From NCBI RefSeq assembly GCF_902168175.1, contig NZ_CABHOU010000095.1:248001-312000 (forward strand): a stretch of DNA of 64,000 bases. Reading direction: 5' to 3'. This stretch comes from an uncultured Chitinophaga sp. (GTDB taxonomy: Bacteria; Bacteroidota; Bacteroidia; Chitinophagales; Chitinophagaceae). Made by a program: the position numbers and the translations under genes. Below are positions 1 through 64,000 of this stretch, piece after piece. Below the pieces are notes generated by a model, which saw only the letters and a program-made list of their open reading frames with translations, had not been told where the DNA came from and did no database searches. The stretch's first letter is position 1; each line of letters starts with the position of its first letter.

Positions 1-3000
1 AAGCGAATTTTGTTTTGCCGGCAAAGCCTGCTCACCGCGGCATTTGCAGCAATCAGCTATTCGTCATTTGCGGGCATTCCGCAAGACCTGGCACTGAATC
101 GCGGTAACTTCACAGAAAAACAAGGGGGTAAAGCCAAGCAGAAAACCCTGGTAGTACTGTTAAAAGAAATTCACAAAAATTATAAAGTAGATCTGCTTTA
201 CGAAGCAAAGAAATTGCCCGATGTGAAGGTAGATTTCGACCCCGCAAAGTACCGCGCCGTAGATGAAATGTTACGTGCGTTACTGGCCCCGCTGGGTTTG
301 GACGCGCAGGTAGTACAACCTAACACATATGCCATAGTGCCCGCCCCGGGCGAAAGCGCACCTCGTACCAGCATACCCGTTACACCGGTATCAAAAGACA
401 AAAAAGACGATATCCTGTTACTGATGTCTGTTCCTAAAACAGGGGCCGGCAATGGCTATACACAAGTGGCCGATACCGTGCGCCCGGTAAGAGTTACCGG
501 TACTGTAACCGATAACAGCAGCAGCGATGCATTGCCTGGTTCCAACGTATTGATCAAAGGCGAGAACAGGGGTACGCAGGTAAAAGCAGATGGCACATTT
601 AGCCTGGATGTACCTGTGGGCAAAACCCTGGTGTTTTCCCTCATCGGTTACGACCCAAAGGAGGTGCTGGTGACCAGCGCTACCAATATTGCCATACAAC
701 TGGAAGCCAGCAATAAAGCATTGAATGAAATAGTAGTAGTAGGGTATGGCGCCCAGAAAAAGAGCCTGGTAACAGGTGCTATCTCTTCTGTAAAAGCAGA
801 ACAGATCGCCACCGTATCGTCCAGCCGTATAGAGCAGGCCTTACAGGGCCGTACGCCCGGTGTTAGTGTGTTGCCGGCCTCCGGTTCGCCAGGCAGCGGT
901 ATGCGTGTAAGGGTACGCGGTACAGGCTCCAACGGTTCTGCCGAACCGCTGTATATTATTGATGGTGTAAGGGCAGGCGGTATAGAATACCTGGACCCTT
1001 CCGAAATAGCCAGTGTGGAAGTGCTGAAGGATGGCGCTTCGGCAGCTATCTACGGTGCGGAAGGTGCTAACGGTGTAGTAATCATTACTACCAAAACCGG
1101 GAAGGCCAACAGCAGCGAAATAAACTTCAGTATGCAATACGGTCAGCAGTCGTTAAAAAACCCGATGAAGCTGATGAACGTAGAACAATATTCCACTTAC
1201 CTGACCGAGTCCAATACGCCCAACCGCCCTACCCCGGCCGATATAAACGGCGTACAAACTACCGACTGGCTGGGCAAGATATTTGAAACAGCTCCTTTGC
1301 AGCGTTATGCGTTGAACCTCAGCGGCGGCACCGATAAATCAAACTACCTTATTGGTGGTACCGTCTTTTCGCAAGACGGTGTAGTAGGTGGCAGCAAAGC
1401 CCAGTTCGACCGTTATACACTGCGTATTAATACAGACTATAAGGTAAGAACATGGTTAACCGTTGGTAACCGTTTTTCCTTCTCCCACTTCACCAGGAAA
1501 GGAGTAACAGAAGATTCTGAGTTTGGCGGTGTGATCAATAATGCCATCCTCATCGATCCTATTACTCCCGTGGTATATGATGGCACCTTACCCGCGCACG
1601 CGCAGGCCGCACTGGATGCAGGTCATCCCTTAAGCAGGGACGATCAGGGCCGGTACTATGGTATTTCCAATTTCATCAAAGGAGAAATATCTAACCCGAT
1701 CGCCCAGATGCATAATACCAATCAGCAAACCAAACAAAGCAAAATAGTAGGCAACGTATTTGGCGAACTGGAACCCATTAAAGGACTGAAACTGACCACC
1801 CGTTTTGGTATAGATGCTGCTTTCCAGCGTAACCACTCCTGGACGCCTACCTTCTGGTATTCTGCCGAAAGACTTAACACCGTTTCGTCGGTAAGCGATA
1901 ATAACGAGAGCTGGTTTAACTGGCAATGGGAGAACTTTGCGAACTACAGCAAACGTATAGGTAAACATAACTTCACCGTGCTGGCAGGTATGTCGGCCAT
2001 AAAAATGGGCTACAACCGTTTGAACGGCAGCTCTTCCGGTATGTTTGCAGAAGAGGATAAATTCGGCTACAGCGATTTTACACCAGATGATGTAGACCGT
2101 ATCGCCGGGCAGCAGAACTACAAGCAACTGCTTTCTTATTATGGCAGGATCATTTACGACTACAACGATAAATATCTCTTAAATCTTACCCTGCGCCGCG
2201 ATGGTGGTTCTGTATTACCTCCGGATAACCAGTGGGGAACCTTCCCTTCGGTATCTGCAGGTTGGGTAACCTCCAACGAGTCATTCTTTAAAGAAGCCGT
2301 GCCTTTCATCAATTACCTCAAAGTGCGTGCGAGCTGGGGCATTAACGGTAGCCTTTCCAACATCGGTATCGGCCAGTGGGCTTCGGTAATTACCGCCCAG
2401 GGCCTTCGCTATCCCGATGCTACCGGTAACTTCCTGGTAGGGGCTGAAGCAGCCAATATTGCCAACCCCGCATTGAAATGGGAAGAAAGCAACCATGTAG
2501 ACATCGGCTTCGATATGGCCATGTTTAACAATCACCTGAACCTTTCTGTAGACTACTACAACAAAACCACCAAGGACCTGATATCTCCCGGTACTGCCCC
2601 AGGTTTTGCGGGTTTTGCCCTGCCATTCGTGAACAGTGGCGACGTGCGAAACAAAGGTTGGGAATTTGATGTTAGTTACCGCAACGACGATAATGACTTT
2701 AAATGGGAAATAGGCGGTAACCTGGCTACACTTGATAACGAAGTAACTTACCTCAATCCATTTGTACAACGTTTACCAGGTACAGGTTTAGGTACAGGTT
2801 ATACCGCTACCTTCTTCGAAGTAGGTTATCCTATCTGGTACTTCCGTGGTTACAAAACCGCAGGTATTTTCCAGGACCAGGCGGAGATTACCAAATACCT
2901 GGCTACTACAGGTATAACCGGGTACAATCCTAAACCCGGCGATCCTATCGTAGTAGATAACAATGGCGATAAAACCATTTCGAATGCAGACCATACCTAC

Positions 3001-3498
3001 ATTGGTTCACCACATCCGAAACTGATTTATGGCGGCCGCATCAACATGTCTTATAAAGGCTTCGACTTCCTGATGTTCCTGCAGGGCCAGGCCGGTAATG
3101 ATATTTTTATGGGCTTTAACCGTGTAGACAGGCCCACAGCAAACAAACCAGCGTTCTTCTACACCAATCGGTGGACAGGCGCAGGCAGCACCAATAGCTG
3201 GTTTAGTGCAAACACCAACAGCGAGTACGTGTACAATGGCGATAAGATGATCTTTAACGGATCGTACGCCCGTATCCGTCAGCTGCAACTCGGTTACTCC
3301 GTTCCCAAAACACTGCTGAACCGCGCCTCTATCAAAAGTGCACGCCTGTATGTTTCGCTCGACGACTTCTTCACCTTTACCGATTATCCCGGTATGGACC
3401 CTGAAGCGGGCAGTAACAACGCCAACAGTTTGGGTATAGACCGCGGTGTATATCCTATCCCGCGCAAAGTGATGTTTGGTTTGAATGTGAGTTTTTAA
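1..3498 (+). CDS. SusC-like TonB-dependent outer-membrane receptor with STN domain (5' end cut by window)
   Basis: Outer-membrane TonB-dependent transporter that, with the SusD protein just downstream, takes up oligosaccharides. The frame is open to base 1 and the first codons already read as the hydrophobic part of a signal peptide, so the true start lies outside the window and a TTG at 10 is unlikely to be it. In order: signal peptide, STN (secretin/TonB short N-terminal) domain at about residues 45-110, carboxypeptidase-regulatory-like beta-sandwich at about 160-230, plug with NEIVVVGYG and YIIDGVR motifs, then a beta-barrel ending in the aromatic LNVSF. The STN domain is typical of receptors that signal to an anti-sigma factor (FecR type); no such gene is in the window, though one could lie upstream. 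SusD follows after 18 bp. Confidence 0.95.
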   Translation, partial: KRILFCRQSLLTAAFAAISYSSFAGIPQDLALNRGNFTEKQGGKAKQKTLVVLLKEIHKNYKVDLLYEAKKLPDVKVDFDPAKYRAVDEMLRALLAPLGLDAQVVQPNTYAIVPAPGESAPRTSIPVTPVSKDKKDDILLLMSVPKTGAGNGYTQVADTVRPVRVTGTVTDNSSSDALPGSNVLIKGENRGTQVKADGTFSLDVPVGKTLVFSLIGYDPKEVLVTSATNIAIQLEASNKALNEIVVVGYGAQKKSLVTGAISSVKAEQIATVSSSRIEQALQGRTPGVSVLPASGSPGSGMRVRVRGTGSNGSAEPLYIIDGVRAGGIEYLDPSEIASVEVLKDGASAAIYGAEGANGVVIITTKTGKANSSEINFSMQYGQQSLKNPMKLMNVEQYSTYLTESNTPNRPTPADINGVQTTDWLGKIFETAPLQRYALNLSGGTDKSNYLIGGTVFSQDGVVGGSKAQFDRYTLRINTDYKVRTWLTVGNRFSFSHFTRKGVTEDSEFGGVINNAILIDPITPVVYDGTLPAHAQAALDAGHPLSRDDQGRYYGISNFIKGEISNPIAQMHNTNQQTKQSKIVGNVFGELEPIKGLKLTTRFGIDAAFQRNHSWTPTFWYSAERLNTVSSVSDNNESWFNWQWENFANYSKRIGKHNFTVLAGMSAIKMGYNRLNGSSSGMFAEEDKFGYSDFTPDDVDRIAGQQNYKQLLSYYGRIIYDYNDKYLLNLTLRRDGGSVLPPDNQWGTFPSVSAGWVTSNESFFKEAVPFINYLKVRASWGINGSLSNIGIGQWASVITAQGLRYPDATGNFLVGAEAANIANPALKWEESNHVDIGFDMAMFNNHLNLSVDYYNKTTKDLISPGTAPGFAGFALPFVNSGDVRNKGWEFDVSYRNDDNDFKWEIGGNLATLDNEVTYLNPFVQRLPGTGLGTGYTATFFEVGYPIWYFRGYKTAGIFQDQAEITKYLATTGITGYNPKPGDPIVVDNNGDKTISNADHTYIGSPHPKLIYGGRINMSYKGFDFLMFLQGQAGNDIFMGFNRVDRPTANKPAFFYTNRWTGAGSTNSWFSANTNSEYVYNGDKMIFNGSYARIRQLQLGYSVPKTLLNRASIKSARLYVSLDDFFTFTDYPGMDPEAGSNNANSLGIDRGVYPIPRKVMFGLNVSF

Positions 3499-3516
3499 TC
3501 TGAAAAACACGTTATC

Positions 3517-5049
3517 ATGAAAAATTCGATCTTAAAAATATCTACACTTAGTCTTGCCACGATCATGCTGGCAGGTGGCTGCTCCAAAAGCTTCCTGGAC
3601 CAGGAGATACCGGGAAGGGCACCAATCGACGGCTTTTATAAAACAGATGCTGACGCTATGCAGGCTACCAGTGCCGTGTACGACTTCTTATCGGAACACT
3701 ACAACTTCGGATGGTCCAGTATAACGCTGGTTAAAACCTTTCCTTCCGATGAAAGCAACGCGGGCGGTAGCGGCCCCGGCGACCAGCCAGGTTACCAGGC
3801 CCTCGACGATTTTACCTTCGACTCACAAAACGAAGCCGTGTTTGGAGCATGGCGGATGAGTTACTATACCATAGCCCGCGCCAACTTAGTGATCAACAAC
3901 GTAAAGCCCGAAAACACTTTGCGTAAAAGGCTTATCGCAGAAAGTAAAGCCATAAGGGCTTACAATTACCTGGAGCTGGTATCGCTCTGGGGTGATGTGC
4001 CCATTGTGCTTAAAACGATTGGTCTTAGTGAGTTCCAGCAAACACCACGTAAGCCTAAAGCAGAAGTGTATGCACAGATCGAAAAAGACCTGAACGAAGC
4101 CATTCCCGATTTGCCTTTAAAAAGCGAGTACAGTGCCGCCGATAAGTTCCGCATGTCAAAAGGCACAGCGCAGGCACTGTTAGGTAAAGCACTGTTATAC
4201 CAGGAGAAATGGGCGCCTGCTGCGGCAGCATTCGACCTGGTGATAAAATCCGGTCAGTACGACCTGGAGCCCGACTTTGCCAAAGTGTTTTCGCTGGCAG
4301 GCGAGTTTGGGTTAGAGTCATTGTTCGAAGTGAACTACATTTCCAATGTGCCTTACGACTGGGGTAATTTCCCGTGGGATAACGGCCGTGCGCTGGAAAG
4401 CAACATTCACATTCAGTTGATGGGGCCACGTGGCGATTACTACAAGAAAGCACCAGCAGATTCACTGGTGGCCGGCTGGGGTTTTAACGTACCCAAAGCC
4501 AAACTGTACGACGCCTACGTTGCTGCGGGTGATGTAAAGAGAAGAACAAATACAGTGATGTCGGTAGTAGAGTTAAAAGCAGCCGGCGGCGACTGGACGA
4601 GCCCAACCAGTTGGGATTTTGAAGGTTTCCTGCAGCGCAAGTACGGTTCGTATGGCGGGCAAACCAACAGTTCCGGCGGTGCAGTAGGCGAATTGAACTA
4701 TGGTACCAACTGGCGCCTGTTACGTTATGCCGATGTATTACTGATGGCGGCCGAAGCTTATTATCGCGCAGGCGATGAAGACCGTGCCCGCACAGAGTTA
4801 AAGAAAGTCAGGCTGCGTGCTAACCTCGGAGAAGTAACCGCTGGAGGTAATGCCCTGTTCGAAGCGATTGTGCTGGAAAGGCAACTGGAGCTGGCCTTTG
4901 AAGGCTACCGGTATGTAGACCTGGTTCGCTGGGGCAGAGCAGCTACAGAATTGGGCCCCCTGGGTTTCACAGCCAATAAAAACGAAGTGCTGCCGATTCC
5001 GAATAACGACGATCTCGTATCTGGTATAGGCCAGAACGACAATTATTAA
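3517..5049 (+). CDS. SusD/RagB-like glycan-binding lipoprotein
   Basis: Surface lipoprotein of 510 aa that caps the SusC barrel and captures glycan for import. A lipoprotein signal ends in LAGGC with the acylated Cys at residue 22. The helical TPR-like SusD fold is indicated by the SKAIRAYNYLELV and WRLLRYADVLLMAAEAYY segments and by the C-terminal block (ERQLELAFEGYRYVDLVRWG, PIPNND), which is characteristic of the family. It is translated 18 bp after SusC and is followed by a strong terminator, so SusC and SusD form one transcription unit separated from the hydrolase genes. Substrate is not evident from the protein itself; the neighbouring GH51/GH2/GH43 enzymes suggest an arabinose/galactose-containing glycan. 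Confidence 0.95.
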   Translation: MKNSILKISTLSLATIMLAGGCSKSFLDQEIPGRAPIDGFYKTDADAMQATSAVYDFLSEHYNFGWSSITLVKTFPSDESNAGGSGPGDQPGYQALDDFTFDSQNEAVFGAWRMSYYTIARANLVINNVKPENTLRKRLIAESKAIRAYNYLELVSLWGDVPIVLKTIGLSEFQQTPRKPKAEVYAQIEKDLNEAIPDLPLKSEYSAADKFRMSKGTAQALLGKALLYQEKWAPAAAAFDLVIKSGQYDLEPDFAKVFSLAGEFGLESLFEVNYISNVPYDWGNFPWDNGRALESNIHIQLMGPRGDYYKKAPADSLVAGWGFNVPKAKLYDAYVAAGDVKRRTNTVMSVVELKAAGGDWTSPTSWDFEGFLQRKYGSYGGQTNSSGGAVGELNYGTNWRLLRYADVLLMAAEAYYRAGDEDRARTELKKVRLRANLGEVTAGGNALFEAIVLERQLELAFEGYRYVDLVRWGRAATELGPLGFTANKNEVLPIPNNDDLVSGIGQNDNY

Positions 5050-5354
5050 CCACTCAGTTTTTACTATGTTACGGGCGTGCCGGTTACCGGCGCGCCCTTT
5101 TTGTGCCCGTACTTACCGCTGGTCAATGGGTTAAAATATGCCAATTAAAGGTTAATATACTGCTAATATCGCCAACGTATTAGGGCTATTTTAGCTGTCT
5201 GTAATTAAGTGTTAGTTTAACAATTAATATCGTACACCTCCCTGCTGTTCGATTATTCCACGTGTTGCTGCCATAGGAAAGGCGGCTGCCGGGCGTATCT
5301 TTTGGGCCGGGGGCATATTTTATCAAACATTAAAAGCAAAGAGGACGGGTACTT
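5050..5354. other. Intergenic region between susD and the glycosidase operon
   Basis: 305 bp. It holds the terminator at 5073-5103 and then an AT-rich stretch (about 5130-5240) that probably carries the promoter of the GH51 operon. No clean TTTG/TAnnTTTG pair could be assigned and no ORF is convincing. Confidence 0.5.
5073..5103 (+). terminator. Rho-independent terminator after susCD
   Basis: An 11-bp GC-rich stem (5073-5083 with 5087-5097, one G-T pair) closes a 3-nt loop and is followed by a run of five T. It separates the SusC/SusD unit from the glycosidase genes. Confidence 0.85.
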
Positions 5355-7328
5355 ATGAATATCTTCTGCAAAGCAGGGTTGTCATTACTGCTTATTTCCC
5401 AGGCCGTGACCGGCGTACAGGCACAAACACAAAAGATATCGGTGCTGGCCAACAAGCCCGGTGTTTCCATTGAGCCCACGATGTGGGGCATTTTCTTTGA
5501 AGACATCAACTTTGGGGCAGACGGTGGTTTATATGCCGAAATGGTGAAGAACCGATCGTTCGAATTCACTACTCCCATGATGGCCTGGAAAGAGATCAGG
5601 AAAGAGGGCAGCAAAGGAAAGGTCCTGATCACTAATCATATTGCCACCAATGATGTAAATCCCCGCTACGCCATTATTACGGTTGATGCAGCCCCTTCCG
5701 GTTACGGGCTGGTCAATGAGGGGTTTAGAGGGATGGGAGTAAAGCAGGGAGCTGCTTACGACTTTTCCATCTGGGTAAAACAAAACGAAGGTAATGTAAG
5801 CCTGCGCGCAGTGCTGGTGAGCCCCGAAGGTGAAAAGCTGGGCGAAGCCACTGTGAAAAGTTTAAATAACGATTGGGAAAGACGCGCGGCAGTTATTACA
5901 TCTTCCAAAACGGTAGCAAAAGCTAAACTCGAAGTATATATAGAAGGAAAGGGAACTATCGAAGCGGACATGATTTCGCTGTTTCCTAAAGATACCTGGA
6001 AAGGCCGCCCGGGTGGTTTAAGAAAAGACCTGGTGGAAAAACTGGCCGAATTGAAACCCGGCTTCGTACGTTTTCCCGGCGGTTGCATCGTAGAAGGGTA
6101 CGACCTGGTGAACCGTTACCAGTGGAAAAAAACAGTAGGCAGGATAGAAGACCGCAAACTGATCATCAACCGCTGGAATACCGAGTTTAAACACCGTTCG
6201 GCCCCCGATTACTTCCAGACTTTTGGCCTCGGCTTTTACGAATACTTTTTACTGTCCGAAGATTTAGGTGCGGCGGCATTGCCCATCCTGAACTGCGGTA
6301 TGGCCTGCCAGTACAACAGCGGCGAAGTAGTAGCCATGGACCAGCTGGAACCTTACATCCAGGATGCACTCGATCTTATTGAATTCGCAAACGGAAGTAC
6401 CTCCACTACCTGGGGTAAACTGCGCGCCGATATGGGTCATCCTGCCCCTTTCAATTTGAAATATTTAGGCGTGGGCAACGAACAGTGGGATGAGCAATAT
6501 ATCGAACGTTACAAGAAGTTCGCGGACGTATTGTCTGCCAAACATCCTGAAATAGTACTGGTATCAGGCTCAGGCCCCGGCGCGAGCGGCAAAGAATTTG
6601 AGTACGCCTGGAAAGAGCTGCGTAAACTGGACGCTAAACTGATAGACGAACATTACTACAGGCCACCAGAGTGGTTTTTCCGCAACGCAGCACGCTACGA
6701 TAACTATGATCGTAAAGGACCTAAAGTGTTTGCGGGCGAATATGCAGCGCATGCCAAAGAAGAACCGCAAGCTGAATCGCGCAACACCTGGTTAAGCGCA
6801 TTGGCCGAAGCGGCCTTTATGACCGGTTTGGAAAGGAATGCGGATATAGTGAACATGTGTTCCTACGCCCCGCTATTCGCACACGTGGAAGCCTGGCAGT
6901 GGCGCCCCGACCTTATCTGGTTCGATAACCTGCAAACTGTGGGTACGCCCAACTACTATGTGCAAAAGCTGTTCTCTAACTACAGGGGTACACAGGTATT
7001 GCCCATTACCAGCGGTGGTGCCACGCTTACCGGTAAAGATAGCCTGTACGCCAGTGCTGTAACGGATAAACCTGCGAAGCTGGCCTATATCAAACTGGTA
7101 AACGCATCGGGCACCGCCAAAACTATCGACCTGGACATCACCGGCAGTGTAAGCAACAGCGAAGTAAAGGCAGAAGTATTGTCTGCCGCAGATCTTTATA
7201 GCTACAATACGCTGGATAAACCGAAGGAAGTATTTCCCGTAACCAAAACATTAAGAACACAGAAAAACGTGCTGAAACTGCAGCTGGAACCATCATCGGT
7301 AACAGTGTTAAGTGTGCCGGTGAAATAA
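5355..7328 (+). CDS. Secreted GH51 alpha-L-arabinofuranosidase
   Basis: Exo-enzyme of 657 aa releasing terminal alpha-L-arabinofuranose from arabinan, arabinoxylan or arabinogalactan side chains. A Sec signal peptide of about 23 residues ends in VQA. A conserved strip near residue 45 (WGIFFEDINFGADGG) is followed by a CBM4-like beta-sandwich (about 80-210), the catalytic TIM barrel and the C-terminal arabinofuranosidase beta domain. The acid/base is predicted at E376 (GVGNEQW) and the nucleophile at E462 (FAGEYAAH), as in bacterial/plant-type GH51 enzymes. It leads an operon with the GH2 gene (27 bp gap) and the GH43 gene. Export fits periplasmic trimming of imported oligosaccharides. Confidence 0.93.
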   Translation: MNIFCKAGLSLLLISQAVTGVQAQTQKISVLANKPGVSIEPTMWGIFFEDINFGADGGLYAEMVKNRSFEFTTPMMAWKEIRKEGSKGKVLITNHIATNDVNPRYAIITVDAAPSGYGLVNEGFRGMGVKQGAAYDFSIWVKQNEGNVSLRAVLVSPEGEKLGEATVKSLNNDWERRAAVITSSKTVAKAKLEVYIEGKGTIEADMISLFPKDTWKGRPGGLRKDLVEKLAELKPGFVRFPGGCIVEGYDLVNRYQWKKTVGRIEDRKLIINRWNTEFKHRSAPDYFQTFGLGFYEYFLLSEDLGAAALPILNCGMACQYNSGEVVAMDQLEPYIQDALDLIEFANGSTSTTWGKLRADMGHPAPFNLKYLGVGNEQWDEQYIERYKKFADVLSAKHPEIVLVSGSGPGASGKEFEYAWKELRKLDAKLIDEHYYRPPEWFFRNAARYDNYDRKGPKVFAGEYAAHAKEEPQAESRNTWLSALAEAAFMTGLERNADIVNMCSYAPLFAHVEAWQWRPDLIWFDNLQTVGTPNYYVQKLFSNYRGTQVLPITSGGATLTGKDSLYASAVTDKPAKLAYIKLVNASGTAKTIDLDITGSVSNSEVKAEVLSAADLYSYNTLDKPKEVFPVTKTLRTQKNVLKLQLEPSSVTVLSVPVK

Positions 7329-7355
7329 GTTTCTTTAAGCAATAGAACTCTTTGA

Positions 7356-10472
<3,117 letters not shown>

Positions 10473-10478
10473 TCGAAT

Positions 10479-11393
10479 ATGAAAAAACTGATCTTATATT
10501 TCATCTTACTGTTATCAACATCCGCAGCCTTTGCGCAGAGCGATGTATACATGTTTTGCTATTTTAAGGGTAATGGGGAAGATGGGTTGCATTATGCTTA
10601 CAGTGAAGATGGCTTTAAGTGGAAAGCTTTGCGGGGCGATAGTTCCTTTCTCAAACCTACTGCCGGCAAAGATAAACTGATGCGCGACCCCTGTATTATC
10701 GAGGGCCCGGATGGCACCTTTCATATGGTGTGGACCGTGAGCTGGCACGAAAAGACCATCGGTTACGCATCGTCAAAAGACCTGTTAAACTGGAGCGAAC
10801 AGCAGAACGTGCCCGTAATGGAACACGAAGACGCGAAGAACTGCTGGGCCCCCGAGATCACTTACGATGCGAAGAGCAAACAGTTCATGATTTACTGGGC
10901 CACTACGATCCCGGGCCGCTTTCCGGCCACGGACTCGCTGGGCGATAACAACCATCGCATGTACTACGTAACCACGAAAGACTTCAAGACTTACAGCGAA
11001 ACCAAACTGCTGTACGACCAGGGGTTTAACGTGATTGATGCGAGCATTGTGCCCGACGGCAAACGTTACCTGATGTTCCTGAAGGACGAAACCCTGCGCC
11101 CGCAACCGCAAAAGAAGCTGTACCTGGTAACCAGTAAGCAACTTACTGGCGGTTATGGTAAACCCGGGAAGCCCATTACAGGGAATTACTGGGCAGAAGG
11201 GCCAACCGCGATGAAGATCGGTAACACCTGGGTGGTTTATTTTGATAAATACACCCAGCACAAGTACGGGGCCGTTACCTCCACCGACCTGGTAAACTGG
11301 AAGGATGAAAGCGATCGCCTGGAACTGCCAAAGGGCTTACGCCACGGTACTGTATTTAAGGTGAAGAGAGCCGTGCTGGAGAAACTCTTGTAA
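10479..11393 (+). CDS. Secreted GH43-like five-bladed propeller glycosidase
   Basis: Protein of 304 aa with a signal peptide (ending AAFA) and a five-bladed beta-propeller typical of glycoside hydrolase family 43, whose members are mostly arabinosidases and xylosidases. Candidate acidic residues lie in MRDPCIIEGPDGTFH, NCWAPEITYD, NVIDASIVPDG and YWAEGPTA. The exact catalytic triad and the subfamily cannot be fixed by eye. Translation starts 6 bp after the GH2 stop codon and a strong terminator follows, so it is the last gene of the GH51-GH2-GH43 operon. Together with GH51 it suggests removal of arabinose side chains. Confidence 0.85.
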   Translation: MKKLILYFILLLSTSAAFAQSDVYMFCYFKGNGEDGLHYAYSEDGFKWKALRGDSSFLKPTAGKDKLMRDPCIIEGPDGTFHMVWTVSWHEKTIGYASSKDLLNWSEQQNVPVMEHEDAKNCWAPEITYDAKSKQFMIYWATTIPGRFPATDSLGDNNHRMYYVTTKDFKTYSETKLLYDQGFNVIDASIVPDGKRYLMFLKDETLRPQPQKKLYLVTSKQLTGGYGKPGKPITGNYWAEGPTAMKIGNTWVVYFDKYTQHKYGAVTSTDLVNWKDESDRLELPKGLRHGTVFKVKRAVLEKLL

Positions 11394-11413
11394 TTTCCGT
11401 TTAGATAATAAGG

Positions 11414-11444
11414 ACGTCCGCCATACAGGCGGACGTTTTTTTTG
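11414..11444 (+). terminator. Rho-independent terminator after the GH51-GH2-GH43 operon
   Basis: A 9-bp perfect stem (11414-11422 with 11428-11436) with a 5-nt loop, followed by eight T. Confidence 0.9.
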
Positions 11445-11556
11445 CCTGGCCACTTCTTTTTAACCAATCATATCCAATTTTTAACTATCCGATCAATACT
11501 TGCATTAGCAACCAAAAAATCGAGTATTTTTATAAGGACCGCAAATATTCGATTTA

Positions 11557-13143
11557 ATGCCAATATCCCGACGCGACTTTTTGAGGACAGGAACATCTGC
11601 TATCGCTGCTTACCCGGCCATGATGGCGCTTGGCATGTTGCGTACGGCCCCCGCTCACGCATTTGACCTGGAGGGTAGCGGTGCCGGGAAGCATGTTTTG
11701 ATATTGGGCGCCGGGTTGGCGGGCATGGCAGCCGCGTATGAGTTGGGGAAGCTAGGTTACCGTTGCACTATCCTGGAGGCCAGAACACGCGCGGGCGGCA
11801 GGGTTTTTAGCGTACGGAAAGGCAGCACTAATAGAGAAACAGGGGCGGCCGCGCAAACGGCTGCTTTTGATGATGGACAGTACTTTAACGCTGGCCCCTC
11901 GCGCATTCCGCATCACCATGAACTAACACTTCATTATTGTAAAGAACTGGGTATTCCGCTACAGGTATATAATAATATTAACGAGGCCACTTATTATTTC
12001 AGCGAAGGCAAAGGCCCGCTGAGTAATAAAAAGGTAAGGGTTCGTGAAATACATAACGATGTGCGGGGGTATACCGCCGAACTTTTGGCCAAGGCTATAG
12101 ATCAGGGTAAGGTAGATGCGGAACTCACGAAGGAAGATACCCAGAAGATCATTGAGTTCCTGCGGGCAGAAGGCGGGCTTGATATAGATAAGTTGTACAA
12201 AGCGTCCGACAGGCGCGGGTTTATAGAACATCCGGGGGCTGGTAATAAGTCGGGCAGTATCGCCAACCCACATAAGCTGGCCGATATTATATCATCGGGC
12301 CTTATGGACCCCGACTTTTACAATGTGGCAGAATACGCGTATGAGCTGCAAATGACAATGTTCCAGGCAGTAGGCGGTATGGATACTATCGCAAAAGCCT
12401 TTGAAAAGAAAGTAGGGAAAGATGTACGGTTTGGCTGCGAGGTCAAAAGCATACAAAACCAGGCAGAGGGCGTAAGTGTGACCTACAAAGATAAAACCGG
12501 CGAAAAGCAAATAACAGCCGATCTTTGCATTTGTACCATACCTCTAACGGTACTCAGTAATATAGAACATAACTTTTCCCCGGATGTGAGCAGGGCCATT
12601 GATTTTGTGCCGTACATGCAAACGGGTAAAATAGGCTTACAGTTTAAACGCCGCTTCTGGGAAGAGGACGAGCAGATATACGGGGGCATTACCCATACTA
12701 ACAACGAACTGGCGCAGCTCTTTTATCCTTCTTACGATTATCTTGGCAAAAAGGGCATCCTGATTGGCTATTACAACTTTAACGAGCGTGCAAAAAAAAT
12801 GGGCGATCTGGATTTCGCGCAGCGGCAACAGTTGGCGCTTGAAAAGGGCAGCTTAATTCATCCGCAGTATAAGCAGGAATTTGAAACCGGGTTTTCGGTT
12901 TGCTGGCAGAAAACGGAATACAGTCTTGGTGGCTGGGCGCTTTACACTGCCGCAGCCCGAAAGGCCTCTTACACTGCGTTACAGCAGCCGGACAAACAGG
13001 TATATTTTGCAGGCGAACACATGACGTATCTCAATGCCTGGATGGCGGGCGCTTTTGAATCGGCCCGCAAAACAGTAGCAGATATTCATGCCAGGGTTAC
13101 GGCCCAAAGGGTGGCGTACCCGGCAACAAGTAGTATTGTATAG
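11557..13143 (+). CDS. Tat-exported flavin amine oxidase
   Basis: FAD-dependent amine or L-amino-acid oxidase of 528 aa. The N-terminus has a twin-arginine signal (SRRDFLRTG followed by a hydrophobic stretch), so it is expected to be folded with FAD in the cytoplasm and then exported. The dinucleotide-binding motif GAGLAGMAAAYELG is followed by ILEARTRAGGRV near residues 47-85, and the C-terminal FAD motif FAGEHMTYLNAWMAGAFESA ends the family fold. Length and order match the monoamine/L-amino-acid oxidase group that includes bacterial LAOs; the substrate is unknown. It opens a three-gene unit with an aminotransferase (27 bp gap) and a Hint-domain protein, so it may act on an amino acid or amine handled by the next enzyme. 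Confidence 0.88.
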   Translation: MPISRRDFLRTGTSAIAAYPAMMALGMLRTAPAHAFDLEGSGAGKHVLILGAGLAGMAAAYELGKLGYRCTILEARTRAGGRVFSVRKGSTNRETGAAAQTAAFDDGQYFNAGPSRIPHHHELTLHYCKELGIPLQVYNNINEATYYFSEGKGPLSNKKVRVREIHNDVRGYTAELLAKAIDQGKVDAELTKEDTQKIIEFLRAEGGLDIDKLYKASDRRGFIEHPGAGNKSGSIANPHKLADIISSGLMDPDFYNVAEYAYELQMTMFQAVGGMDTIAKAFEKKVGKDVRFGCEVKSIQNQAEGVSVTYKDKTGEKQITADLCICTIPLTVLSNIEHNFSPDVSRAIDFVPYMQTGKIGLQFKRRFWEEDEQIYGGITHTNNELAQLFYPSYDYLGKKGILIGYYNFNERAKKMGDLDFAQRQQLALEKGSLIHPQYKQEFETGFSVCWQKTEYSLGGWALYTAAARKASYTALQQPDKQVYFAGEHMTYLNAWMAGAFESARKTVADIHARVTAQRVAYPATSSIV

Positions 13144-13170
13144 ATTTCTTATCAACCATAAATCATTTTT

Positions 13171-14331
13171 ATGCCTACGTTAATGAACCGGCGCGACTGG
13201 CTTAGAACTGGCGCAATTGTTACAGGAGGGCTCCCCTTCCTTTCTTCCTTCGGAAGCTTTGCCAGCACCGGGAGAACGAGTAATCCCAACCGGCAGTTAA
13301 GCGATGCTGAGTTTGAAAGGCTGGCGCCCCCCGGTCTGAAGGCAAGGCTGTTTGCCAACGAAAATCCTTTTGGACCGTCGGAAAAGGCGAGGAAGGCCAT
13401 CGTCGATAACTTATCTTCCTGTTATCAATACCCGTTTATGCACTTTGACGAGCTGACCAGTAAGGTGACAGCGTACGAAGGGGTGATAAAAGAGAATTTG
13501 TTGTTCTCCTCCGGTTCTTCGCCACTGTTGCTGGCTACGGCCCTGGCTTTTTGCCATGGCGGAGGCAACGTGGTAGCAGGCGATCCTACCTACGACGATT
13601 TGCCGGAACGTGCTGAGTCGTTTGGTGCTACCTGGAAAAAAGTTCCGCTAACAGCCGATTATAAACTCGACCTGGAGGCAATGGAAAAAGCGATTGATGC
13701 CAATACAAAACTGGTATACATCTGCAATCCCAATAACCCAACCGCTACGGCAGTGGATACCGCTAAGCTGAAGGCGTTCTGCGAGCGGGTGTCAAAAAAG
13801 GTAATGGTAATGGTGGATGAAGCATATATTGACTATATGCCAGATCCGGCTACAGCTACAATGATTGGTGCGGTAAAGAACGGCCATAATATTATTGTAG
13901 CCCGTACCTTTTCGAAACTGTACGGCTTTGCCGGTTTGCGTGTTGGGTATGTAATAGCGCTGCCAGAAACTATTAAGAAACTGGAAGGTCTTACTCCTGG
14001 TGCGTTCTCTATTTCAGGGCCTGCAGTACATGCTGCCATTGCGGGTTACCAGGATAAAGAGTATCTGAAAACCGCGTTGGCCAAGACTAACGAAAGCAAA
14101 GAGTTTTTATACAAAACACTGAAGGCAGAAGGATACGATTACATTCCTTCGGTAGCCAACTTTGTAATGTTCCCGCTACAAATGGAAAGCGAAAGATTTG
14201 TACAGGAAATGATGAAACGTGGTGTTGGGGTTCGCTCCTGGAAGTTTAATAAAAAAGAATGGTGTCGCATCAGCATTGGTCGTATGGACGAGATGGAAGC
14301 CTTTGCATCGGCATTTAAAGAAATATCCTAA
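13171..14331 (+). CDS. Tat-exported class I/II PLP aminotransferase (HisC-like)
   Basis: Fold-type I aminotransferase of 386 aa resembling histidinol-phosphate aminotransferases: ANENPFGPS near the N-terminus, the NPNNPTAT loop, VDEAYIDY (PLP-pyridine Asp) and ARTFSKLYGFAGLRVGY, in which Lys carries the cofactor. Unlike ordinary HisC it begins with a twin-arginine signal (MNRRDWLRTG plus a hydrophobic stretch), as does the amine oxidase upstream. A second in-frame ATG at 13183 starts directly at MNRRDW and could be the true start. A role in histidine synthesis is unlikely because no his genes are nearby and the protein appears exported. The gap to the Hint-domain gene is 12 bp, so co-transcription is expected. 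Confidence 0.85.
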   Translation: MPTLMNRRDWLRTGAIVTGGLPFLSSFGSFASTGRTSNPNRQLSDAEFERLAPPGLKARLFANENPFGPSEKARKAIVDNLSSCYQYPFMHFDELTSKVTAYEGVIKENLLFSSGSSPLLLATALAFCHGGGNVVAGDPTYDDLPERAESFGATWKKVPLTADYKLDLEAMEKAIDANTKLVYICNPNNPTATAVDTAKLKAFCERVSKKVMVMVDEAYIDYMPDPATATMIGAVKNGHNIIVARTFSKLYGFAGLRVGYVIALPETIKKLEGLTPGAFSISGPAVHAAIAGYQDKEYLKTALAKTNESKEFLYKTLKAEGYDYIPSVANFVMFPLQMESERFVQEMMKRGVGVRSWKFNKKEWCRISIGRMDEMEAFASAFKEIS

Positions 14332-14343
14332 ACAAAAAGTTTG

Positions 14344-15336
14344 ATGAAAAAGAAAGTATTGACGGCCTTGTTCGCCTGCTGTATGCTGGCCGCAACGGCG
14401 CAGGATAAACCAGCAAGGGCTATTACCATGGAGGAGTATGAAAAGGCGAAGAAATTCACCGTGAAGGACCTCGACAACGACACCTACGCAAAGTTCGATA
14501 ATACCTATGTACTGGACCGCTACGAAATGCGTAAACCCTATTACATAACCGGTGATGACGGGGCGAAGAAGCGTGTGGATATTTACAAACTGCTCGCAAA
14601 AGAAGGAATGGCCGACCTGGGCACTGTAATCTTTTACACTAATGAAAAGGGCAAACTCTATACCGCACTGGTACCCAATTTTACCGCAGATCCCAAAGTC
14701 TGGAACAAGTATTTCGAAGATATACATGCGATTGATAAAGAAGAGAAAAACTACGTGCTGAAGCTGTCGTACATCTTGTCGAAGGAGTGCAGTTTTCAGT
14801 TGTATAAAGCGCAACACCAGGGTAAAGATCTGAAAGAAGAATCAGGCACCTACGGCAGCGACATCTGTTTTCCCGGTACACAGGAAGTGGCCATGGCTGA
14901 TGGATCTCACAGGCAGTTGCGCGATGTGAAACCCGGTGATCGTGTGATAACCGTAGATCCGGCCACACAAAAAACATCCGCAGTACTGGTGAAAGAACTG
15001 ACTACGCACGAGGCTAAAAACTATGCAATTACACAATTGTTGCTGCTGGCAGCAGATGAGCGTGAAACGGCCGCGGGTAAAGAGGTAAAGCTGCATGCTA
15101 AAGTATTGCAGGCCACGCCGAACCATCCCATTACTACGGCGAATGGACTTAAGAAAATTGGGGAAGTAAACATTGATGAGGAAGTGATGTGTAAGGACGG
15201 GCAACCCGGTGCTTATCGTCGTTTTACCGTTTTCGATAAAACTGAAAAGGCAGGCGGTACCCAGCAGGTGTACAATATAATAGCCGAAGCGGGCAGTACG
15301 TTCATGATGAATGGCGTAATGGTGATGCAAAAATAA
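14344..15336 (+). CDS. Secreted protein with C-terminal Hint (hedgehog/intein) domain
   Basis: Protein of 330 aa with a signal peptide (CCMLAATAQ), an unrecognised N-terminal region of about 150 residues, and a Hint-type self-processing domain from residue 175 to the end. The Hint domain begins with Cys175 in SDICFPGTQEV, the usual N-S acyl-shift position. It has the block-B TPNHPI motif with His261 and ends in VYNIIAEAGSTFMMNGVMV. The terminal His-Asn pair of true inteins is replaced by Met-Gln and there is no C-extein, so hedgehog-like or thioester cleavage releasing the N-terminal part is more likely than splicing. A TTG three bases upstream was not used because the ATG has the normal signal-peptide start. 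It is the last gene of the oxidase-aminotransferase unit, ahead of a terminator. Confidence 0.8.
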   Translation: MKKKVLTALFACCMLAATAQDKPARAITMEEYEKAKKFTVKDLDNDTYAKFDNTYVLDRYEMRKPYYITGDDGAKKRVDIYKLLAKEGMADLGTVIFYTNEKGKLYTALVPNFTADPKVWNKYFEDIHAIDKEEKNYVLKLSYILSKECSFQLYKAQHQGKDLKEESGTYGSDICFPGTQEVAMADGSHRQLRDVKPGDRVITVDPATQKTSAVLVKELTTHEAKNYAITQLLLLAADERETAAGKEVKLHAKVLQATPNHPITTANGLKKIGEVNIDEEVMCKDGQPGAYRRFTVFDKTEKAGGTQQVYNIIAEAGSTFMMNGVMVMQK

Positions 15337-15359
15337 AATCTATCCAACCCTTATAGCTG

Positions 15360-15390
15360 ACGGCAACGGAGATCCCGTTGCCGTTTTTGC
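15360..15390 (+). terminator. Rho-independent terminator after the Hint-domain gene
   Basis: A 10-bp perfect stem (15360-15369 with 15375-15384) with a 5-nt loop, followed by five T. Confidence 0.88.
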
Positions 15391-15516
15391 GTTTTGTGGC
15401 AGGACATTTGATTTTCATAAAAAATACTTTGTTTTCGTTACCATGCCATAAGTCTGATTGCCTGAACTTTGATGTGTCAAATCGAATAAAATACTTCATC
15501 AATAAAAACATTAACA

Positions 15517-16365
15517 ATGGCAACATTAGTAAAAGCCCCGCTTACCTTTAAGCTGGGCGGAGAGTTGGAAATCAACCGCCTGGGATATGGAGCAATGCAG
15601 CTTACCGGTACCGGCGTGTTTGGCGATGTGGCAGACCGTGAGAATGCAAAGAAAGTATTGCAGGAAGCAGTGACAGCAGGTGTCAACTTTATAGATACAG
15701 CGGAAGCCTATGGCCCAAAAACGAACGAAAGCCTGATTGCAGAAGCGCTTTACCCCTACAAGAGCGACCTGGTAATTGCCACCAAAGGCGGTTTCGATCG
15801 TCCGGGCCCCAACCGGTGGGTGCCAAACGGTACACCGGCGCATATTGCCGAAAATATAAACGGTAGTCTGCAACGCCTGAAACAAGAGCGTATTGATCTT
15901 TGGCAACTTCATCGCTTTGATCCGAATGTGCCGGTAGAAGAAACACTGGCGCCTGTAGCGGAAGCGGTAAAGGCAGGTAAAATCCGTTATGTAGGTCTTT
16001 CTGAAGTAAATGTAGAGCAGATCGAACGGGCGCGCAAAATAGTGCCCATTGTATCGGTACAAAATCTGTACAACCTGGGTAACAGGCAGTGGGAGGAAGT
16101 ATTGGATTATACCACGGAACAGGACCTGGCATTTATTCCATGGTATCCGTTAGCTTCGGGCCCGCACACACTGGCAGAAAAGATTGCCGGCATTGCTGCG
16201 AAACACAATGCCACTACGGCGCAGATTGCGCTGGCCTGGCTGCTGAAGCGTGCCGCTAACATCCTGCTGATACCAGGTACCAGTTCGGTAGCTCACCTGA
16301 AGGAAAACGTAGCCGCTGCGAACATCGAATTGAGCGAAGAAGAGTTTGAAGCATTATCGAAATAA
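15517..16365 (+). CDS. Aldo/keto reductase
   Basis: NADPH-dependent oxidoreductase of 282 aa with a TIM-barrel AKR fold. The catalytic tetrad is recognisable: Asp and Tyr in FIDTAEAYGP, Lys in VIATKGGF and His in LWQLHRFDP. The C-terminal IPGTSSVAHLKENVAAANIEL segment is the usual NADP-binding signature. Family members reduce aldehydes and ketones; the substrate is not predictable. A terminator separates it from the next AKR gene, with which it shares only moderate similarity, so the two are probably old paralogues rather than a recent duplication. Confidence 0.9.
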   Translation: MATLVKAPLTFKLGGELEINRLGYGAMQLTGTGVFGDVADRENAKKVLQEAVTAGVNFIDTAEAYGPKTNESLIAEALYPYKSDLVIATKGGFDRPGPNRWVPNGTPAHIAENINGSLQRLKQERIDLWQLHRFDPNVPVEETLAPVAEAVKAGKIRYVGLSEVNVEQIERARKIVPIVSVQNLYNLGNRQWEEVLDYTTEQDLAFIPWYPLASGPHTLAEKIAGIAAKHNATTAQIALAWLLKRAANILLIPGTSSVAHLKENVAAANIELSEEEFEALSK

Positions 16366-16380
16366 ATGCGGACATTAGTT

Positions 16381-16409
16381 AAGGCCGGTCGTTGAGGCCG
16401 GCCTTTTTC
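16381..16409 (+). terminator. Rho-independent terminator between the two aldo/keto reductase genes
   Basis: An 8-bp perfect stem (16381-16388 with 16398-16405), 9-nt loop and a T run that begins inside the stem. Confidence 0.8.
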
Positions 16410-16429
16410 ATCAGTATAAAAAACACAAA

Positions 16430-17410
<981 letters not shown>

Positions 17411-17520
17411 TTCAGTAAACCGACGTTGATTCATAGAGGTTATCCCATATCTCCATCAATTAAAACACTAAACAAGTAATATTTTTCTATAATTTTATCC
17501 TAAACCTAAACCCGAACCTA

Positions 17521-17952
17521 ATGGATCAACAACTTTTCGACCTTCGTGTGGATGAAGAAGTGTCGTCTTATCTCGGACAAACAGCCCGTTGGGCAAAATT
17601 TATTGCTGTTGCAGGATTTGTAATGTGCGGTTTCCTGTTTATTGCGGCTTTTTTCGTGGGTACGCTCATGACAGCCTATTCAGAAGCTTATCCGGGCGGA
17701 GCGGGTGTATTGACAGCTATTTACGTCGTTCTTGCTGTCGTGATGTTCGTACCGTACCTGTACCTGTACAATTTTGCGAGCAAAATGCAGAAGGCATTGC
17801 AGTCGGTAGACCAACATACATTGGCGAAATCGTTCGCTAACCTGAAATCTTGTTTTAAGTTTATCGGTATTGCTACGATCATTATGCTGGCTATGTATGC
17901 GCTTGTATTTATCGGTGGGGTGGCCGCAGGTATTATGAAGGAAGTTGCGTAA
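17521..17952 (+). CDS. Small multi-spanning membrane protein, DUF5362-like
   Basis: 143-aa protein with about four hydrophobic segments (roughly residues 28-50, 62-82 and 110-138, plus one weaker). It resembles a family of unknown function common in Bacteroidota (DUF5362, recognised by general pattern only). No signal peptide, catalytic motif or metal-binding motif is visible. It appears to be monocistronic, ending at a bidirectional terminator shared with the tRNA gene. Confidence 0.7.
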   Translation: MDQQLFDLRVDEEVSSYLGQTARWAKFIAVAGFVMCGFLFIAAFFVGTLMTAYSEAYPGGAGVLTAIYVVLAVVMFVPYLYLYNFASKMQKALQSVDQHTLAKSFANLKSCFKFIGIATIIMLAMYALVFIGGVAAGIMKEVA

Positions 17953-17972
17953 ATGCGAACGATCATAAAAGG

Positions 17973-18003
17973 AAAGGGATGCCATCAGCATCCCTTTTTC
18001 TTT
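17973..18003. terminator. Bidirectional terminator between the membrane-protein gene and tRNA-Arg
   Basis: A perfect 10-bp stem (17973-17982 with 17988-17997) with an A run on one side and a T run on the other. It can serve the + strand gene before it and the - strand tRNA gene after it. Confidence 0.85.
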
Positions 18004-18005
18004 TG

Positions 18006-18077
18006 TGGTCTCGGCAGGAATCGAACCTGCATCTAGGGCTTCGGAGACCCTCGTCCTATCCATTGTACTACGAGACC
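18006..18077 (-). tRNA. tRNA-Arg (anticodon CCG)
   Basis: On the - strand a complete cloverleaf can be drawn: 7-bp acceptor stem (GGTCTCG with CGAGACC), D-arm, anticodon stem AGGGT/GCCCT with loop CTCCGAA giving anticodon CCG, 4-nt variable loop and a 5-bp T-stem with TTCGATT loop. The discriminator is A and no CCA is encoded. It reads the CGG Arg codon. Confidence 0.95.
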
Positions 18078-18121
18078 TGCTTCCCTGGAAGGAGTGCAAA
18101 GCTAAGTTTTTAATTAGAATT

Positions 18122-18691
18122 TTAGAGGTTCCCGATATTGCTTTTGAAGATTTTTACCGCTATCGCCAGCAATATTACCCCGAAAAACTTGCGGATCACC
18201 ATCAGCCCGGCCTTTCCCAGTATTTTTTCGATGAAGTTCAGGGAGCGGAGTACAACATAAATGATCACCAGGTTGATGAAGATGCCCGCAAATATATTGG
18301 AATCGTTGAAGTCGGCTTTTAACGACATGATCGTGGTAAGTGTACCCGAGCCTGCGATGAGCGGGAAGGCGATGGGCACCAGGCTGCCTGTTTTGGTATC
18401 GTTATCGCTTTTGAAAAACTCTATGCCCAGTATCATTTCCAGACCAATAACGAAGATCACGATGGAGCCTGCAACGGCGAACGATTGTACATCGACGCTC
18501 ATTAATTTCAGGAATTGTTCGCCCACCAGCAGGAAGGCGATCATGAGTACCCCCGAAGCCAGTGTAGCCTTGGCTGCACTTATCTCCCCGATCTTTTCCC
18601 GCAGCGACAGCAGTATGGGAATAGAACCCAATATGTCGATTACGGCGAAAAGCGTAAAGCTGATGGTAAAGATCTGGTCGAAACTAAACAT
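18122..18691 (-). CDS. MarC family integral membrane protein
   Basis: 189-aa protein with six predicted membrane helices, matching the length and pattern of the MarC/UPF0056 family (FTISFTLFAVIDILGSIP at the start, PIAFPLIAGSGTLTTIMSL in the centre). The biochemical role of the family is unresolved; an early link to multiple antibiotic resistance has not held up. Here it has two changes often seen in Bacteroidota members: a short N-terminus and no extended periplasmic loop. It is divergent from the XRE-cupin regulator gene (164 bp between starts). Confidence 0.9.
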   Translation of the reverse strand: MFSFDQIFTISFTLFAVIDILGSIPILLSLREKIGEISAAKATLASGVLMIAFLLVGEQFLKLMSVDVQSFAVAGSIVIFVIGLEMILGIEFFKSDNDTKTGSLVPIAFPLIAGSGTLTTIMSLKADFNDSNIFAGIFINLVIIYVVLRSLNFIEKILGKAGLMVIRKFFGVILLAIAVKIFKSNIGNL

Positions 18692-18855
18692 AATAGGGTA
18701 AGTTTTATTAAATGTAAGCCAATCCCTGCTTCCTGGTATCAGATCTGCCTATACCGCCGTATTTTAGCAGTAAAGCGCCCCGTTTGCGCGAAAATATCTA
18801 ATTTGTTATTAATTTAAATCTTTGTGAGCAAAAACATCTTAAAGTCAGGTTACCT

Positions 18856-19440
18856 ATGCAGGAAGACATACTTATACAGATCAGTACTAAGATAAAGGAA
18901 AAAAGGAAGGCAAAGGGTATTACCGTGCAGGAGTTGGCCAATAAAGCCGATGTGAGTAAAGGCCTCATTTCCCAGATAGAAAATAACCGTACCGTGCCGT
19001 CGCTACTGGTGCTGGTTAACATTATACGGGCGTTGAGCCTGGATATGAACGAGTTCTTTAACGATATTTACCAGCACAAGCATACGCCCAAGGTGCTGCT
19101 AAAAAAGAAAGAAGAGTACCAGCCGTTCGAGAAGGAGAATGCCAAAGGTTTCTTTTATAACCGGGTGCTTACCCGCAATATTAAAGATAGTACGGTCGAT
19201 ATCGTACTGCTTGAACTAAAAGAGGGGGCTAAACGGCCGCAGTTGGTTAAAACCGACGCGTACGAATATAAGTATGTAATAAAGGGGACGGTAGAATACC
19301 TCATCAATAATGAGAGTTACGCTATGGAGGAGGGCGACTCCCTGTTCTTTGATGGCCGCCTGCCCCATAAACCTACCAACGTAGGCCCAGGCGACGCGCT
19401 TATACTGGTTATCTACTTCTTCCAGGACCTCGGGAAATAA
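18856..19440 (+). CDS. XRE-type regulator with C-terminal cupin sensor domain
   Basis: 194-aa transcription factor. The N-terminal helix-turn-helix (about residues 8-65, VQELANKADVSKGLISQIEN) is joined to a C-terminal cupin beta-barrel (about 110-190, with YEYKYVIKGTVEYLI and EGDSLFFDGRLPHKP). This layout occurs in regulators such as PuuR and SinR-cupin types, where the cupin binds a small ligand. The ligand here is unknown. It is divergent from marC and 335 bp upstream of the DUF5690 transporter, either of which could be a target. Confidence 0.9.
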   Translation: MQEDILIQISTKIKEKRKAKGITVQELANKADVSKGLISQIENNRTVPSLLVLVNIIRALSLDMNEFFNDIYQHKHTPKVLLKKKEEYQPFEKENAKGFFYNRVLTRNIKDSTVDIVLLELKEGAKRPQLVKTDAYEYKYVIKGTVEYLINNESYAMEEGDSLFFDGRLPHKPTNVGPGDALILVIYFFQDLGK

Positions 19441-19775
19441 AAACGGCGGAGATGCCCCCGCCGCTACCCTGGAACAATTTCAGGATCAATCCGTTTAATT
19501 GCCTGTTTGCAGGCTATGAGATCACAATAAAAAGGTGTGCTGTTATAGGAACGTGCATGTTTTATAGTCAGTTACTTGTTTACTAAGGCTAAATTATATA
19601 AAAAGTAGCAAATCACCATCATCCTTCCTTTTTTATCGCTAATAACCTTATCTGTTCTGTATAGTTGATAGTGCATTGGAACTCAGTAACGGGTTAATTC
19701 TCAATGTAAAGTTTATACATGCTAAAATGTTTCGCCCGCTGTGATTTCTAACGCTTTATCCATAACTTACCTTTT
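19441..19775. other. Intergenic region before the DUF5690 transporter
   Basis: 335 bp. Directly after the regulator's stop there is a 6-bp GC hairpin (19444-19449 with 19458-19463) without a T run, and a second small hairpin at about 19502-19515. The rest is AT-rich and may carry the promoter of the downstream gene. No ORF seen. Confidence 0.45.
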
Positions 19776-21071
19776 ATGTTCCTGATAAAGCCACTACGGC
19801 AGCGACTACAGCATTCGCATCATCTTCTGGTTTCTGTATATACTGCTTTTGTGGCTTTTAGCGTGTACTCGTGTATGTACGCTTTTCGCAAACCGTTTAC
19901 TGTAGGTGTGTTCGATGATATGACTTTCGCCGGGCATAATTACAAAATATGGCTGGTGATAGCTCAAACGCTGGGGTACGCTGCCAGTAAGTTCTACGGC
20001 GTAAAGTTTATAGGAGAAATGAGTGCCCCGCGAAGGGCGGGCGCTATCATGGTGATGATCGTACTGGCCTGGCTGGCCATGTTGGGTTTCGCGGTTACTC
20101 CCGCACCTTATAATATTATTTTCCTTTTCCTGAACGGGTTCCCGCTTGGGCTCATTTTCGGGCTTGTGCTTAGTTTCGTGGAGGGCCGGCGTATGACGGA
20201 ATTTATTGGATCGGTGGTGGCCATCAGTTTTATATTTTCTTCGGGATTTGCAAAGTCGGTGGGTAAGATGGTAATGTTATGGTGGAACGTTAGTGAGTTT
20301 TGGATGCCGTTTGTGGCAGGTGCTGTATTTATCATTCCTATGTTTATTTTCATCGTGTTGCTGAACCAGGTACCGCCACCAACAGCGCAGGACGAATTAC
20401 TACGCACGCGCCGAGCGCCAATGGACCGTACGGAAAGGCGTACCTTCCTAATGCGCTTCCTGCCCGGACTGATACTGCTCATTATTTGTTATGTAATGCT
20501 TACCACCCTGCGCGATATGCGCGATAATTTCGCGGCCGATATGTGGCGGCAACTGGGGTATGAGCGTAATGCAGGTGTGTTTACCCAAACAGAGATCCCT
20601 ATTTCTATTGCTATATTAATGATGATGAGTTTACTGGTATTTGTGAAGGATAATTACAAAGCCCTCTTGCTCAATCATGCTATCATTATTGCCGGCTTTG
20701 CACTGGCGGGCGGCAGTACCCTGCTTTTTCAGGCGCATCTTATCAGCCCGTTTTTATGGATGACGCTTTGCGGGCTGGGGCTATACATGGGGTACATTCC
20801 TTTTAACTGCCTGTTATTCGAACGGCTCATCGCCACCTTCCGTTATGTAAGTAACGTGGGTTTCATTCTCTATATTGCCGATTCTTATGGGTACCTCGGC
20901 AGCATAACAGTGATGCTCATCAAAGACATGAGTAGTTTACATGTTTCGTGGCTGCATTTTTACATGAGTATTTTACAGGGGATGTGTGCGCTGGGTATAG
21001 TGCTGATGTTTATTGCAGCCCTCTATTTCCGGAAAAAGTATAAGTTAAGCAGTAACGCAGGAGGTTTGTAA
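19776..21071 (+). CDS. DUF5690-type MFS-like membrane transporter
   Basis: 431-aa polytopic membrane protein with about 12 hydrophobic segments. It has MFS-like features in the first half (YSCMYAFRKPFTVG, ASKFYGVKFIGEM) and corresponds to a Bacteroidota family annotated DUF5690. The substrate is unknown. Its 3' end overlaps the convergent cobalamin-binding protein gene by 27 bp, so the two genes share their termination region. No partner genes are adjacent on the same strand. Confidence 0.8.
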   Translation: MFLIKPLRQRLQHSHHLLVSVYTAFVAFSVYSCMYAFRKPFTVGVFDDMTFAGHNYKIWLVIAQTLGYAASKFYGVKFIGEMSAPRRAGAIMVMIVLAWLAMLGFAVTPAPYNIIFLFLNGFPLGLIFGLVLSFVEGRRMTEFIGSVVAISFIFSSGFAKSVGKMVMLWWNVSEFWMPFVAGAVFIIPMFIFIVLLNQVPPPTAQDELLRTRRAPMDRTERRTFLMRFLPGLILLIICYVMLTTLRDMRDNFAADMWRQLGYERNAGVFTQTEIPISIAILMMMSLLVFVKDNYKALLLNHAIIIAGFALAGGSTLLFQAHLISPFLWMTLCGLGLYMGYIPFNCLLFERLIATFRYVSNVGFILYIADSYGYLGSITVMLIKDMSSLHVSWLHFYMSILQGMCALGIVLMFIAALYFRKKYKLSSNAGGL

Positions 21072-21980
21072 AGGCGCCCATTTATGTTGCAGGTGCTGCG
21101 GCATAGTGAATATAGAAGGATGGAAAAGTTTTGCCAGCAGTTCTACCCCATCTACCAGAGTACCGGCGCTGGGCTGCGTAAACAAGTCGTAATCGGCGAG
21201 ATAGGTTTCACCGTTTTTTACCGCCTGTAGCTCGTTGAAGCCAGGTAGTTTAGTGAGCAGTGATAATTCCGATGCGCTTCTGTCGGTTAAAAAGCCGCAG
21301 GGTGCAATCACCAGCACTTCCGGGTCATAACGTTGTATCTTTTCCCAGGGCGTAACGATAGAGTCGCCGGCAGGATTACTAAGCATATCTACACCGCCTG
21401 CATAAGCCACCTGGTAGGGAATCCAGTGACCACAGTTGTAAATAGGGGCCATCCATTCCATGATCATTACACGGCGTAAGGGAGAACGGTGTTGTCTTAA
21501 AGTATCAGTCACCGCGTCCAGCCGTTGCTGTAATGGAGTGAGGTAACGATAGGCCGCTTCTTCCTGGCCAAGTGCCGTGGCAATATCTATGGCGCATTGA
21601 AAAACGTCCTGCAGATTGTTGGGGCTCAGCGGTACCAGGTTGGGCATTTTGGGTAAGGTAGATACGGCCTGCTGCGTACAACGTGTGTCTATCTGGCATA
21701 CTTCGCATACATCCTGCGTAAAAATTACATCAGGGGCTATGCGGCCCAGCAGTTCCTCATCCACATAATATAAGCTTTTGCCCTGCGCTTTGGAGGCGGA
21801 GAAAATGCGATCTATTTCCTCGCTGCTGTAATTGTTCCCTTCCAGCACACAGCGTACCACGCGATCCTTTTCGGCCAGCGCCTCCGGCGGACATTCGAAC
21901 GTAATGCCTTTCAACAGGTGTTGCAGGCCCATGTCGTAAATCATTTGTGTAGCGGCGGGGAGAAAGGAACAGGCGTTCAT
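21045..21980 (-). CDS. Cobalamin-binding protein, BtuF-like, without signal peptide
   Basis: 311-aa protein of the helical-backbone metal/cobalamin-binding fold used by BtuF. The start at 21980 gives MNACSFLPAATQMIYDMGL, the family opening; an ATG 33 bp upstream only adds a non-conserved stretch. It keeps the VIFTQDVCEVCQI segment seen in a BtuF-like subgroup. No export signal is visible, so a classical periplasmic role is doubtful. It is the last gene of the riboswitch-controlled B12 operon (TonB receptor, DUF6580 protein, this gene), and no BtuCD genes are in the window. Confidence 0.8.
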   Translation of the reverse strand: MNACSFLPAATQMIYDMGLQHLLKGITFECPPEALAEKDRVVRCVLEGNNYSSEEIDRIFSASKAQGKSLYYVDEELLGRIAPDVIFTQDVCEVCQIDTRCTQQAVSTLPKMPNLVPLSPNNLQDVFQCAIDIATALGQEEAAYRYLTPLQQRLDAVTDTLRQHRSPLRRVMIMEWMAPIYNCGHWIPYQVAYAGGVDMLSNPAGDSIVTPWEKIQRYDPEVLVIAPCGFLTDRSASELSLLTKLPGFNELQAVKNGETYLADYDLFTQPSAGTLVDGVELLAKLFHPSIFTMPQHLQHKWAPLQTSCVTA

Positions 21981-22054
21981 GGCAAAAGTATTGATCAACA
22001 AAAAAATGCGCAATACGGTCGTTAAAGTACACCGTATTGCGCAAGAGAAAACTA

Positions 22055-22630
22055 TTACTGTTGGGCCAGTACCGGGTACTTAGCCTTCGTGAATTCGAAC
22101 CCGAAAAACATAATGGCACCGTAAACGAGGTTGCCGATAATCATGTTTTTCATAAATGGAATGGCAGCGATGTAACACTCCACCAAACCGTTAAAATCGT
22201 GGCTGTAAATGCTTAAGCTGCTCATCCACATACCCAGGTCGCTAATGAGCCAGTGGGCCACGGCGGAAACGATGCCGGCGATGATCAGGTTGGCCACGCT
22301 TACCTTACGGATAATAAGCTGGCCGCAAAGCACCATAGCGGCTACTGCCAGGTAATTCCATATCCATCCGTCGTACAACAGGCCAGTGCTGATGTCCCTG
22401 AAAAAGATCTGCATAATAAGCACATCGCTGATAAACAGCGTGAGCAGCGGGAATACGTAGGACTTCCATTTGTCGGCAAAATAAGCGCCGCCAAATAAGG
22501 CCATGGCACCTACGGGCGAAAAATTGGAGATGGCGGTGATGCTGCCGGCCGTAACCGTGCGTAGTACGCCAACTGCCAGAATAAACGCCAGCAGTACTAG
22601 AAAACGGGGATGGAGGGTTTTTAATGACAT
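22055..22630 (-). CDS. DUF6580-type putative vitamin transport membrane protein
   Basis: 191-aa membrane protein with about five hydrophobic segments, starting MSLKTLHPRFLVLLAF. It matches a Bacteroidota family (DUF6580) that resembles substrate-binding (S) components of ECF transporters in size and topology. It lies 13 bp after the TonB receptor gene and 74 bp before the BtuF-like gene under a B12 riboswitch. From this context it is probably the inner-membrane step of cobalamin or cobinamide uptake; that is inference, and no ATPase gene is nearby. Confidence 0.75.
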   Translation of the reverse strand: MSLKTLHPRFLVLLAFILAVGVLRTVTAGSITAISNFSPVGAMALFGGAYFADKWKSYVFPLLTLFISDVLIMQIFFRDISTGLLYDGWIWNYLAVAAMVLCGQLIIRKVSVANLIIAGIVSAVAHWLISDLGMWMSSLSIYSHDFNGLVECYIAAIPFMKNMIIGNLVYGAIMFFGFEFTKAKYPVLAQQ

Positions 22631-22643
22631 GTTTACCTTGGTT

Positions 22644-24539
22644 TTAAAGGGAGAACGAAATGCCTGCCATCACGTTGAAGCCAAGCGTTCCGTAACCATA
22701 AATTTCGTTGTATTTCGTGTCTGTAATATTATTAAAATTAATGTAGAAACGTCCTTTTTGGGAGAAACGGTATTCTGCATAAATATCCCACAGGGTAAAC
22801 GACTTAACATTTACAGGGCTGGAAGCGAATGTAACCGGGTCGAAACGCAGGTCGGTTTTGTCGCCATTGAAACGCACGTTGGTGCTGATGAGCAGGTGTT
22901 TGCAGATTTCGTAGCTGATATTAGCACCACCACTGTGTTTAGGTCTGCGGTATAATACATTGGAAGATGTACTGTCTTTACCATCGCTGGAAACCGTGCG
23001 GGTTTTACCTTCTGCAAAACCATAATAAGCATTGATTTGTACTGATTTGGCAGGTTTGATAGTGGCTTCTATCTCAAAACCGTTGTCTTTCTGCTCGTTC
23101 AGGTTCACGTACTCGCCCATGCTGTTGTAGAAAATAACGTTCTCAATATCTCTTTTAAACACGACCCCACGCAGGTCCAGTTTGTTTTTGATCACCGATA
23201 CTTCAACGCCGCCTTCGTAGCTGGTAGCCTCTTCGGGCTCCAGGTTCGGATTAGCGCCGTATGCGCCATACAGGTTGCTGAGCGTAGGGGCTTTAAAACC
23301 TGTTGCCAACGTAGCAAACACTTTTACCTGGTCATTGATCAGGTAAGATGGGTTGATGGTGTAAGTGAAATTGTTGCCGTAGGTAGAGTGCAGCGTGTAA
23401 CGGCCGCCCAGTTCCAGGTTAAAACCACCGAGGTTGCGGAAGAACAACGCAGCATAAGGGCTGGTGTTGTGCATGGCCGGGTTGGGTGGTGATAAAGAGG
23501 TGTCGAGCAGTTGTGATTTGCGGTACTCCACACCAGCCAGCACCTGCAGCCAGTCGGTAATATCATAGTTGCCAAAGGCATCGGCTATCCAGTTACGGCC
23601 GTCGTAGTGCGACACGCCGAACGGACTGGTTTCTGCCCTGTTAACACGTTGGAAAGCGTAGTTGGCCTGTATCTGACCTTTATCCAGCTGGTAAACGCCG
23701 CTAAGACCAGTATGTACGAAGTCGGATTTGGTGTTGTTAGCGCCATCGGTAAAACCTCCGCCGTCGTAGTTGGAATTAAATTTAGAGTAGATGAGGAAAG
23801 GTTTAAGGCGCAGTTTCTCGCTCGCCTGGATGCCCACGGTAGCGGTAAACGCATCCTGCTTATAGCCGTCGCGGTCGAATTTGCCGGTATTAAGCGTGTC
23901 TTCGGCTTCGGATATGCCATCGGTTTCGAGGTGCGTAAAGCTCAGGTTGTAGTCTACATTATCTACATGCCCGTTTGCACCCACGGTACCTTTGATGGTG
24001 CGGTTGCTGCCCCAGCCAAGGTTACCGCTTACGCTGATGGCTTTGTCGCCGCCCTTGCGGGTAATCACGTTAATTACACCGGCAATGGCATCGGCGCCAT
24101 ACATAGTAGATTGTGTGCCACGGAGTATCTCGATGCGTTCTATCTGGTCGGTAGCCAGGAAGCGGAGGTCGATGTTGCTGCCGGTAAGGCCGGAGGCATC
24201 GTTAATGGGTACACCGTCGATAAGGATGGTAGTGTAGTTGGTGGTAGCACCGCGGAAATAGATTTCCTTGTTTTTGCCTGGATTGGAGTTGGTGCCGGCG
24301 ATTACCAGGCCAACCTGCTCGTTCAGTACCTGGGCAACGCTTTTGCCCATACTGCGGTCCAGTTGTTCGCGGTTGATAACAGTTACCACTTTGCCGGTTT
24401 CGCCTTGCTTTTTAGCGAATTTGGTAGCAGTAACCACTACGGTGTTCAGTAGATTGGTGTTTGCGGAGTCTTGTGCGGTAGCACCCTGCACTAAAAGCAG
24501 CAGGCCACCAGACAGAAATGCGTAGAACTTCTTTTGCAT
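22644..24539 (-). CDS. btuB: TonB-dependent cobalamin receptor, BtuB-like
   Basis: 631-aa outer-membrane receptor. A signal peptide is followed by a TonB box (LNTVVVTATK), a plug domain (ATTNYTTILIDGVPINDASG, LRGTQSTMYGADAIAGVINVIT) and a 22-strand barrel that ends in FNVMAGISFSL. Size and plug motifs match BtuB rather than the much larger SusC receptors. A cobalamin riboswitch 120 bp upstream supports vitamin B12 or a related corrinoid as substrate. It is the first gene of a three-gene operon with the DUF6580 and BtuF-like genes. Confidence 0.9.
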   Translation of the reverse strand: MQKKFYAFLSGGLLLLVQGATAQDSANTNLLNTVVVTATKFAKKQGETGKVVTVINREQLDRSMGKSVAQVLNEQVGLVIAGTNSNPGKNKEIYFRGATTNYTTILIDGVPINDASGLTGSNIDLRFLATDQIERIEILRGTQSTMYGADAIAGVINVITRKGGDKAISVSGNLGWGSNRTIKGTVGANGHVDNVDYNLSFTHLETDGISEAEDTLNTGKFDRDGYKQDAFTATVGIQASEKLRLKPFLIYSKFNSNYDGGGFTDGANNTKSDFVHTGLSGVYQLDKGQIQANYAFQRVNRAETSPFGVSHYDGRNWIADAFGNYDITDWLQVLAGVEYRKSQLLDTSLSPPNPAMHNTSPYAALFFRNLGGFNLELGGRYTLHSTYGNNFTYTINPSYLINDQVKVFATLATGFKAPTLSNLYGAYGANPNLEPEEATSYEGGVEVSVIKNKLDLRGVVFKRDIENVIFYNSMGEYVNLNEQKDNGFEIEATIKPAKSVQINAYYGFAEGKTRTVSSDGKDSTSSNVLYRRPKHSGGANISYEICKHLLISTNVRFNGDKTDLRFDPVTFASSPVNVKSFTLWDIYAEYRFSQKGRFYINFNNITDTKYNEIYGYGTLGFNVMAGISFSL

Positions 24540-24657
24540 AGTTAGTTTTTACTTGATAAACTATGCTTCCGATAAATGAAACAGACAGATAGATAACACC
24601 TTACGGCATTAATATCTCCAGCTTTTCACCCGAAAGCGCTGATTGAGAAATGTGGTC

Positions 24658-24860
24658 TGCGGCAGGTCTTCTGGCTTTCCTGCTTCCCGGGAGGGCCCTT
24701 CCCGCCCCGGCAGTCTGCCGGAACAGTGGTAAAATGGAGAGATGAATCCCCGGGAAACTTCCCGGCAAAGTATGCCGGGAGCAGGATTACAGCTACGGGG
24801 ATAGCTCCGGTTTTGCACCGGATTCCCTATTAATGTCCTGACGGACAACCGTATTCCGCC
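24658..24860 (-). promoter_or_regulatory. Cobalamin (B12) riboswitch
   Basis: Read on the - strand the element shows the conserved core GGGAATCCGGTGCAAAACCG, then CCCCGTAGCTGTAA, then a CCACTG box, and ends with AGCCAGAAGACCTGCC, the 3' signature of AdoCbl-type riboswitches. Its 3' end is about 120 nt from the btuB start, leaving room for an expression platform that hides the translation start when B12 is bound. It should repress the B12 uptake operon when the vitamin is plentiful. Confidence 0.95.
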
Positions 24861-25141
24861 GCAAACGTACAGAAAAAATAGATAATCAGGATAAAAAGAG
24901 CCGGTGTTGTAACACGCGTTTGCCTTGTTTAGATGCTGGATGTTATAAGGAGCCCCCGGGCCATCCTGTACCGGTATCCTGGGGTGGGTATAGTAAAATC
25001 GGCCATGGGATAGAGTTTGGGTATAGGACGGGGGCACTATCGGTATAGGCTCCCCGGGAGATCTGATTACTTTGTTCGATACCGCCTCATGTCAGGAAGG
25101 TGTTCGGTGTATCCATTATCATAATTCATTATCTTGTAGGC
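24861..25141. other. Divergent intergenic region between the B12 riboswitch and the APC permease gene
   Basis: 281 bp, part of a 602-bp gene-free stretch from 24540 that is otherwise the btuB leader and riboswitch. It should hold two divergent promoters. A GTG-initiated extension of the permease ORF from 25100 was not accepted. Nothing else recognisable. Confidence 0.4.
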
Positions 25142-26470
25142 ATGAGCATCAAACCAAAGCTTGGCATTTTTGATCTTACCATGATCGTGGTGAGCCTCGT
25201 GATAGGGATGGGTATTTTTCGTACGCCTGTTAACGTGGCCCGCGAAACAAACGATCCCGGTATTTTTTTCGCCATCTGGATCATAGGCGGTATAGTTAGC
25301 ATATGCGGGGCACTTACCTATGCCGAAATAGGTTCCCGTTTCCCAGTGGCGGGCGGGTTTTACAAAGTGTTGTCTTCGTGTTATCACCCGGCCTATGGCT
25401 TTATGATCAACTGGATGCTGCTGATCTCGAACGCGGCTTCGGTAGCAGCGGTTTGCCTTATCGGCGCCGAATATATCAGTCCGGTGTTGCTCCCCGATTA
25501 TTTACAAAATGACCTGGGACAAAAGGGTATTGGCGTGGTGGCGGTACTTGTATTATATGGCATTAACCTGATGGGCATCAGGATGAGCGCCAATTCGCTG
25601 AATGTGTTAACGGTAATAAAGATAACGATGATGGTATTGCTTTGCCTGGCGGTATTTGGTGGCGGGCATCCATCTAATGCGATAGAAGTTGCGGCGCAAT
25701 CCGAACAGCGTAACTGGTTCTATATTTTTGGTGCGGCGCTGGTGCCGGTGTTCTTCACTTTCGGCGGTTATCAGCAAACCATCAACTTTGGCTCCGATGT
25801 TAAAGAGCCGGGTAAAAATATGCCACGCGGCGTGTTCTACGGTTTTGCTATCATTATTACTTTATACATGACTATTAACTATGCGTATTATAAGGTGATA
25901 GGATTTGAAAACCTGAAGCATACCGATGCGCTGGCAGCCCGGATGGCAGAAACGTTTTTCGGTCCTTATGGTTTTAAGGTAACCTCGCTGCTGCTGTTTT
26001 TCTCTGTACTGGGATATGCCAATGTAAACCTGATATCGAACCCGCGTATGTATTACGCCATGGCTGAAGACGGTGTGTTGCCCCCGGCCTTTAAACGGGT
26101 GAACAGTAAAACACAGGTACAGGAAACAGCACTTACGGTGTTTGTAGCGATCATTCTACTGGTGCTGTTTTTTGTCGGCACTTTTGATAAGATACTCAAG
26201 TACGTAATGCTGTTCGATACGATTGGTCTTGCCTCTGCGGCGGCCAGCATCTTCATCCTCAGAAAAAAAACCAGCTACCTGGATGGAACAGGTATTTATA
26301 AGATGAAGTTGTACCCTTATGTTACCTTATTGTTTGTTGCGGTATACCTGTTCGTAACGGTTAATATTTTCATCCAGGACTGGCGCGGTGCCACTATCGG
26401 GCTTAGCCTGTTTGTGGCAGGACTTCCGCTGTACCTGTTGATGAAGCGGGTTAACAGAAATGCGGTATAA
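25142..26470 (+). CDS. APC-family amino acid permease
   Basis: 442-aa inner-membrane transporter with 12 predicted helices, from MSIKPKLGIFDLTMIVVSLVIG. The glycine-rich helix 1 (VIGMGIFRTPVNVA) and the helix 6 region (FGGYQQTINFGSDVKEPGKNMPRG) are typical of the amino acid-polyamine-organocation family. Substrate cannot be predicted; LAT-type amino acid exchange is common for this subgroup. The frame is open to 25100, but the ATG at 25142 begins the conserved part. The next gene is a Cys/Met-metabolism enzyme 97 bp downstream, which suggests but does not prove a link to sulfur amino acids. Confidence 0.88.
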   Translation: MSIKPKLGIFDLTMIVVSLVIGMGIFRTPVNVARETNDPGIFFAIWIIGGIVSICGALTYAEIGSRFPVAGGFYKVLSSCYHPAYGFMINWMLLISNAASVAAVCLIGAEYISPVLLPDYLQNDLGQKGIGVVAVLVLYGINLMGIRMSANSLNVLTVIKITMMVLLCLAVFGGGHPSNAIEVAAQSEQRNWFYIFGAALVPVFFTFGGYQQTINFGSDVKEPGKNMPRGVFYGFAIIITLYMTINYAYYKVIGFENLKHTDALAARMAETFFGPYGFKVTSLLLFFSVLGYANVNLISNPRMYYAMAEDGVLPPAFKRVNSKTQVQETALTVFVAIILLVLFFVGTFDKILKYVMLFDTIGLASAAASIFILRKKTSYLDGTGIYKMKLYPYVTLLFVAVYLFVTVNIFIQDWRGATIGLSLFVAGLPLYLLMKRVNRNAV

Positions 26471-26567
26471 GTATCAGTAATTGTCAATATAGGCTTCGCC
26501 CGGGCCGAATAAAGACAATATGTTTGTAAGAATGGGCTTGTATGAATTTTAAAAACAAAATGTCGAG

Positions 26568-27728
26568 ATGGATTTATCCTTTATTTTGAATGAACTGGGG
26601 GAAGACAGAGAGCAGTATTTTAACGCGGTAGCCCCGCCCATTGTGCAGAGCAGCAATTTTGCATTCGATAGTGTAAGCGACATGCGTAATCTGTTGCTGG
26701 ACGAATACAAGGGATTTCTGTACTCCCGCGGTAATAACCCAACCGTAGCCATTCTTCAGAAAAAGCTGGCCGCTCTGGACGGTGCAGAAGCTGCCCTGGT
26801 ATTTGGCAGCGGTGCTGCGGCTATATTCGCCTCAGTACTTTCGCAGGTAAAACAGGGCGACCATATTGTATCGGTACGCGACCCGTACAGTTGGGCGAAA
26901 AGGATGTTTGATGTAATATTGCCGCGTTTCGGCGTAACTACCACATACATTGATGGTACACGCATTGAGAACTTCGAAGCAGCACTTCAGCCTGATACTG
27001 CCCTTATTTACCTGGAATCGCCTAACTCATTTACATATGAGTTGCAGGATATTGAAGCCGTGGCCAAATTGGCGAAGAGCCGTGGTATAGTTACTATTAT
27101 AGACAATAGTTATTGCAGCCCCATTTACCAGCAACCAATTAAAATGGGCATCGATCTTAGTCTGCAGTCGGCTACCAAGTATATTGGCGGGCATAGCGAT
27201 ACGGTAGCGGGTGTGCTTACCGGGTCGTCAGCCCTTATCAGTAAGATATTCGCTTCCGAGTTCATGAACATCGGCAGTGGTATTGCTCCGTTTAATGCGT
27301 GGTTACTGCTGCGTGGTCTGCGAACGTTGCCGATAAGGCTGCAGCGCATTACCGAAAGTACAAAGGTGCTGGTGGACTGGCTTAAAGCGCAGTCCAATAT
27401 CGAGCGTGTTTTTTATCCGCTTGATCCTGAATTTGAACAATATGAGCTGGCCAAACGGCAAATGCAGGGTGGCTGCGGACTCATCACCATACAATTGAAA
27501 GCAGACAAACTGGAGCAGGTAGAGCGCTTCTGCGATTCCCTCCAACATTTCCTGATGGCGGTGTCGTGGGGTGGGCATGAGTCGCTGGCGTTTCCGGCCT
27601 GTGCAGCTATGCCTGCGGAAGATTTTAGTGCGGATGAGCCTAAACACCGCATGGTGCGCATGTATATAGGTTTGGAAGATCCGGGGTATTTGATTAAGGA
27701 TTTGGAACAGGCATTGGGGAAGATGTAG
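26568..27728 (+). CDS. Cys/Met metabolism PLP-dependent enzyme (cystathionine gamma-synthase/lyase family)
   Basis: 386-aa fold-type I PLP enzyme. It shows the family pattern YSRGNNPTV (PLP-phosphate Tyr/Arg), SGAAAIFASV, the DNSYCSP loop and the cofactor lysine in SATKYIGGHSD. The family includes cystathionine gamma-synthase, cystathionine lyases, methionine gamma-lyase and O-acetylhomoserine sulfhydrylase; these cannot be separated by eye. No other methionine genes are near. It ends at a strong bidirectional terminator. Confidence 0.88.
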   Translation: MDLSFILNELGEDREQYFNAVAPPIVQSSNFAFDSVSDMRNLLLDEYKGFLYSRGNNPTVAILQKKLAALDGAEAALVFGSGAAAIFASVLSQVKQGDHIVSVRDPYSWAKRMFDVILPRFGVTTTYIDGTRIENFEAALQPDTALIYLESPNSFTYELQDIEAVAKLAKSRGIVTIIDNSYCSPIYQQPIKMGIDLSLQSATKYIGGHSDTVAGVLTGSSALISKIFASEFMNIGSGIAPFNAWLLLRGLRTLPIRLQRITESTKVLVDWLKAQSNIERVFYPLDPEFEQYELAKRQMQGGCGLITIQLKADKLEQVERFCDSLQHFLMAVSWGGHESLAFPACAAMPAEDFSADEPKHRMVRMYIGLEDPGYLIKDLEQALGKM

Positions 27729-27747
27729 GTTATGTAAAGACATAAAA

Positions 27748-27778
27748 AAAGTCCGCTGCGTACTACAGCGGACTTTTC
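27748..27778. terminator. Bidirectional terminator between convergent genes
   Basis: An 8-bp perfect stem (27751-27758 with 27766-27773), extended by A/T pairs, with A run upstream and T run downstream. It serves the PLP-enzyme gene on + and the TPR gene on -. Confidence 0.88.
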
Positions 27779-27797
27779 CTTTTTCAGTAACCTGGCA

Positions 27798-28448
27798 TCA
27801 GCCCGGCATCCTGGAAATATACTTATCCATTTCACGGATCTGGCTTACCAGTTGTTCCGTGGTGGGTTTTTGTTCTTTTGCGCGGCGGAAGTATTGTTTA
27901 GCCGATTTAAAGTCGCGGCGGGTCATGCAGATAGAGGTAAGCGTAAGCAATGCTGCTGCGGTGTTCTCTTTGTCGGGCATACCCAGTTTAAGCGCTTTCT
28001 TCAGGTTCACGTCCGCTTCTTTGATGTCGTTTTTCTGGTAAGCGATCGTACCGAGCTGGAAGTACTGCATACCTTCATATTCCTTCATCGGGCTGCCCGA
28101 TTTGATACTTTGTTTGATAGTAGCTTCTGCTTTGTCCAGGTCCTGGCTGTACATGGCCATGTTAGACTGCATGAAGTAATAAACAGAGCGGATGGGTTTA
28201 TAGAGCAGTTTCGGGAACCAAACCTTGTTCATCAGGCCCATGGCAGTTTCTACATCACCAACCTCTATAGCCTCCTGTACGAGCCGCATGGGGCCGAACA
28301 TGAAGTGGGTAACAATACATATAACCGCCAGCACCAGCACAATGGAAGCTTCCCACCAGCCAAATGCAAAGCCTAGGGCAAAGCCGGCTATCAACAAAAT
28401 TATTCCCAGCGGGAAACGATATCTGATAAATAAATTAAATGCTTTCAT
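27798..28448 (-). CDS. TPR-containing inner-membrane protein
   Basis: 216-aa protein with two N-terminal hydrophobic helices (about residues 12-50) followed by tetratricopeptide-like helices (YFMQSNMAMYSQDLDKAEA, YFQLGTIAYQKNDIKEADV, LTSICMTRRDFKSAKQYF). The start at 28448 is preferred over an upstream ATG at 28574, because the extra 42 residues are low in conservation and overlap the terminator zone of the neighbouring gene. Function is unknown; TPR repeats usually mediate protein contacts. It does not belong to a recognisable operon. Confidence 0.75.
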   Translation of the reverse strand: MKAFNLFIRYRFPLGIILLIAGFALGFAFGWWEASIVLVLAVICIVTHFMFGPMRLVQEAIEVGDVETAMGLMNKVWFPKLLYKPIRSVYYFMQSNMAMYSQDLDKAEATIKQSIKSGSPMKEYEGMQYFQLGTIAYQKNDIKEADVNLKKALKLGMPDKENTAAALLTLTSICMTRRDFKSAKQYFRRAKEQKPTTEQLVSQIREMDKYISRMPG

Positions 28449-28524
28449 TGCTAGTCTTGAATATAAGGACGGCAAAGATAAACAAAAGGGAAGAAGGAGA
28501 AAGGAATAAGCTGTGGAAATACAA

Positions 28525-28566
28525 AATCCGGTATATAAACATCTTTTTGGATGTATATACCGGATT
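28525..28566 (-). terminator. Hairpin terminator after the lipocalin-like gene
   Basis: A long inverted repeat (left arm from 28525, right arm ending 28566) around a short T-rich loop, immediately 3' of the lipocalin-like gene on the - strand. Confidence 0.65.
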
Positions 28567-28589
28567 AAGATCAAGTATTTGTATGCTAT

Positions 28590-29090
28590 TTATCGACGAC
28601 TGAAAGCGTACACGATATAGGCGGTGGTGCCATCTACCGTAACGGGAGCGCGCCATGTCATACCGCCATCACCTGCTGAAATCAGTTCTACACGGTAGCC
28701 GTCCGGCGTGTTCTTGGCTTTTACCCCGCTAAGTAGTTCCTTAAACTGGAAATAAACCTGTCCGCCCCGGTCGTAGGTAGACCAAACGATGTTCTGGGTG
28801 ATAGGGCTGCAGCCTGTTTCGCCCGAGGTAATAGCGTAGGTGCCATTGGCAGTAGCGTTGGGAAGCGTCCAAACGCTGCCTTCGAGGCATTTGTAAGGAA
28901 TGTCGCTGAAAACCGTGGTTATCCTGGCTGTTTTAGGCAGTCCCTCAAAGGAAATATTATTCAACACCCAGGTGCCTTTCACATTTTTCTTTTCACTTTT
29001 AGCCGTGGGCGCCTGCGATTGTGTTTTACATGCGCTGAACGCTACGGCCATCAGGCCCGTAACCATGATTGCATGGAGGATCTTCTTCAT
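28590..29090 (-). CDS. Lipocalin-like lipoprotein
   Basis: 166-aa protein with a lipoprotein signal (VAFSAC, acylated Cys at residue 20) and a KGTWVLNNISFEG opening typical of small lipocalin-like domains in Bacteroidota. The remaining segments (GTYAITSGETGC, GQVYFQFKELLSG, YRVELISAGDGGMTWRAP) fit beta strands of a single barrel. Ligand is unknown; it is probably anchored to the outer or inner membrane facing the periplasm. It is monocistronic with its own terminator. Confidence 0.8.
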   Translation of the reverse strand: MKKILHAIMVTGLMAVAFSACKTQSQAPTAKSEKKNVKGTWVLNNISFEGLPKTARITTVFSDIPYKCLEGSVWTLPNATANGTYAITSGETGCSPITQNIVWSTYDRGGQVYFQFKELLSGVKAKNTPDGYRVELISAGDGGMTWRAPVTVDGTTAYIVYAFSRR

Positions 29091-29759
29091 AAAATAATCG
29101 GTTGTTTATTTAGTCCGCTGTTAATTAACAAATATACGGCCAAAGTGGTTGAGTGTATGATTTGTTGGGTGCAAGTTATGTGAAAATGTGCGGATTACGT
29201 ATTTTGAATGTAGGGTATAAAACAGAGGCTCAAACTTTATTGCTCACCGTTTGTATGAATGCCGGCGCGTAAAAATATGCTTCTGTTACCTTCAGGAGGC
29301 CACAAAACTTCAACCGGGTTATTTTTCCGAGTTTTTCTTTCTCGAGATACCGCAGTTCATTACCTTTTTTTATTCCGGCTGCCCTGAAAAGTGGTGTAAA
29401 GCGTTGGTTGCTTTCCAGTATAAGCACAGTAAGTCTTTTCCCTTCATGAAAAAATGGATTCATGTACAACTACTTTATGGTTTAAAAATAGAACGTGCGC
29501 ATTGCTCTTTTGCACGTATAAAATCTTTTGTTTCGAAGAAACAAAGTTAGAGGTAGATGGTGAAAATGGAACAATCAATTTGATGATAAAATAGTTATTC
29601 TGGTTAATATTGGATTCAAATGAAATGTCAAAAATCATATGGGATTTTATAAATAGACAAATCAATTTTCTCCCTGGCATTTCGATAATTCCATCGGAAT
29701 ATTGATAGTTGAACTGTGTATTATAGCCTGTAATTTTGTAGTCTTCAACAACTTACAAA
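29091..29759. other. AT-rich intergenic region upstream of the HipBST locus
   Basis: 669 bp with clearly lower GC content than the surrounding genes. A - strand ORF at 29230-29463 (77 aa) and an overlapping + strand ORF are present but have no recognisable family or start signal, so neither is called. The right end holds the probable hipB promoter (29709-29738) and a 13-bp inverted repeat at 29688-29700. The base composition suggests that the hip module was acquired. Confidence 0.5.
29688..29738 (+). promoter_or_regulatory. Predicted hipB promoter with upstream operator-like palindrome
   Basis: A Bacteroidota-type promoter is visible: TTG at 29709-29711, a 19-nt spacer and TAATTTTG at 29731-29738 (consensus TAnnTTTG), 22 bp before the hipB start. 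A palindrome ATTCC-ATC-GGAAT lies at 29688-29700 just upstream and is a candidate site for autorepression by HipB. Confidence 0.55.
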
Positions 29760-29969
29760 ATGGTGCTATCAGAAGTTGGTGATCTCATTAGAAAACGAAG
29801 AGAAAGTTTCGGTATGGACCGAGTTCATTTGGCCGAGATGACTGGCGTTGCGGAGAGAACCGTTTTTTTGCTGGAAACCGGAAAGGGAAATCCCTCTTTT
29901 CAGACGCTCGAAAGTGTACTGAATACATTGGGGATGGAACTTGTAGTTCGTGTGAAGAAAAGCATTTAA
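29760..29969 (+). CDS. hipB: HipB-like helix-turn-helix antitoxin/regulator
   Basis: 69-aa XRE-type DNA-binding protein: GDLIRKRRESFGMDRVHLAE and RTVFLLETGKGNPSF make the helix-turn-helix, followed by a short beta tail (LGMELVVRVKK) that in HipB mediates dimerisation. It is the first gene of a three-gene hip locus, 7 bp ahead of the HipS-like gene. It probably represses its own promoter together with its partners. Confidence 0.88.
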   Translation: MVLSEVGDLIRKRRESFGMDRVHLAEMTGVAERTVFLLETGKGNPSFQTLESVLNTLGMELVVRVKKSI

Positions 29970-29976
29970 ATTTTCT

Positions 29977-30294
29977 ATGAAAGCGGGCGTATACTACAAC
30001 AACAGGCTGGCTGGCATTCTTTATAAAAAAGATGAAAGGCAATTCATATTCACATACGATCCTGCTTACTTCAACGATCCGGATGCGCCATCTATAAGCC
30101 TCACCTTATCTAAGGTTCGGGCAGAGTATTCTTCCCCGGTATTATTCCCTTTCTTTTCCGGCTTGTTATCGGAAGGAGAGAACAGGACCTTGCAGCAGGA
30201 AGCCCTGGGAATAGATGCCGCGGACGATTTCAGCCTATTACTTGAAACTGCCGGTGTTGACACGATAGGCGCAATTACTGTCAGAGAATGGTAG
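29977..30294 (+). CDS. hipS: HipS-like protein (stand-alone HipA N-terminal subdomain)
   Basis: 105-aa protein equal to the N-subdomain 1 of HipA: MKAGVYYNNRLAGILYK, then FTYDPAYF, PSISLTLS and FPFFSGLLSEGENR. In tripartite HipBST systems this domain is encoded separately and acts as the antitoxin that inhibits the HipT kinase. Its 3' end overlaps the kinase start by 7 bp, consistent with translational coupling. The assignment comes from gene order and domain content. Confidence 0.85.
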   Translation: MKAGVYYNNRLAGILYKKDERQFIFTYDPAYFNDPDAPSISLTLSKVRAEYSSPVLFPFFSGLLSEGENRTLQQEALGIDAADDFSLLLETAGVDTIGAITVREW

Positions 30295-31271
30295 GTGCAT
30301 GCCCGGGTTGTTACAAGCCGCAAAAGAAGCTGATTTATTGTAGTGATTGTCGCCGGAAATTATTTGATGGCGTAAAGGTACCACCAGTGATGAGGTTTAC
30401 ATCGCCCGCCGGTAGCGATAGCGAGGCTTTCGAAAGGCATATACTAAAGGTGGCCATACCAGGCAGTCAACCTAAATACTCTCTTACACTGGAGGATGAT
30501 GAATTAGTATTGACAAAAGGCAATAGAAAAGGATTGTTCCTGGTCAAAACCCAACCGGAAAGAGGCGATTTTTTACATGCTGCTATGTATCCCGAAAATG
30601 AACATCTGACAATGCAAATTGCTTCGTCGGTATTCGATATAAGTACCACTATTAATGCGCTTGTTTTTTTTAGCGATGAAACGCCTGCATATTTAACCCG
30701 GCGTTTTGATGTGGAACCTAACTACAAAAGCTTTCAGCAGGAGGACTTTGCACAGTTGAAGGAACGTAGCATTAAAGCTCAGGACTATACTTATGAGGAT
30801 GTGGGAAAGCTTATCAGGAAGTATGTTGCTGCGTCGGGTCCGGCGATCATTATTTTTTACAGAAGATTGTTATTCAATTATTTGTTTTCTAACGGTGATG
30901 GCGGACTTGGCTCATTCTCAATAATGCGTTCGCACCTGGGCGATTACACCCTGACGCCGGCGTATGATTTACTTTGTACAAAATTACATGATAGCAATAG
31001 TCCTGATACAGCAATGGATTTATACACCGGAGTTAGAAGATCTTCTTACTACTTAAAACACCGTTACGCCGGCACTGCCGAATTCATTGTCCTGGGTGAA
31101 AAGCTGGGGATTCCTGCCTCAAGAGCACTTTTACTAATAAAAGCGATGCTTGACAAAAGCCTGAAAGCAATTAAAATGGTGGAGCAGTCTTTTCTCGATC
31201 AGGAGTCTAAAGCAGCATACCTGCATCTCTTCTCCGAAAAGCTCAATCGCCTCACAACAACCTATCCTTAA
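30288..31271 (+). CDS. hipT: HipT-like Ser/Thr kinase with degenerate catalytic loop
   Basis: 327-aa HipA-family kinase lacking the N-subdomain 1, which is encoded by the preceding gene. It begins with a four-Cys zinc-ribbon-like motif (C5, C8, C18, C21), a feature of Bacteroidota members. Kept features: G59-Q61-P62-K63 loop, ATP Lys at K87 (FLVKTQ), PENEHLTMQIA, YLTRRFD, and Asp227 in TPAYDLL. Changed features: the catalytic stretch normally NGDAHLKNFS reads NGDGGLGSFS (202-211), keeping Asp204 but losing His, Lys and the metal-binding Asn (Ser209). The S-x-S autophosphorylation site is A56-I-P58. It may be a weak or inactive kinase. Its 3' end overlaps the convergent response regulator gene by 20 bp. 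Confidence 0.85.
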   Translation: MVGACPGCYKPQKKLIYCSDCRRKLFDGVKVPPVMRFTSPAGSDSEAFERHILKVAIPGSQPKYSLTLEDDELVLTKGNRKGLFLVKTQPERGDFLHAAMYPENEHLTMQIASSVFDISTTINALVFFSDETPAYLTRRFDVEPNYKSFQQEDFAQLKERSIKAQDYTYEDVGKLIRKYVAASGPAIIIFYRRLLFNYLFSNGDGGLGSFSIMRSHLGDYTLTPAYDLLCTKLHDSNSPDTAMDLYTGVRRSSYYLKHRYAGTAEFIVLGEKLGIPASRALLLIKAMLDKSLKAIKMVEQSFLDQESKAAYLHLFSEKLNRLTTTYP

Positions 31272-31887
31272 ACGCCTTTGCCACCGCTTCCGATTTCGAA
31301 TTCACATGCAGCTTCTCGTATATCTTTTTGATATGTGACCGCACCGTATCAATGGAAATAAATATCTCCGCGGCAATCATCTTGTAACTATAACCATTCA
31401 CCAGTAACTGTAAAACTTCCCGTTCGCGCTCGGTAAGGTTGTACAGTTCGCGCCTTTCGCCGCCGGGCTGGCGGGCGAAGAGTTCCAGTACCTGCCTTGC
31501 TACGGACGAGGTCATGGGGGCGCCGCCGTTGTACACTTCGCGCAAATGTTCCAATAGCTTTTCGGGGGTTGTTTTTTTGAGAAGATAACCGTCTGCACCG
31601 GCCTTTATGCTTTCGAACACGTTTTTGTCGTCGTCGAATACGGTAAGCATAAGGATGGGAAGATGGGGGTAACGGGTGCGTACAAGTTTGAGGCCTTCAA
31701 TGCCATTGGTGCCGGGCATATCTATGTCCATTAACACTACGTCGGGGGCCAGTTCGGCAACTTCGCTTAGTATGCGGTCGCAGTTCTTGAATGCACCGCA
31801 TACCTCAAAGTCGGAGGAGCCATCGATAAGTAACGTGAGGTTCTCACGCAGTTTGGTATTGTCTTCATACAACACGATCCGGATCAT
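31252..31887 (-). CDS. NarL/LuxR-family response regulator
   Basis: 211-aa regulator with receiver domain (phospho-acceptor Asp54 in VLMDIDMPG, Lys in YLLKKTTPE) and a C-terminal LuxR helix-turn-helix (LTEREREVLQLLVNGYSYKMIA and DTVRSHIKKIYEKL). The start at 31887 gives MIRIVLYEDN, the usual receiver opening; an in-frame ATG at 31941 adds a non-conserved leader. The cognate kinase gene lies immediately upstream on the same strand, with 62 bp between them. Confidence 0.92.
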   Translation of the reverse strand: MIRIVLYEDNTKLRENLTLLIDGSSDFEVCGAFKNCDRILSEVAELAPDVVLMDIDMPGTNGIEGLKLVRTRYPHLPILMLTVFDDDKNVFESIKAGADGYLLKKTTPEKLLEHLREVYNGGAPMTSSVARQVLELFARQPGGERRELYNLTEREREVLQLLVNGYSYKMIAAEIFISIDTVRSHIKKIYEKLHVNSKSEAVAKAFKDRLL

Positions 31888-31949
31888 AATTACTGCAAGG
31901 GTTATTTTTATAAAGGTAGCCCGAAGCCGGGGTTTATTCAATCACATAG

Positions 31950-34900
31950 TTATGTAGTAGTGAATCGAAGGCATATACGGGTGCCATTGCCCGGCCGCGA
32001 CTGTATTTCCAGCGAGCCTTTCATTCGTTGGGCGCGGCGCTGCATGTTAAAAAGACCGTCGCCATCGCCGGTAGTTTGCTCAAAACCCTGCCCGTTGTCG
32101 GTTACCTGCATAACCAGCACGCGCTTTTTATATTTAATATCGATTTCCACAAAGCTGCATTGCGCGTGTTTCGCAATATTATTGATGCTCTCTTTAAATA
32201 TCATGAAGAAGTCGTGGCGGCTTTCCAGCGTAAGTTTGAGGTTGTACACCTGCTCGTCCACATGAAAAGTAAAGCCTATTTCCTTGGGCTCAAACATGCT
32301 GGTGGTAAATTCACGCATACGCGCCACTATCATATGCATGTTGTCATTATTGGGGTTGATCGACCAAACGATATCGTCCATCGATTCCATCATGCGCGTG
32401 GTGCTGTCGCCTATCTTGATCAGGAACTCCTCAGTTTTGTCGGTATCCTTTTGAACATGCCGTTTAGCTACGGTGGTCATAATATTAATAGAGGTGAGGG
32501 TTGATCCCATATCATCGTGCAGGTCGCGGGCTATGCGGCGGCGCACCTTTTCGGTGGCCAGCAGGCGGTTAATGCGCAGCCGGTAAGCGAGGTAGGAAAG
32601 CGCGCCGAGTGTCAACAGTATCAGCCCAAAAAACCACCATTGCCTGTAATAGGGCCTGGCAATTACGAGGGTAAAGCTGGTAACACTGGGAGATGTAAGG
32701 CCTTCGCCATTTTCGCTCCACACTTTAAAGGTGTGCCGGCCGCTGGGCAGGCCTGTGTAGTTCACTAATACGCGGTGCCCCGCCTCCACCGGATTAGGGT
32801 CTACGCCTTCCAGCTGATAGTAGTAGCTGATGTTGTCTTGGTCGAGGTAGGCCATAGAGTTGTAGCCGATGGTAATGGAATTTTCCTCGTATGCCAGCTG
32901 TATTGTATTGCTGCGCTCCAATATAGAATCTGCATTTAGCCGCTGCTTCCCCAGTTGTAAGGAGGTGATGTGTACATTCGGCGGCGGCTGTGGGTCGCCC
33001 AGCGCATCGGGCTGGAAAGAGATAAGGCTTTTGGCCGAACCGATAACAATGCGGCCGTCGGAAAGACGCTGGTTTACAGGCAGTTCAAAGGCTTCTTCCA
33101 CCACCCCGTATTTTCGGCCGTAATTCACCACTTTCCGGTTGTCGAGATTTATCTTTCCCATACTAAAGTTGGTAGTGAAAAACAGGTTGCGGTTGGCGAG
33201 TTGCAGGTTAGTGATAACGCTTACGGGTAACCCTTCCTTTTCCGTGTAATTAGTACTCTTCCCGGTTTGGATATCGATAATGGAAAGACCGCTTGTCGTG
33301 CCCACAAAAAGTGTATCGCCTGCTATCAGTACGGTGTTTACGCCGTTGCTCAGCAGTTTGTTTACGGGCTCGTCGGGTCCGTAACGTTTGGTGATTTTCC
33401 CTGTGCGGGCATCCATCTTTAATAAACCATAACTACCCGTGCCCACATAAATATTATTGAACGCATCGCCCTTTATGTCCATAATGTGGCCCCAAAGTGG
33501 TGCCGGGGTATGGTAAAGACTGTCCTGGTAACGTGTAAACTGTTTCTTTCTAATATCCCATTTTATGAGCAGTCCCCGTTGCGTGCCCATCCAGATGTTG
33601 CCGTCGGTGTCTTTTGCGAGGCAGCGGATGGTGCGGTTGTCAAAAATGTCTGACCGCTCGTACCGCATAATGCCTGTTTTGGTGTTCAGTATTCCATAGC
33701 GGCCATGCTGACTGGCAACCCATATATTGCCGTCGCCATCAGGTTCGAGGTTCCAGTTGAGGTTAAAAAACTCGTCGCTGCCGGTATAACGGTATTGCTT
33801 TTTGAGCCGGGTGAGGGTGCTGTCGTATACGAGCAGGCCTTGTCCCCAGCAGCTCACATAAATATCTTTACCCGGCCCTTCCTGTATATCGGTTGGCTCA
33901 TAGTTGGGCGCTCCCGCATCACCGAAGTGAGTGGTGAGGAATTTTTGTTTTTCCTTATTGAAGATGAAGATGCCGTTATTGGTCGCCATCCAGATATTAT
34001 GCATGTTGTCGCGGGTAACATAGTGCAATTGCGAGTAGTCGAGCCCAAAGCGGCTTACTTTTGCCTGTACTATTTCTTCCACCATATTACCTGCCTGGTC
34101 AAACAAAAACATCTTATCGCCTACTACCCAGGTTTTGCCATAGATGTCGTCAAAAATGCCATTAACGCTGTTGGGCTTCAGGTAACTCATGTTCCGCAGT
34201 CGTTTGCCGGCAATATTATATTGATACAAAAAGGGCTCCGGCGATCCGATGGGCCACATATTTATATACAGCAATCCTTTTTGTGTGATGTATATATGGT
34301 TAACCGACTCCGATAGTGGCTGCTCATCGAGATAAGGAATTTTGAGCAGGTTGTGTCCGAAGTATGAATACTGTTTGGATGTAGGGTCATAAACGCAAAG
34401 ACCTTTGCTGGTGCCAAATATATACCGCCCGGTGCTTTTTTCTTCCAGCACGTTATTGATTTTGCCCGGTGCCTCTGGAAAAAAACGGGTATAAAGCACA
34501 AACGCTTTTTGCGTACTGTCGAATATATAGGCATTATCTGTGGTGCTTATCAGCCAGAGGTAGTCGTTGCTGTCGCAGAAGATATTTGATATTTGAACAC
34601 TGCCCTCGCGCCGGCCATGTAATACCGGGTAGAACTTGTATGTGTTTTCCTGGTAGTTATAGGCTACCACACCCGTAAGCATTACGAACCATAGGGTTTT
34701 GTGTTTTTTGTCCTCGTAAATCCGCTGCACGGTTTCTCCGGATACGGTCCCGTTTTTTACAGGCAGGTCTATAAACCGAAATTCTACTCCATCGTAACAC
34801 TGTAGTCCGTTAAAGGTGCCTACCCACATATAACCGCGACTATCGCAATGCAGGGATATCACCAGGTTGCTGCGCAGGCCGTCTTCCACGGTGCGGTGGG

Positions 34901-35000
34901 TGTATACATAGGTGTGCTGCTGGGCAGTTGCGCGCTGAAGCAGCAGCAGTATAAAAATGCCGGTATAGATATAGGTAGATATGTGCCGGGAAAAACGCAT
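31950..35000 (-). CDS. Two-component regulator-propeller sensor histidine kinase
   Basis: 1016-aa membrane sensor. In order: signal peptide, two seven-bladed beta-propellers (about residues 30-690, repeats such as NIWMGTQRGLLIKWD and NDYLWLISTTDNAYIFD), a Y_Y_Y immunoglobulin-like domain (about 700-780), one transmembrane helix (WWFFGLILLTLGALSYLAY), a HisKA_3 dimerisation domain with the phospho-His in ARDLHDDMGSTLTSI, and a HATPase domain (DNGQGFEQTTGDGDGLFNM). It lacks the receiver and AraC domains of hybrid (HTCS) glycan sensors and so must act through the separate LuxR-type regulator downstream. The signal it senses is unknown. Confidence 0.92.
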   Translation of the reverse strand: MRFSRHISTYIYTGIFILLLLQRATAQQHTYVYTHRTVEDGLRSNLVISLHCDSRGYMWVGTFNGLQCYDGVEFRFIDLPVKNGTVSGETVQRIYEDKKHKTLWFVMLTGVVAYNYQENTYKFYPVLHGRREGSVQISNIFCDSNDYLWLISTTDNAYIFDSTQKAFVLYTRFFPEAPGKINNVLEEKSTGRYIFGTSKGLCVYDPTSKQYSYFGHNLLKIPYLDEQPLSESVNHIYITQKGLLYINMWPIGSPEPFLYQYNIAGKRLRNMSYLKPNSVNGIFDDIYGKTWVVGDKMFLFDQAGNMVEEIVQAKVSRFGLDYSQLHYVTRDNMHNIWMATNNGIFIFNKEKQKFLTTHFGDAGAPNYEPTDIQEGPGKDIYVSCWGQGLLVYDSTLTRLKKQYRYTGSDEFFNLNWNLEPDGDGNIWVASQHGRYGILNTKTGIMRYERSDIFDNRTIRCLAKDTDGNIWMGTQRGLLIKWDIRKKQFTRYQDSLYHTPAPLWGHIMDIKGDAFNNIYVGTGSYGLLKMDARTGKITKRYGPDEPVNKLLSNGVNTVLIAGDTLFVGTTSGLSIIDIQTGKSTNYTEKEGLPVSVITNLQLANRNLFFTTNFSMGKINLDNRKVVNYGRKYGVVEEAFELPVNQRLSDGRIVIGSAKSLISFQPDALGDPQPPPNVHITSLQLGKQRLNADSILERSNTIQLAYEENSITIGYNSMAYLDQDNISYYYQLEGVDPNPVEAGHRVLVNYTGLPSGRHTFKVWSENGEGLTSPSVTSFTLVIARPYYRQWWFFGLILLTLGALSYLAYRLRINRLLATEKVRRRIARDLHDDMGSTLTSINIMTTVAKRHVQKDTDKTEEFLIKIGDSTTRMMESMDDIVWSINPNNDNMHMIVARMREFTTSMFEPKEIGFTFHVDEQVYNLKLTLESRHDFFMIFKESINNIAKHAQCSFVEIDIKYKKRVLVMQVTDNGQGFEQTTGDGDGLFNMQRRAQRMKGSLEIQSRPGNGTRICLRFTTT

Positions 35001-35596
35001 GGGTAAGAATAATTAAAAATAGTGATAATCCCTCGTTTTCACATGTTTATGTGGCTACCAGTGGCGTGCAACGTGTTTATCTTTAACATTGCTTTCTGCA
35101 GGTATCGGAGGTTCATGCCTCCGTTTACTGCTACCGCACCGCGGCTTTCGGAAAAAAAGATATTTTCGAGTATCATTCGGCCTATGCCCTCAGTCCCATA
35201 ACAACAGTAAGGCCGGAAGTCGCTGTGCGGTAGTTCTCTACTACTAACAACCCATTAACAATTACAAACAGCCCATCATTATTTATATAGATGCGATTGC
35301 TGTGCCGTGAACGTATGTCCATGGCCCAAATTATAAAATCCGTGATGTATTTTTCATCGTATATGGTAATGTTAATATCGAAATTTGATGTTGGTGATAA
35401 AAATTCATTAACTTTAATCGAATAAGAAAAGATCTCTATTTTAGCCCGGACACTTAAACTCTTGAAGCTGAAACTTTAGTAAAACCCGAACAACACTAGA
35501 TGAACCAAAACCCTGGCTGTGACAGACCAGTATCCTTAACCCGTTAAGAACCAGAAGAAGAACCTTCGATTCCATTTAACAGTAATCTCCCCAGAT
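35001..35596. other. Intergenic region between the propeller kinase and the hybrid kinase
   Basis: 596 bp between divergent starts. A GGAGG/CCTCC hairpin lies at about 35106-35121 without a T run. A TTTG at about 35384 followed after 21 nt by TAACTTTA is a weak promoter candidate for the hybrid kinase. A - strand ORF at 35536-35805 was rejected as a shadow. Otherwise nothing recognisable. Confidence 0.4.
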
Positions 35597-37402
35597 ATGT
35601 TAACACAACTGATTTTATCAGGTATACATTCCGGATTGGACAAATACGAAGCGAAAAGAATACGCATTGTAAACCTCATTAGCTTTTTGTGCGCGGTACT
35701 TGTTGTCGTGTACGGTGTTTTGTTTTTCGCACTTTCCGGAGAAACCCGCATCTTATACCCTGCTTTTTTATTCAGTCCGCTTTTTTCTTCCGTAATCTGG
35801 CTCAACAGCCAGCGATATTATTTACAGGCCAAGGTTGGATTGCAGGCCGTTTTTGCTGGTATCATCCTTTATTATGGTGTAATATTTGGCAGCCTCGCTG
35901 AGGTGCAACTGTTTGCGGTGTTTGCCATTTGCGTGGTGTTGCTTTCCTTTAAGGTAGAGCAATTAAAGATGATTCTCTTTTGCGCCATGTTGCCCATTGC
36001 CTGTGTTGTGCTGCTGGAGCTGAACTATGAGTTAAAGGTGATTAATGCTTTGCCATTTACCCAGGAAATACAACATGTGTTCCGCTGGCTTATTATGTCG
36101 GTGGTGTTTTCGCTCTGCATACTGGCTATTGCCTTTCATTGTAAAAGTAACGACGACCTGCAGCGGCAGGTGGAGTGGCAGAACTCCTGGCTGGCGAGGT
36201 ATAATGCTGAGTTGGAGGCACAGGTAAAGGAGCGTACTGCGGCGCTGGAAAAAGCCAATTTCGAAAAGTCGCGTTACCTCAGCGAAACCAGCCACGAAAC
36301 AAGGAATTACATCAATGCTATTATTGGTTTAAGTGATATTTTATTGCAGGAAACGCAGGATAGCGATATGCCTGCGGGCTCACGGCAGATCATTGAAGAT
36401 ATTTTCTGTAACAGTCATGATTTGCGTGGTATGCTCACCAACGTGCTGGAAGTTTCTAAAATTGAAGCAGGACTGGGAGATGAGCTGCGTCCGGAGCCGG
36501 TGGTGCTGGAACGCTGGTTGCAGCCTGTAGCCAATACTTATACTAATATCGCGAAAATGGGGGGTGTGCAAATGTTGGTGGAAACATCGGGCGTGCTGCC
36601 GGATTGCGTGATGATTGATCAGTCGAAGCTAACACGCATCCTCAATAACCTGCTTTCTAATGCCATCAAAGTTACGCCCCGCGACCGTGTGGTGATACTG
36701 GGTATAGAGGCGCAACAGGACTCAGTGATAATTACGGTGAAAGATAGTGGTCCCGGTATAGCGCCGGATAAACTACAGATGTTGTTCCGTCCGTTCACAC
36801 AGTTAGGTATGTCGTCTGATCATAAGGGGAGTGGGCTAGGCCTGGTGATTACCCGCCGTTATGTGGAGCAGTTAGGCGGGGTTATTACGGTAGAAAGTAC
36901 AGAGGGGATGGGCAGTGCTTTCCGGGTGCGCCTGCCGCTAAGCGCCTGCGAAGAGGTACAGCGTGGAGATGAGTTGCATTATCCTTCCCTTCATGGAAAA
37001 AAGGTGCTGGTGATTGAAGATGAGCAAATGAACAGTATGATACTCGAGCGCTTCCTGTTGCCGCTCGGGGTAGAAGTAGCTACTTCGGTGAACGGTGCGG
37101 AAGGTATTGCCGTGGCGCAGGTATTAAAACCAGATCTGATTATTCTCGATATATCAATGCCGGTAATGGATGGCAAAGAAACAACCCGCATTTTACGGAG
37201 CATGCCGCAGTTTGCAGGTGTTCCTATCATTGCATTGTCTTCAAACGCATTTAAAGAAGAGCACGAAATGATGTTGGGGCTGGGGGCTAACGAGTATATC
37301 GTGAAGCCGGTGCTGCGCCGTCAGTTGGTAGAATCGGTGGTGAGGCATGTAAATAAGTCACAGCTGGTGCTGCTCACGGATAAAGAAGCCGTGGCATGTT
37401 AG
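35597..37402 (+). CDS. Membrane-bound hybrid histidine kinase/response regulator
   Basis: 601-aa sensor with about six to seven N-terminal membrane helices (roughly residues 25-185), a short coiled coil, a HisKA domain with His233 (SETSHETRNYINAIIGL), a HATPase domain (VKDSGPGIAPDKL, GSGLGLVITRRYVEQLGG) and a C-terminal receiver with Asp518 (LIILDISMPVMDG). The Glu-Thr-Arg-Asn stretch after His departs slightly from the common HEFRTPL. There is no separate periplasmic sensor domain, so the membrane part itself is the probable sensor. No output domain and no adjacent regulator are encoded; phosphotransfer to an unlinked partner is likely. Confidence 0.9.
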   Translation: MLTQLILSGIHSGLDKYEAKRIRIVNLISFLCAVLVVVYGVLFFALSGETRILYPAFLFSPLFSSVIWLNSQRYYLQAKVGLQAVFAGIILYYGVIFGSLAEVQLFAVFAICVVLLSFKVEQLKMILFCAMLPIACVVLLELNYELKVINALPFTQEIQHVFRWLIMSVVFSLCILAIAFHCKSNDDLQRQVEWQNSWLARYNAELEAQVKERTAALEKANFEKSRYLSETSHETRNYINAIIGLSDILLQETQDSDMPAGSRQIIEDIFCNSHDLRGMLTNVLEVSKIEAGLGDELRPEPVVLERWLQPVANTYTNIAKMGGVQMLVETSGVLPDCVMIDQSKLTRILNNLLSNAIKVTPRDRVVILGIEAQQDSVIITVKDSGPGIAPDKLQMLFRPFTQLGMSSDHKGSGLGLVITRRYVEQLGGVITVESTEGMGSAFRVRLPLSACEEVQRGDELHYPSLHGKKVLVIEDEQMNSMILERFLLPLGVEVATSVNGAEGIAVAQVLKPDLIILDISMPVMDGKETTRILRSMPQFAGVPIIALSSNAFKEEHEMMLGLGANEYIVKPVLRRQLVESVVRHVNKSQLVLLTDKEAVAC

Positions 37403-37559
37403 TCATTGCTGGTACAACGAAGAAATTGCTGAGCTATGCAGTGGTGTAATCCCGTTTTGTACGCGCCGACTGATGTAATACTACCATCTCTCTCCTTGCT
37501 CTCTCCATGCTTTCAGGATGCTTCAGGCTCTTTTGTTAAAATCCTATTACTCGCCAACA

Positions 37560-37599
37560 TTTTCTCTCAAACGCTAAGTTTTTTCTCTCAAACGCTAAG
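37560..37599. repeat. Two tandem 19-bp direct repeats with 21-bp period
   Basis: TTTTCTCTCAAACGCTAAG occurs at 37560-37578 and again, identical, at 37581-37599. The 21-bp period equals about two helical turns. The repeats lie between the 3' ends of two convergent genes rather than at an obvious promoter. Confidence 0.8.
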
Positions 37600-37656
37600 G
37601 TTTTGAGCTGGCGGTGAAGCTACCTTTGTGTTATGAAGAGTAGCTTCTGTATCGCT

Positions 37657-38535
37657 TCAAATGAAAGTACGGGTGCCTGAAAAGTTTTCGCGGAACTCTT
37701 TCGGGGTACATCCTTTTTTCTTCCGGAATATCCGGTTAAAGTTGGAGATGTTATTGAAGCCGCAATGGTAGGCAACCTCGGCAATAGTTTGTGTAGTGTC
37801 TATCAGTAAACGGGAAGCATGGCCGAGGCGGATTTCATTTACACTGTCGATAAACGTATTGCCGGTGCGCTGTTTAAAAAAGCGGCTGAACGACACTTCG
37901 CTCATGTTGGCCAGTTTAGCTACTTCGCCAAGTGTAATGGCCTTATCGAAGTTCTGGTTAATGTACTCCAGCGTTTTCTCAATACGGCGGCTGTTATAGG
38001 AAAATTGCTCATGGTTGTTGAAAGACGAATCCGACAGCACACGGATGTTCCTCGAAATAGACAGGTCGTGCAGGATGGACATCAGTTCCAGTATAGAATC
38101 GAAGCCGTGTTTCTGATGCAGTTCTATGATGCGGGGCGCCAGCTGTTGAATGGTTTCTTTTGAGAACAGGATACCGCGCAGCGATTTCTCGAACATGGTG
38201 CGGATAAAACTCAGTTGGTTACGACGCAGTAACTTATCGTCGAACAGGTCTTTATGAAACTGCAGCGTTACTTCTTTGATCTCGGTACTCTCGCACTTGT
38301 GGGTAAACCAGGCATGCTGGATATTGGGACCTACCAGCACCAGTTCCCAATCGTCTATTTCCTCTATATGGTCGCCTATCACCCGCTTTGCTCCCTTACC
38401 GTTTTGTATCAGGTTCAGTTCAAACTCGTCGTGGTAATGCAGCGGAAAATCAAATGTGGACTTTACCCTGGAAAAAATAGTGAAACAGTCACTTTGTGTT
38501 AATGGCGTAATCTCTCTAAGCAGTTTGCTTTTCAT
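37657..38535 (-). CDS. AraC-family transcriptional regulator
   Basis: 292-aa regulator with an N-terminal cupin-like sensing domain (FDFPLHYHDEFELNLIQNGKG) and a C-terminal double helix-turn-helix (TLGEVAKLANMSEVSFSRFFKQRTGNTF and IAEVAYHCGFNNISNFNRIFRKKKGCTP). The start at 38535 gives MKSKLLREI; an ATG 42 bp upstream is possible. The cupin suggests response to a sugar-like ligand. It is divergent from the mannan operon, 564 bp away, and is the best candidate for its regulator; that is an inference from position. Confidence 0.9.
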   Translation of the reverse strand: MKSKLLREITPLTQSDCFTIFSRVKSTFDFPLHYHDEFELNLIQNGKGAKRVIGDHIEEIDDWELVLVGPNIQHAWFTHKCESTEIKEVTLQFHKDLFDDKLLRRNQLSFIRTMFEKSLRGILFSKETIQQLAPRIIELHQKHGFDSILELMSILHDLSISRNIRVLSDSSFNNHEQFSYNSRRIEKTLEYINQNFDKAITLGEVAKLANMSEVSFSRFFKQRTGNTFIDSVNEIRLGHASRLLIDTTQTIAEVAYHCGFNNISNFNRIFRKKKGCTPKEFRENFSGTRTFI

Positions 38536-39099
38536 AACGGGCCTTTTTTGTGCGTACTCCGGATCAAAAATAAACAAACCATTGTAAAATTAGTACCATA
38601 TTTTTCGTATTATATTTTCAGTGCTTGCGTCCAGTGCTGTAATGTGTGCCGTGGGTTGCCTTTAAGTTCGGAGTAGAAAAATCATTTTAAAGGGATAAAA
38701 AAGTATTTAAATTAATAACGTGGCGGCCATACATTTGGGTATATTAGATGACGTTATGAAATTACAGGTGTTCCACGAACTTAAATCTATCCTTTTTGAC
38801 AGGATCGGCCGGTTATTTTCCAGCAGCGGTAACGGCGTTGTTACGATCAGGCATCAATGTGGTTATAATATCATGCCCGGTAACAGGCTGCAGGAAATTA
38901 ATCTGAATTAGCCGTACATTCAGGAGTTAGAGTGATAGTAATTATCATCAGGAAAAATCCTTTGCACTGTCATTGCGCAGTTAGGTAACCATCCTGGTTA
39001 TTATGTGCCGTTCGAAAACCTGGTGTCCGCTGCCGGGTTTGTAAAATTTCAATCAACGCCCAAAGTATTACTGGCGGCATTTAATATCATCAGATACCT
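38536..39099. other. Intergenic region between the AraC regulator and the mannan operon
   Basis: 564 bp. It should hold the promoters of the AraC gene and the symporter operon. A short + strand ORF from 38756 to 38911 (51 aa; 63 aa if a GTG at 38720 is used) has no recognisable family and is not called as a gene. No clear operator repeat was seen. Confidence 0.4.
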
Positions 39100-40950
39100 A
39101 TGAAGTTACAGGCATTAGATATCCTCATCCTTCTCACCTACCTGGTGACCATGGTGGTAATAGGATGGGCATTAAGAAAAAAGGCACGGCAAAACAAGGA
39201 GAACTACCTGATGGGCGGTAAGTCGCTGCCCTGGTATATGCTGGGACTCAGCGACGCGTCCGATATGTTCGATATTTCAGGCACCATGTGGATGGTGAGC
39301 CTCTGTTTTGTGTACGGACTAAAAAGCATTTGGATTCCCTGGTTATGGCCGGTGTTTAACCAGGTATTTTTGATGATGTTCCTGTCGCGCTGGTTGCGGC
39401 GCTCCAATGCCACCACGGGTGCCGAATGGCTGGCGGGCCGTTTCGGGAGCGCGGGTAAGGGCGTGAGGTCTTCCCATAACATTGTGGTCGCCTTCGCGCT
39501 GTTAAGCTGCCTTGGTTTCCTGGCCTATGGCTTTGTAGGCCTGGGTAAGTTCATGCAGATCTTTATTCCCTGGGATATTGTGCAGCCTTACATTCCTTTT
39601 AACGTGTCGGCCGAATATGTGCCACACTTCTATGGTATTGTATTTACGCTGTTCGCCATGTTCTATTCCATACTGGGTGGTATGCACAGCATTGTAGTTG
39701 GTGATATGATCAAGTATGCGATCATGATAGTGGCCTGTGTAAGTATAGCGGTTATCGCCATGATAAAACTGCACAGTGAGGGTGCTGTCAATGTGCCCGA
39801 AGGCTGGCTCGATCCGTTGTTCGGTGCCAGGCTGGACTTAAACTGGGCGGGGATAGTGGACGATGCGAATAAAAAGATAGAAGAAGATGGGTTTTCGCTG
39901 TTCGGTATCTTTTTTATGATGATGTTGTTTAAAGGCATATTCGCCAGTCTTGCAGGCCCTGCACCCAATTATGATATGCAGAAAATACTGAGTACCCGTT
40001 CTCCGCAGGAGGCGAGTAAGATGAGCGGCTTCGTATCCATCATCCTGCTACCTGTCAGATATGCGATGGTAATGGGTTTAACGGTACTTGCACTATTATA
40101 CTATCCGCAAATCAGTGGTGAGTTGCAGTCGCCGGCCGGTACCGACTTTGAGAAAATATTACCGGCAGCGGTTAATGCATTTATACCGGTGGGCTTATTA
40201 GGGTTAGTGCTGACGGGGTTACTCGGTGCCTTTATGGGCACCTTTTCCGGCACCCTTAACGCCGCTCAGGCTTATATCGTAAACGACATCTACCTGAAGT
40301 ATGTAGATCCGCATGCTTCCACAAAAAAGGTCATTACCATGAATTACATCTCAGGTTCAGCGGTGGTAGCCCTTGGTGTGGTGTTAGGCCTGTTCGTAAA
40401 AGATGTGAATACGGTGTTGCAGTGGATCGTGTCTGGATTGTACGGAGGTTATGTAGCGGCCAATATGCTTAAATGGTACTGGTGGCGCTTTAATGCCAGT
40501 GGTTTCTATTGGGGTATGCTTTCCGGTATTGTGCCGGCCATAGCGCTCGCGGTACTCAAATCGTTTAATATTATCGGCGGCTTAGATCTGTATTATTGGC
40601 CTTTGCTGTTCCTCTTGTCGCTCGCGGGTTCTATTATGGGCACGTATGCCGCGCCGCATACAGAAATCAATGTGCTCAAAGATTTCTATAAAACCGTTCG
40701 CCCCTGGGGCTTCTGGAAACCGGTACACGAGCTGGTGTTAAAAGAAGATCCGGCTTTTAAGGGTAACAGGAATTTTAAACTCAACATGTTTAACGTGGTA
40801 TTGGGTATTATAGGGCAACTGTGTTTAACCATCCTGCCTATGTATCTCGTGTTGTGGATGAAGGCGCCATTGCTCTTAACCGTAGGTGTGTTGCTGGTCA
40901 TCCTGGTGATACTTAAGAAAACGTGGTGGAATAAACTGAATGAATACTAA
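39100..40950 (+). CDS. Sodium:solute symporter (SSS family), probable mannooligosaccharide uptake
   Basis: 616-aa inner-membrane transporter with about 14 helices. SSS features: the helix 1-2 region [45 protein letters not shown], and [21 protein letters not shown]. It starts an operon with GH130 mannosylglucose phosphorylase and cellobiose 2-epimerase. The same order of symporter, GH130 and epimerase is known for the mannan operon of Bacteroides fragilis, where the transporter imports mannobiose. Substrate is inferred from this context. Confidence 0.9.
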
Positions 40951-40975
40951 TATCTGCATAAATAAAACTGAGACG

Positions 40976-42193
40976 ATGAAGGATCAATTTGAACAGCGGC
41001 TGGCCAACCTGGAAAAGCAGTACGAAGCATTGGTAAAAAGGCCAAACGAGCCCCTGTCACAGAATAATGGTGTATTTACCCGTTATAAATATCCTGTGGT
41101 AACAGCAGCACATGCGCCGGTTTTCTGGCGTTATGATCTCAACGAAGCTACTAATCCCTTCCTGATGGAGCGTTTTGGTATAAATGCCGCATTCAATGCA
41201 GGTGCTATCAAATGGCAGGGGAAATATATACTGATGGTGCGTGTGGAAGGTGCAGACCGTAAATCATTCTTCGCTATCGCAGAAAGTCCGAACGGTATAG
41301 ATAATTTCCGCTTCTGGGATTATCCTATAAACGTGGGTGCTTCTGGTGAGCCGGATGTAAACGTATACGATATCCGCCTGGTGCAGCACGAAGACGGATT
41401 TGTATACGGACTGTTCTGCACGGAAAGAAAAGATACTGCTGCACCGGCTTTTGATCAGTCGGCGGCGATAGCCCAATGTGGCATTATTCGTTCCAAAGAC
41501 CTTAAAACCTGGGAGCGCCTGCCTGATCTTAAAACGAAGTCGCCGCAGCAGCGAAACGTGGTGTTGCATCCTGAGTTTGTGGATGGTAAGTACGCTTTTT
41601 ATACCCGTCCTCAGGACGGTTTTATAGATGCCGGAACGGGCGGCGGTATCGCCTTCGGTCTGTCTGCTTCTATTACCTGTGCAGAAGTGCTGGAAGAAAA
41701 AATGATTGATCCGAAAAGATATCATACTGTGTACGAGGCCAAGAATGGCCAGGGACCAGCACCCATTAAGACGGCTAAAGGCTGGTTACACCTGGCGCAT
41801 GGAGTACGTAATACGGCCGCTGGTTTACGTTACGTACTGTATGTGTTCGTTACCGATCTGAAAGATCTTACCAAAGTAATTTATAAGCCCGCCGGTTATT
41901 TTCTGGCGCCTGAAGCGGACGAAAGAGTGGGAGATGTAAGTAACGTAGTGTTTGCCAATGGTTGGATCGCGGACGATGATGGCCGGGTATTTATTTATTA
42001 TGCCTCTTCCGACACTCGTATGCACGTTGCTGTAAGCTCGATAGACCAGTTGCTCGATTATGCCATGAATACGGCACAGGACGGGTTTACGTCGGGTGCT
42101 TCGGTGAATACACTTACCGGAATTATCAACAAAAATAAAGAGCTGTTACAGGAGTCTGGCGAAAATGGTCGCATAGGTCAGCGCGCTATCTAA
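40976..42193 (+). CDS. GH130 4-O-beta-D-mannosyl-D-glucose phosphorylase
   Basis: 405-aa cytoplasmic phosphorylase that splits mannosyl-beta-1,4-glucose with phosphate into mannose 1-phosphate and glucose. Family features are [28 protein letters not shown], and the predicted catalytic Asp132 in NVYDIRL, which lies within one residue of the general acid position known from the B. fragilis enzyme. An ATG at 40940 overlapping the symporter stop would add 12 residues; the downstream ATG fits that catalytic numbering better. It follows the symporter and precedes cellobiose 2-epimerase, which makes its substrate from mannobiose. Confidence 0.92.
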
Positions 42194-42233
42194 CCGTTAT
42201 TTACGTAAATTCCGGTTCGTAAACAGTTGACAT

Positions 42234-43418
42234 ATGAATACTTCCCTATATAAACAGGAAATGGAGCAAGAGCTGGACAGCATACTTGCTTATTGGATGC
42301 AATACACCGTAGATCATGAGCGTGGCGGCTTTTTCGGGAAGGTAAATAATGATAATGAGGCCGATGCCCATGCAGAAAAAGGACTGGTAATGAATGCCCG
42401 CATACTGTGGGCGTTTAGTTCCGCTTTCAATCTTACGGGCACAACCGATTATCTCACTATTGCCGACCGGGCCTACGCTTATATTACTGATCATTTTATT
42501 GATACGGAACACGGAGGTGTTTACTGGAGTGTGGACGCTGAGGGTAAAATGCTGAGTGATCGTAAACAGGTGTATGGTCAGGCTTTTTGCCTGTACGCAC
42601 TGGCCGAATATTACCAGGCCACCAGCGTTCATGCTGCGCTGGAGCATGCAGTACGACTGTTTAATCTGATAGAGCAGCATAGCTTTGATCCGGAGAGGCT
42701 CGGCTATTTCGAAGCCTTTAACCGCGACTGGTCGCCTATTGACGATTTGCGACTGAGTGCTAGGGATGCCAATGAGAAAAAGACCATGAACACGCACCTG
42801 CATGTAATAGAAGCGTATGCTAACCTGTACAAGGTGTTGCCGCTGCCGCAGGTGAAAGAAAGGATAGAAGATTTGCTGGAAGTGTTCGATCAACATATTA
42901 TAGATCCGTCCACCCACCACCTGGTACTGTTCTTCGATGAAAATTGGGCTGTAAAATCACCCCTGGTGTCCTACGGGCACGATATCGAAGCCGCCTGGCT
43001 GCTGCAGGAAGCAGCGGAAATTATTGGTGAAGAGAAATGGATTACGAAAATGAAGGAATGGGCGATAAAGATAGCCGATGCAGCCGGTGAAGGCCTCGAC
43101 GACGACGATGGGCTTTGGTACGAATACGATCCCGGGGCAGACCATCTTGTCAAAGAAAAACATTCCTGGCCCCAGGCCGAAGCCATGATCGGCTTTGTAA
43201 ACGCCTGGCAGGTAAGTGGCAAAGAGAAGTATTACAAAGCATCCTACGCCAGTTGGGAGTTTGTAAAGGAATATATCAGGGATAACAAGCAGGGTGAATG
43301 GTTTTGGGGCGTTAACGACGATTACTCACCTATGGCCGGCCAGGACAAGGCCGGTTTCTGGAAATGTCCCTATCATAATAGCAGGGCTTGCATAGAGATT
43401 ATCCGTAGATTAAATTAG
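42234..43418 (+). CDS. Cellobiose 2-epimerase
   Basis: 394-aa member of the N-acylglucosamine 2-epimerase superfamily with an (alpha/alpha)6 barrel. Conserved catalytic-site stretches are NTHLHVIEAYANLYKV, YGHDIEAAWLLQEA and FWKCPYHNSRACIEI, containing the expected histidines. It converts mannobiose to mannosylglucose (and cellobiose to glucosylmannose) in the cytoplasm. That feeds the GH130 phosphorylase upstream. The 40-bp gap and shared strand indicate one operon. Confidence 0.92.
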   Translation: MNTSLYKQEMEQELDSILAYWMQYTVDHERGGFFGKVNNDNEADAHAEKGLVMNARILWAFSSAFNLTGTTDYLTIADRAYAYITDHFIDTEHGGVYWSVDAEGKMLSDRKQVYGQAFCLYALAEYYQATSVHAALEHAVRLFNLIEQHSFDPERLGYFEAFNRDWSPIDDLRLSARDANEKKTMNTHLHVIEAYANLYKVLPLPQVKERIEDLLEVFDQHIIDPSTHHLVLFFDENWAVKSPLVSYGHDIEAAWLLQEAAEIIGEEKWITKMKEWAIKIADAAGEGLDDDDGLWYEYDPGADHLVKEKHSWPQAEAMIGFVNAWQVSGKEKYYKASYASWEFVKEYIRDNKQGEWFWGVNDDYSPMAGQDKAGFWKCPYHNSRACIEIIRRLN

Positions 43419-43436
43419 TAGCAAAAATATCCACTC

Positions 43437-44111
43437 ATGAAAAAATTAATTGGGCAAATCGCATTGCTGCTGATCGTAATTACAAGTATGTCAATGGCAG
43501 TGAGGAAAAAGCAGCGTATCGTATTTTTCGGCGATTCGATTACACAGGCAGGCGTTAATCCTGGCGGTTATATTACCCGCATTCAACAGTCGCTCACCGA
43601 TAAAAAAACAGCCGATAACTATGAGCTTATTGGTGCCGGTATTGGCGGTAACAAAATTTATGATCTTTATTTAAGGATGGAAGATGATGTGCTGGCGAAG
43701 AAGCCTGATGTAGTCGTGATTTACGTTGGCATTAACGACGTATGGCACAAAAGCTCATCCGGCACGGGTACCGACCTGGATAAATTTGAGAAATTCTACA
43801 ATGCCGTTATCAAAAAACTGAAGGCGCAGAACATCAAAGTGCTGCTTTGCACGCCTTCTGTAATAGGCGAACTGAACGACTTTTCCAATCCGCAGGACGG
43901 CGACCTGAATCAGTATTCCAAAACGGTCCGCAACATTGCGCAGAAGAACAACTGCCAGCTTATCGATCTGCGTAAAGCTTTTGTAGACTACGAGGTGAAG
44001 AATAATACCGCGAACGAAGCCAAAGGCGTACTCACCACAGACAGGGTGCATCTTAACGAAAAAGGCAATCAACTGGTGGCCGACGAAATGATGAAGGCGC
44101 TGGGGCTTTAA
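43437..44111 (+). CDS. SGNH/GDSL esterase, secreted (operon member)
   Basis: 224-aa SGNH hydrolase. A short signal peptide precedes block I FFGDSITQAG (nucleophile Ser), block II GAGIGGNKIYDLYL, block III YVGINDVW and block V DRVHLNEKG (Asp-His). It starts 18 bp after the epimerase stop and precedes a terminator, so it belongs to the mannan operon. Related enzymes remove acetyl groups from glycans, so O-acetyl-mannan is a likely target; this is inference. Confidence 0.88.
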   Translation: MKKLIGQIALLLIVITSMSMAVRKKQRIVFFGDSITQAGVNPGGYITRIQQSLTDKKTADNYELIGAGIGGNKIYDLYLRMEDDVLAKKPDVVVIYVGINDVWHKSSSGTGTDLDKFEKFYNAVIKKLKAQNIKVLLCTPSVIGELNDFSNPQDGDLNQYSKTVRNIAQKNNCQLIDLRKAFVDYEVKNNTANEAKGVLTTDRVHLNEKGNQLVADEMMKALGL

Positions 44112-44133
44112 CATAGTTACTTATTTTAACACG

Positions 44134-44168
44134 GCCACTGTTGGATGTAGTTCAGCAGTGGCTTTTTT
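44134..44168 (+). terminator. Rho-independent terminator after the mannan operon
   Basis: A 10-bp stem (44134-44143 with 44153-44162, one G-T pair) with a 9-nt loop and six T. Confidence 0.85.
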
Positions 44169-44346
44169 AATTGGCCTATATATGAACATCCGCTTTATCC
44201 TCTTTTGTTTTTTCCTGCTCCCGTTTGTTAGCGCTATGGCGGAGCGAAAGAAATTTGTTGCGGCCGGGCTTGTGCAAACCATCAAGAAACAAGAGCTTTT
44301 ATAATTGGATTTTACTATTTTGGATGGCGTTAAAAGTTTGCACGTC

Positions 44347-45021
44347 ATGAAGAAAGGTATTATTACCGCATTGTTTTGCTTTGCAGCCTGGCAAATGGCC
44401 GGCGCACAGCAGGCGGTTAAAGTGGACCCGAATTACAGGCCAGGAAGTTTTGCGCTGAAGACCGGCCAGTTTCGCAGTTATCCGAATTCAACCAAAGACA
44501 TTATTTTCCTTGGTAACAGCATCACCGCCGGCACCGATTGGGCCGAGCTGCTGGGTAACCCGCTTTGCCGCAACCGTGGCATATCCGGCGATATCACCTT
44601 TGGTATCCTCGATCGCCTCGATGAAGTGACCGAAGGCCGTCCCGCCAAAGTATTCATCCTCATCGGTATTAACGATATCCAGTGGAATACACCAGATAGC
44701 ATTATCATTGAAAACTACCGGAAAATCGTTACCCGCATCAGGGCCGAATCGCCCAAAACAAAAATTTATGTACAAACGCTTTTGCCTGTAAATAATACAT
44801 TTACCCAGTTTAAGAACCACTATAACAAGGATGAGCATATTGCAGCGGTCAATGAGGGCTACCGCCAGGTCGCGGCTGCGGCAAATGCTACTGTGATAGA
44901 GCTTAACAAACCGTTCCAGGATGCGGAAGGTAGGTTGAAGAAGGAACTGACCATGGATGGTTTGCATCTGAATGCAGAGGGTTACAAGCTGTGGGCGAAG
45001 ATATTAAAGCCTTATCTCTAG
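44347..45021 (+). CDS. SGNH/GDSL esterase, secreted (second copy)
   Basis: 224-aa SGNH hydrolase. Signal peptide (ALFCFAAWQMAGAQQ), block I IFLGNSITAG (Ser in GNS instead of GDS), block II NRGISGDITFG, block III LIGINDIQW and block V MDGLHLNAEG. The start at 44347 begins the signal peptide; an in-frame ATG at 44305 does not. It has its own terminator and lies after the mannan operon's terminator, so it may be transcribed separately. Probable carbohydrate O-deacetylase, differing in subfamily from the preceding one. Confidence 0.87.
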   Translation: MKKGIITALFCFAAWQMAGAQQAVKVDPNYRPGSFALKTGQFRSYPNSTKDIIFLGNSITAGTDWAELLGNPLCRNRGISGDITFGILDRLDEVTEGRPAKVFILIGINDIQWNTPDSIIIENYRKIVTRIRAESPKTKIYVQTLLPVNNTFTQFKNHYNKDEHIAAVNEGYRQVAAAANATVIELNKPFQDAEGRLKKELTMDGLHLNAEGYKLWAKILKPYL

Positions 45022-45045
45022 ATTATCGAAAACCCGTTTTATCAG

Positions 45046-45071
45046 GCCCCGGCGTATGTCGGGGCTTTTTT
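45046..45071 (+). terminator. Rho-independent terminator after the second SGNH esterase
   Basis: An 8-bp GC-rich stem (45046-45053 with 45058-45065, one G-T pair), 4-nt loop and a run of six T. Confidence 0.88.
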
Positions 45072-45251
45072 ATGTTGTATAGTCCCTGATCCGGATAAAA
45101 TAATACCAGGTTTAAATGCCTTGCCTGTGGCGGAATACAACTTCTTTAGTACGATAATATTCTGAGTAAGTGTTATCAAATGTGTGAAAAGTACTATAAG
45201 CCCCCGGTTATTTGTGGTAACTTGCGCCCCATACTAACGGAAAAACAACAC

Positions 45252-46427
45252 ATGGTTAAAAAGAGTCTGCTCACGCTCACCCTCGGTGGTTTAGGCATAG
45301 GGATGGCGGAGTTTATGATGATGGGAGTACTGCCCGATGTGGCCCGGACGCTGACGATAACCATCCCCGAAGCTGGCCATCTTATTTCAATGTATGCCCT
45401 GGGTGTAGTAATAGGCGCCCCTTTAATGGTAGGTATTGCTGCCAGTTATCCTCCCCGGAAGGTGTTGATAGTGCTGATGTTGCTGTTCGCCTTTTTTAAT
45501 ACCATGTTCGCTATCGCGCCTAATTACGAATTGTTGCTGGTGGCCAGGCTATTTTCCGGTTTGCCGCACGGAGCTTTTTTCGGTATTGGTGCCGTGGTAG
45601 CCAGTCGCCTGGCCGATCCGGGCCGCGAGGCAAGATCAGTGTCCGTGATGTTTGCCGGGCTTACGATCGCTAATATTGCAGCGGTGCCAATTGGTACAGC
45701 CATCGGCCATCACCTGAGCTGGAGAATTTCTTTCGCCATCGTTGGTTTGCTGGCACTCGCCGCAGCGGGCAGCATCAAACGCTGGATGCCCGAATTAAAA
45801 GCTACTTCCAGTGGCAGCTTCATGGAGAACGTAAAAGCCTTTGGCAAACCCGAACCCTGGATCATTATAGGTATTTCTGCTATTGGCACCGGTGGTCTTT
45901 TCGCCTGGATCAGCTACATCGCACCACTGATGACAGAAGTTGGAAGATTCAGTGCCGATTTTGTACCCGTCATAATGATCATTGCCGGTGTAGGCATGGC
46001 CGTTGGTAACTTCCTTGGAGGGCGGCTGGCCGACAGATTTTCGCCGTTGCTTACTACAGCTATGCTGCTGGTGGCCATGATCGGTGCGCTTATCATTGTT
46101 TCCTACGTTACACAGTTTCAGGCTGCGGCTATCATAATGACTTTCATTACCGGCGCACTGGCTTTTGCTGTAATTGCTCCCATGCAAATGCTGATGATCA
46201 ATGCGGCCAAAGGCTCAGAAATGCTGGCTTCGGCGTCACTGCAGGCCAGTGCCAATATGGGGAACGCGCTGGGCGCTTACCTCGGCGGTTTGCCAATTGC
46301 TGCCGGGTATGGTTATACTTCGCCGGAATATGTGGGTGCCGGACTGGCCTTTGTGGGGGTACTGTTCTGTGTTATTCTTGCCTGGCGGGCCAATTCGCAA
46401 AAGAAAATGCAACCTTATTCAGCTTAG
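45252..46427 (+). CDS. MFS transporter, DHA1/AraJ-like
   Basis: 391-aa inner-membrane major-facilitator protein with 12 helices. The opening GGLGIGMAEFMMMGVLPDVA and the motif-A-like VGIAASYPPRKV and LFSGLPHGAFFGIGAVVAS segments are typical of AraJ/DHA1 exporters. The ATG at 45252 was chosen over one at 45180, whose extra 24 residues are unrelated to the family. Substrate unknown (sugar efflux or drug export are common in this group). It ends at a terminator. Confidence 0.88.
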   Translation: MVKKSLLTLTLGGLGIGMAEFMMMGVLPDVARTLTITIPEAGHLISMYALGVVIGAPLMVGIAASYPPRKVLIVLMLLFAFFNTMFAIAPNYELLLVARLFSGLPHGAFFGIGAVVASRLADPGREARSVSVMFAGLTIANIAAVPIGTAIGHHLSWRISFAIVGLLALAAAGSIKRWMPELKATSSGSFMENVKAFGKPEPWIIIGISAIGTGGLFAWISYIAPLMTEVGRFSADFVPVIMIIAGVGMAVGNFLGGRLADRFSPLLTTAMLLVAMIGALIIVSYVTQFQAAAIIMTFITGALAFAVIAPMQMLMINAAKGSEMLASASLQASANMGNALGAYLGGLPIAAGYGYTSPEYVGAGLAFVGVLFCVILAWRANSQKKMQPYSA

Positions 46428-46445
46428 CTAATAATAACATTATGC

Positions 46446-46481
46446 AAGGGGCGGTGTCATATATACACCGCCCTTTTCGTT
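46446..46481 (+). terminator. Rho-independent terminator after the MFS gene
   Basis: A 9-bp perfect stem (46449-46457 with 46465-46473), 7-nt loop, and T-rich tail. Confidence 0.85.
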
Positions 46482-46523
46482 TTATGTACGATCTTTACTG
46501 CCGGAATAAAAATACAGTACACC

Positions 46524-47591
46524 ATGTCGCAGTTATTCTCAGCACTTACTATAAAATCCATCACCTTCAAAAATCGTATAACCGTGTCGCCCATGTGCGA
46601 ATACTCGTCCGTAGACGGTTTCGCCAATCACTGGCATATGGTACACCTGGGTAGTCGCGCCGTTGGCGGGGCTGCGCTTATTCTGACGGAAGCGGCCGCT
46701 GTATCGCCCGAGGGACGTATTTCGCCAGACGATCTGGGGATATGGAAAGACGAACACATAGAGAAGCTTGCGGAGATCAATACTTTCCTGGAAGAGCAGG
46801 GCGCAGTGGCAGGTGTGCAACTGGCACATGCCGGCCGTAAAGCCAGCGTGGCCTCCGCCTGGAAAGGTGGAAAAGTGGTGTCGCCCATAGATGGTGGCTG
46901 GTTGCCCGTAGCGCCATCGGCTATTCCTTTTAACGAGGCCGATATACCACCGCTCGCACTGGATGTTAACGGTATCAATAAAGTAATAAGTGACTTTAAA
47001 CTTGCTGCCAAACGGGCTTTAAAGGTGGGTTTTAAGGTGATAGAATTACACGCCGCGCATGGTTATTTGCTGCACCAGTTTTTATCGCCCTTAAGTAATC
47101 AGCGAACCGATGAATATGGTGGCAGCTTCGAAAATCGTATGCGCCTGTTGCTGGAAGTAATAAAGGCTGTACAAACTGAATGGCCATCTACCCTTCCCCT
47201 GTTCGTTCGCATTTCCGCCACCGATTGGGCCGATGGTGGATGGGATGTTGATCAGTCGGTGATGCTGTGTAAAATCTTAAAAACAAAAGGTGTCGACCTG
47301 GTAGATGTATCCAGCGGTGGAATGGTGCCCGGCGTGAAAATACCTGTAGGCCCGTTGTACCAGGCGCCTTTCGCCGCGCGTGTGAAGCAGGAGGCCAATA
47401 TTGCCACTGGCGCCGTTGGACTTATCACTACCGCGCAACAGGCGGAGGAGTTAGTAGCCAATAGTTCAGCAGATCTTATTTTCATCGCCAGGGAATTATT
47501 GCGCGACCCTTATTTTGCGCTTAGAGCGGCGCATGAGTTGGGGGCGGATGTTAAATGGCCGGTGCAGTATGAGAGGGCGAAGCGGCGGTAG
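46524..47591 (+). CDS. NADH:flavin oxidoreductase, old yellow enzyme (YqjM/NamA-like)
   Basis: 355-aa FMN-dependent ene-reductase with a TIM barrel. It has the YqjM-type start region (MCEYSSVDGFANHWHMVHLGSRAVGGAALILTEA split around the active-site Cys), the HAGRKAS stretch, and HAAHGYLLHQFLSPLSNQRTD carrying the substrate-binding His pair. FMN-binding residues recur in SGGMVPG and FIARELLRDP. It reduces activated C=C bonds and may work in oxidative or electrophile stress. It is convergent with the WYL regulator (88 bp between stops). Confidence 0.9.
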   Translation: MSQLFSALTIKSITFKNRITVSPMCEYSSVDGFANHWHMVHLGSRAVGGAALILTEAAAVSPEGRISPDDLGIWKDEHIEKLAEINTFLEEQGAVAGVQLAHAGRKASVASAWKGGKVVSPIDGGWLPVAPSAIPFNEADIPPLALDVNGINKVISDFKLAAKRALKVGFKVIELHAAHGYLLHQFLSPLSNQRTDEYGGSFENRMRLLLEVIKAVQTEWPSTLPLFVRISATDWADGGWDVDQSVMLCKILKTKGVDLVDVSSGGMVPGVKIPVGPLYQAPFAARVKQEANIATGAVGLITTAQQAEELVANSSADLIFIARELLRDPYFALRAAHELGADVKWPVQYERAKRR

Positions 47592-47679
47592 TGGGCTGCT
47601 GATCAGCGTTTGGATGGGTAAATTTCGAAGAGGCTGTATCAAAGTATCGAGCAGCGGTTTTATTAAGGTGCTTTGTGAA

Positions 47680-48687
47680 TTACCGATACCGCTCCGCCGC
47701 CTTCACCAGCCGCTTCTCAATCCTTTTAGCGAGTAATACGGGCGACAGCACTTTCATACATTCTCCAAACCCCAGTATTTCCCGCTCCAATTCGAAGTTC
47801 ACCACCACCGTTATCTGGATCAGCAAACATGTGGCATCTTCCTTTAAAACTATTTGAGAGGTGTGCAATGGTTTGGTTTTTACGTAGGGCGCATGGTCGC
47901 CTGTTATCTCCAGTACCACCTTTTGCGCCTTGTCCTTTATTGTTTTGGTGACGCCCAATACATCGTCGAAATAGGTTTCGATGTCTACACCCGGAAGTAC
48001 TTCATATTTTTCTTTGGGCAGTTCCTGGAAGCTGATAATACGGTCGAGGGCCAGTGTTTGTAAGTCGTCGCGCTGTTTGGGACGCACGATCAGGAACCAG
48101 CGGTTTCGGTATTCCTTTAACAAATAAGGATGGAATATTTGATGGCTGGCCTGTTTTGCCCTGAATGATTTGTACTCGATCAGTAGTACCTGCCTGTTCA
48201 GGATGTGCTGGTACAGTGGGGCAATGTGTTCCAGGCCTTTTAAAAGGCGGTTGTTCTCAAACTGTATAAAGCTGGTGTGGTGGGTCGATTTATGAAGATT
48301 GTTTTCCAGCCGCGCGATCATCTCGCTCATTTCTTCAAAATAGCTGAAACCGTTGAATTGCTTTAAAACGCCTACGATCTCCTTCATCTTATCTACATCT
48401 ACTTCATTGATGGGCGCATTGGTAATACTATAGTTTTCGTTGTCATAGGTGTAAAATTTTTTATCCTTAACGATGATGGGTGCGTTGTAGCCAAGTTTGT
48501 CGCTGCGCATCAGTTGTATGTCCGCCTGTATCGTCCGGCGGCTCACACCGGATGTTATGCCCTCGTACTCGTACAGCACTTCCGCCACTTTCTCCATGAT
48601 TTGTTCCAGCGTCCATTTACGGTGACGCTTGCGCAGGCACTCATCAATCGTTTTATAGCGTATAAGCGCGAGTTTGTTTACAGACAT
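47680..48687 (-). CDS. WYL-domain transcriptional regulator
   Basis: 335-aa regulator with an N-terminal winged helix-turn-helix (KLALIRYKTIDECLRKRH, ISRRTIQADIQ-type segment SGVSRRTIQADIQLMR) and a WYL ligand-sensing domain in the second half (VLLIEYKSF, HPYLLKEYRNRWFLIV), followed by a C-terminal extension. WYL domains bind nucleic acid or nucleotide ligands and often control stress, DNA-damage or phage-defence genes. It is divergent from the tRNA-like RNA and TerD-like gene, which makes these its likely targets. Confidence 0.9.
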   Translation of the reverse strand: MSVNKLALIRYKTIDECLRKRHRKWTLEQIMEKVAEVLYEYEGITSGVSRRTIQADIQLMRSDKLGYNAPIIVKDKKFYTYDNENYSITNAPINEVDVDKMKEIVGVLKQFNGFSYFEEMSEMIARLENNLHKSTHHTSFIQFENNRLLKGLEHIAPLYQHILNRQVLLIEYKSFRAKQASHQIFHPYLLKEYRNRWFLIVRPKQRDDLQTLALDRIISFQELPKEKYEVLPGVDIETYFDDVLGVTKTIKDKAQKVVLEITGDHAPYVKTKPLHTSQIVLKEDATCLLIQITVVVNFELEREILGFGECMKVLSPVLLAKRIEKRLVKAAERYR

Positions 48688-48950
48688 ATGGCCGTTTTAG
48701 TTAGATAAAGGTACATATCCGAATTTAACTGCGCAATATAGCTGCGTAGTTATGAAAGAATGTGGGTGGATTTTTCTCTCAACACAGTGATGTTCAATCT
48801 ATATAAAACTTTTTTTAAATTTTTTCAAACTGCGCAGATGGGTTGCGCTGATGTGCCCGCATATTTGTGATGTCAAACGGCGGTCAGGAATTAGTTACTT
48901 CTATATCACCATTTACGGACTTACTTGTTCAATTACCGCAGTTTGCAAAT
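48688..48950. promoter_or_regulatory. Divergent promoter region with operator-like inverted repeat
   Basis: An imperfect palindrome lies at 48727-48751: AACTGCGCA at 48727-48735 and TGCGTAGTT at 48743-48751. A second copy of AACTGCGCA is at 48828-48836. The WYL regulator is a likely binder, by position only. A T-rich tract (about 48800-48825) separates the two sites. No promoter was assigned with confidence. Confidence 0.45.
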
Positions 48951-48974
48951 GAAGGCAGTAGCTCAATTGGTTAG
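48870..48974 (+). CDS. Short ORF overlapping the tRNA-like element (possible leader peptide or gene remnant)
   Basis: 34-aa ORF starting at ATG 48870 (or GTG 48867) and reading MSNGGQELVTSISPFTDLL then VQLPQFANEGSSSIG. Its stop codon TAG at 48972 lies in the D-arm of the tRNA-like RNA. Its codons for QLPQF match those at the start of the TerD-like protein (MQLPQFLRS) in the same codon register. It could be a leader peptide whose translation opens or disturbs the RNA, or the original 5' end of the downstream gene cut off by an insertion. Low confidence that it is translated. Confidence 0.3.
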   Translation: MSNGGQELVTSISPFTDLLVQLPQFANEGSSSIG

Positions 48975-49146
48975 AGCACGGAATTAAGTTTTAGCATTAT
49001 CCTTCCGGGTCAATTAAAACTTACTTCTCATAGGGATTCCGGGGTTGCTGGTTCAAATCCAGCCTGCCTTCCTTCAAAAAATATTTACGGTCAAGTATCG
49101 CTTACTTCAAATCATTAAGGAAAAAGCAATGCAATTACCGCAATTT
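48930..49146. repeat. 15-bp direct repeats flanking the tRNA-like element
   Basis: CAATTACCGCAGTTT at 48930-48944 and CAATTACCGCAATTT at 49132-49146 match at 14 of 15 bases and are 202 bp apart. A shorter match, ATTTACGG, occurs at 48911 and 49083. The repeats bracket the tRNA-like RNA and could be a target-site duplication or the ends of a duplicated segment. Confidence 0.7.
48951..49071 (+). ncRNA. tRNA-like RNA with an expanded anticodon arm
   Basis: The ends fold as a near-perfect tRNA: acceptor stem of 7 bp (48952-48958 with 49064-49070), extended to 8 by G48951-C49071; D-arm GCTC/GAGC (48961-48964 with 48974-48977); 5-nt variable loop; T-arm GCTGG/CCAGC with loop TTCAAAT (49047-49063). 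The anticodon arm is 63 nt rather than 17. It has an outer stem CGGAAT/ATTCCG (48979-48984 with 49036-49041) and an inner 9-bp hairpin TAAGTTTTA/TAAAACTTA (48985-48993 with 49015-49023). No CCA is encoded. It is too short for a group I intron. It may be an intron-bearing tRNA, a tRNA mimic or a relic. It lies on the same strand as the TerD-like gene, 57 bp before its start. Confidence 0.65.
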
Positions 49147-51408
49147 TTAAGATCAGTTATCATGAAACAATTATTACAGGTTAGTCTTCGCCAGCAGGCC
49201 ATCTATGTGCCCAATGCGGCCATCAAAACAAACCCACATACACTTACCCCTGTTACCGCCTGCCTGGTGGCCAACATCGCGAAGCTCGGCTTCGGCGTGT
49301 CGGAAGCCCTGTTGTATGCGCTTGAATATACCAGCACCGCATTTCATGAAGAACTGCTGGAGTTATTAAAAGAAGTTACCGGCACCAATAAAAACTGGAC
49401 GCCGTTGGTAAAAGGTTGGAATAACCCAACACACGAAACGTTGGGAGATCACCTCGTTACCTGGTTTGTGAACGCGTTCCGTACTTCGGATAAGGCGCCT
49501 GGTGTTGAATTGCCTTGCGGGCATTTAATTCCTGAAGGTACTTTTCCACTGGAGCGATATAACGGCTGCCCGTTTTGCGGAACACCGTTCATAGCCGGGG
49601 ATATAGAAAACTACGGACAAAACAGTAAGGTCAAAGTGCTGGAACTTTGGACGGATAAAGAGCTGGACTCCATGCTGAATGCCTTACTGGCTTCCCGTAC
49701 CGCTCTTGATGCGACACAGCGTGAAAACCTGCAGGTACTGTTGCAGTACCTGCCAGCGCCAACCGGAAGCATTGCAATGAAGGAAACGCTGATGCTGGTT
49801 ATCGATATGTATATCGCCGAAGGAAGCGACGATAAGGCGCAGGCGTTATTTAATTCTCCTGCAGATATCATGCGTTACCTGTGGTATAAGCATACCGGTA
49901 ATCTGCAGTTGGTGCAACCCAAAGTGATAGTGGAGCGTACCGCAAAAAACAACGGTCATTTACATAAGCCATTGGATAAAAGAAAGGTTGCTGCACAGGA
50001 GGCTAAGGAAAAGCTGAAACTGAAATACAATCGTACCGAATGCCTGCGTGTAGCCAAATGGTTGAACGGCCTGGATATGGATACTGAAAAGATGTGTGAG
50101 ATCATGCACCCTAAAAGGGCGATGTGGACACGCTTCATCCGTGCCCTGCGTTTAATTGAATACGGTAAACGTAAAGATTTCGAACGACTTGGTGCTTTGA
50201 TGGAGATGTTCTGTAAAGAAAAGTACGACGTGTGGCAGGGATGGGTAAACCATTTCAGGGTAGGATTGGATGCGGATAACGCGTTCGAGCTGTTGAAACA
50301 GCGCCCGGGTATGTTTGCGCGTTCCCTGTTTTCTAACATGTTGTGGTTTGGCGAAGGTGCTGCGGTGCCTGCCTTTGCGGAAGTAGCCGGTAAAGTGCCT
50401 GCGCGCCTGCTCATAACACTGGCCATGTATGCAGATAACTACTTCGATAAAGATGTACAACGTACCGTGAAGCCTTTGGGAGGTGTAAGTAAAGCAATAC
50501 CAGGCAACCAACTGTTATCTATTTACACGGACGAGCAACTGACCGCCATGAAAACGGCCGTAACCGAAATGTGTATGAAGGAAATGGGCCGCCGTTTTGC
50601 ATCCGCTACTAATGAAGCGCGTACCATTTTTATAGATCCGCTGCTGTTCAAAATGCCATTGGCTATCGGTGACCGTGCCGAAACGGTGCAGGATTTACCG
50701 TCTGCCCTGATGGGAGCGCGTTTCCCTGTGGAGGGTGATGCTGTTCGGTTGTTTATGCAATGGGGTACAGGGTTGCCCGCACAGCACCTGGATATGGACC
50801 TGAGCGCCGTTATCGTATATGCAGATAAAAAAGACGTATGCTCTTATTCTAACCTGGTAACCACAGGGTGTAAGCATAGCGGCGATATTCGTCAGGTCCC
50901 GGATAAGATAGGTACGGCGGAGTACATAGAGTTGGAACTGAACACGCTGGTAAAAGCAGATGCGCGATACGTCGTGTTTACCTGCAATGCTTTCAGCAAT
51001 GGTGCCATCACGCCTCAGCTCGCAGTAGGATGGATGAACAGCAAGTACCCGATGAAGATATCTGCAACTACAGGTGTGGCGTACGATCCGGCTTGTGTAC
51101 AGCACCAGGTACGTATAACGGGCGGACTTACGAAAGGATTGGTATTCGGCGTACTGGACGTGAAACAGCGCGAAGTGATTTGGCTGGAGATGCCTTTCAG
51201 CGGACAATTGGGAGGAGATTTCAATATGAAGGCAGTGAATGGAATGTTAGCCCGGCTGGATGGAAAGATGAGTATTGGTGCATTGTTATCGGTGAAAGCC
51301 GAGGCGCAGCAACTCGTAGTTGTTAACGACGAAGCTGCGGCTGATGAAGTGTACAACCAGGTGTGGGCCCGCGACGCAGCTGCCGTTACTCAACTGTTGA
51401 TCGACTAA
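49129..51408 (+). CDS. Large protein with N-terminal zinc finger and C-terminal TerD-like domain
   Basis: 759-aa protein of uncertain function. An N-terminal helical region is followed by a zinc-binding motif with C130, H132, C147 and C150 (PCGHLIPEG ... CPFCGTPF), a long helical middle (about 300-540), and a C-terminal domain resembling TerD: DMDLSAVIVY at 553-562, HSGD at 583-586 and a YVVFTCNAF strand. TerD domains bind calcium and occur in stress and phage-resistance operons. ATG 49129 has AGGA eight bases upstream; ATG 49162 (MKQLLQVSL) is an alternative, and the open frame continues upstream into the tRNA-like RNA. It probably shares a transcript with that RNA. Confidence 0.7.
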   Translation: MQLPQFLRSVIMKQLLQVSLRQQAIYVPNAAIKTNPHTLTPVTACLVANIAKLGFGVSEALLYALEYTSTAFHEELLELLKEVTGTNKNWTPLVKGWNNPTHETLGDHLVTWFVNAFRTSDKAPGVELPCGHLIPEGTFPLERYNGCPFCGTPFIAGDIENYGQNSKVKVLELWTDKELDSMLNALLASRTALDATQRENLQVLLQYLPAPTGSIAMKETLMLVIDMYIAEGSDDKAQALFNSPADIMRYLWYKHTGNLQLVQPKVIVERTAKNNGHLHKPLDKRKVAAQEAKEKLKLKYNRTECLRVAKWLNGLDMDTEKMCEIMHPKRAMWTRFIRALRLIEYGKRKDFERLGALMEMFCKEKYDVWQGWVNHFRVGLDADNAFELLKQRPGMFARSLFSNMLWFGEGAAVPAFAEVAGKVPARLLITLAMYADNYFDKDVQRTVKPLGGVSKAIPGNQLLSIYTDEQLTAMKTAVTEMCMKEMGRRFASATNEARTIFIDPLLFKMPLAIGDRAETVQDLPSALMGARFPVEGDAVRLFMQWGTGLPAQHLDMDLSAVIVYADKKDVCSYSNLVTTGCKHSGDIRQVPDKIGTAEYIELELNTLVKADARYVVFTCNAFSNGAITPQLAVGWMNSKYPMKISATTGVAYDPACVQHQVRITGGLTKGLVFGVLDVKQREVIWLEMPFSGQLGGDFNMKAVNGMLARLDGKMSIGALLSVKAEAQQLVVVNDEAAADEVYNQVWARDAAAVTQLLID

Positions 51409-51716
51409 GGTTAATGGCGCGTCTGTACCAGCTTCATCACCTGCTTTGCCTTTACAAACACAATGGGGTCGGCTCAAATAAAAATAGCCTCTGAGAATTG
51501 CTTAACCAGGCACCCGACTCCGTCAGGGATACGAAAAAAAGGGGGCTGTATCGGACTTACGATACAGCCTCCCTTTTGCGTTTGCCTCAAATGTCGTTGG
51601 GTACAGTCCTTTTTCCGATAACTATTACAATTGGCAATTATATCGATTTAATAATAAGTTAAGGGCGACGTAAGTGATGTAAGGAAATAGGGCAGCCACC
51701 ACCGCAGCCGTGGTTG
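51409..51716. other. Intergenic region after the TerD-like gene
   Basis: 308 bp between convergent genes. It contains a strong terminator at 51536-51577. The remainder shows no ORF or RNA that can be supported. Confidence 0.45.
51536..51577. terminator. Rho-independent terminator, bidirectional
   Basis: A long stem of about 14 bp (51540-51553 with 51560-51573, one G-T pair) and a 6-nt loop, with an A run before and a T run after. Confidence 0.88.
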
Positions 51717-52661
51717 TTATGCTATCGTTACTACAATCTTCCCTTTCGTTCTTCCCGTTTCTACCTGTAAATGCGCCTGCGCAATTTCACTAAAATCAAA
51801 TGTTTGCGACACTGTTGATTTCAGGATGCCCTTTTCCAGCCAGTCCGCAATCGCACGCATGTCTTTCCCACTGCTGTACACCATGGTATGGTAGCCTTTA
51901 ACATTTTTAGCTGCTGCTTTCCCGGTCACTTCTTCCGAAAGGCCTGTAGGTATAGAGTTAATGGCGCCACCGGGTTTAATTACTTCCAGAGAACGATCAA
52001 TCGATTCGCCGCCAAGCGTATCTAAAACAAAGTCGAGGTTGGATAATATTTGGGTAAAATCCTGTGTATGATAATCAATGTTCGCATCGGCGCCCAGCGA
52101 AAGTACAAAGTTGGTATTAGCTGCAGATGCAGTGCCTGTAACATGTGCCCCCAGGTGTTTGGCAATTTGCACTGCATAGTGTCCAACACCGCCTGCCGCT
52201 GCGTGTATCAGTACTTTGTTGCCGGGTTTAATGTCTGCATGTTCAATGAGTGCCTGGTAGGCCGTTAGGGCTGCAAGGGTAGCTGCCGCCGCTTCCTCGT
52301 GCGAAATGTTAGCTGGTTTTTTGGCGAGATGTGATGCCGGTGCCGCTACATATTCTGCATAGGCTTGCCCATGTCCGGGAAAGTTGATCATACCAAACAC
52401 CTCGTCCCCTTCTTTAAAATCTTTAACCGAACTACCCACCGTATTCACTACCCCCGATACATCCCAGCCGATAATAAGCGGGTCGAGGGTTTTAAGTTTG
52501 CCGTAAACGCCTTTGCCTTTTCGTGTTTTTACATCCACAGGGTTGATGCTGATCGCCTTTACCTGTATCAGTACTTCATCATCTTTAATAACGGGTAATG
52601 GTAAACTGGCATACTCCAGGTTCTCTACTCCGCCAATACTTGTTAATTTTATCGCTTTCAT
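51717..52661 (-). CDS. NADP-dependent quinone oxidoreductase-like protein (zeta-crystallin type MDR)
   Basis: 314-aa medium-chain reductase of the zinc-free quinone oxidoreductase group. It has the N-terminal GroES-like fold (VKAISINPVDVKTRKG), the NADPH-binding loop HAAAGGVGHYAVQIAKHLGA and VLDTLGGESIDRSLEV. Zinc-binding cysteines are absent. The likely role is reduction of quinones or alkenals in a general stress response. It stands alone; the next gene upstream is divergent. Confidence 0.9.
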   Translation of the reverse strand: MKAIKLTSIGGVENLEYASLPLPVIKDDEVLIQVKAISINPVDVKTRKGKGVYGKLKTLDPLIIGWDVSGVVNTVGSSVKDFKEGDEVFGMINFPGHGQAYAEYVAAPASHLAKKPANISHEEAAAATLAALTAYQALIEHADIKPGNKVLIHAAAGGVGHYAVQIAKHLGAHVTGTASAANTNFVLSLGADANIDYHTQDFTQILSNLDFVLDTLGGESIDRSLEVIKPGGAINSIPTGLSEEVTGKAAAKNVKGYHTMVYSSGKDMRAIADWLEKGILKSTVSQTFDFSEIAQAHLQVETGRTKGKIVVTIA

Positions 52662-52850
52662 ATTAAAGCCGTTTTGTTTGATAACACAAAGTTGTACAGA
52701 AATAATTTATTTTACCTGTACATGTTTGCGTTATTTCGGTATTATACCGCCATTGGCTTATTTTATATCATTACCTGTTTAAAACTTTCTCGCACCATTT
52801 TTGACATCCATAATACCTATTTTTGTAAAAACCGATTTAAATAGATCATC

Positions 52851-53132
52851 ATGGCTAACTTACCAAAGTTTATGATTGCGGACGATCCGATCAACGATCC
52901 GGATAACGAGTATATTTTCCACACAGAGGTGCCTCGTTTTTTCGCGAAACGTGTAGAGGAAGATGAAGATACCGCCTACATCGACATCGTATCGGAAATC
53001 GATAACGTAGAAGAATTTTTTAAGGGCAACCCCGAAGGAAAGGAAGAACTGATCGAACAGCTGGAAGAATGGTACTACAAGTACATGGACTGGCTGGAAG
53101 AAGATGAGGATGATGAGGAGGAAGATGATTAA
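52851..53132 (+). CDS. Small acidic protein of unknown function
   Basis: 93-aa protein with a strongly acidic tail (WLEEDEDDEEEDD) and a conserved-looking front (ANLPKFMIADDPINDPDNEYIFHTEVPRFF split here for length). No signal peptide, membrane segment or metal site is visible. Proteins of this kind are common in Bacteroidota without assigned function. A TATTTTTG box at 52818-52825 fits a -7 element, though no well-spaced -33 element was found. A bidirectional terminator follows. Confidence 0.75.
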   Translation: MANLPKFMIADDPINDPDNEYIFHTEVPRFFAKRVEEDEDTAYIDIVSEIDNVEEFFKGNPEGKEELIEQLEEWYYKYMDWLEEDEDDEEEDD

Positions 53133-53151
53133 TCCCGCATCTTATTAAGTA

Positions 53152-53195
53152 AAAAGCGATGCCTGTTTTATATACATATAACAGCCATCGCTTTT
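53152..53195. terminator. Bidirectional terminator between the acidic-protein gene and the cupin gene
   Basis: A long stem from about 53152 to 53195 (AAAAGCGATG with CATCGCTTTT, inner arm CTGTT/AACAG) with A and T runs at the two ends. Confidence 0.85.
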
Positions 53196-53198
53196 CCT

Positions 53199-53537
53199 TT
53201 ACAAGTTAACCCGGTCGCCGTGCGACTTCGGTGACGATACCACCAAAAAGTGAAGATCGGTATCGCTGTTATTAAATATCCGGTGTTTAGCACCCGGTTC
53301 CACCGCCAGGCTTTGTCCTGCAGTAAACACATATTTTACCCCGTTCACCTCCATTTCCGCGGCTCCCGATAGCACATAAAATAACTGCCTGCTTTTTTCG
53401 TGCATATGTAACTGCTCTGATGTGCCCGCCGGCATCCGTTCCTGTATTACACTTAAATCGTTGTGCTTCAACAGGTGCCATCCATCGCAATCGCTTCCCC
53501 AGGTATAATGTTCGGCATTTTCTGTACTCTTTATCAT
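53199..53537 (-). CDS. Single-domain cupin protein
   Basis: 112-aa cupin. The barrel motifs are MPAGTSEQLHMHEKSRQLFYVLSG (two His and Glu for the metal) and FTAGQSLAVEPGAKHRIFN (the third His). Such small cupins can be epimerases, dioxygenases or storage/sensor proteins; the substrate is unknown. It is divergent from the secreted 530-aa protein gene. Confidence 0.85.
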   Translation of the reverse strand: MIKSTENAEHYTWGSDCDGWHLLKHNDLSVIQERMPAGTSEQLHMHEKSRQLFYVLSGAAEMEVNGVKYVFTAGQSLAVEPGAKHRIFNNSDTDLHFLVVSSPKSHGDRVNL

Positions 53538-53630
53538 AATAATAAAGCTACAATTTGAGTGTGAATAAAGGATGAATAAATATTTATTACTATATATTGT
53601 AAAATTCTATATATTTGGAGTCTAATACCT

Positions 53631-55223
53631 ATGAAAACCGTGAAAAGAACCCTGATCGTTTGCATGCTGCTTTGCGTGCGGTTTACCACGTTTGCACAGT
53701 TCACAACCATTGCAGAAGGCGCCGACTTTAAGGAGCCGGAGCAGGGATTTGCCCGTATCCTCCAGTTCAGGAACGGCCATACCATGTACCTGCAGTTTTC
53801 TATGGAGGGTGGTATTGATATTCAATTATATGATGCGGGTCACAAACTTCTGTTACAGCAGGCGGTAACGGCTTCGTACGGCAAACTCGAACGTGGCAGC
53901 ATTGATGCGGTTTTCGAAACGGATGGTAACGCCACATTACTGGTCAGTGAACTGGAGGAAAAGGCACCTGTGTTACATCGCCTGGTAATTAATGGCACCT
54001 CCGCCAAACTGGAACGCGACGAAAAGCTGCTGTCGCTTACTAAACTCAACCCCACACAACTCCGTAATAGTTTAATGACTAATACCGGCCGGCTCGACTT
54101 CTTCATCAAAAACGATCCGCTTACAGGCGATTACGCCATCGTAAAAATAGATCCTAATGCACCCGAAAAGGCGCAGCAAATGGAAGTAATGTACTTCAGT
54201 GCTGCCCACCAGGAATTGAGCCGTGCTTTCTTTAATACTGCCGGCGGTCCGTACCGCGACTTCGGTTATTGGGACATGGCCGTAAATGGTAGCGAGAAGG
54301 TAGTTCTGCTGGGTCGTGCTTCGCAGGAAGGGCAGGAAAACCGGGAGCTGGTAATGGCTACTTTACAAAAAGGTAATCCTCCGCTGGTGGTTCGCCCGCT
54401 TAAATTTCCGGTGAACCTGGAAGCCGAAGGCGTCATTATGAAATACAACCCTGTTACCGCTCAATATATTATTGTGGCAGCCGGTGCGCGTAAAAAGGAA
54501 CGCTTTACTTACCTGGGAATGGCAGGGGCAAACACGCAGGCTACAGATAGCGCGCGCATGGTATTCCCCGAAAAAGCGAGCGAAAAAAGTGTAGAGGTGT
54601 TCGGTAAAAAACGTGTGTACGAAGGCGTACCACAGGATCTTTTTATTAATAAAGACGGATCTTTCTCCATTGTTTGGGAAGAGTTGGAAGACATGAGTAT
54701 CCAGCGTCAGAATGGAATGATGAAAGCCAATACGAATGCCGGAAATATAGCTGTAGTGATGTTCGACAAAGCTGGAAGCGAAACCGGTAACTACTTCATT
54801 CCTAAAAAACACTATCTGCCGGGAGTAAGAATGCGTGAATTTCACCATGCGAGCCGCGAAAGCGCCGCACAGATGATTACTTCTGCAGACACTTATAAAA
54901 CCTTTGCTTACATCGATGGTGGCAGCAAACAATATATCCTGTTAAATGATTCGCATGAAAATACGGAGAAGGTAAAAACAGGAAAGCTCAGTGTGATAAG
55001 CGATATACAGCAATGTGACGCGTTTTATTATCCACTGGCCGGCGAAGTAATGCCTGCCCGTAATGTTGTGCTGGACGCGCCTGGAAAGAATAATGTGTAT
55101 GTAAACAACGTGGCGATGTTTTCAATTTCTGCCTATGATGCAGATCGCAACATTTATGTAACAGTTAAAATAGATGACAGCAATCGTCGCGTTGCACGCC
55201 TCGTTTGGATGACGCCCCAGTAA
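53631..55223 (+). CDS. Secreted protein of unknown function, 530 aa
   Basis: A signal peptide (RTLIVCMLLCVRFTTFAQF) precedes a long region with repeated beta-strand-like segments (RNGHTMYLQFSMEGGIDIQLYD split here for length; VMYFSAAHQELSRAF; YVTVKIDDSN). The pattern is compatible with a beta-propeller or similar all-beta fold. No catalytic motif was recognised. A TATATTTG box at 53610-53617 may be the -7 element of its promoter. It may be conserved in Chitinophagaceae, but the family was not recognised by eye. Confidence 0.7.
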   Translation: MKTVKRTLIVCMLLCVRFTTFAQFTTIAEGADFKEPEQGFARILQFRNGHTMYLQFSMEGGIDIQLYDAGHKLLLQQAVTASYGKLERGSIDAVFETDGNATLLVSELEEKAPVLHRLVINGTSAKLERDEKLLSLTKLNPTQLRNSLMTNTGRLDFFIKNDPLTGDYAIVKIDPNAPEKAQQMEVMYFSAAHQELSRAFFNTAGGPYRDFGYWDMAVNGSEKVVLLGRASQEGQENRELVMATLQKGNPPLVVRPLKFPVNLEAEGVIMKYNPVTAQYIIVAAGARKKERFTYLGMAGANTQATDSARMVFPEKASEKSVEVFGKKRVYEGVPQDLFINKDGSFSIVWEELEDMSIQRQNGMMKANTNAGNIAVVMFDKAGSETGNYFIPKKHYLPGVRMREFHHASRESAAQMITSADTYKTFAYIDGGSKQYILLNDSHENTEKVKTGKLSVISDIQQCDAFYYPLAGEVMPARNVVLDAPGKNNVYVNNVAMFSISAYDADRNIYVTVKIDDSNRRVARLVWMTPQ

Positions 55224-55253
55224 GAGATTTATAATGGTTGATAAAGTATGCAC

Positions 55254-55285
55254 GGGCCTGGTTTAAACCGGGCCTTACTTTTTTT
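55254..55285 (+). terminator. Rho-independent terminator after the 530-aa protein gene
   Basis: A palindromic stem of about 10 bp around GTTTAAAC (55254-55274) followed by a T-rich run. Confidence 0.7.
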
Positions 55286-55421
55286 AACTTACCAGCCCCT
55301 TCCATGAATCCAACTACATTAAGTATTGATTATCATCAATCCCACGGCTTTTATACTTATTTAAGTAGCGTGCCGTTAACGCAGATTGACCTAAACTTGC
55401 ACTCGTACACCACCAAATCGT

Positions 55422-56849
55422 ATGAAGCAGCCCTTTTTAATTACAACATTATTGTTGCTCTTTTCCATTTGCGCTCATGCGCAGTTCTCCGACTCCCTGC
55501 AAATCAGGGTTGGTACTAATGGTACTGTTGCTACAAAAGACTATCAGCCACTATGGATGGGCGCCAAACGTTTTGGTACTATTACCGACCAGAAGGCCGA
55601 TGCGTCCACTTTTATTCGTTTAACGAATAAGCACGAGTTACAGCACGACTTTTATATCAATTATGGCGTTAGCCTTTATAATAATAATCACTTTCGCGAT
55701 GTGTTGCTGGAAGAGGGATACGTGAAAGCGGGATGGCGTAAGTTGGAATTTCGTGCGGGCAGGTACGAGGAAATAATTGGAGAGATGGATAAAGACTTGT
55801 CCAGCGGCTCGCTGGGTGTGAGCGGAAATGCCTTGCCTATACCCAAGTTAAGCCTGGCTATAGCCGACTACATTGAGGTGCCTTACACGAAAGGTTTTGT
55901 TCAGTTTAAAGGCCAGTTCAGCCATGGCTGGATGGGGCGCGATCAGTACATTAGAAGTGCTTACCTGCACGAGAAAAACTTGTATGTACGTTTGGGAAAG
56001 AAGCGCCTGAAGTTCTGGGGCGGTTTACAACATTACGCTGTTTGGGGTGGTAATCGGCCCGATTTGCCAAAGATCAGGAGCAGTTTTGGCGATTACCTCA
56101 ACGTAGTGGTTATTAAGCAGGGCGACGATGGAACGGTGAATAGCGATAGTATTCTGCCAAACCGCCCTGGCGATCATCGCGGAGTGCTGGAAGGTGGTAT
56201 AGATTGGGAAGATGAACGCATGCTGGTGCGACTCTATAACCAGGTGCCTTTTGAAACCGGCCAGGGTATCGACATCCGCAATATCGATCGACTGATAGGT
56301 TTGATGTACGTCAATAAGAATGAAGGAAGTTTTTTGAAAAAGCTCACCGCCGAATTTATCTACACTAAACAGATGAACGACTTTTATCCGCTGAATGTGC
56401 GGGAGAGCTATTATAATAATGGTATATACCTCACCGGTTGGGAGTATCAAAGCCGGATTATTGGTACGCCGCTGTTTATTAACCGCACGAGAGGCAGTCA
56501 CTACTTCGACAATATAAAACCGTTTAACTGGAACGATCACAAAGACGATATTAACGGCGTGGGGTGGAACATCATTAATAACAGGGTGATGGGTTTCCAC
56601 CTGGCGGGTGGTTATAGCTTTGGTGAAAGTGTTGCTGCAAAAACAATGTTTACGTATACGAAGAACTATGGAACGTATAATGGTCCGCTGCCATCAATGA
56701 GTCAGTTCTACACCTTACAGGAGGTGACGTATAAAATGCCGGTGCCGGGCCTGTCGCTTAATGCGGCAGCAGCCTTCGACTTTGGGGACATTACAGATAA
56801 CGTGGGATTTATGTTGGGGGTGCAGTGGTTAATTAATGCCGGGCGTTAA
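55422..56849 (+). CDS. Capsule assembly Wzi-family outer-membrane protein
   Basis: 475-aa protein with a signal peptide (LLLLFSICAHAQF) and an outer-membrane beta-barrel that ends with an aromatic-rich segment. Central stretches (VRLGKKRLKFWGGLQHYAVWGG, DYLNVVV) match the Wzi/capsule assembly family, which tethers or organises capsule at the cell surface. It stands upstream of an export/autokinase gene pair, fitting the start of a capsule locus. It overlaps the convergent response regulator gene by 17 bp. Confidence 0.85.
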   Translation: MKQPFLITTLLLLFSICAHAQFSDSLQIRVGTNGTVATKDYQPLWMGAKRFGTITDQKADASTFIRLTNKHELQHDFYINYGVSLYNNNHFRDVLLEEGYVKAGWRKLEFRAGRYEEIIGEMDKDLSSGSLGVSGNALPIPKLSLAIADYIEVPYTKGFVQFKGQFSHGWMGRDQYIRSAYLHEKNLYVRLGKKRLKFWGGLQHYAVWGGNRPDLPKIRSSFGDYLNVVVIKQGDDGTVNSDSILPNRPGDHRGVLEGGIDWEDERMLVRLYNQVPFETGQGIDIRNIDRLIGLMYVNKNEGSFLKKLTAEFIYTKQMNDFYPLNVRESYYNNGIYLTGWEYQSRIIGTPLFINRTRGSHYFDNIKPFNWNDHKDDINGVGWNIINNRVMGFHLAGGYSFGESVAAKTMFTYTKNYGTYNGPLPSMSQFYTLQEVTYKMPVPGLSLNAAAAFDFGDITDNVGFMLGVQWLINAGR

Positions 56850-57207
56850 GTACGCGTTTGATAGTGGCATGCAGATTCTTGAACATGAATGGTTTGGTAA
56901 CATAGCCGGCTGCGCCTTTGCTCATGGCCAGGCTTACATCATCCATTTCGTGATGGGCGCTGAGCATAATAACAGGGATGTCGCGCATTTCTTCATGCTC
57001 CGAAAACATTTCCAGCAACTCATAACCGTTTACTTCAGGCATGTAAATATCGCTTATCACAAGGTCGGGCCGCTGTTGCCGGGCAATGTTGGCGCCTTCT
57101 TCCCCGTTGTTGGCAGTGAGTACATCGTATTCGTGCAACTCCAGCAGGCTTTTCATGTTCTCGGAAATACCGAGGTTGTCTTCAATCAGTAAAATGGTGT
57201 GTGTCAT
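56833..57207 (-). CDS. Single-domain response regulator
   Basis: 124-aa stand-alone receiver domain: acidic pocket at residues 9-10 (LLIEDN), phospho-acceptor Asp53 (LVISDIYMPEVNG) and Lys in YVTKPFMFKN. It has no output domain, so it presumably passes signals by phosphotransfer or protein contact. It follows the PAS histidine kinase gene on the same strand with 17 bp between them. Confidence 0.92.
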   Translation of the reverse strand: MTHTILLIEDNLGISENMKSLLELHEYDVLTANNGEEGANIARQQRPDLVISDIYMPEVNGYELLEMFSEHEEMRDIPVIMLSAHHEMDDVSLAMSKGAAGYVTKPFMFKNLHATIKRVLNARH

Positions 57208-57224
57208 TTCGGTGGCCTTTAGTG

Positions 57225-58277
57225 TTAATGTCTGTATTTGAATCCAAGTGTAAAAGTGGTGCCTTTATCCTTTTCACTGTCTACGCTAATGGTACCGTTA
57301 TTACATTCAACGAACGTTTTAACAATTACCAGTCCCAGCCCGGTGCCTTCGATATTGTCGGCATTGCTGGCGCGGTAAAAAGAAGAAAAGAGGTTGGGTA
57401 AATCCTTTGCAGGAATACCAATACCTGTATCGCACACTTTTACAACCAGTTTCTTTTCCTGGTAGTTCAGTTTTATGGAGGGGTCTCCTTTTGTGGAAAA
57501 TTTAAAGGCGTTGCTGATGAGGTTAGTAAGAATCTTAGACAGCTGGTTTTTATCTACGTAAATATCTCTCGGGGTGCCGGTACTTTTCACCTGTAGGGTG
57601 CGACCGTCTTTTCGTTCCGAAAAATATTGTTCGCGTAAGTAATTTACAACTTCTTCCGCATTAACTTCACTTTTTATTACAGCATAGTTGTCGGACACGA
57701 TCTTGCTTAGCGTCAAAATCTCGTCCAGCATATTGGTCAGGTTAAAAAGTTCGGTGGAAATTTTAGTGATGTTATGCTGGTAAAAAGCATTCATCAGTTC
57801 ATCCATTTTGAGCTTAGTTTCCAGCAGGTCCACCGACGAAGAAATGGCTGTAAGCGGTGTACGAAACTCGTGAGAAGTCATCGAAATAAAGTTTGCCTTC
57901 ATTTCCTGCACCGCCTTTTCCTGCTTCAGCAGGTTCAGCTTTTCTTTAAGTGTCTGTTGTTTTTCTATCTCTCTTCCTATCGCCAACACCACTTCCTGAT
58001 CGTTGATTTTCAATGTGCTAAGTCTGAAATCCAGTTTGATTTTCCGTCCATTTCTGGCGCCGTTAATAATAATGGACTCGGTAAAAGAAAAGATCGTGCC
58101 ATCATACAGCGTTTGTAACGACTGGCCGGCAAGTTTTTCTGTTTCATCATTCCCAAACACCATTCGTGCAGGCTTGTTGGCCTTCAAAATAATCTGTGCC
58201 TGAGGGTCGATTAGCAGTACGGGTTCTTTGATGCCGTTAAGGAGGGCATTCACCTTGATATGGTTATCTGACTTCAT
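57225..58277 (-). CDS. PAS-containing soluble histidine kinase
   Basis: 350-aa kinase with a PAS domain (about residues 10-115), HisKA with His136 (ISMTSHEFRTPLTAIS) and a HATPase domain (VCDTGIGIPAKDLPNLF, GTGLGLVIVKTFVECNNG). No membrane segment or signal peptide is visible, so it senses a cytoplasmic signal. It pairs with the single-domain regulator downstream. Located at the edge of the capsule locus, it may control it; this is inference. Confidence 0.9.
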   Translation of the reverse strand: MKSDNHIKVNALLNGIKEPVLLIDPQAQIILKANKPARMVFGNDETEKLAGQSLQTLYDGTIFSFTESIIINGARNGRKIKLDFRLSTLKINDQEVVLAIGREIEKQQTLKEKLNLLKQEKAVQEMKANFISMTSHEFRTPLTAISSSVDLLETKLKMDELMNAFYQHNITKISTELFNLTNMLDEILTLSKIVSDNYAVIKSEVNAEEVVNYLREQYFSERKDGRTLQVKSTGTPRDIYVDKNQLSKILTNLISNAFKFSTKGDPSIKLNYQEKKLVVKVCDTGIGIPAKDLPNLFSSFYRASNADNIEGTGLGLVIVKTFVECNNGTISVDSEKDKGTTFTLGFKYRH

Positions 58278-58631
58278 TCTCGAAAAAGGTTTTCAAACAG
58301 GGATACTTAAGACATGGTTCCGGATAGTTGTGCCCTGAAACTCGCAGTGCATGGTTTTTCTTTCGTGAAGTTAAACATTGCATCCGGGAAATTAAAACAG
58401 AATTGTTGGGGTATTTATTGCACGGACGAAACATATAATATTTTATATTATTCATTTTTTGATTTGATAATAGGTTGATAAAAAGACCAGTCATGTTAAC
58501 TATATATTAATTGTTCATCAACGATTGGAGTTATAAAGTATATAGACCGCAAAAATTGGACTTATTTTTGTTGAAGGACTAAATCAGTAAACCATTTTTT
58601 TAGAGAAAACTCAATTGGTGTTAACCGTTAT
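58278..58631. other. Divergent intergenic region between the PAS kinase and the LuxR-type regulator
   Basis: 354 bp, AT-rich. A TATTTTTG box at 58563-58570 lies 62 bp before the regulator start and may be a -7 element, without a well-spaced -33 element. ORFs here are shadows. Nothing else recognised. Confidence 0.4.
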
Positions 58632-59321
58632 ATGATCAACATTGGCATTATAGAAGATAATCATTTTCAGTTGAATAACTACAAGGAGTTTCTTGAAGAC
58701 TTCCAGGAATGCCGTGTAGTTTTTTCCTGCAGATCGATTGAAGAATTCCGGGAACTTCCGTATAAGGACCCTGAAGTGAAAGTGATTTTGCTTGACATAT
58801 CGCTGCCTGGCGAATCGGGCATCGAGGGCATGGAAGATCTCAAGAAAGCCTTTCCGGATGCGAAGATCGTAGTGCTGAGCGGTCATGATGATAAAGAGTA
58901 TGTAATCGAATCTATAATGAAAGGGGCCAGCGGTTATATTATTAAAACCAGCCGGCTGATGGAGATCTATCACTCTATACTCGATACGGTAAACCAGGGT
59001 GGTACGCTTTCTCCCAAAGCGGCACATTTACTCATCAATCATATAAATAAAGATCCGCTTGAAAGTGTGAGGGACAGATTGACGAAACGTGAGTACGAAT
59101 TACTCACTTTGTTGAAAGAAGGCTACTCATATAAGGAGATGGCCGACAAGCTTTTTGTGACGGTGTTTACTATTAATCAACATTTGAAGAAGGTTTACCA
59201 GAAATTGAACGTGGCTTCCAAGTCGGAACTCATATCCCGTATCTGGTCTAACAACCTCTTTACATCGGCCGTGGTATTGCTTTTGCCTGTTCAGTTGCTA
59301 ATGTGTATGGCATTGGTATAA
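58632..59321 (+). CDS. LuxR-family response regulator with hydrophobic C-terminal tail
   Basis: 229-aa regulator: receiver domain (acidic pocket IIEDN, phospho-acceptor Asp55 in VILLDISLPG, Lys in YIIKTSRL) and LuxR helix-turn-helix (LTKREYELLTLLKEGYSYKEMA, FTINQHLKKVYQKL). After the DNA-binding domain it ends with a 21-residue hydrophobic stretch (LFTSAVVLLLPVQLLMCMALV, 209-229 approximately) that looks like a membrane anchor. This is unusual for the family. It precedes the export gene by 153 bp and is a likely regulator of the capsule locus. Confidence 0.88.
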   Translation: MINIGIIEDNHFQLNNYKEFLEDFQECRVVFSCRSIEEFRELPYKDPEVKVILLDISLPGESGIEGMEDLKKAFPDAKIVVLSGHDDKEYVIESIMKGASGYIIKTSRLMEIYHSILDTVNQGGTLSPKAAHLLINHINKDPLESVRDRLTKREYELLTLLKEGYSYKEMADKLFVTVFTINQHLKKVYQKLNVASKSELISRIWSNNLFTSAVVLLLPVQLLMCMALV

Positions 59322-59474
59322 AGTACGTTGGATAGGCGTACTACTATAATTAGTAGTGCCCCGCACCCGATAACTTGTTTTTGTACTGTAGTAAGTAATA
59401 TTTGCGATTGACACTTTGAACTAATATTGTAAACGTGAGAATAGTCATCGTGAAAGCGATTAAACACCATTAAA

Positions 59475-60275
59475 ATGCTCTCGACAAAGGAATTAAACCT
59501 CAAGCACGGAATTACGATCTTATTGACGCTATTGATTTTTTCATCCTGTGTAAGCACTAAAAATGCAGTTTATTTTAACAACCTGAATGACACTTCGCTT
59601 AATGCCGCCTTTGCCAATTATGAGCCGGTGGTACAAAAGAACGACATCCTTCAGATTAACGTGAACAGCGCAAACCCGGAAGAAACTATCATATACAACG
59701 TGCCTAATTCTGCAGGCGCCACAGGCACACCTGCTGCAGGCATCGCATCATCGGCACCCGCTGCGGGGTTTTTGGTAGACCAGCAGGGAAATATACAATA
59801 CCCGATGCTGGGAGAGATAAAGGCAGAGGGATTAACGAAGAAGCAACTAACCGAAAAATTAAAGAATGAACTAACAGATAAAAAGCTTTTGGTAGATCCT
59901 GTTGTAAGTATCCGTTTTGTTAACTACAGAGTAACCTTGTTGGGCGAAGTAGCCAAGCCCACAGTAGTGAATGTAACGAATGAAAAGATTACTATCCTGG
60001 AGGCCATTGGTATGGCCGGCGATATTACGATATACGGTAAAAAAGATAACATACTGGTAATTCGTGAAACCGGAGGGAAGCAAGTAGTGAAGCGTCTTAA
60101 TCTTAATGATGCAAGTATTTTTACTTCCCCCTATTATTATCTCCAGTCAAATGATATAGTATATGTAGAACCCAATAAATCGAAAGTAGCGAGCGCGGAA
60201 AGAAGCAGGCAGATTTTGCCGATCGTGATGAGCGGATTATCGCTACTGGTGATTGTTATAGACAGGCTGTTATAA
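59475..60275 (+). CDS. Polysaccharide export lipoprotein (Wza-like)
   Basis: 266-aa polysaccharide biosynthesis/export protein. A lipoprotein signal ends in LLIFSSC with acylated Cys25. The poly-export domain follows (VQKNDILQINVNS, GFLVDQQGNIQYPMLGEIKAEGLTK split for length) with a SLBB domain (VSIRFVNYRVTLLGEV ... AIGMAGDITIYGKK). A hydrophobic segment near the C-terminus (ILPIVMSGLSLLVIVIDRL) may span the outer membrane. It forms the outer-membrane channel for capsule with the Wzc-like partner downstream. Confidence 0.92.
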   Translation: MLSTKELNLKHGITILLTLLIFSSCVSTKNAVYFNNLNDTSLNAAFANYEPVVQKNDILQINVNSANPEETIIYNVPNSAGATGTPAAGIASSAPAAGFLVDQQGNIQYPMLGEIKAEGLTKKQLTEKLKNELTDKKLLVDPVVSIRFVNYRVTLLGEVAKPTVVNVTNEKITILEAIGMAGDITIYGKKDNILVIRETGGKQVVKRLNLNDASIFTSPYYYLQSNDIVYVEPNKSKVASAERSRQILPIVMSGLSLLVIVIDRLL

Positions 60276-60357
60276 ACAGTTTGGCAGAGAAAATAGCCCT
60301 GGATAAATGATGTGAAACCATATTAGAGAAACCATATATTAATGGATCGGACGACCC

Positions 60358-62709
60358 ATGCAAAAAGTTAACGCACATAATAAGCAATCGCAACCCGATG
60401 AGAAGGTTGACCTGGTAGCGCTCATACGCTACCGTTACCTGGCTTACTGGCCGTTGTTTCTGATAGTTGCCGCGCTGTCGGTAGGCGCCGCACTGTTGTA
60501 CCTGAGGTATGCCACCCCGGTATACAGGATATCATCAACCCTGCTCGTGAAAGACGAACAGAAGGACTTGGGCGAATCCAATATTCTCGCAGAAATGGAC
60601 TTGTTCGGCTCGAAGAAGAATATTGAAAACGAGATACAGATACTGACTTCCCGCACACTTGCCCGCGAAGTGATCCGCAACCTCAACCTGTTTGCAGATG
60701 TTTACGAAGAAGGGCAGATACGTAATATTCCGGCCTACGACTATAGTCCTGTAAAACTACAGTTCCTGGAGCCGGAAAGGATTATGTCGGCTGTGCCGGA
60801 GAAAGTGCCTTTACAGTTGCTCGCATCTCAGGGTAAAGTGATACTCAATAATAAAGCATACCCGCTTAACGATACGGTAAGTACTCCCTGGGGCAAAATG
60901 AAAATAACTGCCCTGCCTGGTGTAAAGGATGATAAAATTTATCATGTGCGTATCGTAAATGAAAGGCAAATGACGCAGGAGTTTATGTCGCGCCTGAAGG
61001 TTACGCCCATCTCTAAAATGGCTACTGTAATTAACCTGGAGTATACAGATATAGTGCCCAACAGAGGTCAGGATGTACTGAACGAGCTGATGAAGGTATA
61101 CACTGCCGCCTCTATTAAAGATAAGAACAAGCTGGCCGCCAGCACCATGGAGTTCCTGAACAAACGCCTGGAGATAGTAACCAAAGAACTGAGCACTGTT
61201 GAAGGTAAAGTAGAGCAGTTTAAAACGGCTTCAGGCATAGTAGATATCAGCGAGCAAAGTAAACTGTTCCTGGAAAGTGTGCAGGAAAACGACCGCCAGT
61301 TAAGCGAATCGTCTATGCAGCTTTCCGTGCTGGATGCCATTGAACGGCATGTTAGCGGTAAAACGGGTGGTCAAAGCATTGTACCGGCTACGCTGGGAAT
61401 TTCGGACCCGGTGATGATGGAACTGCTGAGCAAATTGTACCAGACGGAAATGGAGATTGAAGCGCTGAGGAAAACCACCGGTGAAAACAGCCCCAGGTTA
61501 CAGGCGCTGAACCGCCAGGTAGAGAAACTAACGCCAAGCATATTAGAAAACATACACAGCTTAAGAGAAAACTTTAACGCCGGCCGTCAGAAGCTGGTAT
61601 CGGATAACGGTCGCTTTATGAGCATGCTTCGCTCTGTGCCTGCCAAGGAAAGAGCATTGGTGGAAGTGGGGCGTGAGAAGGAAATTAAAGCCGCGATCTA
61701 CACATTCCTGCTGCAGAAGCGTGAAGAAACGGCGCTGGCTTATTCTGCAGCGGTATCTGATAACCGTATTGTAGACGCAGCCGAGCCGGAGTCCGGGCCT
61801 TTTAGTCCACGCCGCTCAATGGTGATTGTGATGGCCCTGGCAGGAGGTATTGTGCTGGTGATCGCCTTTATCACGTTAAAAGATATGATGAACCGCGAAC
61901 TGACTTCGCGTTCGGATATAGAAAAAGTTACATCAGCGCCTATTGTAGCCGAGATACTCTACGACGACAGCAATGATGCCGTGGTAATTGCGGATGGGCG
62001 AAGAAGCCTGGTAGCCGAGCAGTTCCGTACACTACGTACCTCGCTCTCCTACATTGGCCTTAACGGTGATAATAAAACCTTACTCGTTACGTCATCAATT
62101 TCCGGTGAAGGTAAAAGCTTCATATCAGTGAACCTGGCGGTAAGCCTTTCGCTGATCCGTAAAAAAGTGGTGCTGCTTGAGTTTGATTTACGCAAACCAA
62201 TGATCAGCAAAATGATGAAGGTATCACGCGAGCCGGGTATTACAAACTACCTGGTAGGCCGTACAAATATATCTGACATGCTGAGGCAGGTAGAAGGTAA
62301 CGAATACCTTTATATTCTTCCTGCTGGTGTAATACCTCCTAATCCTACCGAACTTATTTTGAACGGTAGACTGGAAGAGATGCTGCGCCACCTGAAAACA
62401 ATGTTCGATTATGTAATTATCGATACTGCGCCCGTAGGTCTTGTATCGGACGCCCGCCTGCTGGCGCCGTTTGCCGATGCAACACTTTACGTAACGCGCC
62501 ACCAGGTTACACCACGACTGTACCTGAAAAAAATAGACGATCTGTATAGAAGTAAAGAATTGGGTAAACTTAACATCGTATTCAACGGTGTAAAGGTTAA
62601 CAGCGTACAAGGTCACTCCTACGGATATGGCTACGGTTATACTGAAGAAGTGCGGAAGAAAAAGAACGGTAAGCCGAAGAGCTTTATCAAAGGTATTTTC
62701 AATTTATAA
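60358..62709 (+). CDS. Wzc-like polysaccharide co-polymerase and tyrosine autokinase
   Basis: 783-aa inner-membrane protein. The Wzz/GNVR domain starts with a membrane helix (about residues 32-52) and spans to a second helix near 490-510; a long periplasmic coiled coil lies between. The cytoplasmic BY-kinase domain has Walker A (SISGEGKS, Lys586), Walker A' (VVLLEFDLRKPM, Glu-Phe-Asp in place of the usual Asp-Ala-Asp) and Walker B (YVIIDTAP). The C-terminal tail has a Tyr cluster (YGYGYGY) for autophosphorylation. It controls capsule chain length and export with the Wza-like protein. Confidence 0.93.
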   Translation: MQKVNAHNKQSQPDEKVDLVALIRYRYLAYWPLFLIVAALSVGAALLYLRYATPVYRISSTLLVKDEQKDLGESNILAEMDLFGSKKNIENEIQILTSRTLAREVIRNLNLFADVYEEGQIRNIPAYDYSPVKLQFLEPERIMSAVPEKVPLQLLASQGKVILNNKAYPLNDTVSTPWGKMKITALPGVKDDKIYHVRIVNERQMTQEFMSRLKVTPISKMATVINLEYTDIVPNRGQDVLNELMKVYTAASIKDKNKLAASTMEFLNKRLEIVTKELSTVEGKVEQFKTASGIVDISEQSKLFLESVQENDRQLSESSMQLSVLDAIERHVSGKTGGQSIVPATLGISDPVMMELLSKLYQTEMEIEALRKTTGENSPRLQALNRQVEKLTPSILENIHSLRENFNAGRQKLVSDNGRFMSMLRSVPAKERALVEVGREKEIKAAIYTFLLQKREETALAYSAAVSDNRIVDAAEPESGPFSPRRSMVIVMALAGGIVLVIAFITLKDMMNRELTSRSDIEKVTSAPIVAEILYDDSNDAVVIADGRRSLVAEQFRTLRTSLSYIGLNGDNKTLLVTSSISGEGKSFISVNLAVSLSLIRKKVVLLEFDLRKPMISKMMKVSREPGITNYLVGRTNISDMLRQVEGNEYLYILPAGVIPPNPTELILNGRLEEMLRHLKTMFDYVIIDTAPVGLVSDARLLAPFADATLYVTRHQVTPRLYLKKIDDLYRSKELGKLNIVFNGVKVNSVQGHSYGYGYGYTEEVRKKKNGKPKSFIKGIFNL

Positions 62710-62888
62710 ATAGAAAACGACTGGCTTTTATTGTTCGGTAACATGGTGTACATGGGACTGAAGAGGCGAAGCCATGCCAGTAGATAAGACACAAAAGTTA
62801 TTGAAAACCTGCACTTTCTAAGTGCCTCCCGCCTTTTAAACTCCACGTTGTGAAAACCCCGGATTTGATAACCATAAAAAAGAACCTT

Positions 62889-63419
62889 ATGCATCACGAA
62901 CCGCTTGCATGGTATGCAGTTTATACCAAATCGAGATGTGAGAAAAAAGTGGCTGGTTTATTGGCCCGTAAGAACATTGAAAGCTATTGCCCGCTTAACG
63001 AGGTTGAAAGTCAGTGGAGCGATAGAAAAAAGATTGTCCAGGAACCTCTTTTCAAATCGTATGTTTTTGTGCGTATTTCTGAGCGCCAGATGCAGGCGGT
63101 ACGCCAAACCGAAGGCATCGTGAATTTCGTGTACTGGCTAGGAAAGCCCGCCACGATCACAGACTACGAGGTGGATATGATCAAACGTTTCATGGACGAG
63201 TTTAAAACGGTGGAACTTGAACAATTCCCCATTCGCCGCAACGATGTTACCGACGTGCCCGCACTACGGCAGCGCAGGCTGGTGGAAGTAAGCAAACGCA
63301 GGGTTAAAGCTACCCTGCATAGCATGGGATTCCATTTGATTGCCACTTTGCCAACAGGAGAACTGGCTATTTCAGAAACACAAATGGATGTGGTAGAAAA
63401 CCTCTTTTCAAATTCCTAA
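62889..63419 (+). CDS. UpxY-family transcription antiterminator (NusG paralogue)
   Basis: 176-aa NusG-like protein (NGN domain: WYAVYTKSRCEKKVAGLLA, PLFKSYVFVRI). In Bacteroides the UpxY proteins bind RNA polymerase at the leader of their own capsule operon and prevent premature termination. The first gene of the biosynthetic part (GDP-fucose synthase) follows directly, matching that role. An alternative GTG start at 62850 adds 13 residues. The 180-bp leader upstream may hold its own regulatory site. Confidence 0.88.
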   Translation: MHHEPLAWYAVYTKSRCEKKVAGLLARKNIESYCPLNEVESQWSDRKKIVQEPLFKSYVFVRISERQMQAVRQTEGIVNFVYWLGKPATITDYEVDMIKRFMDEFKTVELEQFPIRRNDVTDVPALRQRRLVEVSKRRVKATLHSMGFHLIATLPTGELAISETQMDVVENLFSNS

Positions 63420-63431
63420 TAGATAATATAC

Positions 63432-64000
63432 ATGAAACTAACCGATAAGATTTATGTGGCAGGCCACCGTGGCATGGTGGGAGGCGCTATTTGCAGAAGA
63501 CTGGACGCACTGGGCTATAATAATATTGTTACCCGCAGTTCGGCAGAGCTGGACCTTCGTAACCAGGCAGATGTAAATGCCTTTTTTGAAACGGAGAAGC
63601 CTGCATACGTGTTCCTGGCCGCAGCCAAAGTGGGCGGCATACACGCAAACAACACCTACCGGGCTGACTTTATTTACGATAACATTATCATGGAGGCCAA
63701 CATCATTTATGCCGCCTATAAATCTGGCGTAACAAAACTGATGTTCCTGGGCAGCTCCTGTATTTATCCCCGCCTGGCCCCGCAGCCGTTGCAGGAAACA
63801 AGCCTGCTTACCGGTCCGCTGGAGGAAACTAATGAACCGTACGCCATCGCGAAAATTGCCGGCATCAAAATGTGCGAAGCATTCCGCGATCAGTACGGTT
63901 GCAACTTTATCAGTGTAATGCCTACCAACCTGTACGGCATCGGTGACAACTATCATCCGGAAAACTCACACGTGCTGCCTGCGCTCATCCGCAAGTTTCA
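63432..64000 (+). CDS. fcl: GDP-L-fucose synthase (3' end cut by window)
   Basis: Short-chain dehydrogenase that makes GDP-L-fucose from GDP-4-keto-6-deoxymannose. The window holds 189 codons: NADP-binding [33 protein letters not shown], the catalytic Ser in [30 protein letters not shown] (Tyr and Lys) and [11 protein letters not shown]. The frame is open to the right end. It begins 12 bp after UpxY and shows that the polysaccharide contains fucose or a relative. Confidence 0.93.

Follow-up and report, generated by a model that had tools for sequence, protein, structure and literature searches.

A conserved leader of repeated hairpins and a tRNA-like RNA precedes RING/TerD-type genes of Bacteroidota and recurs next to RNA-repair genes

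The window, that is, the whole stretch of 64,000 nucleotides from an uncultured Chitinophaga sp. that was analysed, contains a gene for a RING/TerD-like protein and a divergent gene for a WYL-domain regulator, with two operator-like inverted repeats, a putative promoter element, three copies of an RNA hairpin and a tRNA-like RNA lying between them (Table 1). The first-pass annotation had described a tRNA-shaped RNA between two 15-bp direct repeats, and both the repeat search and the Rfam tRNA model bear this out: CAATTACCGCAGTTT (48930-48944) and CAATTACCGCAATTT (49132-49146) are identical at 14/15 positions with a spacing of 202, and the pair is the sole direct-repeat family reported within 48400-49800. 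Each of the two repeats is the 3' strand of one copy of a conserved RNA hairpin, whose plan is 5' GGUCAA-stem-UUACUUC ... stem'-AAUUAYC 3'. The predicted fold of the leader has a z score of -2.38, with 2/200 shuffles equally good. The bulged GGU-C-AA helix resembles the Ro-binding helix of Y RNAs, a likeness that carries no evidential weight here.

Table 1. Features of the regulator-leader-gene locus, in positions of the window
Feature	Position	Strand	Description
WYL-domain transcriptional regulator	47680..48687	-	divergent; Pfam WYL 1.5e-11, WCX 2.6e-8
Operator-like inverted repeat	48730..48747	.	TGCGCA-N7-TGCGT; motif common to 50/63 leaders
Second operator-like inverted repeat	48831..48848	.	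TGCGCA-N7-TGCGC; adjoins promoter; same repeat family
Putative -7 promoter element	48860..48867	+	CATATTTG; TTTG position relative to operator
Hairpin copy 1	48872..48946	+	5' strand 48882-48901 (GGTCAGGAATTAGTTACTTC), 3' strand 48931-48937 (AATTACC); contains first 15-bp repeat
tRNA-like RNA	48952..49072	+	tRNA core positions preserved, as are acceptor, D and T arms; hairpin copy 2 in place of anticodon loop
Hairpin copy 2	48987..49027	+	within anticodon loop, strand order reversed: AGTTTTAG-CATTATC..GGTCAA-TTAAAACT-TACTTC
Hairpin copy 3	49089..49139	+	5' strand 49089-49108, 3' strand 49133-49139; contains second 15-bp repeat; end 22 nt before start codon
748-aa protein	49162..51408	+	helical N-terminus, RING-like Cys/His cluster, alpha-helical middle, TerD-like C-terminus
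RING-like cluster	49516..49578	+	C119, H121, C136, C139 (748-aa numbering); invariant in 34 aligned sequences

The tRNA-shaped element, at 48952-49071, scores 53.3 bits against the Rfam tRNA model (gathering score 29; E = 1.2e-8), and its fold has a z score of -3.07, equalled by 1/200 shuffles. Standard ARAGORN calls nothing at the element; once introns are allowed, the program calls it and places an insert of 46 nt in the anticodon loop. The Rfam search of window positions 48700-49250 at E <= 1 returned only tRNA and a sub-threshold microRNA match, and at Rfam gathering scores the leaders of the relatives match tRNA only, with no Rfam family for the whole leader. Because standard ARAGORN is silent and Rfam gives tRNA only, routine annotation can miss the element. 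Our own model assigns 103.1 bits to the window element, compared to at most about 60 bits for 73-75-nt matches, which are taken to be ordinary tRNAs. The tRNA-like fold covaries strongly: in an alignment of 24 of the 68 tRNA-like units (25 passed the redundancy and length filters, and L074 was then omitted), 17 of the 29 pairs changed on both sides and 97.4% of the cells are paired (0/500 shuffles). Positions U8, A14, G18, G19, U54, U55, C56 and A58 are identical in all 24 aligned units. As in a functional tRNA, the acceptor, D and T arms are present with the core positions; the seven-base anticodon loop that such a tRNA would have is replaced by a hairpin, and the anticodons that ARAGORN assigns are not consistent among orthologues.

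As judged by sequence comparison, the tRNA look-alike with the repeated hairpins is a conserved RNA leader before the relatives of the RING/TerD-type gene. A tRNA mimic with the motif is present in 58/63 Bacteroidota leaders and, given that the 63 leaders include near-duplicates, in 50 of the 54 clusters formed at 95%. L013-L022 presumably belong to Flavobacterium; once the Flavobacterium set is taken out, 24 leaders remain, of which 19 contain the mimic and 15 the operator repeat. These conserved tRNA-like leaders at the same place support the alternative raised in the first-pass annotation, namely, that the RNA is a 5' leader element. Before counting, we removed L065 (the contig begins 51 bases before the gene), L011 and L012 (broken gene, G108) and the duplicate loci L001, L066 and L068; the start codons of the homologues were chosen by the pattern around the expected start, that of L058 being set by hand. 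No tRNA mimic was found in L055, L058, L062, L063 and L087. A degraded mimic is visible by eye in L058, and L087 has an approximate gene start and zero motif copies.

The hairpin motif occurs in one to seven copies in 62/63 leaders, exclusively on the strand of the gene (249 sense vs 0 antisense matches), and 69% of 270 motif stems have a good partner, compared to 9.5% for swapped and 0.9% for shuffled ones. Some leaders hold up to seven hairpins, two mimics and nested units. The 3' strand of the last hairpin begins 22-35 nt 5' of the ATG in 60/63 leaders, a fixed distance that equally fits a purely cis-acting operator.

At a threshold of at least 90 bits, the model R1 matched 7 of 147 genomes of the family, all within the 9 that carry the gene, and 10 of 395 genomes of the phylum, all within the 11 that carry it; these searches used strict filters and scored no more than the 25 or 9 top candidates of each genome, so that a copy in a genome lacking the gene may have been missed, and they lost the long nested units of G085, G142 and G427. 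The two-strand pattern was found in 11/11 gene-bearing genomes and, with one match each, in 8 others; the reversed control gave 6 matches. Outside Bacteroidota, where the homologues are about 24-29% identical, hairpins of the same plan precede the gene in 7/8 Actinomycete leaders (Streptomyces included), 3/4 Deinococcus leaders and the leader of phage RcXuper, with 0/30 shuffles as good in each case, and a chance origin was rejected for these 11 leaders. Between the Actinomycete hairpin and the start used there are 85-303 nt (two starts are approximate). For the fecal phage L076, 4/30 shuffles were as good, and 4 motif words were found vs 0.2 expected. The word pattern gave no match in Deinococcus L085. 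No hairpin was detected before the gene in Variovorax (where rtcR adjoins), Niallia, one Streptomyces homologue (L086) and a Rhodococcus phage, and a scan of viral_contigs for viral relatives found none.

The 759-aa open reading frame begins at 49129, and its frame remains open still further upstream; in the alignment of 34 sequences, the conserved start is MKQLL at 49162, which fits the alignment and is present in the aligned homologues. The description of the gene as TerD-like in the first-pass annotation is supported by three observations: Deinococcus and Vibrio homologues carry TerD-type names; residues 368-733 of 759 partially match NCBIfam NF041916 (160 bits, 7.9e-47; cut-off 600); and the AlphaFold2 model (pLDDT 80.9) matches 2qng, which we take to be a TerD-family protein, in Foldseek with probability 1.00 and E = 0.054, no match being found at E 0.001. 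At 160 of 600 bits, the window protein is a homologue of the NF041916 (MXAN_6230/SCO0854 RING) family and not a member by the cut-off; the genes of Streptomyces proteins so annotated are preceded by a hairpin leader built on the same plan. A Prok-RING_4 match falls below its cut-off. Homology of the 748-aa protein to Ro60/TROVE was sought and not detected, a distant kinship being conceivable: hhalign with narrow profiles gave a probability of 0.14% (E = 0.42), Pfam TROVE did not match at E <= 0.1, and no Ro60 was among the best 50 of 1536 Foldseek matches. Nor was a TROVE (PF05731) match found in the genome of the window (G000), or a TROVE gene in the six phage and plasmid records including RcXuper. 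Comparison of the RING-TerD profile with the protein of a second system (hhalign E = 3.8e-4, probability 36%) is only suggestive of kinship.

The WYL regulator probably controls the leader. A WYL homologue is encoded divergently upstream in 26 of the 40 loci that have at least 3.5 kb of upstream sequence and in 5/5 longer same-family loci, and a WYL gene is present in 7/8 same-family loci (the contig of L009 ends too early to tell); the regulator of the window shares 47% identity with its WYL counterpart in the second system. The repeat TRCGCA-N7-TGCGY is present in 50/63 leaders; TRCGCA-N7-TGC(G/A)Y with a TTTG 12-17 nt after it, counted separately, also occurs in 50/63; a looser form occurs in 51/63 leaders vs a fraction of 0.0016 of shuffled leaders, and an operator-like repeat is found in 5/5 second-system loci. 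The sites at 48730 and 48831 are the sole exact matches in the window, where allowing one mismatch yields 8 matches vs 5.1 expected, so that looser window matches are meaningless. The Bacteroidota promoter consensus is TAnnTTTG. TTTG lies 8-25 nt past the operator in 49/52 operator-bearing leaders, at 14-15 nt in 17/20 among the leaders listed; the -7 candidate of the window deviates from the consensus, and the exact TAnnTTTG is present in only 5/63 leaders. The leader RNA would start just 5' of hairpin 1.

What is known of bacterial RNA repair centres on RtcAB and Ro60/Y RNA. RtcB is encoded downstream in 17/41 loci and upstream in 3 more; RtcB or RlaP is present in 19 of the 38 loci with both flanks and absent from the other 19, and Flavobacterium makes up most of these counts. 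Among the five longer same-family loci, RlaP is encoded in 3, RtcB in 1 and Band-7 in 1, with RtcB or RlaP in 3 of the five, and the order in one same-family locus is leader, RING-TerD, RlaP, RlaP, RtcB. No RtcB or RlaP gene adjoins the window locus; an RtcB gene is located about 106 kb away, in a surrounding 14 kb without the operator repeat. The YrlA model RF02553 has no match at window positions 48700-49250 at E <= 1; among the related loci, matches below gathering were found only in L075, where the leader of the same-family gene of phage RcXuper has one beside a hairpin (E = 4.6e-7), and in L192, 5' of a Band-7 gene (E = 6.8e-7). L192 contains both a Band-7 gene with a tRNA-like RNA of its own and a RING-TerD gene with a leader of the window type. 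The hint at RNA repair in the first-pass annotation gains support from these neighbour genes and the two sub-threshold YrlA matches.

The structure of the RNA and its conservation, the co-occurrence with the gene, the common operator-like repeat and the recurrent linkage to RNA-repair genes are what the sequences show. On this basis, we lean slightly towards interpreting the leader RNA as a tRNA-mimicking partner of the RING-TerD protein in the repair of tRNA damage, similar to YrlA-Ro60 but without Ro60. A single transcript, probably WYL-controlled, would carry the repeated bulged hairpins and the tRNA mimic followed by the RING/alpha-helical/TerD-like gene; the encoded protein would bind the hairpins, and the mimic, with its core intact and unable to decode, would lend the complex a tRNA shape. 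The resulting RNP could serve as a scaffold, sensor or recruiting platform upon tRNA damage, with the RtcB ligase and RlaP nucleotidyltransferase carrying out the repair. The mimic may be released by tRNA 5' and 3' end processing, and surplus protein may stop its own translation by way of the start-codon hairpin. The mode of action would be that of YrlA RNA and Ro60, with a different protein.

The proposal of the first-pass annotation that the 5' end of the gene was split when a 202-bp segment was inserted or duplicated rested on the 14/15 repeats and the in-frame joining; we give it next to no credence and reject it as contradicted by the conserved leader. The short upstream ORF does exist (48867-48974, from GTG), and QLPQF can be read in both repeat copies, but not as protein: among relatives, each of the three possible frames with respect to the gene is used by the motif (in 36, 12 and 11 leaders out of 60, with 1 lacking the motif there), an in-frame stop lies at most 22 nt upstream of the ATG in 45/60 leaders, and the QLPQF reading is a by-product of the hairpin strand. 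The repeats are hairpin strands, the motif is mostly out of frame, and relatives share the layout; the genome search for further copies of the segment found none except a 22-base T-arm match and, as to a mobile insertion with target-site duplication, there is no other copy in the genome and the element is kept in most leaders. The annotation had held that homologues starting at MKQLL without a tRNA-like leader would reduce the arrangement to a local accident; they do start there, but the leader is conserved. An ordinary intron-bearing tRNA gene standing by chance before the RING-TerD gene would account for the Rfam tRNA match and for the anticodons that ARAGORN gives when introns are allowed. 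This origin is very improbable and was rejected: the anticodons vary between leaders (Pro, Gln, Thr, Asn, Lys, stop and others), the insert is the same hairpin as in the leader, found inside 67/68 tRNA-like units of relatives, and the element is tied to one gene.

The main rival, possible although on the whole unlikely, is that the leader is solely a cis-acting operator for autogenous or tRNA-sensing control, with no separate functional RNA: the protein or a tRNA-processing enzyme on the mimic and hairpins would block or open translation, and competition by damaged tRNAs would turn the gene on. The spacing of the last hairpin strand from the ATG, the motif word about 47-61 nt before the ATG in 5/5 second-system loci, the restriction of the motif to the gene strand and of matches over 90 bits to gene-bearing genomes all favor such control. 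The thrS operator mimics tRNA and is a precedent; Rfam includes yjdF, for which there is no match in the window leader at E <= 1. The yjdF riboswitch, another precedent, is a tRNA-like leader that controls translation, likewise a tRNA-like fold in an mRNA leader, but a small-molecule aptamer, unlike the window leader (PMC9142559). The presence of up to seven hairpins and two mimics per leader and of nested units is, however, more than an operator needs, the full acceptor stem and core positions are retained, the Actinomycete hairpins are far from the start, and related loci have YrlA-like RNAs. A decoy or bait function, in which the anticodon-less mimic would engage or sense enzymes that cut or modify tRNA, cleavage of the mimic serving as a signal of damage, is improbable. 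The substituted anticodon loop in an otherwise tRNA-like molecule and the repair-gene setting are compatible with it, and a competitive inhibitor was suggested for YrlA in PMC7790460; but the same paper reports that YrlA fragments were undetected in Salmonella, and neither the repeated hairpins without tRNA modules nor the mimic-free hairpin leaders of other phyla would be explained.

The favored partner-RNA interpretation invites comparison with YrlA/Y RNA and Ro60 (Rsr) and the rtc operons: there, too, RNA-repair loci encode a tRNA-mimicking RNA beside its presumed protein partner. The RcXuper leader and the sequence before Band-7 in L192 each contain a permuted YrlA-like module, whereas the window RNA is non-permuted, with the motif in the anticodon loop, and its RING-TerD partner, unlike Ro60, has no detectable TROVE kinship. 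Burroughs and Aravind reportedly described, in 2016, an SPFH/Band-7-linked "novel tRNA-like molecule" in ligase/RlaP/Band-7 repair loci; like RNAs of the window type, it is a tRNA-like RNA among such repair genes, and that description may cover part of the leader system. The Band-7-side RNA of L192 is YrlA-like and permuted, in contrast to the canonical order of the window type with its GGUCAA/UUACUUC hairpins.

More tentatively, and with some doubt, these leaders could represent an undescribed cross-phylum class of protein-partner RNA, in which hairpins with a (U)UNCUUC strand precede RING-TerD genes from Streptomyces to phage and, in Bacteroidota, are grafted into tRNA mimics; with the sister family and Band-7 having their own mimics and an operator of the same type, a single WYL-type regulon would comprise several RNPs that mimic tRNA and act in tRNA repair independently of Ro60. 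TerD-type proteins have been linked to tellurite and to phage stress, but no clear molecular function is known for them. If our reading is right, an mRNA leader with an almost complete tRNA is a sharply testable case, and a widespread TerD-type protein would gain a candidate ligand in the tRNA mimic and a candidate role in tRNA repair.

The 15-bp repeats and the tRNA-shaped RNA between them are present as described in the first-pass annotation, judging from a repeat search, an Rfam match and a comparison of the fold with shuffled sequences. The two repeats, which had been taken to mark a split gene, are each the 3' strand of a hairpin, the first in copy 1 and the second in copy 3. Across 23 leaders of homologous genes the same pattern recurs: GGUCAA is followed by one stem strand, roughly 8 bases long, then by UUACUUC and a loop that varies, and finally by the pairing strand and AAUUAYC; the window holds three copies, of which the one inside the tRNA-like unit has its strand order reversed (see the table). 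Altogether, 62 of the 63 Bacteroidota leaders carry one to seven copies, and a more stringent pattern matched 249 times on the strand of the gene and never on the opposite one. A partner strand scoring at least 6 was found for 69% of 270 copies, compared to 9.5% with stems swapped and 0.9% with letters shuffled. The window's genome contains two exact matches to the 5' strand, GGTCAA-N7-TTACTTC, both within the window leader; with two mismatches allowed, there are 137 genome matches vs 349 for the reversed control.

The reading of QLPQF as protein sequence fails, since relative to the gene the hairpin motif occupies each of the three frames (in 36, 12 and 11 leaders). Because the frame of the motif varies, an in-frame stop lies at most 22 nt upstream of the ATG in 45 of 60 leaders, and the aligned homologues share a start at this position (MKxxLL or its counterpart; L065 is truncated in this comparison), the most likely gene start is 49162. 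An in-frame alternative start further upstream exists in 12 of the 60 leaders, including that of the window.

Features of the window and of other loci (L-numbers)
Feature	Location	Strand	Remarks
Hairpin copy 1	48882-48937		
tRNA-like unit	48952-49072	+	7-bp acceptor stem, D arm, T arm; contains a hairpin copy
Hairpin copy 3	49089-49139		
tRNA-Arg (ccg)	18005-18077	-	ordinary tRNA
Cobalamin riboswitch	24644-24868	-	81.1 bits
YrlA-like permuted tRNA	L192:4552-4660	-	39.1 bits, E 6.8e-7; below gathering threshold (69)
Second system, L162 copy	L162:4105-5892		protein without Pfam match
RcXuper leader	L075:1999-2570		tmRNA matches (alpha and permuted), then YrlA-like RNA, UNCUUC hairpins, RING-TerD homologue
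Variovorax plasmid homologue	L070:1969-4947		divergent from rtcR, three small genes between; without hairpin leader

The tRNA-like unit of the window is not reported by a plain ARAGORN run and is found in intron mode, with 46 extra bases in the anticodon loop. Further copies of the segment, sought in the window's genome, are lacking: the unit is single-copy, and its sole other match is 22 bases within a cluster of normal tRNAs. Intron-type units are present in 58 of the 63 leaders, with two units each in nine, and 67 of 68 units contain the hairpin motif, the exception being the second call in L024. Among 24 aligned units, changes on both sides are seen at 17 of 29 pairs and 97.4% of the cells pair, values reached by none of 500 shuffles; sliding the alignment by one column cuts pairing to 46-52%. 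At the core tRNA positions the 24 units do not differ, apart from position 57 (G in 23, A in one). Besides the T arms of the units themselves, 17 leaders contain 18 T-arm-like hairpins (0.35 expected). Some units, in the L005, L009, L022, L031, L050 and L052 leaders, are long (198-234 nt) and hold further motif copies, their inserts exceeding the usual single hairpin.

Homologues of the gene were identified in 9 of 147 family genomes and 11 of 395 phylum genomes (the window's genome is counted in both), as well as at 43 named loci, mostly from Flavobacterium, with others from Chitinophaga, Aquimarina, Saprospiraceae, Bacteroidales and further groups. R1, a covariance model, gives the tRNA-like units 90-118 bits, and about 60 bits or less to hits of 73-75 nt, which are taken as ordinary tRNAs. 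Scores of 90 bits or more were reached in 7 of the 147 and 10 of the 395 genomes, every one gene-bearing, a result that refers to the top 25 or 9 first-look candidates scored in each genome; the gene-bearing genomes missed by R1 (G085, G142, G427) hold long units. A two-strand pattern search of 390 genomes matched all 11 gene-bearing genomes, one match in G423 being on another contig, and eight others once each, with six hits for the reversed control.

Of 41 loci, 17 encode the RtcB ligase downstream of the gene and two encode RlaP there; RtcB is encoded upstream in L055, L056 and L058, and neither protein is found in 19 of the 38 loci with both flanks. Longer stretches from five genomes of the same family encode WYL in all five and RlaP in three. 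The gene order is leader, RING-TerD, RlaP, RlaP, RtcB in L194 (G114) and leader, RING-TerD, Band_7, exonuclease, RlaP, RlaP in L192 (G101), where the last RlaP was identified by tblastn alone. PMC7824862 describes RlaP as a nucleotidyltransferase working with RNA ligases and ROT/TROVE proteins as repair platforms with a tRNA-like partner. At the window locus, neither RtcB nor RlaP adjoins the gene; a gene for the same type of RtcB lies about 106 kb away, with no operator repeat in its surroundings.

Upstream, 50 of the 63 leaders contain the inverted repeat TRCGCA-N7-TGCGY; a TRCGCA-N7-TGC(G/A)Y repeat with TTTG 12-17 nt further on is likewise found in 50, and the exact TAnnTTTG box in only five. 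A looser inverted repeat precedes the first hairpin in 51 leaders, vs a fraction of 0.0016 of shuffled leaders. The two copies in the window leader are the sole exact matches in the 64 kb (8 matches vs 5.1 expected with one mismatch allowed). The divergent gene encodes a WYL regulator and is kept in 26 of the 40 loci with enough upstream sequence. We infer that the WYL protein binds the operator-like repeat, and the 5' end of the RNA would lie near 48872, directly before hairpin 1.

R1 hits of 58-72 bits in five genomes (G157, G415, G404, G448, G231) led to a second type of tRNA-like unit, which carries a different hairpin word, GUUCCUAU, and precedes a protein of about 590 aa (L162, L163, L164, L165, L166; the L165 gene is broken into two frames). 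This protein, found in two of 198 sampled genomes, G157 and G231, which also carry the RNA, is probably a distant RING-TerD relative without the RING, as suggested by profile comparison (hhalign E 3.8e-4, probability 36%). All five loci contain an operator-like repeat; in three, one type of RtcB is encoded immediately upstream and RlaP at a greater distance downstream, together with a WYL regulator, and the remaining two show just a distant RtcB relative. The YrlA-like RNA of L192 overlaps a tRNA match; it lies downstream of an operator-like repeat (4960-4978) and upstream of Band_7, and the locus also contains the RING-TerD gene.

Homologues of about 24-29% identity are encoded on plasmids and phages. 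One strong hairpin (GGGCGG-CUCC..-helix-UCCUUCU) is common to seven of eight Actinomycete leaders, from Streptomyces, Embleya and Kitasatospora, and hairpins of the same plan are found in Deinococcus (L073, L083, L084) and Rhodobacter phage RcXuper; none of these was equalled in 30 shuffles. The fecal phage L076 has the hairpin words, its best hairpin being matched by 4 of 30 shuffles. The hairpin was not found in the leaders of Variovorax, Niallia, the eighth Actinomycete (L086) and Rhodococcus phage Weasels2. Since leaders from other phyla carry hairpins of the same plan, the hairpin seems to have a wider distribution than the tRNA mimic. In RcXuper, an extra hairpin word (2448) adjoins a permuted tRNA with a match to Rfam YrlA (40.7 bits, E 4.6e-7, gathering threshold 69). 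The D arm, the T arm and a closed acceptor stem are present in the predicted fold of this RNA, for which 12 of 200 shuffles were as good (z -1.77); a search for a TROVE gene in this phage found none. In all three phage stretches (L075, L076, L088), tRNA genes precede the homologue by no more than about 2 kb, and two of the stretches have tmRNA matches.

A full-text literature search found no paper on SCO0854 or MXAN_6230, and no description of this leader RNA was found among the matches listed, by title and abstract opening. Burroughs and Aravind reportedly named, in 2016, a novel tRNA-like molecule linked to SPFH/Band-7 proteins, so part of the present finding may already be known.

Taken together, the leader RNA is under strong structural selection and is linked to a single protein family and frequently to repair genes. 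Most simply, the RING-TerD protein would bind the leader hairpins. The number of modules, the repeated and nested units and the YrlA-like cousins favor a partner RNA that acts apart from its mRNA, and the constant spacing between the last hairpin and the ATG favors control in cis by the leader. The yjdF leader (PMC9142559) sets a precedent for a tRNA fold at work within an mRNA leader. The role as a partner RNA and the control in cis may both hold.
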